A DNA stretch of 64,000 nucleotides. It comes from Natroniella sulfidigena. GTDB lineage: Bacteria; Bacillota; Halanaerobiia; Halobacteroidales; Halobacteroidaceae. The notes under the pieces are model-generated. The model made no database searches and was not told the DNA's origin. It worked only from the letters and a program-made list of their open reading frames with translations. This document shows, piece after piece, positions 1 through 64,000 of this stretch (position 1 is the stretch's first letter; every line of letters starts with the position of its first letter). The stretch is taken from positions 1 through 64,000 of the forward strand of contig NZ_JALKBY010000011.1 of NCBI RefSeq assembly GCF_023223645.1, read 5' to 3'. Both the position numbers and the translations under genes were made by a program.

Positions 1-76
1 CGGGAGTAGCTCAGTTGGCTAGAGCACCAGCCTTCCAAGCTGGGTGTCGCCGGTTCGAGTCCGGTTTCCCGCTCCA
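1..76 (+). tRNA. tRNA-Gly (TCC), first base outside window
   Basis: Cloverleaf with anticodon loop CTTCCAA (anticodon TCC), T-loop GTTCGAGTC and encoded CCA at 74-76. The acceptor strand CGGGAG pairs with the 3' strand only if a G lies just before position 1, so the first nucleotide is cut off by the window edge. Confidence 0.95.
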
Positions 77-82
77 GAATAT

Positions 83-159
83 GGGTCTATAGCTCAGTTG
101 GTCAGAGCGCACGCCTGATAAGCGTGAGGTCGGTGGTTCAAATCCACCTAGACCCACCA
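83..159 (+). tRNA. tRNA-Ile (GAT)
   Basis: Acceptor GGGTCTA pairs with TAGACCC. The anticodon loop CTGATAA gives GAT. D-loop AGCTCAGTTGGT and T-loop GGTTCAAATCC are standard, and CCA is encoded. It lies 6 nt after tRNA-Gly and is probably co-transcribed with it. Confidence 0.97.
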
Positions 160-277
160 ATTTAGAAAGCAGAGAATAGTGAATAGATAATAGAGAACAG
201 TTAAAAAGCATAAAATAATTTGGATTTAAGGTTTGAACTATACACTATTAATTATTATCTATTAACTGAATTATTGT
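160..277 (+). repeat. short-word inverted repeat between tRNAs
   Basis: The left arm is made of units like GAATAGTGAATAGATAATAG (about 170-200) and the right arm of ACTATTAATTATTATCTATT (about 243-265), separated by an AT-rich centre. It belongs to the word-repeat family found throughout this window. As RNA it would fold into a hairpin between two tRNAs. Confidence 0.7.
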
Positions 278-354
278 GTGCCTGTAGCTCAGCTGGACAG
301 AGCAACGGCCTTCTAAGCCGTGGGTCGGGGGTTCGAATCCTCCCAGGCACGCCA
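278..354 (+). tRNA. tRNA-Arg (TCT)
   Basis: Acceptor GTGCCTG pairs with CAGGCAC, the discriminator is G and CCA is encoded. The anticodon stem ACGGC/GCCGT encloses CTTCTAA, giving anticodon TCT. Confidence 0.96.
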
Positions 355-360
355 TTAAAA

Positions 361-452
361 CCAGAGAATAGTGAACAGTGAATAGAGAATAGTTGAAAAT
401 CAAGAGCTTAAAAGAATTTGTTTTTATTAATTATTATCTATTAACTAAATAT
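361..452 (+). repeat. short-word inverted repeat between tRNA-Arg and tRNA-His
   Basis: The left arm has tandem GTGAACAGTGAATAGAGAATA words. The right arm has TTATTAATTATTATCTATTAAC words. The build is the same as the element at 160-277, with a different arrangement of words. Confidence 0.65.
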
Positions 453-455
453 TGT

Positions 456-533
456 GGTGGGTGTAGCTCAGTTGGTTAGAGCGCAGGATTGTGGCTCCTG
501 AGGCCGTGGGTTCAAATCCCGTCATCCACCCCA
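456..533 (+). tRNA. tRNA-His (GTG)
   Basis: The anticodon loop TTGTGGC gives GTG. An extra 5' G (456) pairs with C530, the G-1:C73 identity pair of histidine tRNAs. Acceptor GTGGGTG pairs with CATCCAC, and CCA is encoded at 531-533. Confidence 0.96.
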
Positions 534-545
534 AATTATTATTTT

Positions 546-567
546 CCCTTACATAGAGGGTTTTTTT
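546..567 (+). terminator. weak terminator after the tRNA cluster
   Basis: CCCT (546-549) pairs with AGGG (557-560) and is followed by seven T. The stem is short, but the position directly after the last tRNA fits transcription termination. Confidence 0.5.
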
Positions 568-610
568 GTTTTATAATACTTTTTAATTAAAAAGGAATAT
601 TAAACTTAAT

Positions 611-656
611 TAAAGAAGAAAGCCTTTCTATTTAAATAGAAAGGCTTTCTTCTTTA
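611..656. terminator. 46-nt perfect palindrome, likely bidirectional terminator
   Basis: The left half 611-633 is the exact reverse complement of 634-656, with centre TTTAAA and no extra loop. A-rich and T-rich ends give a U-tract on both strands. It lies between the tRNA operon (+) and the 40-residue gene (-), so it could end both transcripts. Confidence 0.75.
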
Positions 657-674
657 TAATTAGAATAAGATTAA

Positions 675-797
675 TTATTTTCTTTTAAATACTGATTTTA
701 TTAATTTGAATGGAGTGGGTAGTTTAAAGCCGCCACTAACTGATTTTACATCATCATGTTCATTTTTAGACCAGGCAAATAGAAAATCGATCTTCAT
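675..797 (-). CDS. small unknown protein, 40 aa
   Basis: A minus-strand ORF that starts with ATG (plus-strand 795-797) and ends in TAA (675-677). It has a near-ideal ribosome binding site, AAAGGAGGG, about 8 nt before the ATG. The product is basic, starts MKIDFLFAWSKNE and ends KSVFKRK, with one Trp and no membrane segment. Its stop codon lies just before the 46-nt palindromic terminator, which supports a real gene. I recognise no family. The overlapping plus-strand ORF at 706-906 has no ribosome binding site and is rejected. This is the only convincing minus-strand gene in the window. Confidence 0.55.
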   Translation of the reverse strand: MKIDFLFAWSKNEHDDVKSVSGGFKLPTPFKLIKSVFKRK

Positions 798-977
798 GTT
801 AGTGTCCCTCCTTTATGTAGTGGTTACTTATTATTTATTTTATGTATTAGAGAGAAGAATGTTACATCTTATAAGCGTGACTTTAGGATTAATTTGTTTT
901 AATTAAGACTAACAATTAATCTGCAAATGTGATACAATTATTTACAGATGATCTTATATAATTTTAATTAGTTTTAA

Positions 978-1006
978 AGGGAAAGATAAAAAAGCGTAGA
1001 ATAATT
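978..1006 (+). promoter_or_regulatory. sigma-H-like promoter upstream of rsmH
   Basis: AGGGAAAG at 978 and GAATAATT at 999 are 21 nt apart. This is the AGGA-to-GAAT distance of the classic sigma-H promoter (for example spoVG). The -35 has one mismatch (AGGG). It sits 86-114 nt before rsmH and would drive the dcw cluster at stationary phase or sporulation onset. Confidence 0.45.
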
Positions 1007-1091
1007 AATCATTGAGTGATTGAAGGTAGCTAAAAAACTATGATAATTATCTTGAGTAGTAGATTATTAAATAAATTAAGGGGTTTTTATA

Positions 1092-2027
1092 ATGGACTTT
1101 AAACATGTTTCAGTTTTATTGAATGAAAGTGTTGAATATTTAAAGTGTAAAAGTGAAGGGATTTATGTTGATTGTACTTTGGGAGGAGCTGGGCATTCGG
1201 AGAAGATAATAAAGAATTTAAAAGCAGGAGGAAAGTTAATAGGTATAGATCAAGATCAAGCAGCGATTGAGGCTGCTACAAAGAAGTTGGCTAAATATGA
1301 TGTTGATTTTGAGTTAGTCAGAGATAATTATCAAAATCTAACTTCTATCTTAGATCAATTAAATATAGACAAAGTTGATGGTTTTTTATTTGATTTAGGA
1401 ATTTCTTCTTATCAATTAGATACACCAGAGCGGGGTTTTAGTTATAAATATGATGCACCTTTAGATATGAGAATGGATCAAAGAAAAGATACTACAGCAG
1501 CTGATTTAGTGAATAATCTCTCAGCTGATAGGTTAACTGAGATAATAAGAAAATATGGTGAGGAGAAATGGGCTAGTAGAATTGCAAAATTTATTGTTAA
1601 GTTTCGAGAGGAGCAATCGATTACTAAAACTAACCAACTAGTAAAGGTAATTAAAGCTGCTATTCCAGCGGGAGCTAGAAGATCAGGACCTCATCCAGCT
1701 CGAAGAACTTTCCAAGCATTGAGGATAGCAGTTAATAATGAGTTAGATATTATTGAAACTGCTCTTAATGATGCTGTTTCAAGATTAAAGCCTAAAGGGA
1801 GAATCTGTGTAATAACTTTCCATTCCTTAGAGGATAGAATTGTAAAACATACTTTCAAAGATTTGAGCACTAAATGTACTTGTCCCCCTAATTTTCCTGT
1901 CTGTGCTTGTGATACAAAGCAAAAAGTAAAGGTTATAACTAAGAATCCAGTAACTCCTAGTGAAAGAGAAATTGAGGATAACTTTAGGGCTAGAAGTGCT
2001 AAGTTAAGAGTAGCAGAGCGGAAGTAG
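1092..2027 (+). CDS. rsmH: 16S rRNA (cytosine1402-N4)-methyltransferase RsmH (MraW)
   Basis: 311 aa, the usual length for RsmH. It N4-methylates C1402 of 16S rRNA using S-adenosylmethionine. The SAM-binding loop [10 protein letters not shown] is near residues 30-40, the family motif [11 protein letters not shown] near 100, and the C-terminal HSLEDRIVK region near 255. It is the first gene of the dcw cluster here; mraZ, which normally precedes it in Firmicutes, is absent from the 560 bp upstream. The start codon has only a modest Shine-Dalgarno (AAGGGG). Confidence 0.96.
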
Positions 2028-2050
2028 ACTAGTTCTAAAATAAAGGGTAG

Positions 2051-2542
2051 GTGAATAAGTTGATAATGGGGTTACAGATAAAAAAGAACAAAGATTATCA
2101 ACCAAAAAGGGCTCGAAGAAGTTCTAAAAATAATAAGCAACAAGGATATACATTGAAATATATGCTGATAGGCGGATTGATTATATTTTCAATAGTTTTA
2201 TTTTGGATTGTATATATTAATCAGTATGTTCAAATCTCTAGAAAGAATTTAAGAATTGAAACTTTACAAGAAGAACGACAGAGTTTAAAGCGGGATAAGT
2301 TATATTTACAATTACAGATTTCTAGATTGCAATCTTTAAATAGAATTGAAGAGGTAGCCAAAGATGAGCTTAATATGGTAAAGCCACAAGAGGTTAATTA
2401 TCTTGCTTTAGAAGGAGATAAAGAACAAGAAGATTTTGAACAAGATGAGTTTCAATCTGAATCACAGAGTTTGAATTTTAGAGAAAGATTAACCACTTTG
2501 ATTAAAGGATTGACCCAGGTTGAAGCTGGTTCGCTAGATTAA
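2051..2542 (+). CDS. ftsL: FtsL-like septum protein
   Basis: Position between rsmH and a class B PBP, plus topology, indicates FtsL. A basic cytoplasmic tail is followed by one membrane segment (about residues 37-57, MLIGGLIIFSIVLFWIVYI). Next come a coiled coil rich in Leu, Gln and Arg (about 65-110) and an acidic extension. It would form the DivIC/FtsL/FtsQ complex outside the membrane. The GTG at 2051 overlaps the AGGTGA ribosome binding site, so TTG 2060 or ATG 2066 may be the true start. FtsL sequences diverge quickly, so the call rests on synteny and topology. Confidence 0.8.
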   Translation: MNKLIMGLQIKKNKDYQPKRARRSSKNNKQQGYTLKYMLIGGLIIFSIVLFWIVYINQYVQISRKNLRIETLQEERQSLKRDKLYLQLQISRLQSLNRIEEVAKDELNMVKPQEVNYLALEGDKEQEDFEQDEFQSESQSLNFRERLTTLIKGLTQVEAGSLD

Positions 2543-2574
2543 TATTTTGTAATGGAATGAGGTGGATTAGCTAG

Positions 2575-4653
2575 GTGAATAACTTAAAGCTAGAAATTAG
2601 AAAGAGAATAACCTTTCTTTTTGTTATGGTAGTTATAGTAATGGTTTCCTTAATTGCTAGGTTAGCTTGGATTCAGATCATTCAAAATACGAAATATCAA
2701 CATCAAGCTTTAGATCAACGATTAAGGCAGTTACAAGTAGAGCCCAAAAGAGGAATTATTTATGATAAAAATGGAGTTGAATTGGCTGTTAGTGCTAGTG
2801 CTGATACAGTTGTAGCCATACCAAATGAAATAAATAATCCTCGTCAAACTGCTCAACAATTAGCTGATATTTTAGAGATGCCGGAGGATGAAATTTACTC
2901 AAAATTGACAAAAACAGCAGCGGCTGTTTATGTAGTACGAAAGACTGATGAAAAAAAAGCTAGAAAAATTAGAGAGTTAAATTTAGCAGGGATTAGATTT
3001 ACAGAAGAAAGTAAGAGGTTTTATCCTAAAGGTAATCTAGCAGCTCATACTTTAGGTTTTGTAGGAATTGATAGTCAAGGGTTGCAGGGTATAGAGTTAT
3101 CATATGATGATATATTGCGTGGTAATCCAGGAAGAATATCAGTTGAGAGAGATGCAGCAGGTCGAGAAATTCCCGAAGGAATAAAAGATTATGTTGATCC
3201 AGATGATGGACATGATATTTATTTAACAATAGATAATGTGTTACAGCATATTGCTGAAAGAGAACTTGATAAAGCTATGCTTGAGCATGAAGCTAAAAGT
3301 GGTACAATTGTTATGATGGATCCTCAAACTGGAGGAGTTATGGCTTTAGCGAATAGACCTACTTTTGATCCTAACGATTTTGTCAATTCTTCCCCTGAAC
3401 TCTGGAGAAATAGAGCTGTTTCAGATACATATGAACCTGGTTCAACCTTTAAGATCATAACAACTGCAGCGGGGTTAGAAGAAGGAGTAGTTAATCCTAA
3501 TGATACGTTTTTTGATCCTGGACATATTGAAGTTTCAGGACAGATTATTAACTGTTGGAAGGCTGGAGGACATGGTTCTCAAACTTTTGCTGAGGTTGTT
3601 CAAAATTCTTGTAATCCAGGTTTTGTGCAAGTTGGTCAACGAATTGGTACTGATGTATTTTATGATTATATTGAAGCATTTGATTTTGGTAGAAAGACTG
3701 ATATTGACTTAGTAGGTGAAGCACAAGGGATAAAATATGGCTTAGATCAGATTGGCCCTGTGGAGTTAGCTACAATGTCTTTTGGTCATGGAATTACAGT
3801 AACTCCAATTCAGTTAACTACTGCTGTTTCTGCGATAGCTAATGATGGTGAATTATTAAGGCCGCATTTAGTTAGTGAAATTAAAGGCTCAAGAGGAGAG
3901 TTGATCAAGGAGATAACTCCAGAGAAAAATAAGAGGGTGATTTCTAGTGAAACTGCTCAAAAAACAAGGGAATTATTGGCTGGTGTTGTAGAAGAGGGCT
4001 CGGGAACTAAGGCTGCAGTAGAAGGATATGAGATTGCTGGTAAGACAGGGACTGCTAAGCATTATGGAGTTCAGTTGTATGATTCATCTTTTATTGGTAT
4101 GGTACCTGCAGATGATCCTCAAATGGTTGTGTTAGTAGTTTTATCTGGGGTTAGTAGTTATCCTTATTACGGTTCGCAAGTTGCAGCGCCTATTTTTCAT
4201 AATGTTGTTAAAGATGGATTACGTCATTTAGAAATTCCACCAACCACTAGTTCAAAAGATGAAGAAGAGGAGATTGAGAAAGTAGAAGTACCTAATGTAG
4301 AAAATTTGTACTTATCAGAAGCTCAAAGAGAGTTGGCGGCTAGAGATTTAAATGTTAAATTAGAAGGAGAAGGGGAATTGGTTGTTGATCAACTTCCTCA
4401 TCCAGAGGCAGTTGTTAATGAAGGAAGTACAGTAGTATTATTTTTTGAAGATGGTACTAGTCAAGAGAGTGGGTATCAAGTTACTGTACCTGATTTAAGA
4501 GGAATGAGAATAAGGGAAGCAGCTGAGTTACTAGGAGAATTAAACTTAAGAGTAAGGTGGGATGGTTCTGGAATTATTGAACGGCAAGACCCTGCTCCAG
4601 GAATTACGGTTCAGTCAGGAGAATATATTGAAGTTCAATTATCTGAAGAATGA
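2575..4653 (+). CDS. class B penicillin-binding protein with two PASTA domains (SpoVD/FtsI type)
   Basis: 692 aa peptidoglycan D,D-transpeptidase for septal or spore cortex wall. One N-terminal membrane anchor (about 14-34) precedes the dimerisation domain. The transpeptidase has all three motifs: STFK (about 289-292), SCN (about 344-346) and KTG (about 490-492). Two PASTA domains follow (about 572-631 and 640-692). It starts with GTG after GAGGTGG. Bacillus has two such genes here (pbpB and spoVD). Only one is present, so whether it serves division, sporulation or both cannot be decided from sequence. Confidence 0.93.
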   Translation: MNNLKLEIRKRITFLFVMVVIVMVSLIARLAWIQIIQNTKYQHQALDQRLRQLQVEPKRGIIYDKNGVELAVSASADTVVAIPNEINNPRQTAQQLADILEMPEDEIYSKLTKTAAAVYVVRKTDEKKARKIRELNLAGIRFTEESKRFYPKGNLAAHTLGFVGIDSQGLQGIELSYDDILRGNPGRISVERDAAGREIPEGIKDYVDPDDGHDIYLTIDNVLQHIAERELDKAMLEHEAKSGTIVMMDPQTGGVMALANRPTFDPNDFVNSSPELWRNRAVSDTYEPGSTFKIITTAAGLEEGVVNPNDTFFDPGHIEVSGQIINCWKAGGHGSQTFAEVVQNSCNPGFVQVGQRIGTDVFYDYIEAFDFGRKTDIDLVGEAQGIKYGLDQIGPVELATMSFGHGITVTPIQLTTAVSAIANDGELLRPHLVSEIKGSRGELIKEITPEKNKRVISSETAQKTRELLAGVVEEGSGTKAAVEGYEIAGKTGTAKHYGVQLYDSSFIGMVPADDPQMVVLVVLSGVSSYPYYGSQVAAPIFHNVVKDGLRHLEIPPTTSSKDEEEEIEKVEVPNVENLYLSEAQRELAARDLNVKLEGEGELVVDQLPHPEAVVNEGSTVVLFFEDGTSQESGYQVTVPDLRGMRIREAAELLGELNLRVRWDGSGIIERQDPAPGITVQSGEYIEVQLSEE

Positions 4654-4686
4654 ATCAGACAAACTATTTAAATTAGGAGGTTAATG

Positions 4687-6171
4687 ATGATTAAGTTACA
4701 AGAATTAATTGAAGTGTTAACAGTTGAAGATGTTGAAGGAGATTTACAATCGGATATTTTAGGTATTTCTTATGACTCAAGAACTGTTAAAGCCGATTAT
4801 TTATTTGTAGCGATATCTGGTTTTAAACAAGATGGTCATAGTTTTATTAAAGATGCTATTGCTAATGGTGCTACAGCAGTAGTAGTTGAAAAAGAAGTTA
4901 ATCTAGATTTATCTCAGCAAGACATTACTCTAATCAAAGTTAATGATACTAGAAAAGCATTAGCTTATCTAGGTGCTAAATTTTATGATTATCCTTCTCG
5001 GGATTTAACTGTAATAGGAGTAACAGGAACCAATGGTAAGACGACTACTACATATTTAATTGAGGGAGTTTTGAATAATATTGGATTTAAGACGGGTTTG
5101 ATAGGTACTATAAAAAATAAGATTGGACCTAAAGAAAAAGAAGCTGAACGAACAACTCCTGAAGCACTTGATTTGCAGAGAATTTTAGCTAAGATGGTTA
5201 AAGAGGGTGTAACTCATGTTGTGATGGAGGTTTCTTCTCATGCATTAGAGTTAGATCGAGTTTTAGAAATTGATTTTGATTGTCAGATATTTACTAACTT
5301 AAGTCAAGACCATTTAGATTTTCACCGGAATTTTGATCAATATTTGGCAGCTAAACTCAAGTTATTTAAGTTTAATGAGAATCCTGCAATCATCAATTTT
5401 GATGATCCAAGGGGTCAGCAAGTTGTTAAGAAAGCAAGAGGAAAGGTAGTAGGTTATGGAATTGATGATCCAAAAGCTGAGATTAGGGCCAACAGAATTC
5501 AGATTGATCAAAAGGGTGTTTCTTATTTATTACAAACAGATGAAGAAGAATTTGAGATTAACCTAAAGTTGACTGGGCGATTTAATGTTTATAATTCGTT
5601 GGCTGCTATTGGAGCTATCTATAGTTTAGGAGTTGAATTAGAAGAAATTAAGAAGGGGATTGAAGAAACTGAGGGGGTACCAGGTCGTTTTCAGATTATA
5701 GATGAGGGCCAACCTTTTGGAGTGATTGTAGATTATGCTCATGCTCCAGCTGGAATGGAGAATGTTTTAAAGACAGCTGATGAAATTACTGAAGGACGTA
5801 AAATTATTGTCTTTGGTTGTGGAGGAGATCGTGATCGTAAGAAAAGACCTATTATGGGTAAAATAGGTGCTAATCTAGCTGATTTTGCAATAGTTACTTC
5901 TGATAATCCCCGCAGTGAAGATCCGTTAAAGATTATTGAAGATATTGAAGTAGGAATTAAAGAGGATGGAAATGTTGAAGGGGAAGATTATATTATTATT
6001 GAAGATAGAGCAGCAGCAATTAAGAAAGGGATTGAGTTGGCCCAAGAGGGGGATTTAGTAATTATAGTAGGTAAAGGGCATGAAACTTATCAAGAGGTTA
6101 AAGGTAAGATTTTAGAGTTTGATGATCGTAAGGTTGCGCGAGAAATTTTACAAGGTAGGGGAGAAAATTAA
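4687..6171 (+). CDS. murE: UDP-MurNAc-tripeptide synthetase MurE (meso-DAP type)
   Basis: Cytoplasmic ligase that adds the third amino acid to UDP-MurNAc-L-Ala-D-Glu with ATP. The P-loop is GVTGTNGKTTTT (about 113-124). The DNPR motif (about 405-408), which selects meso-diaminopimelate rather than lysine, is intact. AGGAGG at 4675-4680 is only 3 nt from ATG 4684 but 6 nt from ATG 4687, so I use the second ATG. The stop TAA shares its last A with the start of murF (TAATG), indicating translational coupling. Confidence 0.96.
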   Translation: MIKLQELIEVLTVEDVEGDLQSDILGISYDSRTVKADYLFVAISGFKQDGHSFIKDAIANGATAVVVEKEVNLDLSQQDITLIKVNDTRKALAYLGAKFYDYPSRDLTVIGVTGTNGKTTTTYLIEGVLNNIGFKTGLIGTIKNKIGPKEKEAERTTPEALDLQRILAKMVKEGVTHVVMEVSSHALELDRVLEIDFDCQIFTNLSQDHLDFHRNFDQYLAAKLKLFKFNENPAIINFDDPRGQQVVKKARGKVVGYGIDDPKAEIRANRIQIDQKGVSYLLQTDEEEFEINLKLTGRFNVYNSLAAIGAIYSLGVELEEIKKGIEETEGVPGRFQIIDEGQPFGVIVDYAHAPAGMENVLKTADEITEGRKIIVFGCGGDRDRKKRPIMGKIGANLADFAIVTSDNPRSEDPLKIIEDIEVGIKEDGNVEGEDYIIIEDRAAAIKKGIELAQEGDLVIIVGKGHETYQEVKGKILEFDDRKVAREILQGRGEN

Positions 6172-7544
6172 TGGAGGAGCTTAGTTTAACAGAGATAGCA
6201 GAGGCAATTGATGGTCAGATTAAAAATAAGCAGGAAATAAATATTTCCAATATTTCAATTGATACACGAACTTTACAGTCTGGTGATCTCTTTATAGCAT
6301 TGATTGGAGATAATTTTGATGGACATCAATTTGTAGCTGATGCTTTTGAAAAAGGGGCCAAAGCAGCAATAGTCTCTCAAGAGATTGATTCTAAGCAGCC
6401 ACTGATTGAGGTTGAGGATACGACTGTAGCTTTACAAGAGTTGGCCCGATATTATCGTAAGAAGTTTGCAATACCGGTGATTGGTGTAACGGGAAGTACA
6501 GGTAAGACTACAACTAAAGATATAGTGGCCTCAGCTTTATCTAAAAAATATAAGGTTTTAAAGACAGCAGGGAACTTTAATAATGAAATAGGTCTGCCAT
6601 TGACTTTATTTAGACTGGATAGTACCTTTGATGCAGCAGTTGTAGAGATGGGAATGAGAGGGTTAGGACAGATAGAGCAATTGGCCCAGATTGCAGAGCC
6701 GAATCTAGGTATTGTCACCAATGTAGGAGTAACTCATATTGAGCTACTAAAGAGTCAAGAGCGGATAGCACAAGCAAAATCTGAACTTGTTTCTAATCTA
6801 GGTGATAATAGTGTAGCTATCTTAAATGGTGATGATGAGTATGTTAAGCAGATGGCTTCGTTGGCCTCCGGAAAGGTTATTACCTATGGTTTGAATCAAT
6901 ATAATCAAATAAGAGCAGCTAATATAGAAAATTTAGGAGCAAGTGGGCTCAAGTTTGATTTAGTTGTGGATGATGAATATATTTCTAAAGAGGTCTATAT
7001 CCCAGCTCCTGGCGAGTATAATGTCTATAATGCTTTGGCTGCTATTTGTGTAGGAATAGCTTTAGAATTTGATCTTGAGGATATAAAGGATGGGTTAGAG
7101 GAACTGAAATTAACTGAGATGAGAAATCAGATTTTAGAATCTGAATCAGGCTTTAAAATTATTAATGATGCTTATAATGCCAATCCAACTTCAATGGAAG
7201 CAGCCTTAAATACTTTAGAACAAGTAGCTTCTAACAGGAAGATAGCCATCTTAGGAGATATGCTAGAATTAGGTGAAATCGCCAAAGAAGAACATAATAA
7301 AGTAGGAAAGTTAGTTGCTGATAAAAGAATTGATTATCTAGTTGCAGTTGGAGAATTGGCTTCCGAAATTGCCATCGGCGCTGAAGATAATGGAATGAAG
7401 CAAGAAAATATTTTTAGTTACTTAGACAAAGATGCAGCATTAAAAAAAATATTGAAGATTATTAAAGCAGATGATACAATTTTAGTTAAAGGTTCACGAG
7501 GAATGAAATTAGAGCAGATTTCCTATGCTTTACAAGATAAATAG
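6171..7544 (+). CDS. murF: UDP-MurNAc-pentapeptide synthetase MurF
   Basis: 457 aa. It joins D-Ala-D-Ala to UDP-MurNAc-tripeptide in the cytoplasm. The Mur ligase P-loop GVTGSTGKTTTKD (about 103-115), the central AVVEMGMRGLGQI motif typical of MurF (about 155-167) and the C-terminal NDAYNANPTSM motif (about 334-344) are all visible. The start overlaps the murE stop by one base. It is followed closely by mraY in the same operon. Confidence 0.96.
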   Translation: MEELSLTEIAEAIDGQIKNKQEINISNISIDTRTLQSGDLFIALIGDNFDGHQFVADAFEKGAKAAIVSQEIDSKQPLIEVEDTTVALQELARYYRKKFAIPVIGVTGSTGKTTTKDIVASALSKKYKVLKTAGNFNNEIGLPLTLFRLDSTFDAAVVEMGMRGLGQIEQLAQIAEPNLGIVTNVGVTHIELLKSQERIAQAKSELVSNLGDNSVAILNGDDEYVKQMASLASGKVITYGLNQYNQIRAANIENLGASGLKFDLVVDDEYISKEVYIPAPGEYNVYNALAAICVGIALEFDLEDIKDGLEELKLTEMRNQILESESGFKIINDAYNANPTSMEAALNTLEQVASNRKIAILGDMLELGEIAKEEHNKVGKLVADKRIDYLVAVGELASEIAIGAEDNGMKQENIFSYLDKDAALKKILKIIKADDTILVKGSRGMKLEQISYALQDK

Positions 7545-7556
7545 GGAGTGATAATA

Positions 7557-8510
7557 GTGGTCAATTTAATATACGCAACTACTCTAGCCTTTATTATTTG
7601 TTTGATGACTGGGCCAATCATGATTAGTTGGTTTAAAAAATTAGAGTTTGGCCAACAGATCAGAAATTTAGGTCCACAAAGCCATTTAGAAAAAGCAGGA
7701 ATTCCTACAATGGGCGGAGTTATAATTATACTTTCTGTAGTTATTTCAACTTTAGTTTTTGCAGAAATAAACATGAAGGTGATGTTAGCATTATTTGTAA
7801 CTGTAGCTTATGGTTTTTTAGGGTTGTTGGATGATTCGATAAAGATAATTGCTAATCGATCATTAGGGTTAAGAGCCTGGCAAAAGATTGTAGGGCAAAT
7901 TTTGGTTGCCTTATTATTAGCTGTAGTAGTTCTAGGAAAGTTGAACTTAGGAACAGAAGTTTTAATTCCTTTTTTAGGTTCAACTATTGATTTAGGAATA
8001 TTATATATACCTTTTATACTTATAGTTGTAATCGGTACTTCAAATGCTGTTAATTTAACTGATGGGTTAGATGGATTAGCAGCGGGAGTTACTATTATTG
8101 TTACAATTACTTATGCTTATATGACCTTTCAATTTGGAGCGTATGAGCTAGCTATCTTTACAACTGCTATTGCTGGTGCTTGTTTAGGTTTTTCTTGGTT
8201 TAATACTCATCCGGCTCAAGTTTTTATGGGTGATACAGGTTCTTTAGCTTTAGGAGGTGCTCTTGCTGCGATAGCAGTTTTAACTCGAACACAGTTTTTT
8301 TTGTTGATTATTGGTGGGGTTTATGTAATAGAAGCTTTATCAGTTATGATTCAAGTTAGCTTCTATAAGCTGACTGGGAGGCGGGTTTTCAAAATGAGTC
8401 CGATTCATCACCATTTTGAATTGAAAGGCTGGGAAGAATCTAAAATAGTTGTTAGATTTTGGATTTTAACTACTCTATTATCATTAATTGGACTATTAGG
8501 ATTGGTTTAA
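7557..8510 (+). CDS. mraY: phospho-MurNAc-pentapeptide transferase MraY
   Basis: Polytopic membrane enzyme that transfers phospho-MurNAc-pentapeptide to undecaprenyl phosphate, giving lipid I. Family motifs are present: LLDDSIK with the catalytic Asp pair, NAVNLTDGLDGLAAG, FMGDTGSLALGG and PIHHHFEL. An upstream GTG (7548) lies inside the ribosome binding site GGGAGTGA. I therefore prefer GTG 7557, which gives about 317 aa with N-terminus VNLIYATTLAF. Confidence 0.95.
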   Translation: MVNLIYATTLAFIICLMTGPIMISWFKKLEFGQQIRNLGPQSHLEKAGIPTMGGVIIILSVVISTLVFAEINMKVMLALFVTVAYGFLGLLDDSIKIIANRSLGLRAWQKIVGQILVALLLAVVVLGKLNLGTEVLIPFLGSTIDLGILYIPFILIVVIGTSNAVNLTDGLDGLAAGVTIIVTITYAYMTFQFGAYELAIFTTAIAGACLGFSWFNTHPAQVFMGDTGSLALGGALAAIAVLTRTQFFLLIIGGVYVIEALSVMIQVSFYKLTGRRVFKMSPIHHHFELKGWEESKIVVRFWILTTLLSLIGLLGLV

Positions 8511-8568
8511 TTATTCGAAACCTAATTATATTTGTCATGATGAATTGGCATTAAGAAAGGAAGATATT

Positions 8569-9933
8569 ATGAAATTAAAAGATAAACTAGTGACTGTTGT
8601 AGGTTTAGGTAAGAGGACTGGGGTCGAAGTAGTTAAATTTTTAGATCAAAAAGGGGCTAAAATAATAGTTACTGATACCAAAACTAAAGCAGAATTAATG
8701 ATAGAGTTATCTAGATTAGAAGATTATCAATTTAAATTAGATTTAGGAGGGCATACTGAAGAGTTAATTTTGAAATCTGATTTAATTGTTATTAGTCCAG
8801 GCGTCCCGTATGATATTCCAATTTTAAAACAAGCGAGAGATAAAGGAATTAAAATAATGAGTGAGATTGAGCTTGCTTATTCTTTTTCTACTACTTCGCT
8901 TGTAGCTATTACGGGAACGAATGGAAAAACAACAACTACAACCTTGTTAGGAGAAATATGTTCTAAGTTGGATCGACAAGTGGCTGTCGGTGGTAATATA
9001 GGTCGACCTTTAATTAAAGATCTACCTGATTTAAAAAGAGATGATTTAGCAATAGCAGAGATAAGTTCTTTTCAGTTAGAAGAGATAACAGATTTCAAAC
9101 CTGATATTGGTTTGATTTTGAATATAACACCCGATCATTTAGATCGTCATGGTACTTTTGAAGAGTATATTAAGGCTAAAAGAAGGTTATTGAGTAATCA
9201 AACTGAACAGGATTATGCAGTCTTAAATTATGATGATCAGTTAGTCAGGGAATTTGCTGATTATACTGCAGCAGAGACTCTTTTTTTTAGTCAAAAAACT
9301 GAATTAGATCGTGGAGTATATATTAAGAATGGGGAGATTATTGCTAATTTGACCGGTCAACCAGAAAAGATTATTGCTACTGATGAGATTAGGATTAAGG
9401 GACCACATAATTTAGAAAATACTTTAGGAGCAGTTACCACTTCTTTATTATTAGGAATAAGAAAAGAAATTATAGTTGAAACCTTACATCAATTTGGTGG
9501 TGTAGATCATAGAATTGAAAGTGTGGGAGTAGTTAATGGAGTTGAGTATATTAATGATTCAAAAGGAACTAATCCTGTAGCAGCAACTAAAGCAGTAGAG
9601 ACATTTAAGCAACCTTTAATTTTAATAGCAGGTGGAAAGGATAAAGGGTCTGATTTTTCAAAGTTTGCAGAGGTTATAGTAGATCAGGTTAAGGAGTTGA
9701 TCTTGCTAGGAGAGACTGCACCTCAGATAGAGCAGGCTGTTAAAAAATTAGGCTATCAGGCTACTAATAATGTCGATAGTATTGAAGAAGCGGTTGATTT
9801 AGCAGATAAATTGGCTGTTAAAGGAGATGTCGTTTTATTGTCTCCTGCCTGTGCAAGTTGGGATATGTACAATAACTATAAAGAAAGAGGCGAGGAGTTT
9901 AGAGGAACTGTAAAAAAATTGAGGAGGGAGTAA
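8569..9933 (+). CDS. murD: UDP-MurNAc-L-alanine--D-glutamate ligase MurD
   Basis: 454 aa from ATG 8569, which follows AAAGGA at 8556-8561. An upstream in-frame TTG at 8545 has no good ribosome binding site. The enzyme adds D-glutamate to UDP-MurNAc-L-Ala. An N-terminal Rossmann-like domain is followed by the P-loop AITGTNGKTTTTT and the NITPDHLDRH metal/carbamate region, then the C-terminal AGGKDKGSDF. The stop codon is one base before the ftsW start. Confidence 0.95.
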   Translation: MKLKDKLVTVVGLGKRTGVEVVKFLDQKGAKIIVTDTKTKAELMIELSRLEDYQFKLDLGGHTEELILKSDLIVISPGVPYDIPILKQARDKGIKIMSEIELAYSFSTTSLVAITGTNGKTTTTTLLGEICSKLDRQVAVGGNIGRPLIKDLPDLKRDDLAIAEISSFQLEEITDFKPDIGLILNITPDHLDRHGTFEEYIKAKRRLLSNQTEQDYAVLNYDDQLVREFADYTAAETLFFSQKTELDRGVYIKNGEIIANLTGQPEKIIATDEIRIKGPHNLENTLGAVTTSLLLGIRKEIIVETLHQFGGVDHRIESVGVVNGVEYINDSKGTNPVAATKAVETFKQPLILIAGGKDKGSDFSKFAEVIVDQVKELILLGETAPQIEQAVKKLGYQATNNVDSIEEAVDLADKLAVKGDVVLLSPACASWDMYNNYKERGEEFRGTVKKLRRE

Positions 9934-9934
9934 T

Positions 9935-11029
9935 TTGCAACAGAAGGCTCCTGATTTTGTAATTTTTTTTGTGATTATAGTCTTATTAGGAATAGGGGTA
10001 GCAATGGTCTTTAGTGCTACTTCAATTTTAGCTTACCAGAGATTTGGGGATAGTTTTCATTACTTAAAGAGGCAATTAGGGTGGTCAGTTTTAGGGATAG
10101 CAGCAATGACTACATTTATGAATATTGATTATCATAGATATCTTAAGTGGGCACCTAAAATTTTGTTAGTTAGTATTATATCATTGATTTTAGTTTTGAT
10201 TCCAGGAATTGGCCATGTAATTGGTGGTTCGAGACGTTGGTTTATAATTTTAGGTTTGCGGGTTCAGCCGTCGGAAATAGCGAAAGTTGCATTAGTAATT
10301 TATTTGGCTCGTTATTTATCTTTGAAAAATGATCAATTAAAAAGCTTTTTTAAAGGTTTATTACCACCCCTTGCGATTTTAGGGGCAGTATTTATCTTGA
10401 TTTTATTGGAACCAGATTTGGGAACTGCTGCTACAATAGCAGGAACGGCAGTTGTGATGTTGGTTGCAGCAGGGGCCAGCTATGTACATTTAGGAAGTTT
10501 AGTAGCAATGGGCATACCTGGATTATTATATATGATTATTAGCGAGCCTTATCGTAGAGATAGACTATTGGCTTTTTTAGATCCGTGGCAAGATCCTTTG
10601 GATACTGGTTTTCATATTATTCAATCTCTCTATGCTTTAGGTTCTGGTGGTTTATTTGGGATGGGGTTAGGTAGAAGTAGGCAGAAATTCTTTTATTTAC
10701 CTGAGCCTGGAACTGATTTTATTTTTGCTGTTTTAGGAGAAGAATTAGGGTTTATTGGAACTTTTACGATTGTAACTTTATTCTTTTTATTTGCATGGCG
10801 TGGGTTACAGATTGCATTACATGCACAAGATCTATTTGGTAGTATTTTAGCAGTAGGAATTACAACGATGATTACTTTACAAGCAGTAATTAATATGGGA
10901 GTAGTTACTGGTTCAATGCCTGTTACTGGAATAACATTACCTTTCATTAGTTATGGAGGTTCTTCGCTAGTAATTATGTTATCAGGAGTAGGTATATTAT
11001 TGAATATTTCAAGATTTACTACTAATTAG
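9935..11029 (+). CDS. ftsW: FtsW/SpoVE-type SEDS glycosyltransferase
   Basis: 364 aa SEDS membrane protein that polymerises lipid II at the septum with its class B PBP partner (2575-4653). It has about ten membrane segments. The family signature SGGLFGMGLGRSRQKFFYLP and PEPGTDFIFAVLGEELGF are intact, and the C-terminus has LPFISYGGSSLV. The start is TTG with a strong GAGGAGGGAG ribosome binding site at 9921-9930. In Bacillus the gene at this dcw position is spoVE, so a sporulation role is possible. Confidence 0.94.
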   Translation: MQQKAPDFVIFFVIIVLLGIGVAMVFSATSILAYQRFGDSFHYLKRQLGWSVLGIAAMTTFMNIDYHRYLKWAPKILLVSIISLILVLIPGIGHVIGGSRRWFIILGLRVQPSEIAKVALVIYLARYLSLKNDQLKSFFKGLLPPLAILGAVFILILLEPDLGTAATIAGTAVVMLVAAGASYVHLGSLVAMGIPGLLYMIISEPYRRDRLLAFLDPWQDPLDTGFHIIQSLYALGSGGLFGMGLGRSRQKFFYLPEPGTDFIFAVLGEELGFIGTFTIVTLFFLFAWRGLQIALHAQDLFGSILAVGITTMITLQAVINMGVVTGSMPVTGITLPFISYGGSSLVIMLSGVGILLNISRFTTN

Positions 11030-11042
11030 GAGTGGCTAAAAT

Positions 11043-12149
11043 ATGAAAATACTAATTTCAGGTGGTGGCACAGGAGGTCATATCTATCCTGGCTTAGCTA
11101 TAGCTAAGAGTTTAGAACAAAGAAATGATGATGTTGAAATAGCTTTTGTAGGTACTGAGCAAGGGTTAGAAGCAGATATTGTTCCTAAAGAAGGTTATCA
11201 ACTAAAGACAATTCAAGTACAAGGGTTACCGCGTAAGGTGTCATTAGATTTAATTAAGGCAGCCTTTAAAAGTCTAGTAGGATTTTTTGAGGCAAAGTTA
11301 ATTTTAAATAATTTTGAACCGGATATTGTAGTAGGAACAGGTGGCTATGTTTGCGGGCCAATTGTTCTAGCAGCAGCTTTAAGTAATATCCCTACGGTAA
11401 TTCATGAGCAGAATGCTTATCCTGGTTTGACTAATCGTTTATTGGCTAAAGTTGTAGATAAGATTGCTTTAAGTAATCTTGATGCTAAAGAATATTTAAA
11501 GGACTTAGATAAGGTAGTTTTAACTGGGAATCCAATTAGACCTGCAATTTTAGAGCAGAATCGAACCAAGGCTTTTAAAGAATTAGGATTGAATCCTAGA
11601 CAGAAGGTTATTTTAGTTTTTGGAGGTAGTCGAGGGGCTAAAAGCATTAATCAAGCAGTAGTTAAGTTATATAAAGAGATCAAAGGTTCTAATTTGCAGC
11701 TGTTACATATAACGGGTAAGAATGGATTTGAGGAAGTTGAAGCTAAAGCAGAAGAGTTGGGAATAAATAATATGGAAAGCGGGCAAATTATAATCAAGCC
11801 TTATTTATATAATATGGAAGCGGCTTTAAATGTGGCCGATTTGGTTATTTCTAGAGCTGGAGCTACGGGATTAGCTGAAATTACAGCTTGTGGAATTCCA
11901 GCTATTTTAATTCCTTACCCTTATGCTGCTGAAAATCATCAAGAATATAATGCACGTTCTTTAGAACGAAAGAATGCTGCTGAAGTTATCTTAGATCAAG
12001 AATTGACCGGTGATAAATTGTCTGAAGTTGTAAATGAATTGATCTTTGATGAACAAAAATTAAAGAAGATGGCTCAAGCAAGTAAAGAGTTAGGTCAGCC
12101 TGATGCAGCTAAGAACTTAGTTGCTTTAATTCAAGATTTGATTTCTTAG
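11043..12149 (+). CDS. murG: UDP-GlcNAc transferase MurG
   Basis: 368 aa. It adds GlcNAc to lipid I, making lipid II on the inner membrane face. The N-terminal glycine-rich GGGTGGHIYPG loop (about 7-17), GGYVCGP near 100 and HEQNAYPG (about 121-128) are present. The C-terminal donor site has SRAGATGLAEI and PYPYAAENHQ. It ends the first dcw transcription block; a 280-bp gap follows instead of the murC found in many Clostridia. Confidence 0.95.
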   Translation: MKILISGGGTGGHIYPGLAIAKSLEQRNDDVEIAFVGTEQGLEADIVPKEGYQLKTIQVQGLPRKVSLDLIKAAFKSLVGFFEAKLILNNFEPDIVVGTGGYVCGPIVLAAALSNIPTVIHEQNAYPGLTNRLLAKVVDKIALSNLDAKEYLKDLDKVVLTGNPIRPAILEQNRTKAFKELGLNPRQKVILVFGGSRGAKSINQAVVKLYKEIKGSNLQLLHITGKNGFEEVEAKAEELGINNMESGQIIIKPYLYNMEAALNVADLVISRAGATGLAEITACGIPAILIPYPYAAENHQEYNARSLERKNAAEVILDQELTGDKLSEVVNELIFDEQKLKKMAQASKELGQPDAAKNLVALIQDLIS

Positions 12150-12169
12150 TACTGGCAATTTGAATTTTA

Positions 12170-12325
12170 TTACAAAACAGCTTAAGTCTAAGGTTGAGGA
12201 AATGGTTTTTATTACGAAGGGTTTTTATAAACCCGAAGGTGAGGCTAAGCCAACCGTTAAAAGCATAAGGGTTTAGGTTTTACTTAAACTTAAACTTAGC
12301 CTTAAACTTAAGCTTGATATCAATA
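12170..12325 (+). repeat. short-word inverted repeat (CTTAAG/TTTAAG words)
   Basis: The left side has CTTAAGTCTAAGGTTGAGG and GTGAGGCTAAGCC. The right side has the reverse words CTTAAACTTAAACTTAGCC and CTTAAACTTAAG. The centre AAAAGCATAAGGGTTTAGG resembles the centre of the elements at 24.6 kb and 58.0 kb. A small GGGTTT/AAACCC hairpin is nested near 12219-12235. No ORF is seen here. Confidence 0.7.
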
Positions 12326-12429
12326 TGGACAAGCAGTTGATGAACGGATTATTTTTTAATTACATATTATAATGTATATTGAATAGGAGAATTACTTTAA
12401 ATTGGGGTTATATAAATTGAGGTGGTAAT

Positions 12430-13335
12430 ATGAAACAACAGATCAAGCAGGAAATTAAGAAGTTAGTTGAAGGAGAAGTATTATTTTCTGAACCATTAAA
12501 GAAGTATACTTCTTTTCAGATTGGTGGGCCAGCAGAAGTATTAGTAACTCCTAGAGATATAGCTGATTTACAGAGGTTGATTAGTTATTTATACCGGTGT
12601 GACATTCCCTATCAAGTGTTAGGAAATGGAACTAATCTATTGATCAGTGATCAAGGATTATCTAAAGTTGTAATTAAGATGACTGATTTATTTAATTGGT
12701 TTAAATTCAAGAGTAATCAACTTAGAGCAGGTGCTGGGGCCAAACTACCTGTAATTGCTAAGAAAGCAGCTGAGCGGGGATTGAGTGGTTTAGAGTTTGC
12801 TGCTGGATTACCTGCTAGTATTGGAGGAGCTGTGATTATGAATGCAGGTGCAGGAAATTTAGGCTCGATTGGAGATTTAATTACTGGGGTTAAAGTTATA
12901 TCATCTACAGGAGAATTAAAGCAATATCGACGGAATGAACTGGATTTTAGTTATCGACAGAGCAACTTACAAAAAGATGAGCAGATTATAATCGAGGTTG
13001 AGTTGGAGTTGATACCTACTGATTCAAAAACTGTACATAACAAGATGCAAAAGCTGTTCTTAAAACGAAAAGAAACCCAACCACTAACTATGCCTAATGC
13101 TGGTTGTATCTTTAAAAATCCAACGGATGACTCAGCAGGTAGATTAATTGATCAAGCCGGGGGGAAGGGTTTAAAGGTAGGAGATGCTCAAGTATCGACT
13201 AAGCATGCTAACTTCATAGTTAATCTAGGTTCAGCTTCTGCCCAAGATGTATTAGATTTAATTGGTAAGGTGAAAAAACTGGTCAATGAGCAATGTGGGG
13301 TTGAGTTAGAAACAGAGATTATTTATTTAAGTTAG
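12430..13335 (+). CDS. murB: UDP-N-acetylenolpyruvoylglucosamine reductase MurB
   Basis: 301 aa FAD enzyme that reduces UDP-GlcNAc-enolpyruvate to UDP-MurNAc. FAD-binding elements TSFQIGGPA (about 30-38), GNGTNLLISD (about 65-74) and GLPASIGGAVIMNAGAG (about 135-151) are present. The proton-donor region reads NAGCIFKNP, with Cys where the Escherichia coli enzyme has Ser229. The start is ATG after GAGGTGG. It is followed at once by murA, completing the UDP-MurNAc pair. Confidence 0.95.
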   Translation: MKQQIKQEIKKLVEGEVLFSEPLKKYTSFQIGGPAEVLVTPRDIADLQRLISYLYRCDIPYQVLGNGTNLLISDQGLSKVVIKMTDLFNWFKFKSNQLRAGAGAKLPVIAKKAAERGLSGLEFAAGLPASIGGAVIMNAGAGNLGSIGDLITGVKVISSTGELKQYRRNELDFSYRQSNLQKDEQIIIEVELELIPTDSKTVHNKMQKLFLKRKETQPLTMPNAGCIFKNPTDDSAGRLIDQAGGKGLKVGDAQVSTKHANFIVNLGSASAQDVLDLIGKVKKLVNEQCGVELETEIIYLS

Positions 13336-13351
13336 ATTGGAGGTGAGGCTG

Positions 13352-14620
13352 ATGGATCAATTTGTAATTAATGGTGGTTCTCCTTTAGAAGGAGAGGTAA
13401 CGGTTAGTGGTGCTAAAAATGCTGTTTTACCTATCTTAGCAGCAACTGTATTAGGTGACGGGCAATCTGTAATTAATAATGTACCTAAGTTACATGATGT
13501 GAAAGTAATGAAAGAGGTCCTAGAAAATTTAGGAGCAAAAGTTCAAGATGATTCCGAACAGATTATGATTGATACCTCAACAGTGAATTGTTGTGAAATT
13601 CCTGAAAATTTGATGCGGAAGATGCGGGCGACAGTATTTTTGATGGGCCCTTTAGTAGCCCGATTTGGAAAGGTTAAAATTTCCCAGCCGGGAGGATGTA
13701 GTATTGGCCCGCGACCTATTGATTTGCATTTGAAAGGACTTGAAGCTTTAGGAGTTGAATTTAAACAAAGGCATGGTGCATTAGAAGGAACAGTCGATCA
13801 ATTAGTAGGAGCTGAGATTCATCTTGATTTTCCAAGTGTTGGTGCTACGGAAAATATTATGATGGCTGCTACTAAAGCTGAAGGAGAGACTTTAATTTAT
13901 AATGCTGCTAAAGAACCAGAAATAATTGATTTACAGAATTATTTAAATCGATTAGGAGCTAGCATTAGAGGCGCTGGGACTAATGTAATTAAAGTTAAAG
14001 GGGTTCAAGAGTTGCAGGCAGTTGAATATCAAGTGATTCCTGATCGCATAGAGGCAGGGACATTTCTGGTAGCAGCTGCTATAACTAAGGGTAATGTGAT
14101 TATTAAAGATGTTATTCCTGAACATATAGAGCCTGTGATAGCTAAACTGAATGAAGCAGGGATTGAAATGAAAGTGGAACATAATCAAATTGAAGTAATC
14201 GGTAAGGAAGATTGGAAGGGAATAAATATTAAAACTTTACCTTATCCAGGACTTCCTACAGATATGCAAGCACAATTGATGACTTTTTTATCTTTAGCTG
14301 AAGATACAAGTATTATTACTGAAAATATTTTTGAAAATAGATTAAGCCATGCTGATGAATTGCGAAGGATGGGGGCAAAAATTAGGATTGAAGGAAATAC
14401 TGCTATTGTAAATGGTGTAGATAAATTATATGGAACTAATGTTAGAGCAACCGATTTACGAGCTGGAGCTGCTTTAGTTTTAGCAGGTTTAGCTGCTGAA
14501 GGAGAAACGATTATTGAGAATATTTATCATATTGATCGTGGGTATGAATATTTAGAAGATAAATTATCTAATTTAGGTGCAGATATAATCAGGAAGTCTG
14601 ATTTTTCCAGTGAAGATTAA
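13352..14620 (+). CDS. murA: UDP-GlcNAc 1-carboxyvinyltransferase MurA
   Basis: 422 aa. It transfers enolpyruvate from PEP to UDP-GlcNAc, the first committed step of peptidoglycan synthesis. The fosfomycin-sensitive Cys is present in [15 protein letters not shown] (about residues 110-124). N-terminal [11 protein letters not shown] and C-terminal [13 protein letters not shown] are typical. I take ATG 13352 because GGAGGTGAGG lies directly before it; the upstream in-frame TTG 13337 overlaps that site. Confidence 0.95.
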
Positions 14621-14642
14621 ATATAAATTTTAATAATCTTGC

Positions 14643-14672
14643 AGGAGATTCGATGGTTATCACAGAACAATT
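14643..14672 (+). promoter_or_regulatory. possible sigma-H-like promoter upstream of ftsQ-ftsA-ftsZ
   Basis: AGGAGATT at 14643 and GAACAATT at 14665 are 22 nt apart. The -10 has C for T. It is weaker than the others in the window, but Bacillus subtilis ftsAZ is known to have a sigma-H promoter, which makes the position plausible. The remaining 400 bp between murA and ftsQ contains no convincing ORF. Confidence 0.35.
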
Positions 14673-14958
14673 ACATAACAAGCTATTATTTACATTTATT
14701 CCTAATAGTATAGGTTGTTGTTCATACAATAAGATAATTTTCTGAAATTTAATTTATTTTGGAGAAAGGGTTTTTTGAATGTAAAGTGAAGTATAATTAT
14801 TAGGGTGGAGTGATTTGTTATCTTATTGAGTTCAAATATTAAAGTTGATTAGTTTAAACTTACAAAATGACTTAAATAAGTTCCCTGCCGTGAGTAATTA
14901 GTTTGCTGTTAGATATAGCTTTAAAGAGCTAACTTGTAGTTTTATTAACAGATGAATT

Positions 14959-14999
14959 ATTAAGGGCTAGTTATTAGTTAATGATAACTGGCCCTTAAT
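14959..14999 (+). terminator. inverted repeat before ftsQ (terminator or attenuator)
   Basis: ATTAAGGGCTAGTTAT pairs with ATAACTGGCCCTTAAT across a short loop, with one mismatch, followed by TTTTGGGTTTT. It lies only 26 nt before the ftsQ start, so it could attenuate ftsQ transcription as well as end the murA transcript. Confidence 0.5.
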
Positions 15000-15024
15000 T
15001 TTGGGTTTTAAATGAGGTGGTATT

Positions 15025-15729
15025 GTGGACAAACAATATATATATATAACTGCTTTTTTATTATTGATTATCTTTGCAATAATTGGAATTATTAATTCTG
15101 AACTTTTTGAAGTAGACAAAATAGAGATTATTGACAATGATTTTTTAACTGATGAAGAAATAATTACTTATTTAGATTTAGAAAAAGAGCTTAATATTTT
15201 TAATCTTGAATCTCAACAGCTAGCTGATAAATTGATTGAATTACCTCAAATTGAAGGTGCTGTTGTTACTCGTAGTTTTCCACGACAGATAATTATTGAA
15301 ATTAATGAACGACAGGCAGTAGGAATAGTAGGTGATGATAATTCTTATTTAGTGATAGATAAAGAGGGCTGGATTATAGATGATATTTATAGATTATCAG
15401 AGTGGAAATTACCTTTAATTACAGGAAGTGATATTTTAATCGAAAATGACATGGTTAAATTAAACCAAATGTCGGAACAAGCAATTAAATATTTGAGTTT
15501 TTTATCAAAATCAATCTTACAAGAAATTTCTGAAATAACTATTACTACTGAGGATGAAATAAAATTGTTTTTAAGAGATGGTGGGGAGGTTAGGTTAGGA
15601 GATGAGTCTAACTTAAATTATAAAGCAGAGGTTTTGACATCAATTTATCAGGATTTACAAGATAAAAACTTAGAAGTTGATTATATAGATTTAACCTATC
15701 AGAAAAACAAGGTTGTCAAAACAAAGTAA
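15025..15729 (+). CDS. ftsQ: cell division protein FtsQ/DivIB
   Basis: 234 aa bitopic protein. A very short cytoplasmic tail precedes one membrane segment (about 5-24), then a POTRA domain beginning FEVDKIEIIDNDFLTDEEI (about 28-46) and the beta domain with the ERQAVGIVG region (about 93-101). It stabilises the FtsL/DivIC complex at the septum. GTG start after GAGGTGG. The family diverges in sequence, but topology and position before ftsA-ftsZ are clear. Confidence 0.85.
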   Translation: MDKQYIYITAFLLLIIFAIIGIINSELFEVDKIEIIDNDFLTDEEIITYLDLEKELNIFNLESQQLADKLIELPQIEGAVVTRSFPRQIIIEINERQAVGIVGDDNSYLVIDKEGWIIDDIYRLSEWKLPLITGSDILIENDMVKLNQMSEQAIKYLSFLSKSILQEISEITITTEDEIKLFLRDGGEVRLGDESNLNYKAEVLTSIYQDLQDKNLEVDYIDLTYQKNKVVKTK

Positions 15730-15870
15730 CGGAAAGAGGAGTTTTTTAAAAATATAGAGCTAAAAAAAAGGGAATTAAGTATATTTGTTGAAATTAAAAC
15801 TAAAAAGGAAATTTAGAAACTAATCCAATAGAAAAATTTGTTTTATATAGAATAGAAAGGGGGGCGTTTA

Positions 15871-17157
15871 GTGGCACCGAGAGATATAGTTGCTGGGATT
15901 GATATAGGAACTACTAAAGTGTGTACTATTATTGCAGAAGTTAATGGTGATAAAATTACTGATATACTTGGAGTAGGAACCAGCCCTTCTACTGGTTTAA
16001 GAAAAGGTATGGTTGTTGATATAGATGATACTGTTTGTTCAATTGAAACTGCAGTTGTTAAAGCAGAGAGAATGGCAGGGTTAGAGTTAGAATCGGTCTT
16101 TGTAGGAATTGCTGGTTCTCATATTTCTTCAACTAATAGTCACGGAGTAGTGGCAGTGACAGGTGAAGATAAGGAAATAAGCCAAAAAGATATTGATCGT
16201 GTAATTGATGCTACAAAGATTATCTCTATTCCTCCAGAGCGTGAGATTATTCATGTTATACCTAGAGAATTTATTGTAGATGGCTGTGGAGATATTAAGT
16301 CTCCACTAGGTATGTCAGGAGTAAGATTAGAAGCTGAGACTCATATTGTTACTGGTTCTGTAACTTCTATTCAGAATTTAGTTAAGAGTGTTCATCGAGT
16401 AGGGATTAATGTTGAGGGGGTTGTTTTACAACCATTAGCAGCTAGTAAGGCAGTTTTATCAGAAAGTGAAAAAGATCTAGGAGTAGTTTTGGTTGATATG
16501 GGTGGAGGAACTACAGATATTGCCATCTTTAAAGAAGGAAGTATTTGGTATACTTCTATTTTACCTGTAGGTGGTGATCATGTTACAAGTGATATAGCTG
16601 TGGGATTAAGAACACCTATGTCGAATGCTGAAAGAATTAAGATTCAGCATGGTTGTGCTAAAGCTAGTTTGATTGATCGGGAGCAACAAATAGATATTTT
16701 GGATACTAGTGGAAAGAAAAAACATAGTATTTCGCAAAAAATGTTATGTAATATTATTGAGCCTAGAGTTGATGAAATATTTACATTGGTCAAGCAAGAA
16801 ATTCAAAAGGCAGGGTATGATGATTTGATTCCAGCGGGAGCAGTTGTGACTGGAGGGGCTTCTTTATTGAATGGTATTCCTCAATTAGCTTCTGAAAAAT
16901 TGGATTTGCCTGTTAGAGTGGGAGTACCAGAGAATATTGATACGTTATTAAATTATATAGATGGTTCTATTTATGATATTGGTGAAGGCTATTCTGAGTT
17001 TTCTAAGGATAATGGAGCTATTTTTTCTACAGGAGTTGGATTGGTCCATTATGGGGCAGAGGTTTTAGGTGAAGATTCTTTGGAAGATATGGGAGAAGAA
17101 GAGATAGTAAGTGATTTATTTGATAAAGTTAAAAGCTGGTTTAGAGAAATCTTTTAA
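15871..17157 (+). CDS. ftsA: cell division protein FtsA
   Basis: 428 aa actin-like ATPase that tethers FtsZ to the membrane. The phosphate-1 loop is [16 protein letters not shown] at the N-terminus, phosphate-2 is [15 protein letters not shown] (about 208-222) and the adenosine motif is [12 protein letters not shown]. The C-terminus [13 protein letters not shown] is an amphipathic membrane-targeting helix. GTG start after AAAGGGGGG. ftsZ begins 25 nt after the stop. Confidence 0.96.
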
Positions 17158-17182
17158 TCAGTTGGCAAAGGGGGTAGTTGAG

Positions 17183-18283
17183 ATGTTTGAATTCGATTCT
17201 GAAATGGAACAATTCGCAAATATAAAGGTGGTTGGAGTTGGTGGTGGTGGTAATAATGCTGTCAACCGCATGATTGAATCTGGTTTAAAAGGGGTAGAGT
17301 TTATTGCTGTTAATACTGATGGTCAAGCATTAGTTTCATCACGAGCAGAGGTAACTTTACAGATTGGAGAAAAGTTGACTGATGGGTTAGGTGCTGGTGC
17401 TGAGCCAGATATAGGAGCTCAAGCTGCTCAAGAGAGTCAGGAAATGATAGCTGATGCTTTAAAGGGTGCAGATATGGTCTTTATTACAGCTGGTATGGGA
17501 GGTGGAACTGGAACAGGAGCTGCTCCGGTTGTAGCTCAAATAGCCAAAGAAGTAGGTGCTTTAACTGTCGGTGTTGTAACTAAGCCTTTTACAGTAGAAG
17601 GTCGGCAGAGAATGAGAAAAGCCCAGCAGGGAATTGAAAATTTAAAGGAGCAGGTAGATACTCTAATAATTATACCTAATGATAGGTTATTGGATGTTGT
17701 AGAAAAGCAGACATCACTGATAGATGCTTTTAAGACTGCTGATGATGTATTAAGACAAGGAGTACAAGGTATTTCTGATCTGATTACGATTACTGGACTA
17801 ATAAATTTAGATTTTGCTGATGTGAAAACGATCATGACTGATGCAGGTTCTGCATTAATGGGTATTGGAAACTCAAATGGTGAAAATAGAGCAGCAGAAG
17901 CTGCTAAAGCAGCAATTGCTTCTCCATTACTTGAGGCTTCAATTGATGGGGCTAGAGGTGTATTATTAAATATAACTGGTGGTTCCGATTTGGGCTTGCA
18001 TGAAGCTAATGAGGCTGCTCAAGTTATTTCTGAGGTTGCTGATGATGAAGCAAATATCATTTTAGGAGCAGTTGTTGATGAAAAGATGGAAAATGAAGTT
18101 AAGGTGACAGTAATTGCTACCGGTTTTGATAGAAGCCAGCAGATAGAAGATAAGGTTCAACCTGCTTCTACTGAAGAGAAGCCTAATAAAGAAACGCCAT
18201 CAGCAGAAGACTTAGATATAAAATCTTTTTCTAATGATGATTTAGATATTCCAGCATTTTTGCGTAAAAATAAAAAAGTTTGA
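17183..18283 (+). CDS. ftsZ: cell division GTPase FtsZ
   Basis: 366 aa tubulin-like GTPase of the Z ring. The tubulin signature [13 protein letters not shown] (about 104-116) and N-terminal [15 protein letters not shown] are intact. The T7 loop reads [11 protein letters not shown]. The C-terminal peptide [11 protein letters not shown] binds FtsA and other partners. ATG 17183 follows AAAGGGGG. In-frame sequence running back into ftsA is not needed for the fold. Confidence 0.97.
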
Positions 18284-18288
18284 TCTTG

Positions 18289-18321
18289 ATCTCGATGCCT
18301 TAGGGGTATCGAGATTTTTTT
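18289..18321 (+). terminator. intrinsic terminator after ftsZ
   Basis: ATCTCGAT pairs with ATCGAGAT, with extra GCC/GGG pairing inside, followed by TTTTTTT. It is 6 nt after the ftsZ stop and separates the division genes from spoIIGA. Confidence 0.85.
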
Positions 18322-18443
18322 ATTCGTCAAATAAAGACATTTAGTTACGAGAAAAGATTTATTTTTAGTTTCTTTTTCAAGTTATATTTCTGTTTTCTAA
18401 AAATATAAATGTTTATAAGGGGGAGATTAAGTAAGTATTTATT

Positions 18444-19355
18444 ATGAAATTAATAGTTTATTTAGATCTGTTATTATTGATTAATTTAATTATGAATTAT
18501 TTGATTTTATGGGCTACTGCTAAGTTATCTGATTTAAGATATAATATTTGGCGATTAATGATAACTTCATTATTTAGTACAATTTATACATTAATGATTA
18601 TTTTACCAAGGTTTAACTTTTTGAATAGAGTCTCTAGTCATCTTTTAGTATCTATAATTATGTTATTACTTTCTTTTGCACCTTTAACGAGGAGGTTGTT
18701 TTTTAAGACAGTAGGTTATTTTTATTTGATTACTTTTGTAACTGCTGGAGTTATCTTTGCTGTTTATAATCTCACAGGAGGTTCTCCATTAGATACCTTA
18801 GATCAAGTATTGAGTATTTCTCCTGATAAGTTATGGATTATTCTTCTTGGGTCATTAGTAGTTGTGATTATAGGTAAGTTTGGTTGGTTATTGATCCAAA
18901 GTAAATTAATTCCTGACATTTTTTGTATTCCAATTACAATTAAATTTGATGATCAGTCTTTACAATTAATTTCTTTAGTTGATACAGGAAATCAACTGCA
19001 AGATCCCTTGACCAAAGTTCCAGTAATAGTTGTTGAGTTGGGAGTAATGCTTGAAATTTTACCTGATAAATTGCAAGAATCGTTTAGTCGTTACAAAAGT
19101 GATAGCAATCAATTATTGAGTGAGGTGGTTGATACTTCTTGGTCAAGTAGGTTTCGGTTGATACCTTTTTCTACAATCGGAAAGGAGAATGGAATGTTAG
19201 TTGGTTTCAGACCTGATGAAGTAAAAATCCAGACTGAGGAGGGAGTTATAAGGACTAGTCGAGTTATTATTGCTTTACAGGATAGTTTTTTAGATAATAA
19301 TAATAATTATCAAGCTTTATTGAATCCTGAGGTATTAAGATCAGTTAAGAATTAA
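18444..19355 (+). CDS. spoIIGA: pro-sigma-E processing protease SpoIIGA
   Basis: 303 aa. A membrane domain with about five helices (residues 1-150) is followed by an aspartic-protease-like domain with the LVDTGNQLQDPLT motif (about 180-192). The N-terminal YLDLLLLINLIMNY fits the family. It cleaves pro-sigma-E in the mother cell once SpoIIR signals from the forespore. The nearest Shine-Dalgarno (GGGGGAGA) is about 17 nt from the ATG, so translation may be weak. It forms an operon with sigE, 21 nt downstream. Confidence 0.93.
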   Translation: MKLIVYLDLLLLINLIMNYLILWATAKLSDLRYNIWRLMITSLFSTIYTLMIILPRFNFLNRVSSHLLVSIIMLLLSFAPLTRRLFFKTVGYFYLITFVTAGVIFAVYNLTGGSPLDTLDQVLSISPDKLWIILLGSLVVVIIGKFGWLLIQSKLIPDIFCIPITIKFDDQSLQLISLVDTGNQLQDPLTKVPVIVVELGVMLEILPDKLQESFSRYKSDSNQLLSEVVDTSWSSRFRLIPFSTIGKENGMLVGFRPDEVKIQTEEGVIRTSRVIIALQDSFLDNNNNYQALLNPEVLRSVKN

Positions 19356-19376
19356 TAAATTTAGGGAGGGGATATT

Positions 19377-20114
19377 TTGCGTTCATTAGTTTTAGGTGCT
19401 AAGTGGAATTTGAGATTAGGGATGGTTAAGTTGTTACAGCTGTTAGGTTTATATAATGCTAAGAACGTGTTTTATGTAGGGAGTAGTGAGGCTTTGCCAC
19501 CACCTTTATCGACTCAAGAAGAAGAGTTTTTACTTTCAAAATTAGATAATGGAGATCAAGCAGTTAGAAGTATATTAATTGAAAGGAATTTGCGATTGGT
19601 AGTCTATATTGCTCGTAAATTTGATAATACTGGAATTGATATCGAAGATCTAGTTTCAATTGGAACGATTGGCTTGATTAAAGCAGTTAATACTTTTGAT
19701 GTCAGTAAAAATATTAAGTTAGCAACATATGCATCGCGGTGTATTGAAAATGAGATATTAATGTATTTGAGAAAGAACAACAAAAAGAGATCAGAGATTT
19801 CTTTTGATGAGCCATTAAATATTGACTGGGATGGAAATGAATTAAAATTATCTGATGTATTAGGAACTGATATTGATTTAATCTATAAGTATATCGAAGA
19901 AGAGGTTGATCGAGAATTACTGTTAGAAGCTATGGAAGGTTTAACATCTCGGGAAAGAAAGATTATGATTTTGCGTTTTGGTTTACAGGAAGATAAAGAG
20001 GAGTTGACACAAAAAGAGGTGGCTGATGTGTTAGGAATTTCACAATCTTATATTTCTAGATTAGAAAAAAGAATTATTCATAAGTTACAACTTGAAATCG
20101 ATAAGATGAAATAA
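19377..20114 (+). CDS. sigE: mother-cell sigma factor pro-sigma-E
   Basis: 245 aa. The N-terminal pro-sequence with an amphipathic helix ([20 protein letters not shown]) ends at [15 protein letters not shown], which matches the known SpoIIGA cleavage site context in Bacillus. Region 2 has [16 protein letters not shown] and [13 protein letters not shown]. Region 4 has [22 protein letters not shown] start after AGGGAGGGG. In Bacillus and many Clostridia sigG follows directly; here it lies about 41 kb downstream. Confidence 0.96.
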
Positions 20115-20130
20115 TTTATGGAGGGATATA

Positions 20131-20466
20131 ATGAAAATTAAGGCTGATGAAATAATAACAACAACTGAACTAATGAAAGAGATTTTTGGGATGAAAGAAA
20201 GATTGATCTATAATTTAAGTGAAAGAGTAAGATATGAACAGATTTATGATTATTTGATTGAGGATGGAGCTGAAGAATTAGGAATTAAAGAATTTAAAGG
20301 AGAAAAGTATCTATTTTTACAGCTAGAAGATGAAAACTATCTAATTCCAAATGATATTTTTGATGAGTTTGATCAAGAGTGGGTTAACGAATTAAAACCA
20401 TCAGATGAGCCAGCAACTAATAAATCTCCTTCTGAACTTATTTCTTTAACTAAGAAAGCCAATTAA
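20131..20466 (+). CDS. unknown protein after sigE, 111 aa
   Basis: Small acidic protein with ATG start and a good GGAGGG ribosome binding site, 16 nt after sigE and so probably in the spoIIGA-sigE transcript. There is no signal peptide, membrane segment or cysteine. The first part looks helical (MKEIFGMKERLIYNLSERV) and the middle alternates acidic and hydrophobic residues. I do not recognise the family. Its place at the normal sigE-sigG junction suggests sporulation, but that is only inference. Confidence 0.75.
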   Translation: MKIKADEIITTTELMKEIFGMKERLIYNLSERVRYEQIYDYLIEDGAEELGIKEFKGEKYLFLQLEDENYLIPNDIFDEFDQEWVNELKPSDEPATNKSPSELISLTKKAN

Positions 20467-20486
20467 AAATATTTGTTAATTTTTGC

Positions 20487-20514
20487 AGGAAAAAATATTT
20501 TGATCGAGAAAAAT
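20487..20514 (+). promoter_or_regulatory. sigma-H-like promoter upstream of apbE
   Basis: AGGAAAAAA at 20487 and GAAAAATG at 20508 are 21 nt apart. The -10 is GAAA instead of GAAT, so it is a weaker member of the set. It lies about 85 nt before apbE. Confidence 0.4.
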
Positions 20515-20594
20515 GGGTATTGAAATAATAAAATAAACATGAGATAATAATAAATAGTTGTGGATAGATAATTTATAAGAGATGGGGGTTAGTT

Positions 20595-21635
20595 ATGCAA
20601 ATTTATAAAAAACTAGTGGTTGCATTAATTCTAATGTTTACTCTAATAGGATGTACTGCTCTAGAAGATGAGATAGATTCTGCTAGTGATACAGCTTATA
20701 TGATGGGAACAGCAATTCAGGGAAAAGTTTATGCACCTCAAGCTGAAGAATTATTAGCAGAAGGTTTTGCTATGATTGATCAGATGGAACAAAAATTAAG
20801 TGAAAAGATTGCTGATAGTGAAGTCGATCAAATTAATCAAGCTGCGGGACAGGAAGCAGTAGAAGTAAGTCAGACTACTTTTGAAATAATTGAGGCTGCT
20901 AAAGAGTATGCTGAGTTGAGTGGGGGTAAGTTTGACCCTACTATTGGCCCGGTAGTTGAGTTATGGGGAATTAATACGGATCAGCAGAGAGTTCCTGAGC
21001 CTGAAGAATTAGAAGAGAAATTACAGATAGTTGATTATAATAAAATTGAATTGGATCATGAGCAACAGACTGTCTTTTTAGAAGAAGAAGGTATGAGCTT
21101 GGATGTTGGAGGTATTGCTAAAGGTTATGCAGCTGATCAGGTGATTCAATTATTTGCAGAAAGAGGAGCTAAAGGTGGTTTTATCAGTATGGGTGGTGGA
21201 GTTACAACTTTAGGTACTAAGCCTGATGATAGCTTATGGCGAGTAGGGATTAAAGACCCACGACCTGATGATGGTAATGATATTGTAGCGGCTGTAGAGT
21301 TGACCGATTTAACGGTAGATACATCTGGAGATTACGAACGATACTTTATTGAAGATGGAGTTAGATATCATCACATTTTAGATCCCAAAGCAGATGGTTA
21401 TCCAGCTGAAAGTGATGTAATGGGAGCAACGGTAGTTACTGAAGACCCTACTGAAGCAGATGTGTTGGCGACAATAATCTATTTGTTAGGAGCTGAAGCT
21501 GGTTTAGAGTTGATTGAAGGAATGGAAGATGTTGAGACTTTAATCGTTACTGAAGATAGAAAGATATATGTAACTGATGGCTTAGAGGATGAAGTGACTA
21601 TACTAGAAGATAATAAATATCAATTACAGGAATAG
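20595..21635 (+). CDS. apbE: FAD:protein FMN transferase ApbE (lipoprotein)
   Basis: 346 aa. A signal peptide ends in the lipobox LIGC (Cys about residue 20), so the protein is anchored outside the membrane. ApbE cleaves FAD and links FMN covalently to Ser/Thr of (S/T)GA(S/T)x(S/T) motifs. Family motifs SGGKFDPTIGPVVELWG, DVGGIAKGYAADQV and SMGGGVTTLG are visible, with late YHHILDPK and VMGATVV. A likely substrate is the FMN-binding domain encoded at 37016-38143, which carries SGATSTS. Confidence 0.93.
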   Translation: MQIYKKLVVALILMFTLIGCTALEDEIDSASDTAYMMGTAIQGKVYAPQAEELLAEGFAMIDQMEQKLSEKIADSEVDQINQAAGQEAVEVSQTTFEIIEAAKEYAELSGGKFDPTIGPVVELWGINTDQQRVPEPEELEEKLQIVDYNKIELDHEQQTVFLEEEGMSLDVGGIAKGYAADQVIQLFAERGAKGGFISMGGGVTTLGTKPDDSLWRVGIKDPRPDDGNDIVAAVELTDLTVDTSGDYERYFIEDGVRYHHILDPKADGYPAESDVMGATVVTEDPTEADVLATIIYLLGAEAGLELIEGMEDVETLIVTEDRKIYVTDGLEDEVTILEDNKYQLQE

Positions 21636-21699
21636 TGATTAGAGATTAGCAAAAATTAAATATTATGTTAGATGGGTGATTGATTATTTATTGGGGAAA

Positions 21700-21905
21700 A
21701 CCTACTAGATAATTAATTTAAAAGGGAAGTCTGCATGAGATTAAGGAGACTGGTCAGTTTCTTCTTGTGACAGCGTGGTCCCGCCACTGTAAACGATGGA
21801 ATTACTTCTTTTGGTTGCCACCTGATTATCAATTCAAATAATTGGGGAAGGCTGGAGAAGTTAAGTCGTAAGCCAGGAAACCTGCCTATTTAACGAGTAA
21901 CTTTT
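21700..21905 (+). promoter_or_regulatory. cobalamin riboswitch 1 (before bzaA-bzaB-cobT)
   Basis: Conserved cobalamin aptamer parts are present in order: AAAAGGGAAG, GGTCCCGCCACTGTAA, GGGGAAGG and the B12 box AAGCCAGGAAACCTGCC (21870-21886). This copy is compact, without the repeat inserts found in the other two. A strong terminator follows at 21927-21967. High cobalamin would end transcription before the lower-ligand operon. Confidence 0.95.
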
Positions 21906-21926
21906 AAAGTTACGGAGTGGATGATG

Positions 21927-21967
21927 GAAAAGTCCACAACCTCCTTAGGAGGTTGTGGACTTTTTTC
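21927..21967 (+). terminator. riboswitch-controlled terminator
   Basis: A perfect 14-bp stem, AGTCCACAACCTCC (21931-21944) with its complement at 21948-21961, has loop TTA and is followed by six T. It sits between the aptamer and bzaA as the expression platform. Confidence 0.92.
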
Positions 21968-21995
21968 TATTTAAAATACATAAGGAGGTATGATA

Positions 21996-23273
21996 ATGAC
22001 ACAATTATTGAAGGCTAAAGAAGGTATTATTACTCTAGCAATGGAGGAAGTAGCTGACAAAGAAGGTGTAACAGCAGATTTTATTAGACAGGAGGTAGCA
22101 GCAGGTAGGATAGTAATTCCTAAGAATAAAAATAGAGATACTGTAAGCCAAGGTTTTGGAAGTGGTTTAAAAACTAAGGTAAGTACTAGTGTAGGTCTCT
22201 ATGAAGATTATACAGATTTGGATACAGAAATGGCTAAGATTGATTTAGCTGTAGATTTGGGAACAGATGCAGTTATGGATTTGAGTAAGGATGGAGATAT
22301 AGATCAAGCTCGCCAAGAGATTTTAGCTAGGACTGAATTACCAGTAGGAACACTACCTATTTATCAAGTGGCTAAGGAGAGTGAGGAGAGGACAGGCTCA
22401 ATTTTAGAGATGAGTGTTGATGATATTTTTGAAATTGTGGAAAAGCAGGCAGCAGATGGTGTTGATTTTTTTGGGGTTCATGCTGGTTTGACAATGAAGA
22501 CTCTAGAAAGATTAAAAAGAGAAGGCAGGATTGAGGGGTTGGTTAGCCATGGGGGCCAAATTTTGGCAGGTTGGATGTTACATCATAATCAAGAGAATCC
22601 ATTTTATGAAGAGTACGATCGGTTATTAGAGATTGCTAAAAAATATGATGTAACGATTAGCTTAGCTGATACTTTTCGACCGGGAGCATTAGCTGATTCC
22701 TTAGATCGAGCTCAGGTACAGGAGTTAATTATTCTAGGAGAGTTGGTTAATAGAGGTCAGCAAGCTGGAGTACAGATGATGGTTAAAGGACCAGGACATG
22801 TACCATTAGATCAGGTTGAGAGTACAGTTCAATTACAAAAAGAGCTCTGCCATGGGGCACCGTATTTTGTCTTTGGCCCGTTAGTAACTGATCTGGCAAT
22901 AGGAGAGGATGATATTAATTCAGCGATTGGAGGAGCTGTTGCTGCTTCAGCAGGGGCTGACTTTTTATGTTATGTAACGCCTGTGGAGCATCTTGATTTT
23001 CCAACTACAGAAGATATTAAAGCTGGAGTAATGGCTGCTAAGATTGCTGCTCAAGTTGGAGATTTATCTAAAGGGCGAGAGGGTGCTTGGGAGCAGGAAG
23101 AGAAAATGGCTTATGCTAGAAAAAAATTAGATTGGGAAGCAGAGATAGAGTTGTCTTTAAATCCTGCAGAAGCAAGAAGGATGAGAGAGAAGAGAAATCC
23201 AAGTGATGGTGATGGCTGTGCTATGTGTGGAGAGTATTGTGCAATTAAAGTTGTTACTCAACATTTGAATTAG
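21996..23273 (+). CDS. bzaA: ThiC paralogue, 5-hydroxybenzimidazole synthase subunit BzaA-like
   Basis: 425 aa, homologous to ThiC, the radical SAM enzyme that rearranges aminoimidazole ribotide. Motifs GPGHVPLDQ (about 260-268) and YVTPVEHLDFP match the family. The C-terminal iron-sulfur cluster motif is CAMCGEYC. The context argues against thiamine synthesis: a cobalamin riboswitch upstream, a second ThiC-like gene and cobT downstream. In the known anaerobic pathway BzaA with BzaB makes 5-hydroxybenzimidazole for the cobamide lower ligand. AAGGAGG is 7 nt from ATG 21996; ATG 21990 is too close. Confidence 0.8.
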   Translation: MTQLLKAKEGIITLAMEEVADKEGVTADFIRQEVAAGRIVIPKNKNRDTVSQGFGSGLKTKVSTSVGLYEDYTDLDTEMAKIDLAVDLGTDAVMDLSKDGDIDQARQEILARTELPVGTLPIYQVAKESEERTGSILEMSVDDIFEIVEKQAADGVDFFGVHAGLTMKTLERLKREGRIEGLVSHGGQILAGWMLHHNQENPFYEEYDRLLEIAKKYDVTISLADTFRPGALADSLDRAQVQELIILGELVNRGQQAGVQMMVKGPGHVPLDQVESTVQLQKELCHGAPYFVFGPLVTDLAIGEDDINSAIGGAVAASAGADFLCYVTPVEHLDFPTTEDIKAGVMAAKIAAQVGDLSKGREGAWEQEEKMAYARKKLDWEAEIELSLNPAEARRMREKRNPSDGDGCAMCGEYCAIKVVTQHLN

Positions 23274-23275
23274 TA

Positions 23276-23316
23276 ACTGGTAATTAGTGATTAGTAATTA
23301 GTGACTGGTAATTAGA
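23276..23316 (+). repeat. tandem GTAATTA/GTGATTA words
   Basis: Directly after bzaA, words like GGTAATTAGTGATTAGTAATTAGTGACTGG repeat in tandem without a clear opposite arm. They match words inside riboswitches 2 and 3 and the gaps at 42.2, 45.7 and 49.7 kb. Confidence 0.6.
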
Positions 23317-23360
23317 AAAGAAATTAAAAGTTATTTTATACAATTAGGAGGGATAAAATT

Positions 23361-24632
23361 ATGACACAATTGATTAAAGCACGAGAAGGAATTATTACTA
23401 ATGAGATGGAAGTAGTAGCAGAGAATGAAGGAGTTAGTGCAGAAGAGATTAGAGAGAAGGTAGCTGAGGGATTAGTTGTAATTCCAAGGAATGTAAATAG
23501 AGCAAGAGATAATTATATGGGGATTGGGACAGGCTTACAGACTAAGGTTAATGCCAGTATGGGGGCTTCTAAGGATTATCCAGATCCAGAGATGGAAAAA
23601 ACAAAATTAAAAGCAGCTTTAGAAGCAGGAGCAGATGCAATTATGGATTTAAGTACAGGTGGAGATATAGATCAGATTAGGGAGAATACTTTAGAAATTT
23701 CAGAAGTACCTGTAGGAACGGTGCCGATTTATCAAGCAGGAATTAAAGGAATTGAAGAATATGGCTCAGTAGTAGAGATGAAAGCAGAGGATATCTTTGC
23801 TGAAATTGAGAGGCAAGCTAAGGCTGGGGTAGATTTTATGGCTATTCATTGTGGGATGACTTTAGAGGTATTGGAACGATTAAAAGAAGAAGGAAGAGTT
23901 ACTGATGTAGTCAGTCGTGGAGGGGGGTTTTTAACTGGTTGGATGTTACATCATAATCGGGAGAATCCTTTGTATACAGAGTATGATCGGGTTTTAGAGA
24001 TAGCTAAAGAGTATGATGTTACTTTGAGTTTGGGTGATGGAATTAGACCGGGGGCAGTTGTTGACTCAATGGATCGAGCTCAGATGCAAGGATTGTTGAT
24101 TACTGGTGAGTTAGTCCAACGGGCTAGAGAAGCTGGAGTGCAGGTAATGGTCGAAGGGCCAGGACATGTACCACTAGATCATATTGATACTACGATTCAG
24201 TTGCAAAAGGAGTTATGCCATCAAGCTCCATTCTTTATCTTAGGAATGCTAGTAACTGATATAGCTGCTGGTTATGATCATATAGTAGCAGCAATTGGAG
24301 GGGCAAAGGCAACGTGGGCTGGAGCTGATTTTGTCTGTTATGTAACTCCTGCTGAGCATTTAGGTCTGCCAGCACCAGAGGATATCAGAAAGGGAGTAAT
24401 GGCTGCTCGAATAGCTACCCATGCTGGAGATATTGCTAAAAGAGGTGAGCAGGCTAGTCGGTTAGATAAGCAGATGGCTCGAGCTAGGGTGAAGAGTGAT
24501 TGGGAAGAACAAGCTAGATTAGCAATTAATTCGGAGAAGGTGTTGAGTAGCAAGAAGGATGAGATTTCAAAGCAGAGAGTGATGGATCAAAAGGCTGAGC
24601 CAATGGAAATAGCGGCGGAATATATTGGGTAA
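23361..24632 (+). CDS. bzaB: ThiC paralogue BzaB-like, lacking the C-terminal cysteine motif
   Basis: 423 aa, clearly related to the preceding protein (shared TQLIKAREGIIT start, MDLSTGGDIDQIR, GWMLHHNRENPLY, GPGHVPLDH, YVTPAEHLGLPAPEDI). The C-terminal tail ends MEIAAEYIG and has no cysteine, so the cluster motif seen in BzaA and ThiC is missing. The other frames near the stop do not restore it. I infer a partner subunit working with BzaA. Good ribosome binding site AGGAGGGA. It may be mis-annotated as thiC. Confidence 0.75.
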   Translation: MTQLIKAREGIITNEMEVVAENEGVSAEEIREKVAEGLVVIPRNVNRARDNYMGIGTGLQTKVNASMGASKDYPDPEMEKTKLKAALEAGADAIMDLSTGGDIDQIRENTLEISEVPVGTVPIYQAGIKGIEEYGSVVEMKAEDIFAEIERQAKAGVDFMAIHCGMTLEVLERLKEEGRVTDVVSRGGGFLTGWMLHHNRENPLYTEYDRVLEIAKEYDVTLSLGDGIRPGAVVDSMDRAQMQGLLITGELVQRAREAGVQVMVEGPGHVPLDHIDTTIQLQKELCHQAPFFILGMLVTDIAAGYDHIVAAIGGAKATWAGADFVCYVTPAEHLGLPAPEDIRKGVMAARIATHAGDIAKRGEQASRLDKQMARARVKSDWEEQARLAINSEKVLSSKKDEISKQRVMDQKAEPMEIAAEYIG

Positions 24633-24635
24633 TTA

Positions 24636-24745
24636 CAATATTGTGTCAGTTATGTGTGTGAGTGTGAGTAAGGTCAAAAGCATAGGGGCTAAGGTTTTGC
24701 TTTTACTCACACACACTACTCACACTGACACTTAATATCAATATT
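24636..24745 (+). repeat. inverted word repeat (GTGTGAGT words) with CAATATTG caps
   Basis: The left arm GTGTCAGTTATGTGTGTGAG with GTGTGAGTAA is answered by TTTACTCACACACACTACTC and ACTGACAC. The centre AAAAGCATAGGGGCTAAGG resembles other copies. CAATATTG occurs at both ends (24637 and 24739). It would form a long hairpin between bzaB and cobT. Confidence 0.75.
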
Positions 24746-24779
24746 GTTTAAGAAAAAATAAAACGAAGGAGCGATAATA

Positions 24780-25832
24780 ATGAAATTATTAGAACAAACA
24801 ATAGCTGAAATTGAAGGATTAAATGAAGAGAAGATGGCTGAAGCACAAGAGAGGTTGGATGGCTTAACCAAACCACCAGGGAGTTTAGGTAAATTAGAAG
24901 AGATAGCAGTTAAGTTAGCTGGAATGAAAGGGGAAGTATTTACAGAGGTTGATCAGAAGGTACATATTGTGATGGCTGGTGATCATGGGGTGGTAGAAGA
25001 AGGGGTCAGTACTTGTCCGTCAGATGTAACGACTCAGATGGTCTATAATTTCTTAAACGGTGGTGCGGCTGTTAATGTTTTGGCTAGGCAGGTTGGAGCA
25101 GAAGTTAAGGTAGTTGATATTGGTGTAGAAAATGAAATAGAGGCTGATGGAATAATTAGCAGGAAGGTTAAAGCAGGAACTGATAACTTTCTTAATGGGC
25201 CAGCAATGTCACGAGCAGAAGCAGTCTCTAGCATAGAAGTAGGAATAGAACTTGTGCAAGAGTTGATTGCAGATGGTGCTAATTTGATTGGAACTGGAGA
25301 GATGGGAATTGGTAATACAACACCTAGTAGTGCAATTATAGCTACAGTTACAGATCTATCATTAGATCAGTTGGTTGGTCGAGGTACTGGAATTGATGAT
25401 CAGAGGTTGGCTAAGAAGAAGGAAGTTATTGCTCAAGCCTTGGAGCTAAATCAGCCTGATAGTGATGATGGAATTGATATACTAGCTAAGGTTGGTGGTT
25501 TAGAAATAGGTGGTTTGACTGGAGTTATCTTGGGAGCTGCTGCTAAGAAGACTCCTGTAATGGTAGATGGTCTGATTTCAGCAGCAGCGGCTGTGATTGC
25601 CCATAGACTGGAGCCAAAGGTAAGTAATTATTTAATTCCATCTCATAGATCTGTGGAGCCAGGCCATATCAGAATGCATGAAATATTAGGATTGGAGCCG
25701 ATGTTGGAGATGGATATGCGTTTAGGGGAAGGTACTGGAGCAGTATTAGGAATGGAGCTAGTAGAAGCAGCAACCAGAATTATCAGTCAGATGGCTACTC
25801 TTGAAGAAGCTGGAGTTATTGCAAATAAATAA
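24780..25832 (+). CDS. cobT: nicotinate-nucleotide--benzimidazole phosphoribosyltransferase CobT
   Basis: 350 aa. It activates the lower-ligand base with nicotinate mononucleotide, giving alpha-ribazole phosphate. Family motifs: LTKPPGSLGKLEEIA (about 28-42), MAGDHGVVEEGVS (about 62-74), GEMGIGNTTPSSAI (about 177-190) and HRSVEPGHIRMHEIL near 290-303. The general-base Glu is expected in the late DMRLGEGTGA region. Co-directional with bzaAB, so base and activation are made together. Confidence 0.95.
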   Translation: MKLLEQTIAEIEGLNEEKMAEAQERLDGLTKPPGSLGKLEEIAVKLAGMKGEVFTEVDQKVHIVMAGDHGVVEEGVSTCPSDVTTQMVYNFLNGGAAVNVLARQVGAEVKVVDIGVENEIEADGIISRKVKAGTDNFLNGPAMSRAEAVSSIEVGIELVQELIADGANLIGTGEMGIGNTTPSSAIIATVTDLSLDQLVGRGTGIDDQRLAKKKEVIAQALELNQPDSDDGIDILAKVGGLEIGGLTGVILGAAAKKTPVMVDGLISAAAAVIAHRLEPKVSNYLIPSHRSVEPGHIRMHEILGLEPMLEMDMRLGEGTGAVLGMELVEAATRIISQMATLEEAGVIANK

Positions 25833-25853
25833 ATCAAAGGAGGAATTAGAATA

Positions 25854-26354
25854 ATGAATACTGAAGTTAGTACAGAAGCTAGTAGAAGTGATTTTTGGAA
25901 TACTAAAAGATTAGTCAGGATGGCTTTGTTTGTGGCATTGGGAACGGTAGGTGGTTTGATTCCCCTGCCTAGTCCGACTGGTACGGTAGGATTGGATTCG
26001 GCACCAGGTTATTTTTTGGCCCTCTTTGCTGGAGGAGTTGAAGGAGGAATTGTATTAGGGATTGGTCATCTAGTTTCAGGGATTAAGGCTGGTTTTCCAC
26101 TCGGGCCAATCCATCTACCGATTGCAATTGGAATGGCAGTCTGTGGTTGGTTATTTTGGTATGTTAATCAAAGATTCAATTTGACTACAGCAGGTTTAGT
26201 AGCTACTTTATTTAATGGGGTAATCTTAAATCTGTTATTGATTCCATTATTGGGAGTAGGATTCTTTATGGGGATGACTCCTGTTTTATTAATAGCTTCA
26301 GCAGTTAATATTGTGATAGCGATTGCAGTTTATCGTTTTTTGGATAATAGATAA
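25854..26354 (+). CDS. ECF S component, candidate alpha-ribazole transporter CblT
   Basis: 166 aa hydrophobic protein with five or six membrane segments. Its length and N-terminal Arg-rich cytoplasmic tail (NTKRLVRMALFVALGTVG) are typical of ECF-transporter substrate-binding proteins. It lies 21 nt after cobT and just before a PurM-like kinase, the arrangement known for CblT-CblS alpha-ribazole salvage in some Firmicutes. No ECF ATPase or T component for it is nearby, so it would use a shared module. The substrate is inferred from context. Confidence 0.7.
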   Translation: MNTEVSTEASRSDFWNTKRLVRMALFVALGTVGGLIPLPSPTGTVGLDSAPGYFLALFAGGVEGGIVLGIGHLVSGIKAGFPLGPIHLPIAIGMAVCGWLFWYVNQRFNLTTAGLVATLFNGVILNLLLIPLLGVGFFMGMTPVLLIASAVNIVIAIAVYRFLDNR

Positions 26355-26387
26355 TCAGATCTCGAGACTTTAATTGGGGTGATAGAT

Positions 26388-27128
26388 ATGGAAAGGGATA
26401 TTTCAGTGATCGATCTAAATGATCAGCAACAATTAGTAATAGCTTGTGATTCTATCGGAGGGATTGGTCCTAAGGAAGAAGATTCTTTGCAGGTATCTGG
26501 TAAGATAGTTGGTAAGCTCGGAGTTAGGGTGGCTTTGTTGGAGGTGCTGGCAGTTAGAGCTAGACCTGTGACAGTAATTAATACGTTAAGTGTTGAATAT
26601 GAACCAACAGGTAAGGAAATCATAAAAGGGATTAAAGAGGAAATGGTTGATTTAAGTGTTGGCCCGGAGAAAATATTAAATGGAAGTACTGAGGAGAATG
26701 TAGCTACCATTCAAACAGGAGTAGGAATTACAGTAATTGGAGTAACTAATAAGGATGACTTGAAGTTAGCTAATTCTAAGGCTGGAGATATATTAGTAGC
26801 GATTGGCTTACCTAAAGTAGGTGGCGAGGTTTTAACTGCTGCTGATGAGATTGCTTCTTTAAAGGAGATGGAGCGGTTATTAGAGTTGAATTATATTTAT
26901 GATATCTTGCCTGTTGGCTCTAAAGGGATAAAATTTGAAGCTGAATTATTAGCTGAAATGAATAATTTAAACCTTAATCTAGTCAATCAAGCAGAGATAG
27001 ATCTTAAAAAGTCGGCTGGCCCTGCTACTGTATTATTAGTCACCTTACCTGAGAATAGATTAGATGATTTGCAACAAAAGATTTCTAAGCCGGTCAACTT
27101 ATTAGGTAATTTTTATCAAATAAGCTAA
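26388..27128 (+). CDS. PurM-like kinase, candidate alpha-ribazole kinase CblS
   Basis: About 246 aa of the AIR synthase-related (PurM/ThiL-like) fold. The N-terminal CDSIGGIGPKEEDSL carries the Asp and Gly residues that bind ATP and magnesium in this superfamily, and GDILVAIGLPKVGGEVL is the mid-protein glycine-rich segment. CblS phosphorylates imported alpha-ribazole for nucleotide-loop assembly. ATG 26388 follows GGGGTGAT; GTG 26379 lies in that site. Assignment depends on the cobT-cblT neighbourhood. Confidence 0.7.
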   Translation: MERDISVIDLNDQQQLVIACDSIGGIGPKEEDSLQVSGKIVGKLGVRVALLEVLAVRARPVTVINTLSVEYEPTGKEIIKGIKEEMVDLSVGPEKILNGSTEENVATIQTGVGITVIGVTNKDDLKLANSKAGDILVAIGLPKVGGEVLTAADEIASLKEMERLLELNYIYDILPVGSKGIKFEAELLAEMNNLNLNLVNQAEIDLKKSAGPATVLLVTLPENRLDDLQQKISKPVNLLGNFYQIS

Positions 27129-27135
27129 AGAAATT

Positions 27136-27163
27136 GTAGGGGCGTATTATAATGCGCCCCTAT
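27136..27163 (+). repeat. REP-like palindrome GTAGGGGCG...CGCCCCTA
   Basis: GTAGGGGCGTATT pairs with AATGCGCCCCTAT (two G-U wobbles as RNA) across a 2-nt gap. It is GC-rich against the AT-rich surroundings and has no T-tract, so it is more like a small dispersed palindrome than a terminator. Confidence 0.6.
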
Positions 27164-27192
27164 GATAATTAAAGATGAGGAGCTCTAAAGCA

Positions 27193-28113
27193 ATGGATAA
27201 ATTATTTAATCTCAGTATTTATGGTTTATCTTGGTTTGATAATCAATGGGAGCAAGTAGTTGAGTTTTGCCAGCAAAATGGTTTTGCTGGAGTTGAATTA
27301 TTAGCAACTGGAGTGATGGGTAGTCAGTATTTTGAGGCAATACCTAAGGAGTTAATCAAGGGGCTTCACCTTTCTTATCATTTAAATTGGTTAGGAGTTG
27401 GTGAAGCTAAAAATAGCTTAGATTTAAAAGAGTTAATTGAAAATTATCGTCAAGAATTGAATTTGGCTGCTCAATTAGAGGTTGATTATGTTGTCTTTCA
27501 TGCAGCTAATGCCAGTTTTGAAGAAATATTGACTGCTGAATTTAAGTTTAGTAATATTGAGATCTTAGCTAAAATAGCTGAGATTATCAATCAAATTATA
27601 GTAGGTTTGGAGTTTGATTTTAAATTATTATTTGAAAACTTGTGGTGGGGAGGGCTTGATCTTTTAAATGCTAAGGAAACAGTTGGTTTTTTAGAGCAGG
27701 TAAATTCTGAGCAAAGCGGATTATTGCTAGATACAGGTCATCTCTTAAATACGACTTTAGAAATAAGGAATGAACAGGAAGCAATCGATTATATTGAGGA
27801 AGTATTATCAAATTATCAACAGTTAGATAATCTATTTTATAGTGTTCATTTACATAAGTCCTTATTTGAGGATTGTCGATTAGAAAATCGTAACAAACTA
27901 TATCAGCAATTTAAAGAGACAATTGATTTAGAGGAGCAAGAAAAATTAGTGGGACAATTTATTTTGCAAGTAGATCAACACCTGCCTTTTTCTGAAGTAT
28001 CTCCTCAAAGGGTATTAGAGATGCTCAATCCAAAGTATATAACTTATGAGTTTGTCTGTTCTGAAAAAGAAGAATTTATTAATTACTTACGGATTCAAGA
28101 TCAGTTATTATAA
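27193..28113 (+). CDS. TIM-barrel protein, xylose isomerase-like, unknown role in cobamide operon
   Basis: 306 aa from ATG 27193, chosen because GAGGAG ends 9 nt before it. The pattern resembles the AP endonuclease 2/xylose isomerase-like TIM barrel: GFAGVELLATG early, VDYVVFHAAN (about 100), LLFENLWWGG (about 150), GLLLDTGHLLNT (about 176) and FYSVHLHKS (about 217). The acidic and His residues at strand ends look able to bind a metal. It is the last gene of the lower-ligand operon. I infer a step in benzimidazole or ribazole metabolism, but no specific reaction can be given. Confidence 0.65.
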   Translation: MDKLFNLSIYGLSWFDNQWEQVVEFCQQNGFAGVELLATGVMGSQYFEAIPKELIKGLHLSYHLNWLGVGEAKNSLDLKELIENYRQELNLAAQLEVDYVVFHAANASFEEILTAEFKFSNIEILAKIAEIINQIIVGLEFDFKLLFENLWWGGLDLLNAKETVGFLEQVNSEQSGLLLDTGHLLNTTLEIRNEQEAIDYIEEVLSNYQQLDNLFYSVHLHKSLFEDCRLENRNKLYQQFKETIDLEEQEKLVGQFILQVDQHLPFSEVSPQRVLEMLNPKYITYEFVCSEKEEFINYLRIQDQLL

Positions 28114-28140
28114 TTTTTTTAGAAATTTTAATTTTTAAGC

Positions 28141-28169
28141 AGGAGAATTTAAATTTATGCTGAATAATT
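28141..28169 (+). promoter_or_regulatory. sigma-H-like promoter before riboswitch 2
   Basis: AGGAGAATT at 28141 and GAATAATT at 28162 are exactly 21 nt apart, both matching the sigma-H consensus (RNAGGAWWW, RNNGAATWW). The predicted transcript starts shortly before the cobalamin aptamer. Confidence 0.6.
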
Positions 28170-28292
28170 AAATAGAGAAAGATTTAACAATTGAATACGC
28201 TGGTGATTGGGTGCCCTTAGTTATGGCTAAGGGAGAATAGGGAATCAGGTGAGAATCCTGAGCGGGCCCGCCACTGTGATTAGCTATAAAAG

Positions 28293-28366
28293 CAATGAAT
28301 ATTGAATAATTAATAGTGAATAGTTGAAGTTCAAAGGCAAAATCAAAAACTATTAATTATTAATTG
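28293..28366 (+). repeat. repeat insert 1 inside riboswitch 2
   Basis: AATGAATATTGAATAATTAA with GTGAATAGTTG forms the left arm and AACTATTAATTATTAATTG the right arm, around CAAAGGCAAAATCAAA. The words are the same as in the tRNA spacers. It would fold as its own hairpin and so extend a peripheral stem. Confidence 0.75.
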
Positions 28367-28399
28367 CTACAAGACTTAGTAATACCACTTGGATTAACT

Positions 28400-28465
28400 G
28401 GTAACTAGTAGCTAGTGATTGGTAATTGGTAACTAATTACTAATCACAAATTACTAATTACTAGT
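28400..28465 (+). repeat. repeat insert 2 inside riboswitch 2
   Basis: GGTAACTAGTAGCTAGTGAT words are followed by the inverse AACTAATTACTAATCAC and ATTACTAATTACTAGT. These match the GTAATTA/GTGATTA words at 23.3, 42.2, 45.7 and 49.7 kb. Confidence 0.75.
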
Positions 28466-28580
28466 CCCCAGGGAAGGTGAAGTTCTTACAGCTATGAGTC
28501 AGGAGACCTGCCTAATCATTGAGCCTACTATGCTTCGTTAGCAAGGAAGGTAGGTAATTAGTGATGTTAACTAATTAACT

Positions 28581-28609
28581 CCAATCCTTTTTATCGGGAT
28601 TGGTTTTTT
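28581..28609 (+). terminator. terminator of riboswitch 2
   Basis: CCAATCC (28581-28587) pairs with GGATTGG (28597-28603), followed by six T. Its place after the aptamer makes it the likely expression platform. Confidence 0.8.
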
Positions 28610-28634
28610 AGTTATTAATCTTTGATCTAATTAC

Positions 28635-28661
28635 TCTAATCTTGCGGGTCGAGGTTAGGGT
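28635..28661 (+). terminator. second terminator-like hairpin after riboswitch 2
   Basis: CTAATCT pairs with AGGTTAG (one G-U) and is followed by GGTTTTATTTTTT. The stem is weaker than its neighbours. Confidence 0.45.
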
Positions 28662-28712
28662 TTTATTTTTTATAGTAAGTATCTCTAATCGTGTTAATCC
28701 CATTAATTCCCT

Positions 28713-28750
28713 GTTCCCAATTCTAAATTTAGGATTGGGAACTTTTTTTA
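28713..28750 (+). terminator. third terminator before the aldo/keto reductase
   Basis: GTTCCCAATTCT pairs with AGGATTGGGAAC around AAATTT, followed by seven T. It makes read-through from riboswitch 2 into the reductase unlikely. Confidence 0.8.
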
Positions 28751-28865
28751 TTGGAAGGGAAATTAATTATTATAGAGAATTATAAGTATTGTAAGCAATA
28801 AAGATAAGATGAAAAAAGATAATTTGATTTAACTTAAAACAAGCAAAGAAGGAGAATGGTTAAAA

Positions 28866-29978
28866 TTGATTTATAAAGAATATGGTAAGACCGGAAAGGA
28901 AGTATCTGCTTTAGGGTTTGGTGGTATGAGATTTGATATTGAAAATAATAGTATTGAAGAGAATGCTCAGCTTGTAAGGAGAGCATCTGAACTAGGAATT
29001 AACTATTTTGATACAGCGCATAGTTATTGTAAAGATCAAAGTGAGATTATTTATGGTGAGGCATTTAAGGAGATGCCTAATCCTTTTTATGTTTCAACAA
29101 AGAGTATGGTAACAAAAGATCCAACTGCCGATGATGTTCGCAGGAGGGTTGAAACTTCATTACAGAGAATGGGATTAGAGAAGATTGATTTTTTTCATAT
29201 GTGGTGTATTTTAGATCTGGATATGTATCAAGAGGTGATTAAAAAAGGTGGTCCTTACGAAGGTGCACTAAAATTAAAGGAAGAAGGATTAATTGATCAT
29301 ATCTGTTTTTCAACCCATGCTAATGGTGATGAAATTGAACAAATAATCAATGATGATCTATTTGAAGGGGTTATATTAGGTTATAATGCTACTAACTTTG
29401 CTTATCGAGAGCAAGGAGTTAAGGCTGCTTATCAGAATAATTTAGGGGTAGTAACTATGAATCCACTTGGCGGAGGAGTAATACCTCAAAATCCTGATTT
29501 TTATTCATTTATCAAGGATAATCCTAATGATACAGTAGCTCAGGCAGCGTTAAAGTTTAATATAGCTCATGAAGAGATTACGATTGCTTTGGCAGGGATT
29601 AATAATATAGAAGAGCTAGAAGAGAATGTAGCAGCAGTCAACTCTGCTGAGGGTTTATCAAATGAAAAGATAGAAGAGATTAAAGATCATCTAAAAGAGG
29701 AGTTAGATGCTTTATGCACAGGTTGTGGTTATTGTCTTGGGTGTCCTGAAGATATATATATCCCGACTTATATGATGGCTTATAATGAGGCGATTATTCG
29801 TGATGATCAAGAAATTATTGCTGATAAAATAGATGGTGCTCGAAAGCATGGCCCATTAACTAATAGACCAGAAAGTAAAGCTAACAGCTGTATTGAATGT
29901 GGATTATGTGAGTCGCAATGTACTCAACATTTACCAATTATTGAGCGGCTGAAGGAGTTTATAGGGTTAGAAGAATAA
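28866..29978 (+). CDS. aldo/keto reductase with C-terminal 4Fe-4S domain
   Basis: 370 aa. An N-terminal AKR barrel has YGKTGKEVSALGFGGMRFD, the catalytic YFDTAHSYC region (Asp about 49, Tyr about 54) and FHMWCILD. A C-terminal ferredoxin-like part has CTGCGYCLGCP (about 290-300) and CIECGLCESQC (about 341-351), enough for iron-sulfur clusters. This domain pair is common in anaerobes; substrates are usually unknown. TTG start, GGAG 11 nt upstream. Its link to the upstream cobalamin riboswitch is doubtful. Confidence 0.88.
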   Translation: MIYKEYGKTGKEVSALGFGGMRFDIENNSIEENAQLVRRASELGINYFDTAHSYCKDQSEIIYGEAFKEMPNPFYVSTKSMVTKDPTADDVRRRVETSLQRMGLEKIDFFHMWCILDLDMYQEVIKKGGPYEGALKLKEEGLIDHICFSTHANGDEIEQIINDDLFEGVILGYNATNFAYREQGVKAAYQNNLGVVTMNPLGGGVIPQNPDFYSFIKDNPNDTVAQAALKFNIAHEEITIALAGINNIEELEENVAAVNSAEGLSNEKIEEIKDHLKEELDALCTGCGYCLGCPEDIYIPTYMMAYNEAIIRDDQEIIADKIDGARKHGPLTNRPESKANSCIECGLCESQCTQHLPIIERLKEFIGLEE

Positions 29979-30071
29979 TTATTAACTACTGACTAGTAAA
30001 AAAGGAGTAAAAGAAGGTTGAAAAGAATTAGGTTAGATAAGGGGTTATTATTTTTAAAAGTTTAGCTCTGG

Positions 30072-30100
30072 TTGATTAAATCTTTGATTTTGTATATAAT
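30072..30100 (+). promoter_or_regulatory. sigma-A-type promoter for mscS-nikR
   Basis: TTGATT (30072-30077), a 17-nt spacer and TATAAT (30095-30100), about 60 nt before the mscS start. This is the clearest housekeeping promoter in the window. Confidence 0.7.
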
Positions 30101-30158
30101 AATCAGGTAATCAACTTATAATAGTAAAGAGAAGTTTGAAGGGGTGTAGTGAATAAAA

Positions 30159-31043
30159 ATGGAGTCATTTGATTTTAATGACCCTGTAGTTCAAAAGATA
30201 TTATTTTCAGTTGGAGCTATAGTCTTTAATTACTTTATCACTTTTTGGGTGATAAGATTTATTAATAAGAAGGTGGATGATTTCAAGAGGCGTCATCGCA
30301 GTAGACGCTATACTTATTATGTAGCTACCTTAATAACTTTTGTGATTTTAATCTTAATTTGGGCAGATATGACAGGTACAATTACTACATATTTGGGTTT
30401 TTTATCAGCTGGATTAGCTTTGGCGTTGCATGATGTGATCTTAAATCTAGCTGGTTGGGTCTTAATTATGCTACGGCGTCCTTTTGGGCTTGGTGATCGA
30501 ATTGAATGGGATGATGTTAAAGGTGATGTAATTGATATTCGGGTTTTTTATACATCTTTATTGGAGATAGGAAACTGGGTTGACTCTGATCAGAGTACAG
30601 GTCGGATAGTACATATTCCAAACAGTAATATTTTTCGTGAATCTCTATTTAATTATACACGTGGCTTTGAATATTTGTGGAATGAGATTAAGTTTTTAGT
30701 TACCTATGAAAGTGATTGGGAGAAGGCTAAGGAGATTATTTTGGAAACTGCTCAGCAAGAAGGGGAAAAGATTCAAGATCTAGCAAAAAGAAAGATTAAA
30801 TTGATGTCTAAACGTTATATGATTAAATATAGTAAATTTTCTCCGATTGTCTATTTAGATATTGCAGATAGTGGGGTAGAGATAACCTTGCGTTATCTAA
30901 CGACAGCTAGGCGAAGAAGATTAGTTGAGAGTCGAATTAGTGAGATTATATTGAAAAAGTTTGCACAAGAATCGGAGATTGATTTTGCTTATCCAACGAC
31001 CCGGTTTTATACTACAGAAAATAGGGAGGCTAAAAATGTCTGA
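30159..31043 (+). CDS. MscS-family mechanosensitive channel
   Basis: 294 aa. Three membrane segments lie in the first 100 residues. The third is the pore helix, rich in Gly and Ala (LGFLSAGLALALHDVILNLA, about 78-97). The beta domain follows with RRPFGLGDRIEWDDVKGDV (about 105-123), then VHIPNSNIFRESLFNYTRG. It should release solutes on hypo-osmotic shock, a sensible need for a halophile. The stop overlaps the nikR start by 8 nt. Confidence 0.9.
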   Translation: MESFDFNDPVVQKILFSVGAIVFNYFITFWVIRFINKKVDDFKRRHRSRRYTYYVATLITFVILILIWADMTGTITTYLGFLSAGLALALHDVILNLAGWVLIMLRRPFGLGDRIEWDDVKGDVIDIRVFYTSLLEIGNWVDSDQSTGRIVHIPNSNIFRESLFNYTRGFEYLWNEIKFLVTYESDWEKAKEIILETAQQEGEKIQDLAKRKIKLMSKRYMIKYSKFSPIVYLDIADSGVEITLRYLTTARRRRLVESRISEIILKKFAQESEIDFAYPTTRFYTTENREAKNV

Positions 31044-31449
31044 ATTAATTAGGTTTGGAGTATCGATTGATAAAGAGTTATTAAAGAAGTTTGATCAGTT
31101 GATTGAAGATGGTTATACAAATCGTTCTGAAGCAATTCGTGATCTGATTCGAGATAGAATTGTAGAAGAGAAGTGCCAAGATGAAGAGGAAAATGTTGTA
31201 GGAACTTTAACCTTGTTTTATGACCACCATCAACGAGGAATGACTGAGAAGATGATAGAAATCCAGCATGATTATCATTCTTTATTTAAGTCTAATTTAC
31301 ATCTACATTTATCGCATCATATCTGTTTAGAGGTGATTATAGTAGAAGGTAAAAGAGAGAAGTTAAATGAAGTGACTCAGAAATTGGTTGGATTAAAGGG
31401 AGTTAAGCATGGTAAATTGACTGTTTCTGCAGTTGATGAATCTTTGTGA
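31036..31449 (+). CDS. nikR: nickel-responsive regulator NikR
   Basis: 137 aa. The N-terminal ribbon-helix-helix DNA-binding domain is SELIRFGVSIDKELLKKFD. The C-terminal ACT-like domain carries the nickel ligands in IQHDYHS and HLHLSHHICLEV (His, His, His and Cys of the classical site). ATG 31036 follows AGGGAGG and overlaps the end of mscS. A gene list with cobalt and tungstate uptake nearby suggests metal homeostasis. Which operon it controls is not shown; I saw no clear NikR operator. Confidence 0.92.
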   Translation: MSELIRFGVSIDKELLKKFDQLIEDGYTNRSEAIRDLIRDRIVEEKCQDEEENVVGTLTLFYDHHQRGMTEKMIEIQHDYHSLFKSNLHLHLSHHICLEVIIVEGKREKLNEVTQKLVGLKGVKHGKLTVSAVDESL

Positions 31450-31539
31450 TTAAGTCTAAGTCTAAGTAAGAGCTAAGACCTTATGTTTCTAGTGGTTGAC
31501 TTAATCTTATATTACAATTATGTGTAACTTTTACTTTGA

Positions 31540-31730
31540 ACCATGAGGGGCATTTCTCGTTCGGGAAGATTTTTTCTGAGTTTCTAAGACTCACCTTCAC
31601 TCAAATAAGAGTATGAATTAGCTAATTTTAAAGAAGAAAATTAGCTAATTCATACTCTTATTTGATTTTCGGTTCGTCAAGAAACTAAACGAAAAAATCT
31701 AGATGTCACTGCGAAACACCCCTCATGGTA
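31540..31730. mobile_element. MITE-like long hairpin element, copy A
   Basis: The whole 191 nt folds on itself. Outer arms ACCATGAGGGG and CCCCTCATGGT pair, the middle arms AGATTTTTTCTGAGTTTCT and GAAACTAAACGAAAAAATCT pair with small gaps, and the inner arm is a perfect 28-bp repeat (31602-31629 with 31637-31664, loop AAAGAAG). Copy B at 43462-43643 shares the middle arms and ATGAG ends but has a different inner stem. No ORF is present; it could be a non-autonomous transposon or a structured RNA. Confidence 0.65.
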
Positions 31731-31867
31731 AATTTTTAGAGTGTAATGTTTTGATTTATCTGAAGAATTTATGTGATTACGGTGAGAGTGGAGGAGTTTA
31801 TTTATTTTTTAATATTTTAAGTAAGAAAAATTTAATTTTGGTGATTGCAAAAATTAAAATTCTTATT

Positions 31868-31960
31868 GATTTTTTGGCTACTTTTTTATCAAGTGTCCTG
31901 AAGGGCTGATAAGCCCTGAGGAAATGCCCTTGGGGTGAAAAAAGGTAGCACGGAAGAAAG
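31868..31960 (+). ncRNA. candidate structured RNA of unknown class
   Basis: GCTACTTTTTT (31877-31887) pairs with AAAAAAGGTAGC (31938-31949) with one bulged G. This encloses a GC-rich hairpin CCT..AGGGCT-GATA-AGCCCT.AGG (31897-31921) and CCCTTGGGG. The GC content and nesting stand out in an AT-rich 880-bp gap without credible ORFs (31450-32328). I cannot match it to a riboswitch class. Confidence 0.35.
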
Positions 31961-32055
31961 TTTGGTTTTTAACTTTTCTGTAAAATGGTTTTGATTTTAA
32001 GGTTTAAATTGTAATTTTTTAATTTTAAAAGTTAAGCTATTTATCAGTTAAGTTG

Positions 32056-32096
32056 AAAGCTCCAATCTTCTATTAATAGAAGATTGGAGCTTTTTG
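32056..32096. terminator. 38-nt perfect palindrome, likely terminator
   Basis: 32056-32074 is the exact reverse complement of 32075-32093 (AAAGCTCCAATCTTCTATT), with centre ATTAAT and TTTTTG after it. It is the same loopless style as the palindromes at 611, 61183 and 63144. Confidence 0.75.
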
Positions 32097-32146
32097 TATT
32101 GAGATAGATCAAATTAAGACAAAGTGTAAAAAATTAAATTTCAAGA

Positions 32147-32175
32147 AGGACTTTTCTAAAAGAAGAAGAATTACT
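32147..32175 (+). promoter_or_regulatory. sigma-H-like promoter, first of tandem pair
   Basis: AGGACTTTT at 32147 and GAATTACT at 32168, 21 nt apart. Matches the sigma-H pattern in both elements. Confidence 0.55.
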
Positions 32176-32248
32176 ATTTTAGTAGCATAAAAAAATAAAA
32201 AGTAACACAAGGAAAGAGGTTAAAGTGTAAAAAAATTAAATTTTAAGA

Positions 32249-32277
32249 AGGACTTTTCTAGAGAAAGAAGAATTACT
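32249..32277 (+). promoter_or_regulatory. sigma-H-like promoter, second of tandem pair
   Basis: AGGACTTTT at 32249 and GAATTACT at 32270, 21 nt apart, in the second copy of the duplicated leader. Transcription would start about 45 nt before the gene's start codon. Confidence 0.55.
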
Positions 32278-32328
32278 GTATTAGAGTGACACAAAAAATA
32301 AAAAAATAACACAAAAGGAGAATTTAAA

Positions 32329-33174
32329 ATGAAATTTTCAGGAACAGAACTTAGGAGATTTGCAGTGGTAGCTTTTGTAGCATTATTAGTCTTCAGTTTG
32401 ACTGGAGGAGAGGCGTTGGCCCATGAAATAGTTTTGGATTTCCCACAACAAGTGGAGAGTGGAGAGGAAGTGGAGATAGAATTTTTCTTTGGACATCATC
32501 CTGATGTTGCTGATGTTGAACATTCTTTCTTTGCTACTTTAGAAGATAATGCGGAGTTAATGGTAATCAATGAAGAAGGTGAATTAACAGAGTTAGATTT
32601 TAATTTGGTAGAAGATAGCTATAAAGCTAGCTTTACTCCAGATGGAGAAGGGCTTTACTGGGTGGTTGCTATTGGACCTCGAGGTGTAGTTGATAGAAGT
32701 GATCGAGATCCATCTGGTGGAATGCAGTTGCGTTATTATGATGCTAAAGCTCCTTTATTAGTTGGAAATGTAGATCAAATCACAGCTTTTGAAACTCCAT
32801 TAGGGGTAGAGTTTATTGGTGAAATTGATTCACTGACTGTTGGAGAAGAGATTAGTTTGGAATTAGATTATGATGGCGAGTTAGTTAGTAATCAAGAGGT
32901 AACTATTGTTGGCCCTAATGATAGAGTAGAGCAAGTGACAACTAATGATGAAGGGGTTTTAAACTTTACATTTCCTGAAGAAGGAAGATGGTTTATCCAT
33001 GTTGGAAATGTGACTGATTTGGAGCGACAGGGAGAAGATTATGCAGAGGCTAGTACGGAGATAGTCGAGTATGATCGTGTTAGGTATAATTCAGCTTTAT
33101 ATTTAGAGGTAGAAGAAAGGCTAGGATTTTTTCAAAGATTATTTAGATTCTTCCGAAGAATATTTGGTTGGTAA
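32329..33174 (+). CDS. secreted DUF4198-type (NikK/CbiK-like) metal-uptake protein
   Basis: 281 aa. A signal peptide probably ends at ALA, leaving mature N-terminus HEIVLDFPQQ. Two beta-rich halves follow, the second with LLVGNVDQITAF. The C-terminus (FFQRLFRFFRRIFGW) is amphipathic and basic, without the FMN domain of the paralogue at 37016. DUF4198 proteins accompany nickel and cobalt ECF transporters and are thought to bind metal outside the cell. RBS AAGGAG. It stands alone, between a sigma-H promoter pair and a terminator. Confidence 0.75.
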   Translation: MKFSGTELRRFAVVAFVALLVFSLTGGEALAHEIVLDFPQQVESGEEVEIEFFFGHHPDVADVEHSFFATLEDNAELMVINEEGELTELDFNLVEDSYKASFTPDGEGLYWVVAIGPRGVVDRSDRDPSGGMQLRYYDAKAPLLVGNVDQITAFETPLGVEFIGEIDSLTVGEEISLELDYDGELVSNQEVTIVGPNDRVEQVTTNDEGVLNFTFPEEGRWFIHVGNVTDLERQGEDYAEASTEIVEYDRVRYNSALYLEVEERLGFFQRLFRFFRRIFGW

Positions 33175-33246
33175 TTTAGAATTAGAATTCAGAAAATTTG
33201 CGATGATATTAAACTAAAAATTTTTAAAGTAGTATAATGGCTAGTT

Positions 33247-33280
33247 ATCCTCAATCTTTGCTACGAAGGTTGAGGATTTT
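33247..33280 (+). terminator. terminator after the DUF4198 gene
   Basis: ATCCTCAATCTT pairs with AAGGTTGAGGAT (one G-U), followed by TTTTATTTT. The same stem sequence with small changes recurs at 36265 and 36886. Confidence 0.8.
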
Positions 33281-33292
33281 ATTTTGGGTTAG

Positions 33293-33385
33293 GAAATTAT
33301 GCTTTTTAGAGGTTATGGATAACCTTTGTCAGTTTGTATTTGTTGGTTTTACTTAAACTCAATCTTAGACTTAAACTGAGTTGCC
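33293..33385 (+). repeat. dispersed intergenic repeat, copy 1
   Basis: Nearly the same sequence occurs at about 61240-61332: shared GGAAATTAT, CTTTTTAGAG, GGTTTTACTTAAACTCAATC and TTAGACTTAAACT. The right end consists of the TTAAAC words used by the inverted word repeats. Confidence 0.7.
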
Positions 33386-33400
33386 GGAGGCAACTTTTTT
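33379..33400 (+). terminator. terminator-like hairpin AGTTGCC/GGCAACT
   Basis: AGTTGCC-GGA-GGCAACT followed by six T, 200 nt before tupA. The GC-rich stem and T-tract fit an intrinsic terminator. Confidence 0.7.
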
Positions 33401-33501
33401 ATTGATATTATAAAATTTTCGGGAAATGAATTCCAGAGTTTAAAGGAGAAAAACAGGACATTTTGTAGCTTGCCATTTGCTCGATTGATTGCTGATTTAG
33501 T

Positions 33502-33530
33502 TTGAAGTATATTTTATTTTATGATAATAT
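33502..33530 (+). promoter_or_regulatory. sigma-A-type promoter for tupABC
   Basis: TTGAAG (33502-33507), a 17-nt spacer and TAATAT (33525-33530), about 70 nt before tupA. Confidence 0.55.
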
Positions 33531-33601
33531 TTAGGTAATGTAAATTTTTAGAGACGTTATGTCATGATTGATATAATGAAAAAATATGGAGGCTTACGGA
33601 A

Positions 33602-34432
33602 ATGAAAAGATCATTTTTAATAGCTTTAGTCTTAATTTTAACCTTTGTATTTATAGGTTGTACAAGAGAAGATACAACTGAAAGAATAAGACTAGCTACT
33701 ACAACAAGTACGGATGATTCAGGATTATTAGAAGAGTTATTACCTATTTTTGAAAAGGAAAGTGATTATAATGTTGAAGTGATTGCTGTAGGTACAGGAC
33801 AAGCTTTAGAGATTGGTCGTAGAGGAGATGTGGATCTTTTATTGGTTCATGCTCTGGAGTTAGAGCATGAATTTGTTGCTCAAGGATATGGAACAGAACG
33901 CTTTCCTGTCATGTATAATGATTTTGTGATTGTTGGCCCGGATGATGATCCAGCAGATATTAAGGAAGAAAGTAATTTGGGGGACAGTTTAAAAGCAGTT
34001 TATCAAGCAGGTTTAGCTGGAGATGCTACTTTTGCTTCACGAGGAGATGATTCAGGAACACATGCTAAGGAAATTAATCTGTGGAGTGAATATGAAATAG
34101 ATAGAGAAGGTGATTGGTATAAGTCATTAGGTCAGGGGATGGGTGATACTTTAATTACAGCTAATGAGATGCAAAGCTACACTCTAGCTGATAGAGGTAC
34201 ATATTTATCTATGAAGGATTACTTACCTAACTTAGCAATTCTTGTTGAAGGTGATCAAGAATTATTTAATCCTTATGGAATAATTCCTATTAACCCAGAT
34301 CAACATGATGTTAATTATGAAAGAGCAGAGAAACTAGTAGAGTTTTTTGTTAGATCTGATATTCAAGAACAGATAGGCGAGTTTGGTAAAGATAAATTTG
34401 GTCAGCCATTATTCTTTCCAGATGCTGACTAA
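33602..34432 (+). CDS. tupA: tungstate ABC transporter, substrate-binding lipoprotein TupA
   Basis: 276 aa. A signal peptide with lipobox FIGC is followed by the oxyanion-binding start LATTTSTDDSGLLEEL (about 31-46), in which consecutive Thr and Ser residues bind tungstate. VGTGQALEIGRRGDVDLLLVHA (about 62-83), the FASRGDDSGTHAKE segment and late LADRGTYLS fit TupA. The tupA-tupB-tupC order and a following ModE-like regulator support tungstate rather than phosphate or sulfate. Confidence 0.92.
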   Translation: MKRSFLIALVLILTFVFIGCTREDTTERIRLATTTSTDDSGLLEELLPIFEKESDYNVEVIAVGTGQALEIGRRGDVDLLLVHALELEHEFVAQGYGTERFPVMYNDFVIVGPDDDPADIKEESNLGDSLKAVYQAGLAGDATFASRGDDSGTHAKEINLWSEYEIDREGDWYKSLGQGMGDTLITANEMQSYTLADRGTYLSMKDYLPNLAILVEGDQELFNPYGIIPINPDQHDVNYERAEKLVEFFVRSDIQEQIGEFGKDKFGQPLFFPDAD

Positions 34433-34464
34433 GCTTAATTAAATCTATTAACTGGAGGTTTAAC

Positions 34465-35166
34465 ATGGATCTTTTAATTGAGGGATTACAAGAAGCTATC
34501 TCTTTGCTGATAAGTTTTGACCCACGAGTAATTAATATAATTCTAACCTCCCTACAGGTAACAGGAACGGCACTCTTTTTTGCAACTTTAATTGGAATTC
34601 CTCTAGGAGCATTTTTAGGCTTGAGTGATTTTCCAGGTAAGTCGATCATTGTAGCAGTACTTTATACAGGGATGGGTTTTCCCCCTGTAGCAATTGGTTT
34701 ATTAGTCTTTATTACTTTTTCTTCAGCAGGGCCTTTTGGTTTTCTTAATTGGCTCTTTACTACTCGAGCTATGATTGTTGCTCAAATAATTATATCTTTT
34801 CCTTTAGTTGCTGGCTTTACTATGACGGCAGTAAGTAGTGTTGATAGTAATTTATTATTACAGCTTAAAGCTCTAGGGGCTACTAAAAGGCAGATTGTAT
34901 TGGCCATTTTAAAGGAATCTAGATTAGGGGTTTTAGTTTCGATTATTGCTGGTTTTGGGGCAATTATATCAGAAGTAGGAGCAGTAATGATGGTTGGTGG
35001 AAATATTGAAAGGAGTACTAGGGTATTAACAACAGCAATTGTTTTGGAGACTAGAAAAGGAAACTTTGGTCTTGCAATCTCATTTGGAATTATTCTATTA
35101 GCAATTACATTTATAGTTAACTTCTGCATGTCTAATCTGCCAGGGAGAGGAGGAAGAAGAGATTAA
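34465..35166 (+). CDS. tupB: tungstate ABC transporter permease TupB
   Basis: 233 aa with five or six membrane segments. The permease-ATPase coupling motif is LKALGATKRQIVLAILKESRLGV (about 133-155), a variant of the EAA loop. ATG start after TGGAGG. The stop TAA (35164-35166) overlaps the proposed ATT start of tupC. Confidence 0.92.
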   Translation: MDLLIEGLQEAISLLISFDPRVINIILTSLQVTGTALFFATLIGIPLGAFLGLSDFPGKSIIVAVLYTGMGFPPVAIGLLVFITFSSAGPFGFLNWLFTTRAMIVAQIIISFPLVAGFTMTAVSSVDSNLLLQLKALGATKRQIVLAILKESRLGVLVSIIAGFGAIISEVGAVMMVGGNIERSTRVLTTAIVLETRKGNFGLAISFGIILLAITFIVNFCMSNLPGRGGRRD

Positions 35167-35893
35167 AGATCTAGTATATCATTTAAATAATCTATTAAAA
35201 ACTTATCAAGGGCGCAATGTTTTAGATATCGATCAATTATCAATTCATAGGGGAGAGGTATTTTGTTTAGTAGGGCCAAGTGGGGCAGGAAAGAGTACTT
35301 TATTAAGGCTCTTGAATTTTTTAGAAGCACCTGATCACGGAGAGATTGAATTTTTAGATAAGGTCTATAATCAATCTAAACAACCTTCTTTAGATATTAA
35401 ACGTAAGGTAACCACAGTTTTTCAAAGACCAGCTTTAATGAGCAGCTCAGTAGTTGAAAATATTGCTTATCCTTTAAAGATAAGGGGGAAAGATGTTAAT
35501 TACGAGCAGATTGATCAACTCTTAGTTAAGCTTGGCCTAGAGGAGTTGAAGAAGCAACGGGCAGATAAACTTTCGGGTGGAGAAGCACAGCGGGTTTCGT
35601 TAGCAAGAGCTTTAATCTTTAAACCTGAAGTATTATTACTTGATGAACCGACTTCTAATCTTGATCCAGCGAATATAAAGATTATTGAAGATATAATTAC
35701 AGATTATATTAAAAATAATAAGACTACTATTGTTATGGTAACCCATAATCTATTCCAAGCTAAAAGATTAGCAGATAGGGTTGGATTATTGCATGATGGA
35801 GATTTTATAGAAGTCAAAGAGAAAGAGGAATTTTTTAATAATCCAGAGCAAGAATTAACTAAAGATTATTTAGCAGGGAGATTAATCTGTTAA
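35162..35893 (+). CDS. tupC: tungstate ABC transporter ATPase TupC, non-canonical ATT start
   Basis: 243 aa ABC ATPase. Walker A is VGPSGAGKSTLLR (about 39-51), signature LSGGEAQRVSLARAL, Walker B VLLLDEPTSNLD, and the switch His is in MVTHN. The frame is open from 35117 and the conserved N-terminal strand KDLVYHLNNLLKTYQGRNVL must be included. No ATG, GTG or TTG exists in frame before 35312, which lies after Walker A. ATT at 35162 is 8 nt after a perfect AGGAGG (35148-35153) and overlaps the tupB stop, so ATT is the likely start, as in infC. A start at 35312 would remove the ATP site. Confidence 0.85.
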   Translation: MKDLVYHLNNLLKTYQGRNVLDIDQLSIHRGEVFCLVGPSGAGKSTLLRLLNFLEAPDHGEIEFLDKVYNQSKQPSLDIKRKVTTVFQRPALMSSSVVENIAYPLKIRGKDVNYEQIDQLLVKLGLEELKKQRADKLSGGEAQRVSLARALIFKPEVLLLDEPTSNLDPANIKIIEDIITDYIKNNKTTIVMVTHNLFQAKRLADRVGLLHDGDFIEVKEKEEFFNNPEQELTKDYLAGRLIC

Positions 35894-35918
35894 GACTGAA
35901 TTTTAAAAGGAGAGAGTT

Positions 35919-36254
35919 ATGAAATTAAATTATAAAATTTGGTTAGAAAATGAGCAAGGTGAGCGGGTGATGGGCAAAGGTTTATTAGCCCTATTGAGCT
36001 TTATTGACCAGACAGGTTCTATTAATAAAGCTGCTAAAGAATTGGAGATGTCATATCGTGCTGCTTGGGGTAAATTAAATAAAGCAGAAGAAGAGTTAGG
36101 GTATGATTTAATTGAAAGAAGGTCAGGTGGAAGAGGAGGCGGTGGTAGTCGATTAACGGAGAAGGGGAATAATTTGCTTGATAAGTTTAACAAGTTCAGT
36201 AAAAAGGTTGATCAAGAATTAAATATAATGTTTTTGGATTTTTTTGATAGGTAA
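35919..36254 (+). CDS. ModE-like molybdate/tungstate-responsive HTH regulator
   Basis: 111 aa single winged-helix domain of the ModE N-terminal type: GLLALLSFIDQTGSINKAAKELEMSYRAAWGKL (about 22-54) and a wing with RSGGRGGGGSRLT. The oxyanion-binding C-terminal (TOBE) domains of full ModE are missing, so sensing may need another partner. It lies 25 nt after tupC and probably regulates the tup operon. Good AGGAGAG ribosome binding site. Confidence 0.85.
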   Translation: MKLNYKIWLENEQGERVMGKGLLALLSFIDQTGSINKAAKELEMSYRAAWGKLNKAEEELGYDLIERRSGGRGGGGSRLTEKGNNLLDKFNKFSKKVDQELNIMFLDFFDR

Positions 36255-36264
36255 TCAGCTATTT

Positions 36265-36299
36265 ATCCTCAATTTTTTGTGAATATTGAGGATTTTTTT
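36265..36299 (+). terminator. terminator after the tup operon
   Basis: ATCCTCAAT pairs with ATTGAGGAT, followed by TTTTTTT. Related in sequence to the stems at 33247 and 36886. Confidence 0.85.
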
Positions 36300-36310
36300 C
36301 TTTTTAGAGG

Positions 36311-36339
36311 AGGAAAAAAGATAGAAATAGAGAATATAT
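36311..36339 (+). promoter_or_regulatory. sigma-H-like promoter, distal, before riboswitch 3
   Basis: AGGAAAAAA at 36311 and GAATATAT at 36332, 21 nt apart. The downstream TAGTATTAGTAGCAC resembles TATTTTAGTAGCATAA after the promoter at 32147. Confidence 0.55.
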
Positions 36340-36460
36340 AGTATTAGTAGCACAAATATAATATTTGTAATACCAAGAAAAGGAGCAGGAAAGGGAATCA
36401 ATCAGGTTCAAGAAATTGGGCTCGGAAGTGAGAAAATTATAAAAAATTTAATTTTGATGC

Positions 36461-36489
36461 AGGAAAAAATTGAGTTATGGTGAATAATT
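36461..36489 (+). promoter_or_regulatory. sigma-H-like promoter, proximal, before riboswitch 3
   Basis: AGGAAAAAA at 36461 and GAATAATT at 36482, 21 nt apart. Same position relative to the aptamer as the promoter at 28141 before riboswitch 2. Confidence 0.6.
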
Positions 36490-36603
36490 AATTTAACAAT
36501 AGAATACGCTGGTGATTGGGTGCCTTTAGTTTAACAGCTAAAGGAGAATAGGGAATCAGGTGTAAATCCTGAGCGGGCCCGCCACTGTAACTAGCTATAA
36601 AAG

Positions 36604-36678
36604 CAGTGAATAATGAATAGTTAATAGTGAATAGTTGAAGTTCAAAGGCAAAATCAAAAGCTATTAATTATTGACTGC
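36604..36678 (+). repeat. repeat insert 1 inside riboswitch 3
   Basis: GTGAATAATGAATAGTTAAT and TAGTGAATAGTTGAAG make the left arm, CTATTAATTATTGACTG the right arm. Closely similar to the insert at 28293 in riboswitch 2. Confidence 0.75.
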
Positions 36679-36708
36679 TAAAAGGACTTAGTAAAACCAC
36701 TTGGAGTA

Positions 36709-36771
36709 ACTAGTAGCTAGTGATTGGTAATTGATAACTAATTACTAATCACAAATTACTACTTACTAACC
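36709..36771 (+). repeat. repeat insert 2 inside riboswitch 3
   Basis: ACTAGTAGCTAGTGATTGGT words and the inverse ACTAATTACTAATCAC. Closely similar to the insert at 28400, with small changes in the words. Confidence 0.75.
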
Positions 36772-36885
36772 TCCAGGGAAGGTGAAGTTCTTACAGCTAG
36801 GAGTCAGGAGACCTGCCTAATCATTGAGCCTACTTGATCTTCGATGGTAAGGGGGAGTAGGTAATTAGCCTTAGTATGTCTAATT

Positions 36886-36921
36886 ATCCTCAATCTTTGC
36901 TGCGAAGATTGAGGATTTTTT
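36886..36921 (+). terminator. terminator of riboswitch 3
   Basis: ATCCTCAATCTT (36886-36897) pairs with AAGATTGAGGAT (36905-36916), followed by a T-tract. It is the expression platform 95 nt before the first cobalt-uptake gene. Confidence 0.9.
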
Positions 36922-37015
36922 GATTTTGATGAAGGTGATTTTGGTAGTTATTAGTATTGAGAGATAAGAAAGATTGAAGTGAAAATCATTAAAAATTAAA
37001 GTGAGGTGAAGATTA

Positions 37016-38143
37016 ATGAAAAGAAAATTAGGATTGATAATATTAATGATGATGTTAGTATTGACCTTAGGTACTAGTGTAGCATTTGGTCATGAGATTA
37101 TGTTGGATTTTGATCAACAGGCAGAAGCTGGAGAGGAAGTAGAGATAGAACTTAGCTTTGGTCACTTCCCAGATGATTTTGATTATGAACATTATTTCTT
37201 TGAAAGTTTAGATGAAGGCGAATTGTTAGTAGTAGCTGAGGATGGTAGTATGACTGAATTAGAGCTTACAAAGCAGTCTGATAGGTATGTAGCTAGTTTT
37301 ACTCCTCAACAAGAAGGGGTTCATTGGGTAACTTTCAATGGGACTAGAGGAGTGGTTGATCGAGTAGATAGTGATGATGGATTACAACTAAGATATTATG
37401 ATGCTAAAGCTCCTTTGCTTGTAGGAAATGTTAGAAATTTTGAGGTGACTGGTACTTCTTTAGCAGCAGAATTTATTACTCAGGATACAAGTTCTTTTAA
37501 AGTTGGGGAGCAGGTCACAATGGAATTAGATTATCTTGGAGAAGAGGTTAGAGGAGAAGATGTTACGCTTGTTAGTCCTGATGGACAAGTAAGCCAGGTA
37601 GCTACTGATGCTCAAGGTAAAGTAGATGTTGAGTTTAATGAGGAAGGAATCTGGTTGTTACAAGCTAGAGTTGTAGATACTGATAGTCAAGGAGTAGATG
37701 AAGATGGTAATGAGTATGATAGAGAGAGATTTAATACTGTTTTATACATAGAAGTAAGGGAAGAGCATAGAGATGATGCTGCTTGGCAAGATGGAACTTA
37801 TACTGGAATTGGTGCTGGTCGGGGAGGAAATATTGAATTGGAAGTGACAGTTTCAGATGGAGTGATTACTGCTATTGAAATTTTGGAGCATAATGAAACA
37901 ACTGAGATTTCAGATCCAGCTTTTGAAGAGATTCCTACAGCAATTAAAGAAGCACAATCAACAGATGTTGAGTTAGTCAGTGGAGCTACTAGTACCAGTC
38001 AAGGGATTATTGAAGCTACTGAAGTAGCTTTAGAAGAGCAAGAAGAAAGTGGTCTACCAATAGAACAGATTATTATGTTAGCGATTTCAATTGGATTAAT
38101 AGTTATCAGTATTATTTTATTTAAAAATGTTAAACAGCAGTAA
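37016..38143 (+). CDS. DUF4198 (NikK-like) plus FMN-binding domain, membrane-anchored cobalt-uptake protein
   Basis: 375 aa. A signal peptide ends near AFG, leaving mature N-terminus HEIMLDFDQQ. A DUF4198-like part (about 23-245) is similar to the protein at 32329 (shared QLRYYDAKAPLLVGNV). Next is an FMN-binding domain (about 255-340) with the covalent flavinylation motif SGATSTS (about 322-328) and DGTYTGIGAGRGGNIE. A C-terminal membrane segment follows (about 351-370). First gene after riboswitch 3 and ahead of cbiM, so it belongs to cobalt uptake. The redox role is inference. Confidence 0.85.
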   Translation: MKRKLGLIILMMMLVLTLGTSVAFGHEIMLDFDQQAEAGEEVEIELSFGHFPDDFDYEHYFFESLDEGELLVVAEDGSMTELELTKQSDRYVASFTPQQEGVHWVTFNGTRGVVDRVDSDDGLQLRYYDAKAPLLVGNVRNFEVTGTSLAAEFITQDTSSFKVGEQVTMELDYLGEEVRGEDVTLVSPDGQVSQVATDAQGKVDVEFNEEGIWLLQARVVDTDSQGVDEDGNEYDRERFNTVLYIEVREEHRDDAAWQDGTYTGIGAGRGGNIELEVTVSDGVITAIEILEHNETTEISDPAFEEIPTAIKEAQSTDVELVSGATSTSQGIIEATEVALEEQEESGLPIEQIIMLAISIGLIVISIILFKNVKQQ

Positions 38144-38254
38144 AAATTGTCAAAAGGAAAATAATCTTTTGATAAAAGAGGATTTTTTGTTCCTTTGCAG
38201 AATAATTCAGACAATGAAGGTAAATTTCAGAATAATCTTGGAGGAGTGAGTAGA

Positions 38255-38680
38255 ATGAATTTAAATAAATCATTTAAGATAATAGTTATGATCTTTTTGA
38301 TGATTGGTATTTTAACAAGCAGTGCTTATGCTCATCGGATGTTATTAGATGAACCTCAAAATGGTGAGGTACAGGTTGGATTTGATGATGGTACTGTAGC
38401 CCCTGGTGCTGAAGTTATTATGTATGATCAAGATGGAGAAGTTATTGTAGAAGGAGCGGCTGATGAAGATGGTATTTTTAGCTATGATACAACAATTGAA
38501 CCATATCGAGTAGTTTCTACTGATGATACAGGTCATCGAGCAGAATGGACTGCAGATGTAGAGCAAGGATTTATGGAGGAAGCTCCAATGTGGATGAGGT
38601 TTATTTTCGGTTTTGCTATAATAACCTTTTTAGCAGCTATAACGATGTTTTGGAAAGCAAAACAAGCGGCAAACAATTAA
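38255..38680 (+). CDS. NikL/CbiL-like small accessory protein of the cobalt transporter
   Basis: 141 aa from ATG 38255, selected by GGAGGAGTGAG just upstream. A signal peptide ends at AYA, leaving mature HRMLLDEPQN with a histidine at the N-terminus. A small beta-sandwich like a carboxypeptidase regulatory domain follows (VAPGAEVIMYDQDGEVIVEG). A C-terminal membrane helix lies about residues 111-133. Such NikL proteins replace CbiN/NikN in some nickel/cobalt ECF systems, and no cbiN is present here. Confidence 0.75.
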   Translation: MNLNKSFKIIVMIFLMIGILTSSAYAHRMLLDEPQNGEVQVGFDDGTVAPGAEVIMYDQDGEVIVEGAADEDGIFSYDTTIEPYRVVSTDDTGHRAEWTADVEQGFMEEAPMWMRFIFGFAIITFLAAITMFWKAKQAANN

Positions 38681-38697
38681 GTTGGGGGTGATTGAGA

Positions 38698-39345
38698 GTG
38701 CATATTTCTGAAGGCGTACTTTCTGCTCCAGTATTACTTACAGGAGCAGCAGCTACTGCTACAGGAACAGCTGTAGCTTTAAGACAGCTAGATAATGAAG
38801 ATATTCCGCAGGTAGCGATAGTTTCAGCAGCATTATTTGTGGGGAATCTGATTCATATTCCATTAGGGCCAACCAGTGTCCATCTGATCTTGAATGCAAT
38901 GGCAGGGATCTTATTAGGTTGGAAGGCATTTCCTGCCTTTTTAGTAGCCTTTTTGTTGCAGAGTATTCTGTTTCAGTTTGGGGGGCTGACCGCTTTAGGG
39001 GTTAATGTGGCTATGGTCTCAATTCCTGCTGTGGTCTGTCATTATTTATTTAAGATTGTGACTAAAAGAGATGAGGAAGGGATTAAGAGGTTAGGAGTAG
39101 CTGGTTTTATCTGTGGAGCAGTAGGTATAGCTTTAGCAGCAATCTTTTTGATGTTGGCCCTTAGCTTTACTGATGGTTCATTGGAGGAAATGGGCAGGGC
39201 TATTTTAGTAGCTAATATACCATTAGCAATTATTGAAGCTTTATTGACCTCATTATGTCTAGTCTTTTTACAGAAGGTCAAACCTGAAGTGTTTACTGAG
39301 TTTCAAGATGGAGCTCAATCATTACAGAGGCGTGGAAGATTATGA
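38698..39345 (+). CDS. cbiM: cobalt ECF transporter S component CbiM
   Basis: 215 aa membrane protein. I take GTG 38698 because it gives MHISEGVLS: in CbiM/NikM the free N-terminal Met and His2 bind the metal ion. The in-frame TTG six bases earlier would bury that histidine. HIPLGPTSVHLILNAMAGILLGW (about 59-81) holds the other conserved His residues. Strong GGGGGTGA site. Overlaps cbiQ. Confidence 0.95.
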   Translation: MHISEGVLSAPVLLTGAAATATGTAVALRQLDNEDIPQVAIVSAALFVGNLIHIPLGPTSVHLILNAMAGILLGWKAFPAFLVAFLLQSILFQFGGLTALGVNVAMVSIPAVVCHYLFKIVTKRDEEGIKRLGVAGFICGAVGIALAAIFLMLALSFTDGSLEEMGRAILVANIPLAIIEALLTSLCLVFLQKVKPEVFTEFQDGAQSLQRRGRL

Positions 39346-40109
39346 TTAATATTAATCAAGGTTTTGCTCAAGGGTCAAGTTGGGTTCACCAGCTTGATCC
39401 TAGAATAAAGATAATAACTATCTTTTTATTAGCTACTGTGTTAGCTGTAGGTGAAAGTATAGTGATGCTACTGCAGGCTTTAGTCTTTTCTAGTTTTTTA
39501 ATTCTTTCGGCTAAGTTAGATCTAAAAGAGGTTGGAAAGAGGTTGATGGTGGTCAACTTCTTTATACTTGGAATTTGGTTATTTGTGCCGCTTACCTATC
39601 CAGGAGAAGCTTTATTTCAGGTTGGCCCATTGAGCTTTTCTATACCTGGAGTGATTTATGCTACTAAGATCACTTTACGATCTAATGCTATTATGCTGGG
39701 GATTATTGCCTTGCTCTCTACCTCAACAGTATCTTCTTTAATGCAAGCTATGAGGTATTTATATATTCCTGAAAAGATAGTCTATTTATTCTTCTTTGTT
39801 TATCGCTATGTTCATGTGATTTGGAAGGAATTTAATCGATTACATGATTCAATGTTGATGAGAGGGTTTAAGAGTGAGACAAGCTTACATTCTTATAGAT
39901 CTTATGCTTATTTAATAGGAATGCTGATCATTAGAAGCTATGATCGTTCAAGAAGGGTTTATGAAGCTATGCTTTGTAGAGGTTTTAGAGGAGAGTTTCA
40001 TAATCTTGATGAACTTAGCTTTTCCAGTCGCGATCTAAAGATTTTTTCAGGGATATTGTTCTTTATTAGTTGGATTATTATTGTGGAGAAAGGAGTCTTT
40101 CTTGTATGA
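39342..40109 (+). CDS. cbiQ: cobalt ECF transporter T component CbiQ
   Basis: 255 aa membrane protein. The N-terminal HQLDPRIKIITIFLLA and C-terminal coupling helices with MLMRGFKS (about 168-175) and MLCRGFRGEF (about 210-219), the Ala/Arg-Gly motifs that contact the ATPase, mark the EcfT family. ATG overlaps the end of cbiM, and its own end overlaps cbiO. Confidence 0.94.
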   Translation: MININQGFAQGSSWVHQLDPRIKIITIFLLATVLAVGESIVMLLQALVFSSFLILSAKLDLKEVGKRLMVVNFFILGIWLFVPLTYPGEALFQVGPLSFSIPGVIYATKITLRSNAIMLGIIALLSTSTVSSLMQAMRYLYIPEKIVYLFFFVYRYVHVIWKEFNRLHDSMLMRGFKSETSLHSYRSYAYLIGMLIIRSYDRSRRVYEAMLCRGFRGEFHNLDELSFSSRDLKIFSGILFFISWIIIVEKGVFLV

Positions 40110-40732
40110 TTGAGTTGAAGAATATTTCGTACCAGTATCAAAATGGAGAACAAGTTTTAGATGATTTCAATTTAACTTTAGAACCAGGAGATAAGATAGG
40201 GTTGGTAGGGCCAAATGGCAGTGGGAAGACTACCTTATTTAAGATAATTATGGGGTTGTTGGCCCCTGATGAGGGAGAAGTAATCATCTTTGATCAACCA
40301 AGAGAGAAGGAAGAGGACTTTATTGAGGTCAGAGAGAGGGTTGGTTTTATGTTTCAAGACTCTGATGATCTACTCTTTTGTCCTACTGTCGAGGAGGACT
40401 TGGCCTTTGGCCCGTTGAATTTAGGTAAGAGCAAAGAAGAAGCCAAAGAGATTGTGCAGGAAACATTAAAGTTAATTGGGATGGAAGGCTTTGAAAAGAA
40501 GGTAAGTTATAGATTATCTGGAGGTCAAAAGAGGATGATCGCCTTTGGGGCTATCCTAGCAATGCAGACTGAGGTATTATTATTAGACGAGCCATTCTCA
40601 GGACTTGATGAAGATGCAATCGAGAGGATGGTTGGTATTTTGAATGATACCGATAGGTCTTATATAATCGTCTCTCATAATGGAGAGTTGATTGAGAGGG
40701 TTACTAATAAGCTTTATTATATGAACGAGTAA
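40106..40732 (+). CDS. cbiO: cobalt ECF transporter ATPase CbiO
   Basis: 208 aa. Walker A is GLVGPNGSGKTTLF (about 32-45), Q-loop MFQDSDDLLF, signature YRLSGGQKRMIAFGAIL, Walker B VLLLDEPFSGLD, and His loop IIVSHN. It ends soon after the His loop and is shorter than the usual 270 residues, so the C-terminal extension is missing. ATG 40106 lies about 9 nt after AAAGGAG; an earlier in-frame ATG sits inside cbiQ. Confidence 0.93.
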   Translation: MIELKNISYQYQNGEQVLDDFNLTLEPGDKIGLVGPNGSGKTTLFKIIMGLLAPDEGEVIIFDQPREKEEDFIEVRERVGFMFQDSDDLLFCPTVEEDLAFGPLNLGKSKEEAKEIVQETLKLIGMEGFEKKVSYRLSGGQKRMIAFGAILAMQTEVLLLDEPFSGLDEDAIERMVGILNDTDRSYIIVSHNGELIERVTNKLYYMNE

Positions 40733-40734
40733 TA

Positions 40735-40912
40735 TAGTTGACGGTTGACAGTGTACAGTTTACAGTTAAAGATCAAAAGCTTAGAACCTCTAAAAGGTCT
40801 TATGCTTACATACAGGTTTAGAGTGGTTTTGAATTTAGAGTTTTAACTGTCAACCGTCAACTGTTCACTGTCAACTGATATTTAGTGGCAAAATGCCACT
40901 AAATATCAATTA
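40735..40912 (+). repeat. inverted word repeat (GTTGACAGT words) plus capped hairpin
   Basis: The left arm GTTGACGGTTGACAGTGTAC with AGTTTACAGTT is answered by AACTGTCAACCGTCAACTGT and TCACTGTCAACTG. The centre contains AAAAGCTTAGAACC. A second small hairpin ATATTTAGTGGC/GCCACTAAATAT follows at 40880-40908. No ORF. Confidence 0.8.
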
Positions 40913-40930
40913 AACTTAAGGGGGAAAATT

Positions 40931-41296
40931 ATGAAAACTGGAATTATCGTATTAGGACATGGAAGTAGAGCTACGGAAGCTAGTCAAGTTTTTGCAGAAA
41001 TTGTTGATAAACTTAGAGAAAAGGTAGATTATGATTTAGTAGAGGGAGCAGCGATGGAGTTAGCTGAGCCTAGTTTACAAGATAGTGTAGCAAAGATTAT
41101 TAATGAAGGAGCGGAGAAGGTAGTTATCGTTCCTTTATTCTTATTCCCAGGGATACATATTCAAGAGGATATTCCTAATTTAATCGAAGAGTTAGAAGCA
41201 GAGTATCCAGAGGTTGAGTTTAAGTTTGGAAGAAATCTCGGTGCTGATGATAAGATAGCGGATATTTTGATTGAACGAATTGAGGAAGTTAATTAA
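40931..41296 (+). CDS. cbiX: sirohydrochlorin cobaltochelatase CbiX, short form
   Basis: 121 aa CbiXS type, which works as a dimer. It inserts cobalt into sirohydrochlorin, the entry to the anaerobic cobamide pathway. Catalytic His is in LGHGSR (about 8-13) and a second His in FPGIHIQEDIP (about 75-85). Short ATP-independent class II chelatase. Standard start after GGGGGAAA. Placed directly after cobalt import genes, which fits supply of the metal. Confidence 0.92.
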   Translation: MKTGIIVLGHGSRATEASQVFAEIVDKLREKVDYDLVEGAAMELAEPSLQDSVAKIINEGAEKVVIVPLFLFPGIHIQEDIPNLIEELEAEYPEVEFKFGRNLGADDKIADILIERIEEVN

Positions 41297-41297
41297 A

Positions 41298-41515
41298 ATA
41301 TTGTGTCACTTTCGTGTCACAATATTGAGTTGACAGTTTACGGTTTACAGTTTACAGTTAAAAATTAAAACCTTAAAGACTTAAGACTATTAAATACCCA
41401 TTTAATCATAGTTTTAGAGTGGTTTTGATTTTAATGTTTTAATGCTCTTAACTGTCAACCGTCAACTGTTCATTGTCAACTGATATAAAGTGAAACTTTA
41501 TATCAATTAAATTTA
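41298..41515 (+). repeat. inverted word repeat with two capped hairpins
   Basis: CAATATTGTG/CACAATATTG caps at 41301-41334. Left arm GTTGACAGTTTACGGTTTAC, right arm AACTGTCAACCGTCAACTGT, ending in hairpin ATATAAAGTG/CACTTTATAT-like at 41481. It is the same design as the copies at 40735 and 60257. Confidence 0.8.
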
Positions 41516-41533
41516 ACAGGGATGGTGAAAATA

Positions 41534-42154
41534 ATGGAGATAATTAAGCAACCACAAAAGATAGAAGGTCGAAGTATGGAGATTATTGATGAAGAGGTAG
41601 GAGGATTTGATTGTTCACCTGAAGAGGCTAAAGTGATTAAAAGGGTGATTCATGCTACTGCTGATCTTGAATTTAAGGAGTTAGTAGTTATTTCTGATGG
41701 AGCGATAGAGTCAGCTTTAAAGTCATTAAAATCAGGGGCCAACATCGTAACTGATGTTAATATGTTGAAGCAGGGAGTCAGTAAGCGTAAGACAGCAGAA
41801 CTAGGTAATGAAATTAATTGCTTTATCAGTGATGATGATATTGCTCAAGAAGCTAAGGAAGCAGGGGTTACTAGATCGATGATGTGTATGAGAAAGGCAG
41901 TTGAAGATCCTGATAATAAGATCTTTGCTATTGGAAATGCTCCGACTGCTTTATTTGAATTGATGAAGTTAATAGAAGAGGGGAAAGTAGAACCAGATTT
42001 GATTGTTGGAACTCCGGTTGGATTTGTAGGAGCTAAAGAATCTAAGGAAGAATTAGAGAAGTTAGATGTACCTTATATTACTGTTCGAGGAAGAAAGGGA
42101 GGCAGTCCAGTTGCTGCTTCGATTATGAATGCATTACTATATCAGATTGACTAG
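41534..42154 (+). CDS. cbiC: cobalt-precorrin-8 methylmutase CbiC
   Basis: 206 aa from ATG 41534. It moves the C-11 methyl to C-12, giving cobyrinic acid. The catalytic His lies in KRVIHATAD (about 37-45). Family motifs: ITDVNMLKQGVSK-like VTDVNM, GNAPTALFEL, and VGTPVGFVGAKESKEEL near 160-176, then RGRKGGSPVAASIMNAL. The ATG at 41522 is part of the ribosome binding region, so I prefer the second. Confidence 0.94.
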   Translation: MEIIKQPQKIEGRSMEIIDEEVGGFDCSPEEAKVIKRVIHATADLEFKELVVISDGAIESALKSLKSGANIVTDVNMLKQGVSKRKTAELGNEINCFISDDDIAQEAKEAGVTRSMMCMRKAVEDPDNKIFAIGNAPTALFELMKLIEEGKVEPDLIVGTPVGFVGAKESKEELEKLDVPYITVRGRKGGSPVAASIMNALLYQID

Positions 42155-42156
42155 AA

Positions 42157-42300
42157 ATTAGTAACTAGTGATTAGTGACTAGTAATTAGTAATTAGTAAG
42201 ATCAAGAAACTACTAATTTACACAGATTAGCACCAATTAAAACAATTAATTTTTTATTTGTGTTTAGTGGTGTTAATTTGTGGTTGCAGGGTTTGTTTGT
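42157..42300 (+). repeat. word repeats before cbiD
   Basis: GAAATTAGTAACTAGTGATTAGTGACTAG words (42157-42200) are followed by a second class: CACAGATTAGCACCAATTAA with the inverse GTGTTTAGTGGTGTTAATTT (42220-42288). Two unrelated word families lie side by side. Confidence 0.65.
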
Positions 42301-42346
42301 CAACTATTCAATATTAATTATTAAATGCTTTCAAAGGGGTAGCATT

Positions 42347-43441
42347 ATGGGATTTGAATCTTACATAGTTAGAGATGGGAAAAAGTTGAAGCGAGGTTAT
42401 ACGACAGGGAGTGCTGCTACAGCTGCTGCTAAAGCAGCGACTAAGATGTTAGTCACTGAACAAGAGGTTAAAAGAATTAAGATAGATACTCCAGCAGAGA
42501 TTGAGCTTGAATTAGAAGTTGTTAAGGCCAGTTTTAATCATCAGCAGGCTACAGCTTCGATCATTAAAGATGGTGGAGATGATCCAGATGTGACGGATGG
42601 TTTGGAGATTGTAGCTCATGTGGAATTGCTTGATATACCGAGAATTGAGTTAGATGGTGGTCAAGGGGTGGGTCAAGTAACCAAACCAGGTTTAGCAACT
42701 GAAGTGGGAGAAGCAGCGATCAATCCTGTTCCACGAAAGATGATTACAGAGGAAGTTAAGAAGGTATTACCTGATAAGCAAGGTGCCAAGATAATAATCG
42801 AAGTTCCTAAAGGAGTTGAGACAGCAGCTAAGACCCTCAATCCACAGTTAGGGATTGAAGGAGGGATCTCGATCTTGGGAACGACGGGGATTGTAGAGCC
42901 TATGTCCGAGCAAGCCTATAAGGATTCTCTGGTATTAGCAGTTGATCAGGCTTTAGCTGCAGGAGAAGAGGATTTAGCCTTTGTTTTTGGCAATTATGGT
43001 AAGAGAATGGCTGCTAAATTGGGTTATCAACCACAGCAAGTGATTAGGATGAGTAATTTTGTTGGCTTTATGCTGAAATATGCAGTGGAGAAGGGGGTCA
43101 GCGAGTTGACTTTGATTGGACACTTAGGTAAGTTGGTTAAAGTGGCTGCTGGTATCTTCAATACCCACAGTTATGTAGCTGATGCTAGAAGAGAAACGAT
43201 AGCAGCTTATACCGCTGTCAGTGGTGGTCAACGTGATTTGATTGAAGAGATCTTGACTGCTAATACTGCAGAAGAGACGATAGAGTTACTTAAAGAGGCT
43301 GAGTTGACAGAGGTCTTTGATCTGTTGGCTGAGCGGGTTGCGATCAGATCCGAAGAGTATGTGAAGGGTGAGCTGGAAGTGAGGAGTTTGCTCTTTTCGA
43401 TGGAGGAAGAAATACTGGGAAGTTATAGATTAGAGTTATAA
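42347..43441 (+). CDS. cbiD: cobalt-precorrin-5B C1-methyltransferase CbiD
   Basis: 364 aa. It methylates C-1 after CbiG opens the lactone. N-terminal RGYTTGSAATAAAKAA (about 19-34) and DGGDDPDVTDG (about 81-91) are family hallmarks. The NFVGFMLKYAVEKGV and LIGHLGKLVKVAAG segments follow. ATG 42347 after AAAGGGG; an earlier in-frame ATG reaches into repeat sequence and is unlikely. Confidence 0.95.
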   Translation: MGFESYIVRDGKKLKRGYTTGSAATAAAKAATKMLVTEQEVKRIKIDTPAEIELELEVVKASFNHQQATASIIKDGGDDPDVTDGLEIVAHVELLDIPRIELDGGQGVGQVTKPGLATEVGEAAINPVPRKMITEEVKKVLPDKQGAKIIIEVPKGVETAAKTLNPQLGIEGGISILGTTGIVEPMSEQAYKDSLVLAVDQALAAGEEDLAFVFGNYGKRMAAKLGYQPQQVIRMSNFVGFMLKYAVEKGVSELTLIGHLGKLVKVAAGIFNTHSYVADARRETIAAYTAVSGGQRDLIEEILTANTAEETIELLKEAELTEVFDLLAERVAIRSEEYVKGELEVRSLLFSMEEEILGSYRLEL

Positions 43442-43461
43442 TTAAACGTTGTTTTCTGTAT

Positions 43462-43643
43462 GATATGAGAGGTTTTTTCGTTTTGAAAGATTTTTTCTAA
43501 ACTTCTAAGACTCATCTGCGAATAAATAAGAGCAAGCTAATTTAAAATAGGAAATTAGCTAAATCAAGCTCTTATTTATTTCTCAATTCGTCAAGAAGTT
43601 AAACGAAAAAATCTAGATACCACTATAAAAAACTCTCATGACA
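43462..43643. mobile_element. MITE-like long hairpin element, copy B
   Basis: The outer ends ATGAGAG and CTCTCAT pair. The middle arms AAAGATTTTTTCTAAACTTC and GAAGTTAAACGAAAAAATCT pair and match those of copy A, as do CTAAGACTCA and ATTCGTCAAGAA. The inner arm AATAAATAAGAGCAAGCTAA with its imperfect inverse differs from copy A. Flanking sequence GAGTGTATAGT also resembles copy A's GAGTGTAATG. It lies between cbiD and cbiE. No ORF. Confidence 0.65.
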
Positions 43644-43669
43644 AAGTTTGAGTGTATAGTATTTTATGA

Positions 43670-43740
43670 TTTTGATTTTAAAGGTTTTAATGCCTTTAAC
43701 TGTCAACCGTAAACTGTAAACTGTACACTATTAATTGCGA
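43670..43740 (+). repeat. half word repeat (right arm only) before cbiE
   Basis: GATTTTAAAGGTTTTAATGC is followed by TTAACTGTCAACCGTAAACT and GTAAACTGTACACTATTAAT. It is the right-arm class seen at 40.7 and 41.3 kb. The left arm may have been displaced by the hairpin element just upstream. Confidence 0.65.
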
Positions 43741-43754
43741 AGCGGGGTGGTTAG

Positions 43755-44381
43755 ATGAGTAAGATCTATGTTTTAGGGATTGGCCCGGGTACTAAAGATT
43801 ATGTACTGCCGATTACTGATAGACTTGTTAGGGAAGCTGATCTTTTGATTGGAGGAGAGAGAGCTCTAGCTTTATTTGCAGAATATAATAAAGAAGAGAT
43901 GGTAATTAAAGCAGATTTAGCAAAGATCAAAGATTATATTGAGGCTAATTATCAAAATCAACAGATTGCAGTCTTGGTTTCTGGTGATACCGGTCTATAT
44001 AGTATGCTAAATTATTTGAAGCGGCATTTTTCTGAAGAGGTATTGGAGGTTGTACCAGGAATCAGTGCTATGCAGTTAGGTTTTGCTAAGGCTAAGCTCA
44101 GTTGGCAGGATGCTAAGTTGACCAGTCTGCATGGTAATCAAGATAAGGAAGAATTACTGGAGTTGCTTGCTGAGCATAATAAAGTAGGTTTCTTTACGGA
44201 TAATAAGTTTCCTCCCCACCAGATTGCTGAATATTTAACGGCGGAAGGTTTGGGAGATAAACAGGGAATTGTGGCTGAACGTCTTTCTTATCCAGAAGAA
44301 AAAGTGATTAAGGGAAGTTTAGCTGAATTGAGTCAACAGGAATTTGGAGGTTTGACAGTGATGGTGATCTGTGATGAGTAG
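43755..44381 (+). CDS. cbiE: cobalt-precorrin-7 C5-methyltransferase CbiE
   Basis: 208 aa tetrapyrrole methylase of the CobI/CbiE fold. N-terminal LGIGPGTKDYVLPI binds SAM, LVSGDTGLYSML follows (about 75-86), then VVPGISAMQLGFAKA (about 97-111). It works with CbiT (next gene, overlapping), which in some organisms is fused as CobL. ATG after GGGGTGG. Confidence 0.93.
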   Translation: MSKIYVLGIGPGTKDYVLPITDRLVREADLLIGGERALALFAEYNKEEMVIKADLAKIKDYIEANYQNQQIAVLVSGDTGLYSMLNYLKRHFSEEVLEVVPGISAMQLGFAKAKLSWQDAKLTSLHGNQDKEELLELLAEHNKVGFFTDNKFPPHQIAEYLTAEGLGDKQGIVAERLSYPEEKVIKGSLAELSQQEFGGLTVMVICDE

Positions 44382-44961
44382 TTGGCCGTATCAAGTTCCT
44401 GGTATTCCTGATGCTGAATTTATTAGAGGAGATCTACCGATGACCAAAGAAGAGGTCAGGGCGGTTACGATCTCTAAGTTGAGATTGAAAGAGGATACAG
44501 TGATGTATGATATTGGTGCTGGAACCGGTTCAATCAGTATTGAAGCTGCCTTAGTTGCTAAAAAGGGGCAGATTTATGCTATTGAGCGGGAAGAGGAAGG
44601 GATGGAGTTAATCCCACAGAATATGAAGCAGTTTGGAGTAGATAATATTGAATTGATTCATGGTGAGGCACCACAAGCTTTAGCTGATTTACCAGCAGTC
44701 GATCGGGTTTTGATCGGTGGTAGTGGAGGGAATCTAGATCAGATCCTAGAAGTGGTGACTGATAGATTGACTCCTCAAGGAAGGGTTGTTGTCAATGCTG
44801 TGACGATGAATACCTTGACTGCAGCTTATCAGAAGTTAGAAGAGCTTGATTATCAGCTTGATATCTGTAATTTAGCAGTTACGCGGACGAGAGAGATTGG
44901 GAACTATCAGATGTTTAATGGATTAAATCCAGTTTATATTATTAGTGGAGAGAAGAGGTGA
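44374..44961 (+). CDS. cbiT: cobalt-precorrin-6B C15-methyltransferase, decarboxylating, CbiT
   Basis: 195 aa from ATG 44374, which overlaps the cbiE stop by 8 nt. A class I SAM methyltransferase: PMTKEEVRAVTISKLRL (about 21-37) then YDIGAGTGSISIEAAL (about 44-59) as SAM loop, and DRVLIGGSGGNLDQIL (about 109-124). It methylates C-15 and removes the C-12 acetate carboxyl. Confidence 0.93.
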   Translation: MSSWPYQVPGIPDAEFIRGDLPMTKEEVRAVTISKLRLKEDTVMYDIGAGTGSISIEAALVAKKGQIYAIEREEEGMELIPQNMKQFGVDNIELIHGEAPQALADLPAVDRVLIGGSGGNLDQILEVVTDRLTPQGRVVVNAVTMNTLTAAYQKLEELDYQLDICNLAVTRTREIGNYQMFNGLNPVYIISGEKR

Positions 44962-44965
44962 CAGG

Positions 44966-45667
44966 ATGAGTGGTAAATTATATGGTTTAGGAGTTGGCCC
45001 AGGTGATCCAGAATTATTGACCTTAAAAGCTAAACGAGTCTTAGAAGAGGTTGATATGATATGTACTCCGCAATCTAAGAAGGGTAGAGATAGTGTTGCC
45101 TTGCAGATAGTTAAGGAAGAGGTGGATTGTCAAGGGCGAGTTAAGGAATTGCTCTTTCCGATGATCCATGATCAGGATGAATTAAACAAATTTTGGGATC
45201 AAGCGACAGAGGAGATGGTCACTTTATTAGAAGAGGGCCAAGATCTTGCTTTTATTACGATCGGAGATCCATTATTATATAGTACATATATTTATGTCTT
45301 AGAGCGGATTAAGAATAATCATCCAGAGATTGAGGTGGAGACGGTACCGGGAATTACTTCGATAGCAGCATCCAGTTCTCGGGTCAATATACCATTGACT
45401 GAAAAAGATGAGAAGCTGGTTATTGTGCCGGCAACCTATGATCATGACAAGCTAGAAGAGATAATTAAACAGAATGAAAATATTGTTTTACTTAAGGTAG
45501 CTAAGTATTATGATCAAATTGTTGAATTATTAACTGAATTGGAGTTGCAGGAGAATGCCTGGTTTGTCAGTCGTTGTGGGCAAGAGGATGAATTGATTAC
45601 GAAGGATTTAGATTCTTTGGTAGGGACAGATATCGATTATTTATCGATGATGATCGTTAAGAAATAG
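44966..45667 (+). CDS. cbiL: cobalt-precorrin-2 C20-methyltransferase CbiL
   Basis: 233 aa from ATG 44966 (AGAGGTGACAGG upstream). N-terminal GLGVGPGDPELLTLKA is the SAM-binding loop, ITIGDPLLYSTYIYVLER follows (about 91-108), then VPGITSIAASSSRVNIPL. It adds the C-20 methyl, the first ring methylation after cobalt insertion. Confidence 0.94.
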   Translation: MSGKLYGLGVGPGDPELLTLKAKRVLEEVDMICTPQSKKGRDSVALQIVKEEVDCQGRVKELLFPMIHDQDELNKFWDQATEEMVTLLEEGQDLAFITIGDPLLYSTYIYVLERIKNNHPEIEVETVPGITSIAASSSRVNIPLTEKDEKLVIVPATYDHDKLEEIIKQNENIVLLKVAKYYDQIVELLTELELQENAWFVSRCGQEDELITKDLDSLVGTDIDYLSMMIVKK

Positions 45668-45862
45668 TGACTAGTGATTGGTAACTGGTAATTAGTAACT
45701 AGTAAAAAGGAATGAATATTTAATATTTAATAGTTAATAGTTCAAAAACAATTAACAATGTACAATTGACGGAATGTACAATTTACAATTAAAAAGTTTT
45801 TGGCTTTAAGGGGTTTTTTAACTGTAAACTGTCAACTGTAAACTGTACACTAACTAGAGGGG
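45662..45862 (+). repeat. composite word repeat before cbiF
   Basis: Three word classes in series: GTGACTAGTGATTGGTAACT (45667-45704), GAATATTTAATATTTAATAG (45713-45745) and ACAATGTACAATTGACGG with the inverse AACTGTAAACTGTCAACTGT (45752-45854). The gap of about 200 nt holds no ORF. Confidence 0.75.
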
Positions 45863-45870
45863 GTAGGTCA

Positions 45871-46626
45871 ATGAAGGTTTATTTTATTGGAGCAGGAGCA
45901 GGTGATCCTGAATTATTGACGATTAAAGGAATGAAAGCATTAGAACAAGCAGAGGTCGTAATCTATGCAGGATCATTGGTCAATCCTGAAGTTTTGGAGT
46001 ATGCTCCGCAAGCGGAAGTCTATAATAGTGCGAGCATGACTTTAGAAGAAGTATTAGAAAAGATGGAAGAAGCGGTTGCAGATGGTAAGATAGTAGCCCG
46101 AGTCCATACAGGTGATCCTAGCATCTATGGAGCGATTCAAGAGCAGATGGATCATTTAAAGAAAGTAGAAATTGAGTATGAGATTATTCCAGGGGTCAGT
46201 TCATTTTTAGCTGCAGCTGCAGCGGTAGAACGGGAGTTTACTTTACCAGATGTTACTCAAACTGTAATTGTAACGCGGATGGAAGGAAGAACTCCTGTAC
46301 CAGAGAAGGAGAAGTTGGCTAAGCTAGCTCGGCATAATGCTTCGATGGCAATCTTTTTGAGTGTGCAGATGATTGAAGATGTAGCAGCAGAGTTGGCTAA
46401 AGAGTATTCTAGTTCAACACCGATTGCTGTAATTCAGAAAGCATCTTGGTCTGATCAAAAGATAGTCAAGGGTACTTTAGAAGATATAGCTGAAAAGGTT
46501 AAGGAAGCAGGAATTAATAAGACTGCTATGATCTTGGTCGGCGATTTCTTAGATACTGAATATGAGAAATCTAAGTTATATGACAAAAATTTCACCCATG
46601 AATTTAGAGAGGCCCAAAGCGAATGA
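45871..46626 (+). CDS. cbiF: cobalt-precorrin-4 C11-methyltransferase CbiF
   Basis: 251 aa tetrapyrrole methylase. FIGAGAGDPELLTIKG at the N-terminus, VIYAGSLVNPEVLEYAP (about 31-47), VHTGDPSIYGAIQEQM (about 79-94) and VPGVSSFLAAAAAVERE. Ends next to cbiG with an ATGA overlap, matching their successive reactions at C-11 and ring A. Confidence 0.96.
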   Translation: MKVYFIGAGAGDPELLTIKGMKALEQAEVVIYAGSLVNPEVLEYAPQAEVYNSASMTLEEVLEKMEEAVADGKIVARVHTGDPSIYGAIQEQMDHLKKVEIEYEIIPGVSSFLAAAAAVEREFTLPDVTQTVIVTRMEGRTPVPEKEKLAKLARHNASMAIFLSVQMIEDVAAELAKEYSSSTPIAVIQKASWSDQKIVKGTLEDIAEKVKEAGINKTAMILVGDFLDTEYEKSKLYDKNFTHEFREAQSE

Positions 46627-47654
46627 AGTTAGCCATTGTTGCTTTAACTGAAGAAGGTAAGAAGTTAGCTTCTAAGTTAGAACAGGATCTAGAAGCGGAC
46701 ATCTATCTACCAACCAAGTTGTCAGCAACAGGAGTAATTAAGTTTGATTCTTCGTTAAAGGAGCTGGTAGGTCAGTTATTTAAAGAATATGATGGGATTA
46801 TCTGTATTATGGCCTTAGGGATTGTGGTGCGGGTGTTGGCCCCTTATGTAGCTGATAAACGAGAAGATCCAGCAGTGATCACTATTGATGAGACGGGCCA
46901 ACATATAATCAGTACCTTATCCGGTCATTTAGGTGGGGCCAACCGTTTAGCTGAAAGGATAGCAGGACTGCTTGATGCTGATCCTGTGATTACAACTGCA
47001 ACCGATTGCCACGGCAAGTTGGCCTTTGATCTGTTGGCTAAGGAGCTTGGTTGTGAGATTGTCCCATTCTCTAATTTGAAGTTGGCTAATGGAGCATTGG
47101 TCAATGGGAAGAGAGTCAATATCTTTACTGATCTTAAGCTTGATTTAGAATTGGATCAGAATGTTAGACTATTTCCGTTAGAGAAGCTAGGAACGGTAGA
47201 AGGATTTCCTGTTATTATCTCTGAGCGAGACTTTACGATTGAGGAGCCCTATTTACAGTTAGTACCTCAGAATATAGTTGTAGGCCTTGGCTGTCGGCGG
47301 GGAGTCAGTAAAAAACAGGTAAAGGAAGCTGTTGAGTCAGCTTTAGCAAAATTAGAGTTAAAAAAAGAGAGTGTTAAGAAGTTAGCAACGGTTGACTTAA
47401 AGCAGGATGAAGCTGGAATTTTAGAGTATGGTGAAGAATTGGAAGTTCCGGTTGAGATTATTTCTAGAGCAGAGATTAAGGAAGCGGATTTTGAATATAC
47501 TACGTCAGAATTTGTTAGAAAACAGATAGGAGTTGGTGGTGTATGCGAGCCAGTAGCGATAATAAGTGCCAACAAAAGAGGGGAGCTGATCTTATCAAAA
47601 ACAGTAAGGAACCAAGTCACAGTAGCAGTAGTCAAGGAAGTATCTATGTTGTAG
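46623..47654 (+). CDS. cbiG: cobalt-precorrin-5A hydrolase CbiG
   Basis: 343 aa. It opens the delta-lactone and releases acetaldehyde, the step that lets ring contraction proceed without oxygen. The N-terminal domain has IICIMALGIVVRVLAPYV (about 60-77), DETGQHIISTLSGHLGGAN (about 89-107) and TATDCHGK. The C-terminal domain has GLGCRRGVSKKQV (about 221-233). Its last 112 nt overlap the proposed cbiH start. Confidence 0.94.
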   Translation: MKLAIVALTEEGKKLASKLEQDLEADIYLPTKLSATGVIKFDSSLKELVGQLFKEYDGIICIMALGIVVRVLAPYVADKREDPAVITIDETGQHIISTLSGHLGGANRLAERIAGLLDADPVITTATDCHGKLAFDLLAKELGCEIVPFSNLKLANGALVNGKRVNIFTDLKLDLELDQNVRLFPLEKLGTVEGFPVIISERDFTIEEPYLQLVPQNIVVGLGCRRGVSKKQVKEAVESALAKLELKKESVKKLATVDLKQDEAGILEYGEELEVPVEIISRAEIKEADFEYTTSEFVRKQIGVGGVCEPVAIISANKRGELILSKTVRNQVTVAVVKEVSML

Positions 47655-48367
47655 GTATTGGCCCGGGGAATATTGAGCAGATGAGTTTGAAAGCTTATCG
47701 GTTGTTACAAGAGGTTGATGTAGTAATCGGCTACAAGACCTATATTAAGTTATTAGATGATGTAGTATCTGAGGAGCAAGAAGTGATTGAATCACCGATG
47801 ATGAAAGAGGTTGATAGAGCTAATAAAGTAATTGAGATAGCTCAAACAGGTAAGAGTGTAGCAATTGTCAGTAGTGGTGATCCAGGAGTTTATGGTATGG
47901 CTGGTCTGATCTTAGAGGTTGTTCAAGAAGAAGAAATAGATCTACCAGTAGAAGTGGTTCCAGGAATTACAGCTGCTAATGCAGCAGCATCTTCTTTAGG
48001 AGCACCACTGATGCATGATTATGCGGTGATCAGTTTAAGTGATCTATTGACGCCTTGGGAAGTAATCAAAGATAGATTAACTAAGGCTGCTCAAGCCGAT
48101 TTTATCGTAGCATTATATAATCCTAAGAGTAAGAAACGGACTGAACAGATTGAAGTAGCTCAACAGATATTTTTGGAGCATCGAGATGGAAGTACACCGG
48201 TAGGGATTGTACGTAAGGCTAAGCGAGGAAATGAAAGAGTGGTGATTACTACTTTAGCTGAGATGCTAGAAAAAGATATCGATATGTTGACGACAGTGAT
48301 TATTGGTAACTCTGAAACATTTACAGCCGATGATTTAATGATTACACCGCGAGGTTATAATGTATGA
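47543..48367 (+). CDS. cbiH: cobalt-factor III C17-methyltransferase CbiH
   Basis: 274 aa as drawn. The enzyme domain begins SIYVVGIGPGNIEQMSLKAY (about 33-52), then SSGDPGVYGMAGLI and VPGITAANAAASSLGAPL. It methylates C-17 with ring contraction. The start is uncertain: ATG 47543 (AGGAG 10 nt upstream) adds a polar Ser-rich stretch of about 32 residues and overlaps cbiG by 112 nt. No other ATG, GTG or TTG exists before the SAM loop. ATC 47594, 8 nt after AGAGGGGAG, is a non-canonical alternative. Confidence 0.9.
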   Translation: MRASSDNKCQQKRGADLIKNSKEPSHSSSSQGSIYVVGIGPGNIEQMSLKAYRLLQEVDVVIGYKTYIKLLDDVVSEEQEVIESPMMKEVDRANKVIEIAQTGKSVAIVSSGDPGVYGMAGLILEVVQEEEIDLPVEVVPGITAANAAASSLGAPLMHDYAVISLSDLLTPWEVIKDRLTKAAQADFIVALYNPKSKKRTEQIEVAQQIFLEHRDGSTPVGIVRKAKRGNERVVITTLAEMLEKDIDMLTTVIIGNSETFTADDLMITPRGYNV

Positions 48368-49119
48368 TTCTTGTTTTAGCTGGGACCAAGGATAGTCGTC
48401 AGATAATCAAAAGCTTAAAAGAGGCTGGTAAGGAGTTAATCGCTTCTGTAGTGACAGATTATGGCTATCAATTAGTATCCCAACTAGGAGTTGAAGTAAT
48501 CCAAGAACGTTTAGATAAAAAAGCTATGGCTGAGTTGATTAAAAAGCGAGGGATTGATCTTGTAATTGATGCAACCCATCCTTTTGCAGAAGAGGTTTCT
48601 AAAATAGCAATCGGGCTCTGTAATAATTTAGAGGTTGATTATCTGCGTTTTGAACGAGAGGAGATTGAAGTTCCTAAGCAGGAGTTGATTATTGAAGTTA
48701 ATAATTATCGAGAAGCTGCTAGAAGGGCCAACGACTTTGAACGAGTGCTATTGACGATAGGTAGTCGAAGGTTGAATTACTTCGTTGAGGAAGTCGATAA
48801 TTGGGAAGAGAGATTAGTAGCACGGATCTTGCCTACTTGGCAGTTTGTTAAGCAAGCTCAGGAATTAGGATTTACTCCTCAGAACTTAATCGGGATGCAA
48901 GGTCCTTTCAGTAAGGAGTTAAATCAAGCAATCTTAAAGAGATATGATATTTCAGCTTTAGTTACTAAAGCAAGTGGTAAGACTGGTGGATTGGGGACCA
49001 AATTAGAAGCAGCTTTAGATTTAGGGATTCCAGTAATCTTGATTACTAGACCACAGTTGCCGACAGATAAGATTGTAACTGACTATCAGAAGTTATTAGG
49101 AGAGATTGCAGATGAGTAA
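48364..49119 (+). CDS. cbiJ: cobalt-precorrin-6A reductase CbiJ
   Basis: 251 aa NAD(P)H-dependent reductase. N-terminal ILVLAGTKDSRQIIKSL, DLVIDATHPFAEEVS (about 63-77), YLRFERE and C-terminal VTKASGKTGGLGTKLEAAL and PVILITRP are family features. ATGA overlap with cbiH. Confidence 0.94.
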   Translation: MILVLAGTKDSRQIIKSLKEAGKELIASVVTDYGYQLVSQLGVEVIQERLDKKAMAELIKKRGIDLVIDATHPFAEEVSKIAIGLCNNLEVDYLRFEREEIEVPKQELIIEVNNYREAARRANDFERVLLTIGSRRLNYFVEEVDNWEERLVARILPTWQFVKQAQELGFTPQNLIGMQGPFSKELNQAILKRYDISALVTKASGKTGGLGTKLEAALDLGIPVILITRPQLPTDKIVTDYQKLLGEIADE

Positions 49120-49705
49120 ATTGATCTTAGTATTAGGTGGAGCAAGGAGTGGAAAGAGTAGCTTTGCTGAGGATGTTGTAGAGAACTTAGGAGGTCAAGA
49201 TGTAATTTATGTGGCTACTTCTGAAGTACGAGATGAAGAGATGAAAGAAAGGATTATTAGACATCGTCAATCTAGACCACAAGAGTGGCGAACGATTGAG
49301 GAGTCAAAGCTAGTCAGTCAAGCATTGACTGAGCTGGAGGAAGGCTCAGTCGTCTTGCTTGATTGCTTGACGGTCTTACTCTCTAATCTGGTTTTAGCTG
49401 ATAGTGATCTAGCAGAAGATGAGACTGATTTTACTTTACAGGCTAAAGAGGAAGAGATTTTGGCTGAGGTTGAGCAGATAATTGAGGTAGGACGAAAGAA
49501 GAATTTAGAGTTGGTCATTGTTTCTAATGAAGTAGGGCAGGGTGTAGTCCCTTCTTATAAATTAGGACGAGTCTATCGTGACCTAGTAGGTTGGGCCAAC
49601 CAACGGGTTGCTGCTCAAGCTGACGAGGTTTATATTACATATGCAGGGCTACCGGTTGAGATTAAGGAACTAGGGATTGAAACAAGAGAACAATTTCGTG
49701 GTTAG
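49112..49705 (+). CDS. cobU: adenosylcobinamide kinase/guanylyltransferase CobU
   Basis: 197 aa from ATG 49112. P-loop LVLGGARSGKSSFAE (about 5-19), YVATSEVRDEEMKERIIRHRQSRP (about 32-55, with the guanylylated His), LLDCLTVLLSNL and SNEVGQGVVPSYKLGRVYRDLVGW. It activates adenosylcobinamide phosphate with GTP. Overlaps cbiJ by 8 nt. Confidence 0.95.
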   Translation: MSKLILVLGGARSGKSSFAEDVVENLGGQDVIYVATSEVRDEEMKERIIRHRQSRPQEWRTIEESKLVSQALTELEEGSVVLLDCLTVLLSNLVLADSDLAEDETDFTLQAKEEEILAEVEQIIEVGRKKNLELVIVSNEVGQGVVPSYKLGRVYRDLVGWANQRVAAQADEVYITYAGLPVEIKELGIETREQFRG

Positions 49706-49805
49706 TAATTAGTGATTGGTGATTAGAGTTAATAATGAACAATGTATAATTTGAATGGGTTTGATTTTTAACTGTCAACTGTAAATTGTCAATTGTAAAC
49801 TGCTT
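49703..49805 (+). repeat. word repeat between cobU and cbiP
   Basis: GTTAGTAATTAGTGATTGGT, then AATGTATAATTTGAATGGG, then AACTGTCAACTGTAAATTGT and CAATTGTAAACTG. Right-arm words are the GTTTAC/GTTGAC class. Confidence 0.7.
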
Positions 49806-49823
49806 TATAACGGGGGTGTTTAA

Positions 49824-51356
49824 ATGGTAGAGGGGATTATGCTCCAAGGAACAGCATCAAATGTAGGAAAGAGTATCTTAGCGACTGCTTTATGTCGTAT
49901 CTTTGCTGAAGATGGCTATCGAGTAGCTCCTTTTAAAGCTTGGAATATGGCTCTAAACTCCTATGTAACTAAAGATGGAGGAGAGGTTGGTCGAGCCCAA
50001 GCTGTCCAAGCTAAAGCAGCAGGGATTGAGATCGATGTTGATATGCAACCTCTTTTAGTCAAGCCTAAGGGTGGTGGTCTATCTCAAATTATAGTCAGAG
50101 GAAAGCCGATTGGTGATCGAGGCTTGGATCGTAAGACTGAAGAGTATATTGACTGGGCAGTTGAGATTATCGATCAATCTTTGACCGAGCTGGGCCAAAA
50201 TTATCAAGTCTTGGTGATGGAAGGAGCAGGAGCTGCAGCAGAGATCAATATTAAGGATCAGGATTTGGCCAATATGAGGATTGCTAAATTGAATCAGACT
50301 CCAGTCTTGTTGGTGGCTGATGTTGATCGTGGTGGAGCCTTAGCCTCAGTGGTTGGTACTTTGAAGTTATTAGAACCTGAAGAGAGGAAGTTGGTCAAAG
50401 GGATTATCTTAAATAAATTTCGAGGGGATTATGAGTTATTAAAGCCGGGGCTTGATATCTTAGAGGAGAAGACAGGTAAGCCGGTTGTCGGAGTTATTCC
50501 TTACTTTAAAGGTTTTAAGATTCCTGATGAAGATGCAGTTGTTCTGGATCGATTCGATTCTGAGGAGGCTGAGATTAAGATTGGGGTGCTTAAGTTACCC
50601 CATATTTCTAATTTTACTGACTTTGATGCTTTGGCTGAAGAAGAAGAGGTAATGGTTGATTATATAACCAAGAATGATGAATTGGCTGATTATGATGCTT
50701 TAATCATTCCTGGGACTAAGAATACAGTAGCCGATTTACTCTATTTACAGGAGGAAGGTCTGGCTGAACGAATAACTGAACTTGCTGAGCAAGGAATGAA
50801 TATTGTAGGAATCTGTGGTGGATATCAGATCTTAGGGACTAAATTGATCGATCCTGAGTTGGTTGAAGGGACAGAGGAAGAATTGCCTGGACTGGGTCTA
50901 CTGGATTTAGAGACGACTTTTAACCAAGCTAAGACGACTCATCAAGCAGAGGCAGTGATTGAGTCAGAGGTAGGTTTTATGGCTAATCTGGCTAGTAAAG
51001 AAGTAACAGGTTATGAGATCCATATGGGCCAAAGTAAGTTGGGAGCAGAGGCAGTACCTTTCTGTAGGATTGAAAAGCGATCTCAGCAAGAGGTTGAAGT
51101 AATTGATGGTGCTTGTAATCAGAGTGGTTCGGTGTGGGGGACTTATCTCCATGGCATCTTTGATAATCACCATTTTAGATTGAGTTTTATTAATCACTTG
51201 CGCCAGCAAAAGGGCTTGGAGCTATTAGAAGTTGAATCAGATGCAAGTCAAGATAAATTAGAAGAAGGTTATCAGAAGTTGGCTGCAATAGTCCGCGAAA
51301 ATCTAGATTTAGATTATATTTATCAGGTCTTAGAAGAGGATGGGATGTTGTTATGA
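49824..51356 (+). CDS. cobyric acid synthase CbiP, divergent copy 1
   Basis: 510 aa. An N-terminal amidoligase with P-loop TASNVGKS (about 10-17) and a C-terminal class I glutaminase with nucleophile Cys in GICGGYQ (about 331-337) and YLHGIFDN with the catalytic His. It differs from usual CbiP at conserved places: AWNMALNSYVT instead of AQNMSLNS and QPLLVKPKGGGLSQI where copy 2 has NPILLKPKEDTSSQV. CbiP amidates carboxylates b, d, e and g. This copy may have changed specificity. Confidence 0.85.
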   Translation: MVEGIMLQGTASNVGKSILATALCRIFAEDGYRVAPFKAWNMALNSYVTKDGGEVGRAQAVQAKAAGIEIDVDMQPLLVKPKGGGLSQIIVRGKPIGDRGLDRKTEEYIDWAVEIIDQSLTELGQNYQVLVMEGAGAAAEINIKDQDLANMRIAKLNQTPVLLVADVDRGGALASVVGTLKLLEPEERKLVKGIILNKFRGDYELLKPGLDILEEKTGKPVVGVIPYFKGFKIPDEDAVVLDRFDSEEAEIKIGVLKLPHISNFTDFDALAEEEEVMVDYITKNDELADYDALIIPGTKNTVADLLYLQEEGLAERITELAEQGMNIVGICGGYQILGTKLIDPELVEGTEEELPGLGLLDLETTFNQAKTTHQAEAVIESEVGFMANLASKEVTGYEIHMGQSKLGAEAVPFCRIEKRSQQEVEVIDGACNQSGSVWGTYLHGIFDNHHFRLSFINHLRQQKGLELLEVESDASQDKLEEGYQKLAAIVRENLDLDYIYQVLEEDGMLL

Positions 51357-52870
51357 CAGGAAGAGCAATTATGTTTCAAGGGACAGGTTCAGATGTAGGA
51401 AAGAGTGTTTTGACTGCTGCTATCTGTCGGATTCTGGTACAGGATGGTTATTCTGTAGCTCCTTTTAAGTCACAGAATATGGCTTTGAACTCTTATATTA
51501 CTAAAGCAGGAGGAGAGATCGGTCGGGCTCAGGCTGTCCAGGCGGAGGCAGCTAAAGTCGATGCTACGGTCGATATGAACCCAATTTTGTTGAAGCCGAA
51601 GGAGGATACCTCGTCACAGGTGATTATCCATGGGCAAGCCAGTCAGAATATGACTGCTCAGGAGTATTTCAGTTCACAACAGGTTGGCTTAGAAGCGATT
51701 GAGGAGTCTTTAGAGCGGTTAAAGGATGAGTATCAGATCGTTGTTTTAGAAGGAGCAGGTAGTCCAGCAGAGGTTAACCTTAGGGACTATGATCTGGTCA
51801 ATATGCGGATAGCGAGGTTGGCTGAAGCACCAGTGATCTTAGTAGCTGATATAGATCGTGGTGGGGTCTTTGCCTCGATCATTGGTACCTTTGAGCTATT
51901 GAATGAGGAAGAGCGAGAGCAGATTGAAGGGATTATCATTAATAAGTTTCGCGGGGAGGTCAGCCGACTTCAATCAGGGATCGATTATGTAGAAGAAGAT
52001 ACAGGGGTACCAGTATTAGGAGTACTTCCTTATTTTGAAGATTTTAAAGTGCCAGAAGAGGATTCAATTCCTAGTTCTATCCAAGGAGCAGAGGATTATC
52101 AATTGGAGATTGTAGTTATTAGACTACCTCATATCTCCAATTTTACTGATTTTGATGCTTTAGCCAAGGAGCCTGGTACTAGATTACGTTATGTTGAGTA
52201 CAAAGAGGAGCTTGGCGAGCCAGATTTGATCATTATTCCTGGTAGTAAGAATACGATTGAAGATTTGGAACATTTATATCAGACAGAGCTTGCAGCAGAG
52301 ATAATTAAGAGGGCGGAAGCTAAAGTTCCAGTGCTAGGAATCTGTGGTGGCTATCAGATGCTAGGAAGAGTGATCTATGATCCTGCTGGAGTGGAGACAG
52401 AGCGGGGACAGATTGAAGGTTTGGGTCTGTTGGATTTGGAAACGACCTTAGCTACTGAGAAGATTACCAGTCAAGTTCGAGCTAGAGTTACAGGAGATAA
52501 AGGTTTTTGGGCACAATTAGAAGAAGAGTTGGTTACTGGATATGAAATTCATATGGGACGGACTGAATTAGGGGTTGATTCCCAACCTTTATTGGAGATT
52601 ACTGAGCGATCAGAAAGAGAAGTCAGTGTAGCTGATGGTGCTTGTAGTCCTGATGGTCTGATCTGGGGGACTTATTTACATGGGATCTTTGATAATGATA
52701 ATTTAAGGCGTCAGTTGATCAACTTTTTGCGAAGTAAGAAGGGGTTGGCCCCGCTTGAAGATGAAGTGATAGAGATTAATTCAGAGCGAGAAGAAGCTTA
52801 CGAGAAGTTGGCTGCTGGTGTTAGAGAGAATTTGGATATGGAGAAGTTGTATGAGATTATAGAGGGATAA
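51353..52870 (+). CDS. cbiP: cobyric acid synthase CbiP, copy 2
   Basis: 505 aa, overlapping copy 1 by ATGA. P-loop GTGSDVGKSVLTAAI, PFKSQNMALNSYIT and MNPILLKPKEDTSSQV follow the usual CbiP pattern better than copy 1. Glutaminase Cys is in GICGGYQML (about 324-332) and His in YLHGIFDNDN. It should perform the four glutamine-dependent amidations of adenosylcobyrinic acid a,c-diamide. Confidence 0.92.
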   Translation: MTGRAIMFQGTGSDVGKSVLTAAICRILVQDGYSVAPFKSQNMALNSYITKAGGEIGRAQAVQAEAAKVDATVDMNPILLKPKEDTSSQVIIHGQASQNMTAQEYFSSQQVGLEAIEESLERLKDEYQIVVLEGAGSPAEVNLRDYDLVNMRIARLAEAPVILVADIDRGGVFASIIGTFELLNEEEREQIEGIIINKFRGEVSRLQSGIDYVEEDTGVPVLGVLPYFEDFKVPEEDSIPSSIQGAEDYQLEIVVIRLPHISNFTDFDALAKEPGTRLRYVEYKEELGEPDLIIIPGSKNTIEDLEHLYQTELAAEIIKRAEAKVPVLGICGGYQMLGRVIYDPAGVETERGQIEGLGLLDLETTLATEKITSQVRARVTGDKGFWAQLEEELVTGYEIHMGRTELGVDSQPLLEITERSEREVSVADGACSPDGLIWGTYLHGIFDNDNLRRQLINFLRSKKGLAPLEDEVIEINSEREEAYEKLAAGVRENLDMEKLYEIIEG

Positions 52871-52925
52871 AGCATAGCTTAAGTTTAAGTTTAAGTCTAA
52901 GTCTAAGTCTAAGTAAAAGCAGAAC
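52871..52925 (+). repeat. half word repeat (AAGTTTAAGTCTAAG words)
   Basis: GCTTAAGTTTAAGTTTAAG and TCTAAGTCTAAGTCTAAG in tandem directly after cbiP. Same words as the copies at 12.2 and 58.0 kb, but no opposite arm before the next gene. Confidence 0.65.
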
Positions 52926-53026
52926 ATATTATTTCATGAATAAGTTATATGACATCTAATTCGAGAAAATAGTGAAATCAAGGAATGGGCTATTATATTC
53001 AACTTATTTTGTGGAGGCTTAAAGTA

Positions 53027-54034
53027 ATGTCTAATAAAGATAATAATACTGGAAAATTGAATCAATTTGAAAGATCACAATTTTTCTTTATTACACTGGC
53101 GGTATTTACTGGTTTATATTTAAGTAGATTTGAATTAATTACTGTTCATGCAGCTGATTTTATATTACCTTTTTTAATGTTAATGCTATATGGAGTATTT
53201 TTACAGGTTTCAGTTAAAAATTTAGGTCAAGCTTTTACTAACATCAAATTTACTGGATTAGGTGTTGGGATAAATTTTATTTGGAATCCATTATTAGCAT
53301 TTGGACTAGCAATTTTATTTTTAAGTGATTTGCCTGATATACAAATAGGTTTTATTATGCTAATGGTAACACCCTGTACAGATTGGTATTTACTTTTTAC
53401 TGCATTAGCCCGTGGAAATATTGCTTTAGGGGTTTCTATTTTACCGTGGAAGTTATTATTACAGTTGTTGTTACTTCCTATTTATTTATTTGTCTTAGTA
53501 GGACAACTTATTGAAATTGACCCTACTATTATTGGAGAAGGGGTTATTTTCGTACTCGTAATTCCTTTTGTTGCTGCATTTATAACTAATAAAGTAATAC
53601 TGTCTATTACTAATTCTAATCTAGAGTGGTTAGAGAATAAGGTTTATCCTAAGATTGAAATTTTTGAATTTCTCTTTCTTTGTTTAGCGATAACGGCTAT
53701 GTTTTCATCTCAAGGAAAGGTTTTGTTTGATCAACCAAGTTTATTTTTTAGAATGTTAGTTCCTGTGTTATTATTTTATAGCGTTAATTTAATTTTAGGA
53801 AATATTATTAGTTATTTAATAGGATTTTCTTATCAAGATAATGTAGCTTTAAATTTTGCAATTTTGGCCCGTAATTCTCCACTAGCTTTAGCTATAGCTG
53901 TTTCAATTTTTCCTGATAGACCATTAATTCCTCTTGCATTAGCAATTGGCCCATTGATTGAACTTCCTATGCTTGCTTTAATTTCTAAGTTCTTTTTGGT
54001 TATTAATAAATATAATTTATTCAATCATGGTTAA
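53027..54034 (+). CDS. ACR3/bile acid:sodium symporter-family permease
   Basis: 335 aa with about ten membrane segments. LMVTPCTDWYLLFTALARGN (about 112-131) matches the conserved Pro-Cys-Thr region of ACR3 arsenite exporters, whose Cys is needed for transport. ATG 53027 follows GTGGAGG. It is not a cobamide gene, its sequence looks more AT-rich than its neighbours, and it splits cbiP from cbiB. Arsenite export is the family expectation; no arsR or arsC is nearby, so the substrate is open. Confidence 0.75.
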   Translation: MSNKDNNTGKLNQFERSQFFFITLAVFTGLYLSRFELITVHAADFILPFLMLMLYGVFLQVSVKNLGQAFTNIKFTGLGVGINFIWNPLLAFGLAILFLSDLPDIQIGFIMLMVTPCTDWYLLFTALARGNIALGVSILPWKLLLQLLLLPIYLFVLVGQLIEIDPTIIGEGVIFVLVIPFVAAFITNKVILSITNSNLEWLENKVYPKIEIFEFLFLCLAITAMFSSQGKVLFDQPSLFFRMLVPVLLFYSVNLILGNIISYLIGFSYQDNVALNFAILARNSPLALAIAVSIFPDRPLIPLALAIGPLIELPMLALISKFFLVINKYNLFNHG

Positions 54035-54049
54035 CTTTTTTTATAATAA

Positions 54050-54110
54050 ATTTTAAGGTTGTAAGATTTTAATGTTTTTAACTGTCAACTGTAAACCGTA
54101 AACTGATAAG
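54050..54110 (+). repeat. half word repeat before cbiB
   Basis: GATTTTAATGTTTTTAACTG then TCAACTGTAAACCGTAAACT. The right-arm class only. Confidence 0.6.
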
Positions 54111-54126
54111 CGAAGGGAGGGAGTAG

Positions 54127-55077
54127 ATGGAAAACTACCTAGTATTAATAGCAGTAATCATTGATCTGCTAGTTGGTGATCCTAACATTTTACCACATCC
54201 AGTCGTAATAATTGGGAAGGGGATCAATTGGTTAGAGCTAGGATTGCGGAAGATATTTAGTGGTAAGTTTGGATTGAAGATAGCTGGAGTTATCCTTTCA
54301 GTAGTAGTGATTGGGAGTACTTATCTGATCAGTCAGCTGATCTTAGAAATCTTTTTTGGATTTAACTATCATTTAGGACTAATAATTAATATTTGGTTAT
54401 TATCGACTACAATAGCAATCAAAGGATTGATTGGAGCAGGAAGAGAGATCTATAATCAATTGACTACGGATCAACTTAAGCAAGCAAGGAAGAGCTTAGG
54501 TTGGATTGTAGGTCGTGATACAGATTCTTTAGAAGAAGGAGAGATTGTCAGAGGTACGATAGAGACCTTGGCTGAAAATACAAGTGATGGGATTATTGCT
54601 CCTCTGTTTTTTGGTTTGATTGGGGGAGCTCCACTGGCTTTAGCTTATAAAGCGGTCAATACTTTAGATTCAATGGTTGCTTATCAGAATGAGAAGTATC
54701 AAGATTTTGGTTGGGCTGCTGCTAAGATTGATGATCTGGCTAACTTGATTCCAGCCCGCTTGACCGGAGGATTATTTGTAATAGCTGCTGTATTTTTAAA
54801 TAAGGAATGGAAGCTAGCGTTAGAGACGATTATGAAGGATGCTAAGAAACACCCTAGTCCCAATGCTGGTTTTCCAGAGGCAGCAATAGCAGGAGCATTA
54901 CAGATTCGACTAGGAGGGGTCAATTATTATCAGGGCCAACGTAGCAAAAGAGCTTATTTAGGGCAAGCTAAGGTTGACTTTGCTACTGAGCAGATTCAAG
55001 ATACGATTAAGTTGATCTACTGGAATACTGGAATCTTTCTAGCTGGATCTTATTTGCTTAGCCTAGTGCTTAGATAA
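54127..55077 (+). CDS. cbiB: adenosylcobinamide-phosphate synthase CbiB
   Basis: 316 aa membrane protein. It attaches (R)-1-aminopropan-2-ol phosphate, the CobD product, to adenosylcobyric acid. IDLLVGDPNILPHPVVIIGKGI (about 13-34), ENTSDGIIAPLFFGLIGGAPLALAYKA (about 150-176, with the conserved acidic core) and HPSPNAGFPEAAIAGAL near 242-258. GGGAGGGAG ribosome binding site. Confidence 0.95.
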   Translation: MENYLVLIAVIIDLLVGDPNILPHPVVIIGKGINWLELGLRKIFSGKFGLKIAGVILSVVVIGSTYLISQLILEIFFGFNYHLGLIINIWLLSTTIAIKGLIGAGREIYNQLTTDQLKQARKSLGWIVGRDTDSLEEGEIVRGTIETLAENTSDGIIAPLFFGLIGGAPLALAYKAVNTLDSMVAYQNEKYQDFGWAAAKIDDLANLIPARLTGGLFVIAAVFLNKEWKLALETIMKDAKKHPSPNAGFPEAAIAGALQIRLGGVNYYQGQRSKRAYLGQAKVDFATEQIQDTIKLIYWNTGIFLAGSYLLSLVLR

Positions 55078-55084
55078 AAAGAAT

Positions 55085-55278
55085 TTAATTAGTGTTGATT
55101 CGAGTGCATTCGTGGTTAAAAGTTTTTTTGATTTTAAATATTTAATATTAAATGGTTTGCCCTTAAGGTGTTGTATTTTAATTGTCAATTATAAATCGTA
55201 CATTGTAAATCATGTATTTAACTATCAATTATCAATTGAGATTTTTGACTATTACCTATTAATTATTAACTGTTTTAT
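55085..55278 (+). repeat. composite word repeat before cbiA
   Basis: AATTAGTGTTGATTCGAGTG and CATTCGTGGTTAAAAG (one class), then AATTGTCAATTATAAATCGT, ACTATCAATTATCAATTGAG and TATTAATTATTAACTG. Three word classes in 190 nt; no ORF. Confidence 0.65.
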
Positions 55279-55295
55279 AGTGGGGAGTTGATGAG

Positions 55296-56675
55296 ATGAA
55301 TCCTAGAGTAGTAATAGCTGGTACCAAAAGTGGAGTAGGAAAGACGACAATTACGATCGGTTTGATGGCTGCTTTGGTCGAGCAAGGTTATAATGTGCAG
55401 CCTTATAAGGTTGGCCCGGATTATATCGATCCAGGGTTTCATACTATAGTTACTGGTAATCAATCTCGTAATTTAGATAGTTATTTCTTATCAGAAGAAG
55501 GAGTTAGGGAGAGCTTTTTGAATGCTGCTCAAGAAGCTGATATTTCAATTGTTGAAGGTGTTATGGGGCTCTTTGATGGGAAGCAAGGTCGCAAAAAGCA
55601 AGGAAGTACAGCTCAGATTGCCAAGATATTAAAGGCTCCAGTTGTATTGGTACTCGATGTTAAAAAGATGGCCCAAAGTGCTGCTGCAATGGCTTATGGT
55701 TATAAGAATTTTGATTCTGAATTGAACTTAGCAGGGGTTATCCTAAATAATGTAGGTAGTAAGCGGCATTATGAAATGATCAAAGGGCCAATCGAAGAAG
55801 AGGTTGGAGTAAAGGTATTGGGTTATCTACCTTCTCAACAGGAGTTGGAGTTGCCAGAGCGACACTTAGGATTAGTACCGACGGCAGAGAGTGAAGAGTT
55901 GACGGACTATATTACTCAGTTGAGTGATCTGATCAGGGAGTATCTTGATTTAGAAGCTGTAGTTGAGTTAGCTAAGACTTCTGTTGACTTAGAGTTAGCA
56001 GAACAGAAGCTTTTTGTTGAGATTGCTGAGTATAATCTGACTTTAGGTGTAGCTTATGATCAAGCTTTCAATTTTTACTACCAGGATAATCTTGATATTT
56101 TAGAGAATTTAGGAGTTAAGCTGGAGTATTTTAGCCCGATTAATGATCAAAAATTACCAGGGGTTGATGGGTTATATATTGGTGGTGGTTTTCCAGAAAG
56201 CTTTTTAGAGGAGTTAGCTACTAATCAAAGTATGAAAGAAGAGATTTATCAGCAGGTAGAAGCAGGTATGCCTATTTATGCTGAATGTGGGGGCTTGATG
56301 TACTTAACAGAGCAGATTACAGATTTTACTCAAGAGAGCTTTCCAATGGTTGGATTGATTTGTGCTCAAGTAGAGATGCAAGATAGATTACAAGCAATGG
56401 GTTATGTCAAGGCCAAAGCTTGTCAAGATAATTTATTATTAAAGGCTGGAGAAGAGGTTAAAGGGCATGAATTCCACTATTCTAAATTGACCAATCTAGC
56501 AGATGAGTTGGATTATAGTTATCAATTATTTGGTGGTAAAGGGAAAGATGGAAGGTTAGAAGGAATTGTGAGTGATAATCTATTGGCTAGCTATTTACAT
56601 CTTCACTTTGGGAGTAATTTGCAGGTAGCAAGGAGATTTTTAGATAACTGTCAAGCTTATAAGGAGGGTAATTAA
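55296..56675 (+). CDS. cbiA: cobyrinate a,c-diamide synthase CbiA
   Basis: 459 aa. P-loop AGTKSGVGKTTITIGL (about 7-22), KVGPDYIDPGFH (about 40-51) and a C-terminal glutaminase with the nucleophile Cys in YAECGGLMYL (about 330-339) and FHYSKL. It amidates side chains a and c using glutamine and ATP. ATG after GGGGAG. Immediately followed by the adenosyltransferase. Confidence 0.95.
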   Translation: MNPRVVIAGTKSGVGKTTITIGLMAALVEQGYNVQPYKVGPDYIDPGFHTIVTGNQSRNLDSYFLSEEGVRESFLNAAQEADISIVEGVMGLFDGKQGRKKQGSTAQIAKILKAPVVLVLDVKKMAQSAAAMAYGYKNFDSELNLAGVILNNVGSKRHYEMIKGPIEEEVGVKVLGYLPSQQELELPERHLGLVPTAESEELTDYITQLSDLIREYLDLEAVVELAKTSVDLELAEQKLFVEIAEYNLTLGVAYDQAFNFYYQDNLDILENLGVKLEYFSPINDQKLPGVDGLYIGGGFPESFLEELATNQSMKEEIYQQVEAGMPIYAECGGLMYLTEQITDFTQESFPMVGLICAQVEMQDRLQAMGYVKAKACQDNLLLKAGEEVKGHEFHYSKLTNLADELDYSYQLFGGKGKDGRLEGIVSDNLLASYLHLHFGSNLQVARRFLDNCQAYKEGN

Positions 56676-57275
56676 ATGGAGATACAGTCTGAATTAAAGC
56701 AAGGATTGGTTCAGGTCTATACTGGGACTGGCAAAGGAAAGACGACTGCTGCTTTAGGATTGGGTTTAAGAGCTGTAGGACATGGCTTAACTGTAGAGAT
56801 GATCCAGTATCTAAAAGGAAGTAGTTATACTGGGGAATTATTTTCGACAGAGAAATTACCTAATTTCAATTTGAGACAATTTGGGAAAGGGTGCTCTTTT
56901 TCTAGTCAGATTCGCCAAGGGATAATGGAATGTACAGGCTGTGGAGAATGCTTTGTGGGAAAAGGTGATGAGCTTGAAGTTCACCGGAAATTTGCTCTAT
57001 GGGCTTATCAATATACTGAAACTGTCTTAAACAAGGGAGAGGCTGATTTAGTGATCTTAGATGAGATCAATAATGCATTACGCTATGATCTATTAACAAC
57101 AGAAGAAGTTTTATCCTTACTAGATCTAAAGCAAGAGCGGACAGAATTGGTTTTGACAGGGCGAGGAATTCCAGAAGAGATTGTAAAACGGGCCGATTTA
57201 GTGACTGAAATGAACGCAGTTAAGCATCCTTATCAAGAGCAAGGGATTAAGAGTAGATGGGGGATTGAGTATTAA
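56676..57275 (+). CDS. cobA: corrinoid adenosyltransferase CobA/BtuR with Cys-rich insert
   Basis: 199 aa. P-loop VYTGTGKGKTTAALGLGLRAVG (about 14-35) in the inverted orientation typical of CobA, VILDEINNALRYDLL (about 124-138) and ending IKSRWGIEY. It adds the adenosyl group to cob(I)yrinate diamide. Residues about 70-95 hold CSF and CTGCGECF, four cysteines absent from the Escherichia coli enzyme. These could bind a metal or cluster. TAATG overlap with cobS. Confidence 0.92.
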   Translation: MEIQSELKQGLVQVYTGTGKGKTTAALGLGLRAVGHGLTVEMIQYLKGSSYTGELFSTEKLPNFNLRQFGKGCSFSSQIRQGIMECTGCGECFVGKGDELEVHRKFALWAYQYTETVLNKGEADLVILDEINNALRYDLLTTEEVLSLLDLKQERTELVLTGRGIPEEIVKRADLVTEMNAVKHPYQEQGIKSRWGIEY

Positions 57276-58009
57276 TGAACCGGTTCTTAATTGCTTTACA
57301 GTTTATTACCCGAATTCCAGTAACGAAGAAATTAGATTATAAAGAAGAAAACATAGGTAGTTCAATGCTCTATTTTCCTGTGATTGGTTCTTTGTTGGGG
57401 TTAGTGTTAGTAGGAATCAATTATTTAGGAGAGTTATATCTTCCTGAGTTAGTGACAAATAGTCTATTATTAGGGGGGATGGTAGCATTAACAGGGGGGA
57501 TTCATCTAGATGGTTTGATGGATACCTGTGATGGGATCTTCAGCGGACGGCAAAAGGAGAGAGTCTTAGAGATTATGAAAGATAGTAGGGTTGGAGCTTT
57601 TGGTGTAATCGGCTTAGTGGTTTTATTTATTCTGAAATTTAGTTTATTCGTTGAGGCTCCAATAGCTGATAAGAGTTTGCTCTTACTTTACTTTCCTACT
57701 ATTAGTCGTTGGGCAATAGTCTATGCTACTTTTCATTATCCTTATGTCCGCAAGGAAGGATTAGGTAAGGCTTATGTAAATCATTTTACAATAACTCATT
57801 TTTTATTAGCAACTGCCTGGACAATGGTGCTGGGAATAATTTTGTTTGGATTAACTGGAATAGTGATCCATTTAGTCAGTTGGCTAGCTGTAATCTTAAT
57901 TGCTAAAATTATTATTAATCAGATAGATGGACTGACAGGTGATAGTTATGGGGCGATCAATGAGTTGATGGAAGTGGCGGCGTTGTTGATTATGGTAATC
58001 TTAGTTTAA
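57275..58009 (+). CDS. cobS: cobalamin-5'-phosphate synthase CobS
   Basis: 244 aa membrane protein that joins GDP-cobinamide to alpha-ribazole phosphate. FLIALQFITRIPV at the N-terminus, GGIHLDGLMDTCDGIFSGR with conserved acidic residues (about 74-92), and KDSRVGAFGVIGLV (about 102-115). Start overlaps the cobA stop by one base. Confidence 0.95.
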   Translation: MNRFLIALQFITRIPVTKKLDYKEENIGSSMLYFPVIGSLLGLVLVGINYLGELYLPELVTNSLLLGGMVALTGGIHLDGLMDTCDGIFSGRQKERVLEIMKDSRVGAFGVIGLVVLFILKFSLFVEAPIADKSLLLLYFPTISRWAIVYATFHYPYVRKEGLGKAYVNHFTITHFLLATAWTMVLGIILFGLTGIVIHLVSWLAVILIAKIIINQIDGLTGDSYGAINELMEVAALLIMVILV

Positions 58010-58098
58010 GTTTAAGTTTGAGGTTAAGTCAACCATTAAAACCATAAGGTCTTAGGTTTTACTTAAACTTAGCCTTAGCCTTAAACTTAATATTAGTA
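58005..58098 (+). repeat. inverted word repeat (GTTTAAGT words) before pduX
   Basis: AGTTTAAGTTTAAGTTTGAGG is matched by ACTTAAACTTAGCCTTAGCC and TTAAACTTAA. Centre AAAACCATAAGGTCTTAGG. Close in design to the 12.2 kb copy. Confidence 0.75.
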
Positions 58099-58113
58099 TA
58101 GGGAGTAAAAACT

Positions 58114-59007
58114 ATGAAAGTAACAGTTAAAGTGCCAGGGACTTGTGGTGAGTTGGTACAGGGTCTATTAGATGAAACTAATTTTTTAATCAGCTGTCCG
58201 ATTGACCTATATAATGCAGTTACAGTTAAAGTAGATAATTCTCAATCGGGGATTAAGATGGCTCAACAAGCAGATAAGACCTTACTGGCAATTAAAAAGA
58301 CTTTACAGTACTTTGGTTATCAAAACTTAGGCTTAGAGGTTGAATTAGAATCTCAGTTATTAGTGGGCAAGGGAATGGCTAGTAGTACAGCAGATATTAC
58401 AGCAGCTATTATTGCGACTACCTTGGCTTTAGGAGAAAAGGTAGAGCTAGAACTAGTTACTAGGTTAGCTTTAGCGATTGAACCTACTGATGCTTCCTTT
58501 TGGCCCGGGATAGTTGCTTTTGATCATTTAGAAGGAAGTAAGGTAACTAGATTAGGGCAGATAGAACCGACTACATTACTGATCTTTGATTGCGGAGGAG
58601 AGGTTGATACTGTTAGATTTAATCAAAGGGATGATTTAGTAGAGTTAAAGCGGGCCAACTCTGACCAGGTTGCTCGAGCTTATCAGTTGGTTAAAGAAGG
58701 GGTTAGACAGAATGACTGGGAGCTAATTGGACAAGGGGCTACTATCAGTAGCTTGGCTAATCAAGATATTTTAGTTAAACCTAATTTGGAGCAATTAATT
58801 GATTTAGTAGAACGAGAGGAAGGTATGTTAGGAGTCAATATTGCACATAGTGGAACTTTAGTAGGAGTACTAATTAAAGATGGATTTAAAGTAGAGTCAC
58901 TCTTGAATAAGATTAGAGAAAGGATTCCTAAGTTAAATTATCTAACCTGTCGAAGAATAATCAATGGAGGTTATTTTGAATCTGCTCAGCTAAAAGAAAA
59001 TATTTAG
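58114..59007 (+). CDS. pduX: L-threonine kinase, PduX type
   Basis: 297 aa GHMP kinase. VPGTCGELVQGLLDETNFLI at the N-terminus is the PduX-type start, LLVGKGMASSTADITAAI (about 88-105) the ATP loop, and a late SGTLVGVLI. It makes L-threonine phosphate, the substrate of CobD, which is the next gene. Clean ATG start. Confidence 0.92.
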   Translation: MKVTVKVPGTCGELVQGLLDETNFLISCPIDLYNAVTVKVDNSQSGIKMAQQADKTLLAIKKTLQYFGYQNLGLEVELESQLLVGKGMASSTADITAAIIATTLALGEKVELELVTRLALAIEPTDASFWPGIVAFDHLEGSKVTRLGQIEPTTLLIFDCGGEVDTVRFNQRDDLVELKRANSDQVARAYQLVKEGVRQNDWELIGQGATISSLANQDILVKPNLEQLIDLVEREEGMLGVNIAHSGTLVGVLIKDGFKVESLLNKIRERIPKLNYLTCRRIINGGYFESAQLKENI

Positions 59008-59009
59008 TT

Positions 59010-59085
59010 GTAAAATGGTTGATGGGTTTAGTGTTTTGAATCTTAATTGTCAATTGTACATTGTAAATTGTACACTAAGATGGGG
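59010..59085 (+). repeat. half word repeat before cobD
   Basis: GGTTTAGTGTTTTGAATCTT then AATTGTCAATTGTACATTGT and AAATTGTACACT. Right-arm class. From 59086 to 59176 only a gene leader is seen. Confidence 0.6.
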
Positions 59086-59176
59086 GTGCAAAGAAACTTA
59101 ACTATCTGCGAAACGTTGTAGTGAGAGGGTTAAATTTATCTGAGAGTATTGATCTTAATAAGTAGGGGGGATAAAG

Positions 59177-60256
59177 ATGTCACAAGAGAAGCATGGCGGC
59201 AATCTCAATCAGGCAGTTAAGGAGTATGGTTTAGAGCAAGAAGAGATTATAGATTTTAGTGCTAATATTAACTTTTTAGGCCCTCCTAGTAAGGTAATGG
59301 AGGCTATTAAGGATAACTTAGATCAGATAGTTAATTACCCTGATCCAAACTGTACTGAGTTGAAGGATAAACTAGCAGAACAGTTAGGAGTAAAGCAGGA
59401 AGAGATTATAATTGGGAATGGTGCTGTGGAGTTGGTTTATTTACTGGCTAAGGTATTACAACCACAGCGGGCGTTGGTGTTGGCCCCGACTTTTTCTGAA
59501 TATGGAGCAGCGGTAAGGAGTGTAGGGGCCAACATAGAAGAGTTTAAATTGAGTAGAGATGATGAATTTGAGATTGATCTAGAGCGATTGATAGTTAAAT
59601 TGGCTGAGGTTGATCTCTTCTTTTTATGTAATCCTAACAATCCAACCGGGAAGTTAATTACTAGATCAGAGATAATTGAGATTATTGAGGCGGGCCAACA
59701 GCATGATACCTTTATTATGGTTGATGAAGCCTTTGTCGATTTTTTAGAGGAAGAGGTAACAGTAATTGATCTAGTTGATCAATATGATAATCTATTCGTA
59801 TTACGTTCGTTGACCAAGTTTTTTGCTATTCCTGGACTGCGACTAGGCTATGGGGTCAGCAATTCCAGTCTGCTTGAAGAGTTAGAGCGGGGTAAGGATC
59901 CGTGGAATTGTAACTTCTTTGCTCAATTAGCGGGCCAAATAGCCCTTAATGATCAAGAGTATATCACAAGGACTAAAGAGGCTATCAAACGGGAAAAAGA
60001 GTTCTTGTATCATAACTTAAAGGAAGTAGCTGGATGGAAAGTCTACTATCCAACAGCTAACTATATCTTGATCGATTTGAGTTCACTCTCTATTACGGCA
60101 AGTGAGTTAGAGGAGATGTTGGCCCGGCAAGGAATTTTAATTCGTAATTGCAATACATATACTGGACTTGGAGAAGACTTTATTAGGGTTGCAGTGAAGA
60201 GTAGGGTAGAGAATAAAAATTTAATAGACAATCTGGTTGAGGTAATTAATGAGTAA
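59177..60256 (+). CDS. cobD: L-threonine-O-3-phosphate decarboxylase CobD
   Basis: 359 aa PLP enzyme of the aminotransferase I fold. HGGNLNQAVKEYGL at the start, FSANINFLGPPSKV (about 26-39), CNPNNPTGKLI (about 153-163) and the PLP lysine in RSLTKFFAIPGLRLGY (about 212-227). It makes aminopropanol phosphate for CbiB. GGGGGGA ribosome binding site. Confidence 0.94.
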   Translation: MSQEKHGGNLNQAVKEYGLEQEEIIDFSANINFLGPPSKVMEAIKDNLDQIVNYPDPNCTELKDKLAEQLGVKQEEIIIGNGAVELVYLLAKVLQPQRALVLAPTFSEYGAAVRSVGANIEEFKLSRDDEFEIDLERLIVKLAEVDLFFLCNPNNPTGKLITRSEIIEIIEAGQQHDTFIMVDEAFVDFLEEEVTVIDLVDQYDNLFVLRSLTKFFAIPGLRLGYGVSNSSLLEELERGKDPWNCNFFAQLAGQIALNDQEYITRTKEAIKREKEFLYHNLKEVAGWKVYYPTANYILIDLSSLSITASELEEMLARQGILIRNCNTYTGLGEDFIRVAVKSRVENKNLIDNLVEVINE

Positions 60257-60520
60257 TTACAATATTGTGCCACAATATTGAGTTGACAGTTTACGGTTGA
60301 CAGTTTACAGTTAAGATCAAAATCTTAAAATCTTAAGAACTATAAAAAGCCTTAAAATTATAGCTTTAGATTGGTTTGGGGTTTAAGTTTTAAATGGTTT
60401 TAACTGTCAACCGTCAACTGTTCACTGTAAACTGATATAAAGTGGCACTTTGCCACTTTATATCAATTAAGCTTTTTTAAGATTTTTAACTATACACTAT
60501 TAATTATTAACTATTAACTG
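60257..60520 (+). repeat. inverted word repeat with caps before cobC
   Basis: CAATATTGTG/CACAATATTG cap (60262-60282), arms GTTGACAGTTTACGGTTGAC and ACTGTCAACCGTCAACTG, a hairpin ATATAAAGTGGC/GCCACTTTATAT (60436-60463), then ACTATTAATTATTAACTATT words. It is the largest copy of the family in this window. Confidence 0.8.
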
Positions 60521-60538
60521 CTCTTAAGGGGGGGTTGA

Positions 60539-61156
60539 ATGGAGACTGAAGTTATTTTGGTGCGGCATGGTGAAACAGAATGGAATCGAGATTTTAAATT
60601 TCAAGGAAGTAAAGACATTGAATTAAGTGCTGAAGGCAAAGAACAGGGAGCAAAATTAGCGGCTAGATTTGCCAGTGAAAAGATAGATAAAGTTTATTCT
60701 AGTAATTTAACTAGGGCCTACCAAACGGCTAGCTTGGTAGCTGAGAAGCATGATTTAGAAGTGATTCAAGTTGATGGGCTACAAGAGATCAACTTTGGTA
60801 AGTGGGAGGGAATGACTTATCAAGAGATTAATAAAGAATTTGACTTTACTGTTGATGAGTGGATGAAAGATCCTGCTAATAAAAAACCTCCAGCAGGAGA
60901 AAGTTTAAAGCAGTTAGAAAAACGTACTGTTAAAGCTTTAGAAAAAGTTTTAGAAGAAGAAGAAGGAAATAAGATAGTAATCGTTAGCCACGGGGGAGTA
61001 ATCAGAACCTTACTCTGTAATCTATTAGAAATGCCCCTTAGTAAGTCTTGGAGATTAAAGCAGTCTAATACAGCAGTCAATATTCTTAAGTTTTATGAAG
61101 GGGAAGAGAGTGTTATTTTAGAGTTGTTTAATTCTACTGTTCATTTAAATGATTAA
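60539..61156 (+). CDS. cobC: alpha-ribazole phosphatase, histidine phosphatase family
   Basis: 205 aa. Phosphohistidine motif LVRHGETEWN (about 7-16), second Arg in SNLTRAYQTA, and late catalytic His in VSHGGVIRTLL (about 150-160). It removes the 5'-phosphate from alpha-ribazole phosphate or cobamide phosphate, closing the pathway. It is the last gene of the cobamide block, followed by a strong terminator. Other phosphatase roles cannot be excluded from sequence alone. Confidence 0.85.
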   Translation: METEVILVRHGETEWNRDFKFQGSKDIELSAEGKEQGAKLAARFASEKIDKVYSSNLTRAYQTASLVAEKHDLEVIQVDGLQEINFGKWEGMTYQEINKEFDFTVDEWMKDPANKKPPAGESLKQLEKRTVKALEKVLEEEEGNKIVIVSHGGVIRTLLCNLLEMPLSKSWRLKQSNTAVNILKFYEGEESVILELFNSTVHLND

Positions 61157-61182
61157 TTAAGAAATTTTAGAAGAGTTTAAAT

Positions 61183-61228
61183 AAAAAAGAGCCAATTGAG
61201 AAATTAATTTCTCAATTGGCTCTTTTTT
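61183..61228. terminator. 46-nt perfect palindrome ending the cobamide cluster
   Basis: 61183-61205 is the exact reverse complement of 61206-61228, with A6 and T6 ends and centre AATT. It works as an intrinsic terminator on either strand. Confidence 0.85.
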
Positions 61229-61239
61229 ATTTTGTCATT

Positions 61240-61332
61240 AAGGAAATTATACTTTTTAGAGCTTGTTGATAACTTTTATTAATTTGTATTTATTGGTTTT
61301 ACTTAAACTCAATCTTAGACTTAAACTTATAT
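61240..61332 (+). repeat. dispersed intergenic repeat, copy 2
   Basis: Same as 33293-33385: GGAAATTATACTTTTTAGAG, then GGTTTTACTTAAACTCAATC and TTAGACTTAAACTT. Between here and sigG no ORF is seen. Confidence 0.7.
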
Positions 61333-61375
61333 TTAGCCTAAATTAAGAATTCGATGTTAAATCTTTGCCTAATCT

Positions 61376-61406
61376 TGAATAAGCTAGCTTCACGTCGTAC
61401 ATAATA
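61376..61406 (+). promoter_or_regulatory. sigma-F/sigma-G-type promoter for sigG
   Basis: TGAATA (61376-61381), 18-nt spacer and CATAATA (61400-61406) match the forespore sigma consensus (GHATR, CATNHTA). It lies about 240 nt before sigG, giving an unusually long leader with a CTACTACT/AGTAGTAG hairpin at 61451-61481. Confidence 0.6.
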
Positions 61407-61647
61407 CCTAATATGATTGGCAAGTGATTCGGGAAATTTGACTAGCTAATAATCTACTACTATTAAATCTAAAGTAGTAGTTATGACATGCCTCCTCTCT
61501 TATAGTAATCAAGTATGTGATCTTTTGTGATTTAATTATATTTTTGATTAATTCTCTATGAAAAATAGATGTATAGATACTTTAATTACTGCTAATACTG
61601 TTAATGGATTAGAGGTTTTAATATGGCAATAAGTGGGAGGGTAATAA

Positions 61648-62424
61648 ATGGGAAAGAAAGTAGATCTTTGTGGTGTTAACACTTCAGAGCTACCAGTTTT
61701 ATCTAATAAAGAGATGAGAAAGTTATTCAAAAAGATGCAGCAAGGAGATGAGTCAGCTAGAAATACGATTGTTGGGGGAAACTTAAGGCTAGTTCTTAGT
61801 GTATTACAACGATTTAATAATCGTGGAGAGCCAATTGATGATCTTTTCCAAGTAGGGTGTATCGGGTTGATGAAGTCCATAGATAACTTTGACTTAAGTA
61901 AGAATGTTAAATTTTCTACTTATGCTGTTCCAATGATAATTGGGGAGATTAAACGTCATCTGAGGGATAACAACCCAATTAGAGTTAGTCGTTCATTACG
62001 TGATACAGCCTATAAAGCTTTGCAAATTAAAGAAACTTTAGAAAATAAAAAGTCTGAAGAACCTAATTTAACTGAAATAGCTCAAGAATTAGGAATTCCA
62101 AGAGAGGATATTGTTTATGCTCTTGATGCTATTCAAGATCCTATTTCACTTTTTGAACCAATTTATCATGACGGTGGTGATCCAATCTATGTGATGGATC
62201 AAATTAGCGATGATAATGATGATAATGATTGGTTAGAGGGAATTGCAGTTAGAGAAGCATTAAGACAATTAGAAGATAGAGAAAAGTTAATCTTAACATT
62301 AAGGTTTTATGAGGGTAAAACTCAAATGGAGGTAGCTGGGAATATAGGAATTTCTCAGGCCCAAGTTTCCAGATTAGAAAAAGCGGCTTTGAATAATTTA
62401 AAGAAGTATGTTAAGGAAGGTTGA
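61648..62424 (+). CDS. sigG: forespore sigma factor sigma-G
   Basis: 258 aa. The N-terminal CGVNTSELPVLSNKEMRKLF (about 8-27) is diagnostic of SigG, where it takes part in sigma-G control. Region 2 has GNLRLVLSVLQRFNNRGEPIDDLFQVGCIGLMKSIDNFDL, region 4 ends with ISQAQVSRLEKAAL. ATG after GGGAGGG. Forms an operon with spoIIR 13 nt downstream. Separated from sigE by the cobamide island. Confidence 0.96.
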   Translation: MGKKVDLCGVNTSELPVLSNKEMRKLFKKMQQGDESARNTIVGGNLRLVLSVLQRFNNRGEPIDDLFQVGCIGLMKSIDNFDLSKNVKFSTYAVPMIIGEIKRHLRDNNPIRVSRSLRDTAYKALQIKETLENKKSEEPNLTEIAQELGIPREDIVYALDAIQDPISLFEPIYHDGGDPIYVMDQISDDNDDNDWLEGIAVREALRQLEDREKLILTLRFYEGKTQMEVAGNIGISQAQVSRLEKAALNNLKKYVKEG

Positions 62425-62437
62425 GGAGGAGTAAAAG

Positions 62438-63148
62438 ATGAAGCGGGTTAAGTTTATAATTTTAATTGCTATTTTGATCAGCTTTGTTTTTGTAACAGGC
62501 TATCGAAATAGTTTTACTATTAAGGAGGGAAATCTCAAAGCTTATGGGTCTGAAGATTTACTAAGGTTACATGTAGTTGCTAATAGTAACTCACTAGATG
62601 ATCAACGAATAAAAAGAGCGGTAAAAGCTGAAATACTTAAAGAAACTACTTATTTATTCAAGCATTTAGATAATCCTTTACAAGCTGAAAGAGTTGTAAA
62701 GGATAATTTAAGTGAAATTAAGCAGATAGTAAAAGATAAACTAAGAGCGAATGATCAAGATTATAATGTTGAACTAGAACTAGGAAAATTTGATTTTCCT
62801 ACAAGAAGTTATGGTGGAACAACTTTAGAAGCGGGAGAGTATCAAGCATTGCAGGTAAGGATTGGTGAATCAAATGGAGAAAATTGGTGGTGTGTATTAT
62901 TTCCCCCATTATGTTTTGTCGATTCAATTGAGGAATTATCAGAAAAAGAGTTAAATAAACTAGCTAAAAAAGAAGATGATATAGAAAATGAGCTGCCAGT
63001 GGAATTTAAATTTAAGTTAGTTGAAGTTATAGAAGAAAATCCTCAAGTAGTTAAGTCTAAATTAAAGTTGGCCCAAATTTTAGAAAGTTCTTTTCCTGGA
63101 TTAAATAAATTATTATTCTCAGGAGAACAGAATACTAAAGATAAATAA
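62438..63148 (+). CDS. spoIIR: stage II sporulation protein R
   Basis: 236 aa. A signal/anchor helix FIILIAILISFVFVTGY (about 5-21) is followed by LLRLHVVANSNSLDDQRIKRAVKAEIL (about 41-67), the family hallmark, and WWCVLFPPLCFVD (about 148-160). Made in the forespore and exported to activate SpoIIGA, which cleaves pro-sigma-E. Both partners are in this window, 43 kb apart. GAGGAG ribosome binding site. Confidence 0.95.
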   Translation: MKRVKFIILIAILISFVFVTGYRNSFTIKEGNLKAYGSEDLLRLHVVANSNSLDDQRIKRAVKAEILKETTYLFKHLDNPLQAERVVKDNLSEIKQIVKDKLRANDQDYNVELELGKFDFPTRSYGGTTLEAGEYQALQVRIGESNGENWWCVLFPPLCFVDSIEELSEKELNKLAKKEDDIENELPVEFKFKLVEVIEENPQVVKSKLKLAQILESSFPGLNKLLFSGEQNTKDK

Positions 63149-63189
63149 TAAAGATTATCACTTAATATTAAGTGATAATCTTTATTATT
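63144..63189. terminator. 46-nt perfect palindrome after spoIIR
   Basis: 63144-63166 is the exact reverse complement of 63167-63189, centre AATATT, followed by TTTTG. Overlaps the spoIIR stop codon. Confidence 0.8.
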
Positions 63190-63257
63190 TTGTAACAAAC
63201 TTATATCTGGCACATATAATAATTATAAATAACTGGGTTAAGAAGGGGGAATAAAAA

Positions 63258-63521
63258 TTGATCAAAACTTCTGAATTGAAAGCAAAAGAGATTATTAATG
63301 TTAGTAATGGACAGAGGTTGGGAACGATAGAAGATATAGATATTGATTTAGTGGCTGGTAAGATAAATGGAATAATTGTCCCTAAAGAAGAGAAATTTAT
63401 AAAATTTTTCAGTGAAAATAATGATTTATACATATCCTGGTCAAATATAGAAAAGATTGGTGAAGATGTTATATTAGTTACAGTCAATGATGGATTAGAC
63501 TCATCTCCTGGTGAAGATTAA
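63258..63521 (+). CDS. YlmC/YmxH-family PRC-barrel protein
   Basis: 87 aa. The sequence KTSELKAKEIINVSNGQRLG, then IEDIDIDLVAGKINGIIVP, shows the PRC-barrel-like YlmC/YmxH fold often found next to sigG in sporulating Firmicutes. TTG start, AAGGGGGA 7 nt upstream. The biochemical role is unknown. Confidence 0.85.
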   Translation: MIKTSELKAKEIINVSNGQRLGTIEDIDIDLVAGKINGIIVPKEEKFIKFFSENNDLYISWSNIEKIGEDVILVTVNDGLDSSPGED

Positions 63522-63626
63522 GAGCTATCACCTTTATTTTCATTTGCAAAAATAAGACTTTTTTTAGATATTGTAGGATATAAAAAATTGAATTGGAAAA
63601 TATAAATAATAAAGGAGGGAGAAAAA

Positions 63627-63767
63627 ATGGATCTTTCAAAAAAGTTTAAAGATAAGTGGGCCAACTTATCAGAAAATGAGGTTGATAAATTAAGAAATAT
63701 GGAAGAAGCAATGAATGAAGATAAAGCAGAAAAGAATATAAGATTGATGGTGGTTACAGATAAATAA
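63627..63767 (+). CDS. small unknown protein, 46 aa
   Basis: ATG after AAAGGAGGGA (63611-63620), stop TAA at 63765-63767. The product starts MDLSKKFKDKWANLSENEVD, is charged and helical in prediction by eye, and ends RLMVVTDK. A hairpin with T-tract follows (63778-63817). I recognise no family. The ribosome binding site and terminator support a real gene. A weak sigma-H-like pair (AGGA 63575, GAAA 63596) lies just upstream. Confidence 0.6.
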   Translation: MDLSKKFKDKWANLSENEVDKLRNMEEAMNEDKAEKNIRLMVVTDK

Positions 63768-63777
63768 AGCGACTAAG

Positions 63778-63817
63778 CTCTCTTTTTTAGAAAGGAATTC
63801 TTTAAAAAGAGGATTTT
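63778..63817 (+). terminator. terminator-like hairpin after the 46-aa gene
   Basis: TCTCTTTTTT (63779-63788) pairs with AAAAAGAGGA (63807-63816) around AGAAAGGAATTCTTT, followed by TTTT. The stem is AT-rich. Confidence 0.5.
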
Positions 63818-63958
63818 AAATAGCTCTCTTGAATATTTATAAGAGAAGTTAGTTCTTGAACTTAGTTATATTTATTTTCAAGGGAAAATAAAATTTGCAG
63901 TTTAAAATAGCTAATTTAATTTAATCTAATCTAATTGACTGAAATAGGGATAAACAAA

Positions 63959-63996
63959 TTGCATAACAGTTAGACATATCATATATAGTATGATAT
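63959..63996 (+). promoter_or_regulatory. promoter with overlapping inverted-repeat operator for a gene beyond the window
   Basis: TTGCAT (63959-63964), 17 nt and TATATA (63982-63987). A perfect 8-bp inverted repeat ATATCATA-N5-TATGATAT (63976-63996) covers the -10, as a dimeric repressor site would. Confidence 0.4.
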
Positions 63997-64000
63997 TATT

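Follow-up and report, generated by a model that had tools for sequence, protein, structure and literature searches.

Dispersed heptamer repeats as predicted hairpins in the P7/P8 junction and the P11 loop of paralogous cobalamin riboswitches of Natroniella sulfidigena

Two of three cobalamin riboswitches encoded in a 64,000-nt stretch of Natroniella sulfidigena DNA (contig NZ_JALKBY010000011.1; the whole stretch is further referred to as the window) carry self-complementary repeats at the same two places. This raises the question of how the repeats came to occupy matching positions in two RNAs, and whether they are targeted, useful or simply tolerated there.

The riboswitches and the position of the inserts

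Three aptamers on the forward strand of the window match positions 1–189 of the RF00174 model: Cbl1 (21657–21903, 69.4 bits), Cbl2 (28192–28529, 73.0 bits) and Cbl3 (36501–36834, 70.7 bits). These full-length matches, which for Cbl2 and Cbl3 exceed the gathering score of 31.5 bits, bear out the statement of an earlier note on this DNA that the conserved core is intact in all three. The same note called the first riboswitch compact; Cbl1 indeed lacks repeat words, but it is 247 nt long and hence not minimal. In Cbl2 and Cbl3 the P1–P7 core and the B12 box are aligned to the covariance model, and a long stretch of the P7–P11 arm is left unaligned. Judged by their sequences, Cbl2 and Cbl3 are paralogs of each other and belong to the cobalamin riboswitches of class I (AdoCbl type). 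Each is followed on the same strand by an intrinsic terminator-like hairpin (28581–28603 and 36886–36916, respectively), the second one preceding an operon that includes cbiM (Pfam). A fourth riboswitch of the same genome, the C30 copy, is located on a separate contig and contains both inserts. Cbl1 lies upstream of two adjacent ThiC-like genes (21990–24632; the ThiC family was assigned with Pfam, run on the first gene), and a gene for a CobT-type phosphoribosyltransferase is found further down. The ThiC-like pair is possibly bzaA/bzaB-like, acting on the lower ligand of B12.

We placed the inserts on the stems with the conserved boxes, located by reading, as landmarks. Insert 1 (forward strand, 28291–28368 in Cbl2 and 36602–36679 in Cbl3, the two being 92% identical) is a heptamer-word hairpin of the AGCA...TGCT type. 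It starts 3' of the P7 5' strand (TAGC, pairing with GCTA) and ends 5' of the P8 5' strand (GGACTT, pairing with AAGTTC or AAGTCC). Since it is thus located between the 5' strands of P7 and P8, we assign it to the P7/P8 junction (J7/8). Insert 2 (forward strand, 28393–28469 in Cbl2 and 36705–36774 in Cbl3) is flanked by CCACTTGG and AGGGAAGG and occupies the P11 terminal loop, on the distal side of the J10/11 elements. The earlier note had placed the inserts within a few bases of these coordinates, and the check that it named, an RF00174 fit with stem mapping, leaves the core helices aligned and the inserts in J7/8 and the P11 loop. Both inserts consist of 7-nt words and are among the strongest lag-7 segments in the window.

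In class-I cobalamin riboswitches the P8-P10-P11 domain is optional, and variable insertions form stem-loops (Barrick and Breaker 2007, PMC2258182); the Escherichia coli btuB riboswitch has extra stems P9 and P12 (PMC5359240). Hence, insert 2 sits in an arm known to vary, and these members of the same aptamer family accept stem-loop insertions outside the core. Unlike the known insertions, those described here belong to a dispersed heptamer family, and many paralogs have them at two sites.

Dispersed repeat families and other structured RNAs

The genome was searched with patterns and BLAST. Insert 1 had 77 matches and insert 2 had 57 (E≤10), the best ones outside cobalamin riboswitches having E-values of 2e-9 and 1e-14, respectively. 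These matches agree with the earlier proposal that the inserts come from families of word repeats, which are dispersed in the genome and in this case sit in loops of an RNA. The insert-1 unit was counted with an end-anchored 28-nt pattern, allowing up to three mismatches and taking the reversed pattern as a control. This genome contains 67 copies (control, 0), its congener G009 contains 106, and the other eleven genomes of the order contain 0–7 (control, 0–3). The commonest tandem period is 7 nt both in the window and in G009.

Dispersed copies of the insert families are mostly intergenic, and a few overlap the ends of predicted genes. Spacers between tRNA genes are among their locations: a two-armed hairpin of the insert-1 type occupies 162–275 on the forward strand, outside riboswitches, and another one fills the spacer at 353–456. 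Likewise, spacers in other tRNA clusters of this genome (L013, L015, L027 and L032) hold hairpins of this family. The window also contains repeats of other kinds. A further heptamer family (AACTGTCAACCGTCAACTG words) with hairpin-like arm pairs is present at 40835–41522, 60288–60474 and other intergenic sites, and arrays with a six-base period (CTTAGACTTAAACT words) at 12261, 52860 and 61270 form a separate family. A long, nearly perfect palindrome (20 counted pairs, a loop of 7) is located at 31588–31678, and a part of it recurs at 43541–43633.

The words differ between genomes. The dialect AATTGACA is widespread in the order and nearly absent from G001 and G002, and the riboswitches examined from these two genomes have a compact J7/8. 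Among the matches listed, AGCATT is present in 43 of 93 dispersed copies in G009 vs 2 of 36 here. Concerted evolution of the riboswitch inserts with the dispersed repeats of each species was considered and rejected, as the inserts mostly ignore the species dialect.

The earlier note also suggested that the repeats tolerate functional RNA loops as targets. RNase P RNA of this genome is 369 nt long vs 367 positions in the model and is not expanded; tmRNA is 363 nt long vs 374 positions; the SAM and lysine riboswitches found in the genome are of normal length. These lengths speak against a general invasion of structured RNAs. In 46 scanned loci with dispersed repeats the only Rfam RNAs containing words were cobalamin riboswitches. 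T-box leaders are 115–294 nt long, and no clear word insert was seen in four of the longer ones that we read. Given the normal RNase P RNA and tmRNA and the 46 loci otherwise free of words in Rfam RNAs, the suggestion is not sustained for structured RNA loops at large.

Descent, exchange and length variation of the inserts

Cbl2 and Cbl3 are about 90% identical across the aptamer, inserts included, and diverge beyond it. Because the identity is maintained throughout, the inserts of Cbl2 and Cbl3 are not independent insertions; we rejected independent insertion into two riboswitches as the main account, and the separate targeting suggested by the earlier note gives way to paralogs with inherited or exchanged inserts. 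The coincidence of the two places in two riboswitches thus seems to reflect mostly common descent. Insert 1 of the C30 copy is 98% identical to that of Cbl2 over 66 nt, and the pair of inserts is present in three of the four copies in this genome and in the majority of those in the sister species. Among ten riboswitches of the sister species G009, nine have a word hairpin or a word array in J7/8 and seven have an insert in P11. Two sister-species copies have short P11 loops, ATATTTCAATATCT and ATATTTCAATATTT, and represent natural empty sites. On the core tree these two empty copies group together (support 98/92); the tree is compatible with one gain of insert 2 or with several.

Comparison by segments yields a mosaic. 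The core of the C30 copy is closest to its ortholog G9_C95 (92%), whereas its insert 1 is closest to that of Cbl2 (90% vs 71% to G9_C95). Such mosaic segments suggest recombination between riboswitch copies.

The length of J7/8 is graded. Riboswitches of other genera have either nothing in this junction or hairpins of 17, 21, 31, about 60 and up to about 80 nt, with mostly AGCA/TGCT-like ends. In the sister-species copy C51a the junction is a homogeneous AATGAAC array. This series suggests growth and shrinkage by whole heptamers, for which slippage would be a plausible cause. One riboswitch of G009 (L096:2028–2318) combines tandem AAAACTTAAT copies with a homogeneous AATGAAC array in J7/8 and scores low with RF00174 (39 bits); possibly, it is a decaying copy.

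The graded lengths bear on a possible origin by transposition, with the repeats being MITE- or palindrome-like elements, mobile but non-autonomous, and each of the two sites having received a complete unit. Dozens of dispersed copies exist, and when copies of the insert-1 type are aligned by their outer ends, they share AAAA-AGCA(A/G)T followed by GTGAATA-type words and are of similar unit length. Yet many copies have only one arm, the number and sequence of words vary in heptamer steps, and no target duplication was seen by eye at filled P11 loops. We therefore regard transposition of whole units as rather improbable.

Decay of the insert-bearing copies into pseudo-riboswitches, in which repeats pile up without constraint, is the least credible of the explanations considered. 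Two observations would fit it. The gene after Cbl2, an aldo/keto reductase, starts 337 nt away and is not an obvious B12 target. Further, an expression platform of a cobalamin riboswitch without an aptamer is present at 33236–33283; it is nearly identical to the platform after G9_C24b, resembles that after Cbl3, and is probably a deletion scar, which suggests that riboswitches are subject to deletion here. On the other hand, core segments are 86–98% identical among the closest copies vs insert-2 identities down to 66–78% in the C30/C95/C51c group, RF00174 scores are well over the cutoff, terminators follow the aptamers, and Cbl3 precedes the operon with cbiM.

Predicted folding and the preferred explanation

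The claim of the earlier note that the inserts lengthen peripheral parts as hairpins of their own is corroborated by predicted folds, RNAalifold and partition functions. Insert 2 of Cbl2 has a folding z-score of about −8 relative to mononucleotide shuffles. In the RNAalifold consensus of ten copies both inserts close as hairpins; 96% of insert cells are paired. Partition functions of ten whole aptamers give about 2–10 expected pairs of the native inserts with the core or with each other vs 15–32 for dinucleotide-shuffled inserts; in part, this insulation follows from the inserts being inverted repeats. Native arms form better duplexes than swapped arms by predicted energy (0 of 20000 permutations for insert 1, p=0.002 for insert 2). 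Pairs changed on both sides number 6 in the inserts vs 3.0 expected, a modest excess reached in 7 of 500 shuffles; insert 1 taken by itself gives no significant result. The correlation of the arms could also come from templated mutation between them, without selection. Two copies of insert 1, G9_C51a and G9_C86b, do not fold into a good hairpin, which counts against strict selection for closure.

The co-varying arms are one argument for the inserts being under selection for an added function, such as tuning of the aptamer through the stability of the P7–P11 arm, the kinetics of folding or the half-life of the RNA at high salt. The presence of inserts in three of four copies here and of the J7/8 insert in nine of ten copies in the sister species speaks for it as well, and the P10–P11 region of the btuB riboswitch makes AdoCbl-sensitive contacts (PMC5359240). 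However, the length and words of the inserts vary among copies, copies lacking insert 2 coexist with filled ones, insert 2 is distal to the J10/11 elements, and the same words occupy intergenic regions and tRNA spacers. An added function is therefore unlikely in our opinion. The earlier note had left the choice between tolerance and function open; tolerance seems a better reading than a specific added function, given that insert lengths vary, copies free of insert 2 coexist with filled ones and the sequence is not conserved.

The explanation that we consider probable is that permissive loops hold slippage-prone repeats, kept as insulated hairpins and spread by duplication and recombination of riboswitches as tolerated passengers. 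Self-complementary heptamer repeats of the dispersed families would have come to fill J7/8 and the terminal loop of P11, both of which lie outside the binding core, before the split of the two species of the genus; insert 2 perhaps arose repeatedly or moved between copies by recombination. The inserts would have been carried along when the riboswitch, a segment of roughly 370 nt, was duplicated, and then exchanged between copies. The arrays presumably lengthen and shorten by slippage. A copy of an insert may be kept only if its arms pair with each other locally and stay clear of the core, and the inserts may have persisted because they are mostly self-folding. With the insert closed, the switch would still fold, bind cobalamin and control the terminator.

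A very unlikely reading makes the hairpins a shared handle, to which, for instance, a single nuclease or RNA-binding protein would attach, and which would join cobalamin riboswitches, tRNA spacers and mRNA leaders post-transcriptionally. In its weaker form, an older AGCA...TGCT hairpin of the riboswitch J7/8 would have seeded the dispersed family.

The literature search, of incomplete coverage, yielded no earlier report of such repeats in a riboswitch or in this order. The closest precedents appear to be heptamer repeats in the RNase P RNA and the tRNA-Leu intron of cyanobacteria and palindromes of Rickettsia. In cyanobacteria, the P6b stem of the tRNA-Leu intron is built by heptanucleotide repeats on both strands, its length shifts in 7-nt steps, pairing is kept while the words differ, and the repeat classes are TDNGATT and NNTGAGT (PMC4476775). 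As in our case, seven-nucleotide words form a peripheral stem of a structured RNA; the host there is a cyanobacterial group I intron that senses no ligand. The words seem to differ from ours, and we claim no shared family. Heterocystous cyanobacteria have been described as carrying STRR repeats in their RNase P RNA (Vioque 1997, as cited in PMC2858038). From that secondary account, a functional RNA gene there likewise contains short tandem repeats that belong to a dispersed family, and the inserts share with STRRs the seven-nucleotide tandem period and a dispersed, mainly intergenic, multicopy occurrence; the RNA and the phylum are different, and RNase P RNA is not expanded here. Rickettsia palindromic elements reside in tmRNA and RNase P RNA and are thought to be neutral (reviewed in PMC2229807). 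They, too, are self-complementary dispersed repeats within conserved RNA genes; however, they are palindromes of 105–146 bp without heptamer structure and are not found in riboswitches. Intergenic heptamer repeats, with slippage as the proposed origin, are known from several phyla: TAACTGA (PMC4679880) and GGGAATC/GGGGATT (PMC4692102). The heptamer unit and intergenic dispersal are common to these and to our repeats, whereas the degenerate words described here form two-armed hairpins and occupy an aptamer.

A repeat family thus resides inside a ligand-sensing RNA, at two sites and in many paralogs, and apparently does not break it. With the natural siblings free of insert 2, it becomes testable which loops of a riboswitch can vary freely and whether regulation is tuned by the growth of the repeats. 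RNA stems made of heptamers, so far seen in ribozymes and introns of cyanobacteria, would then also occur in riboswitches of Bacillota.
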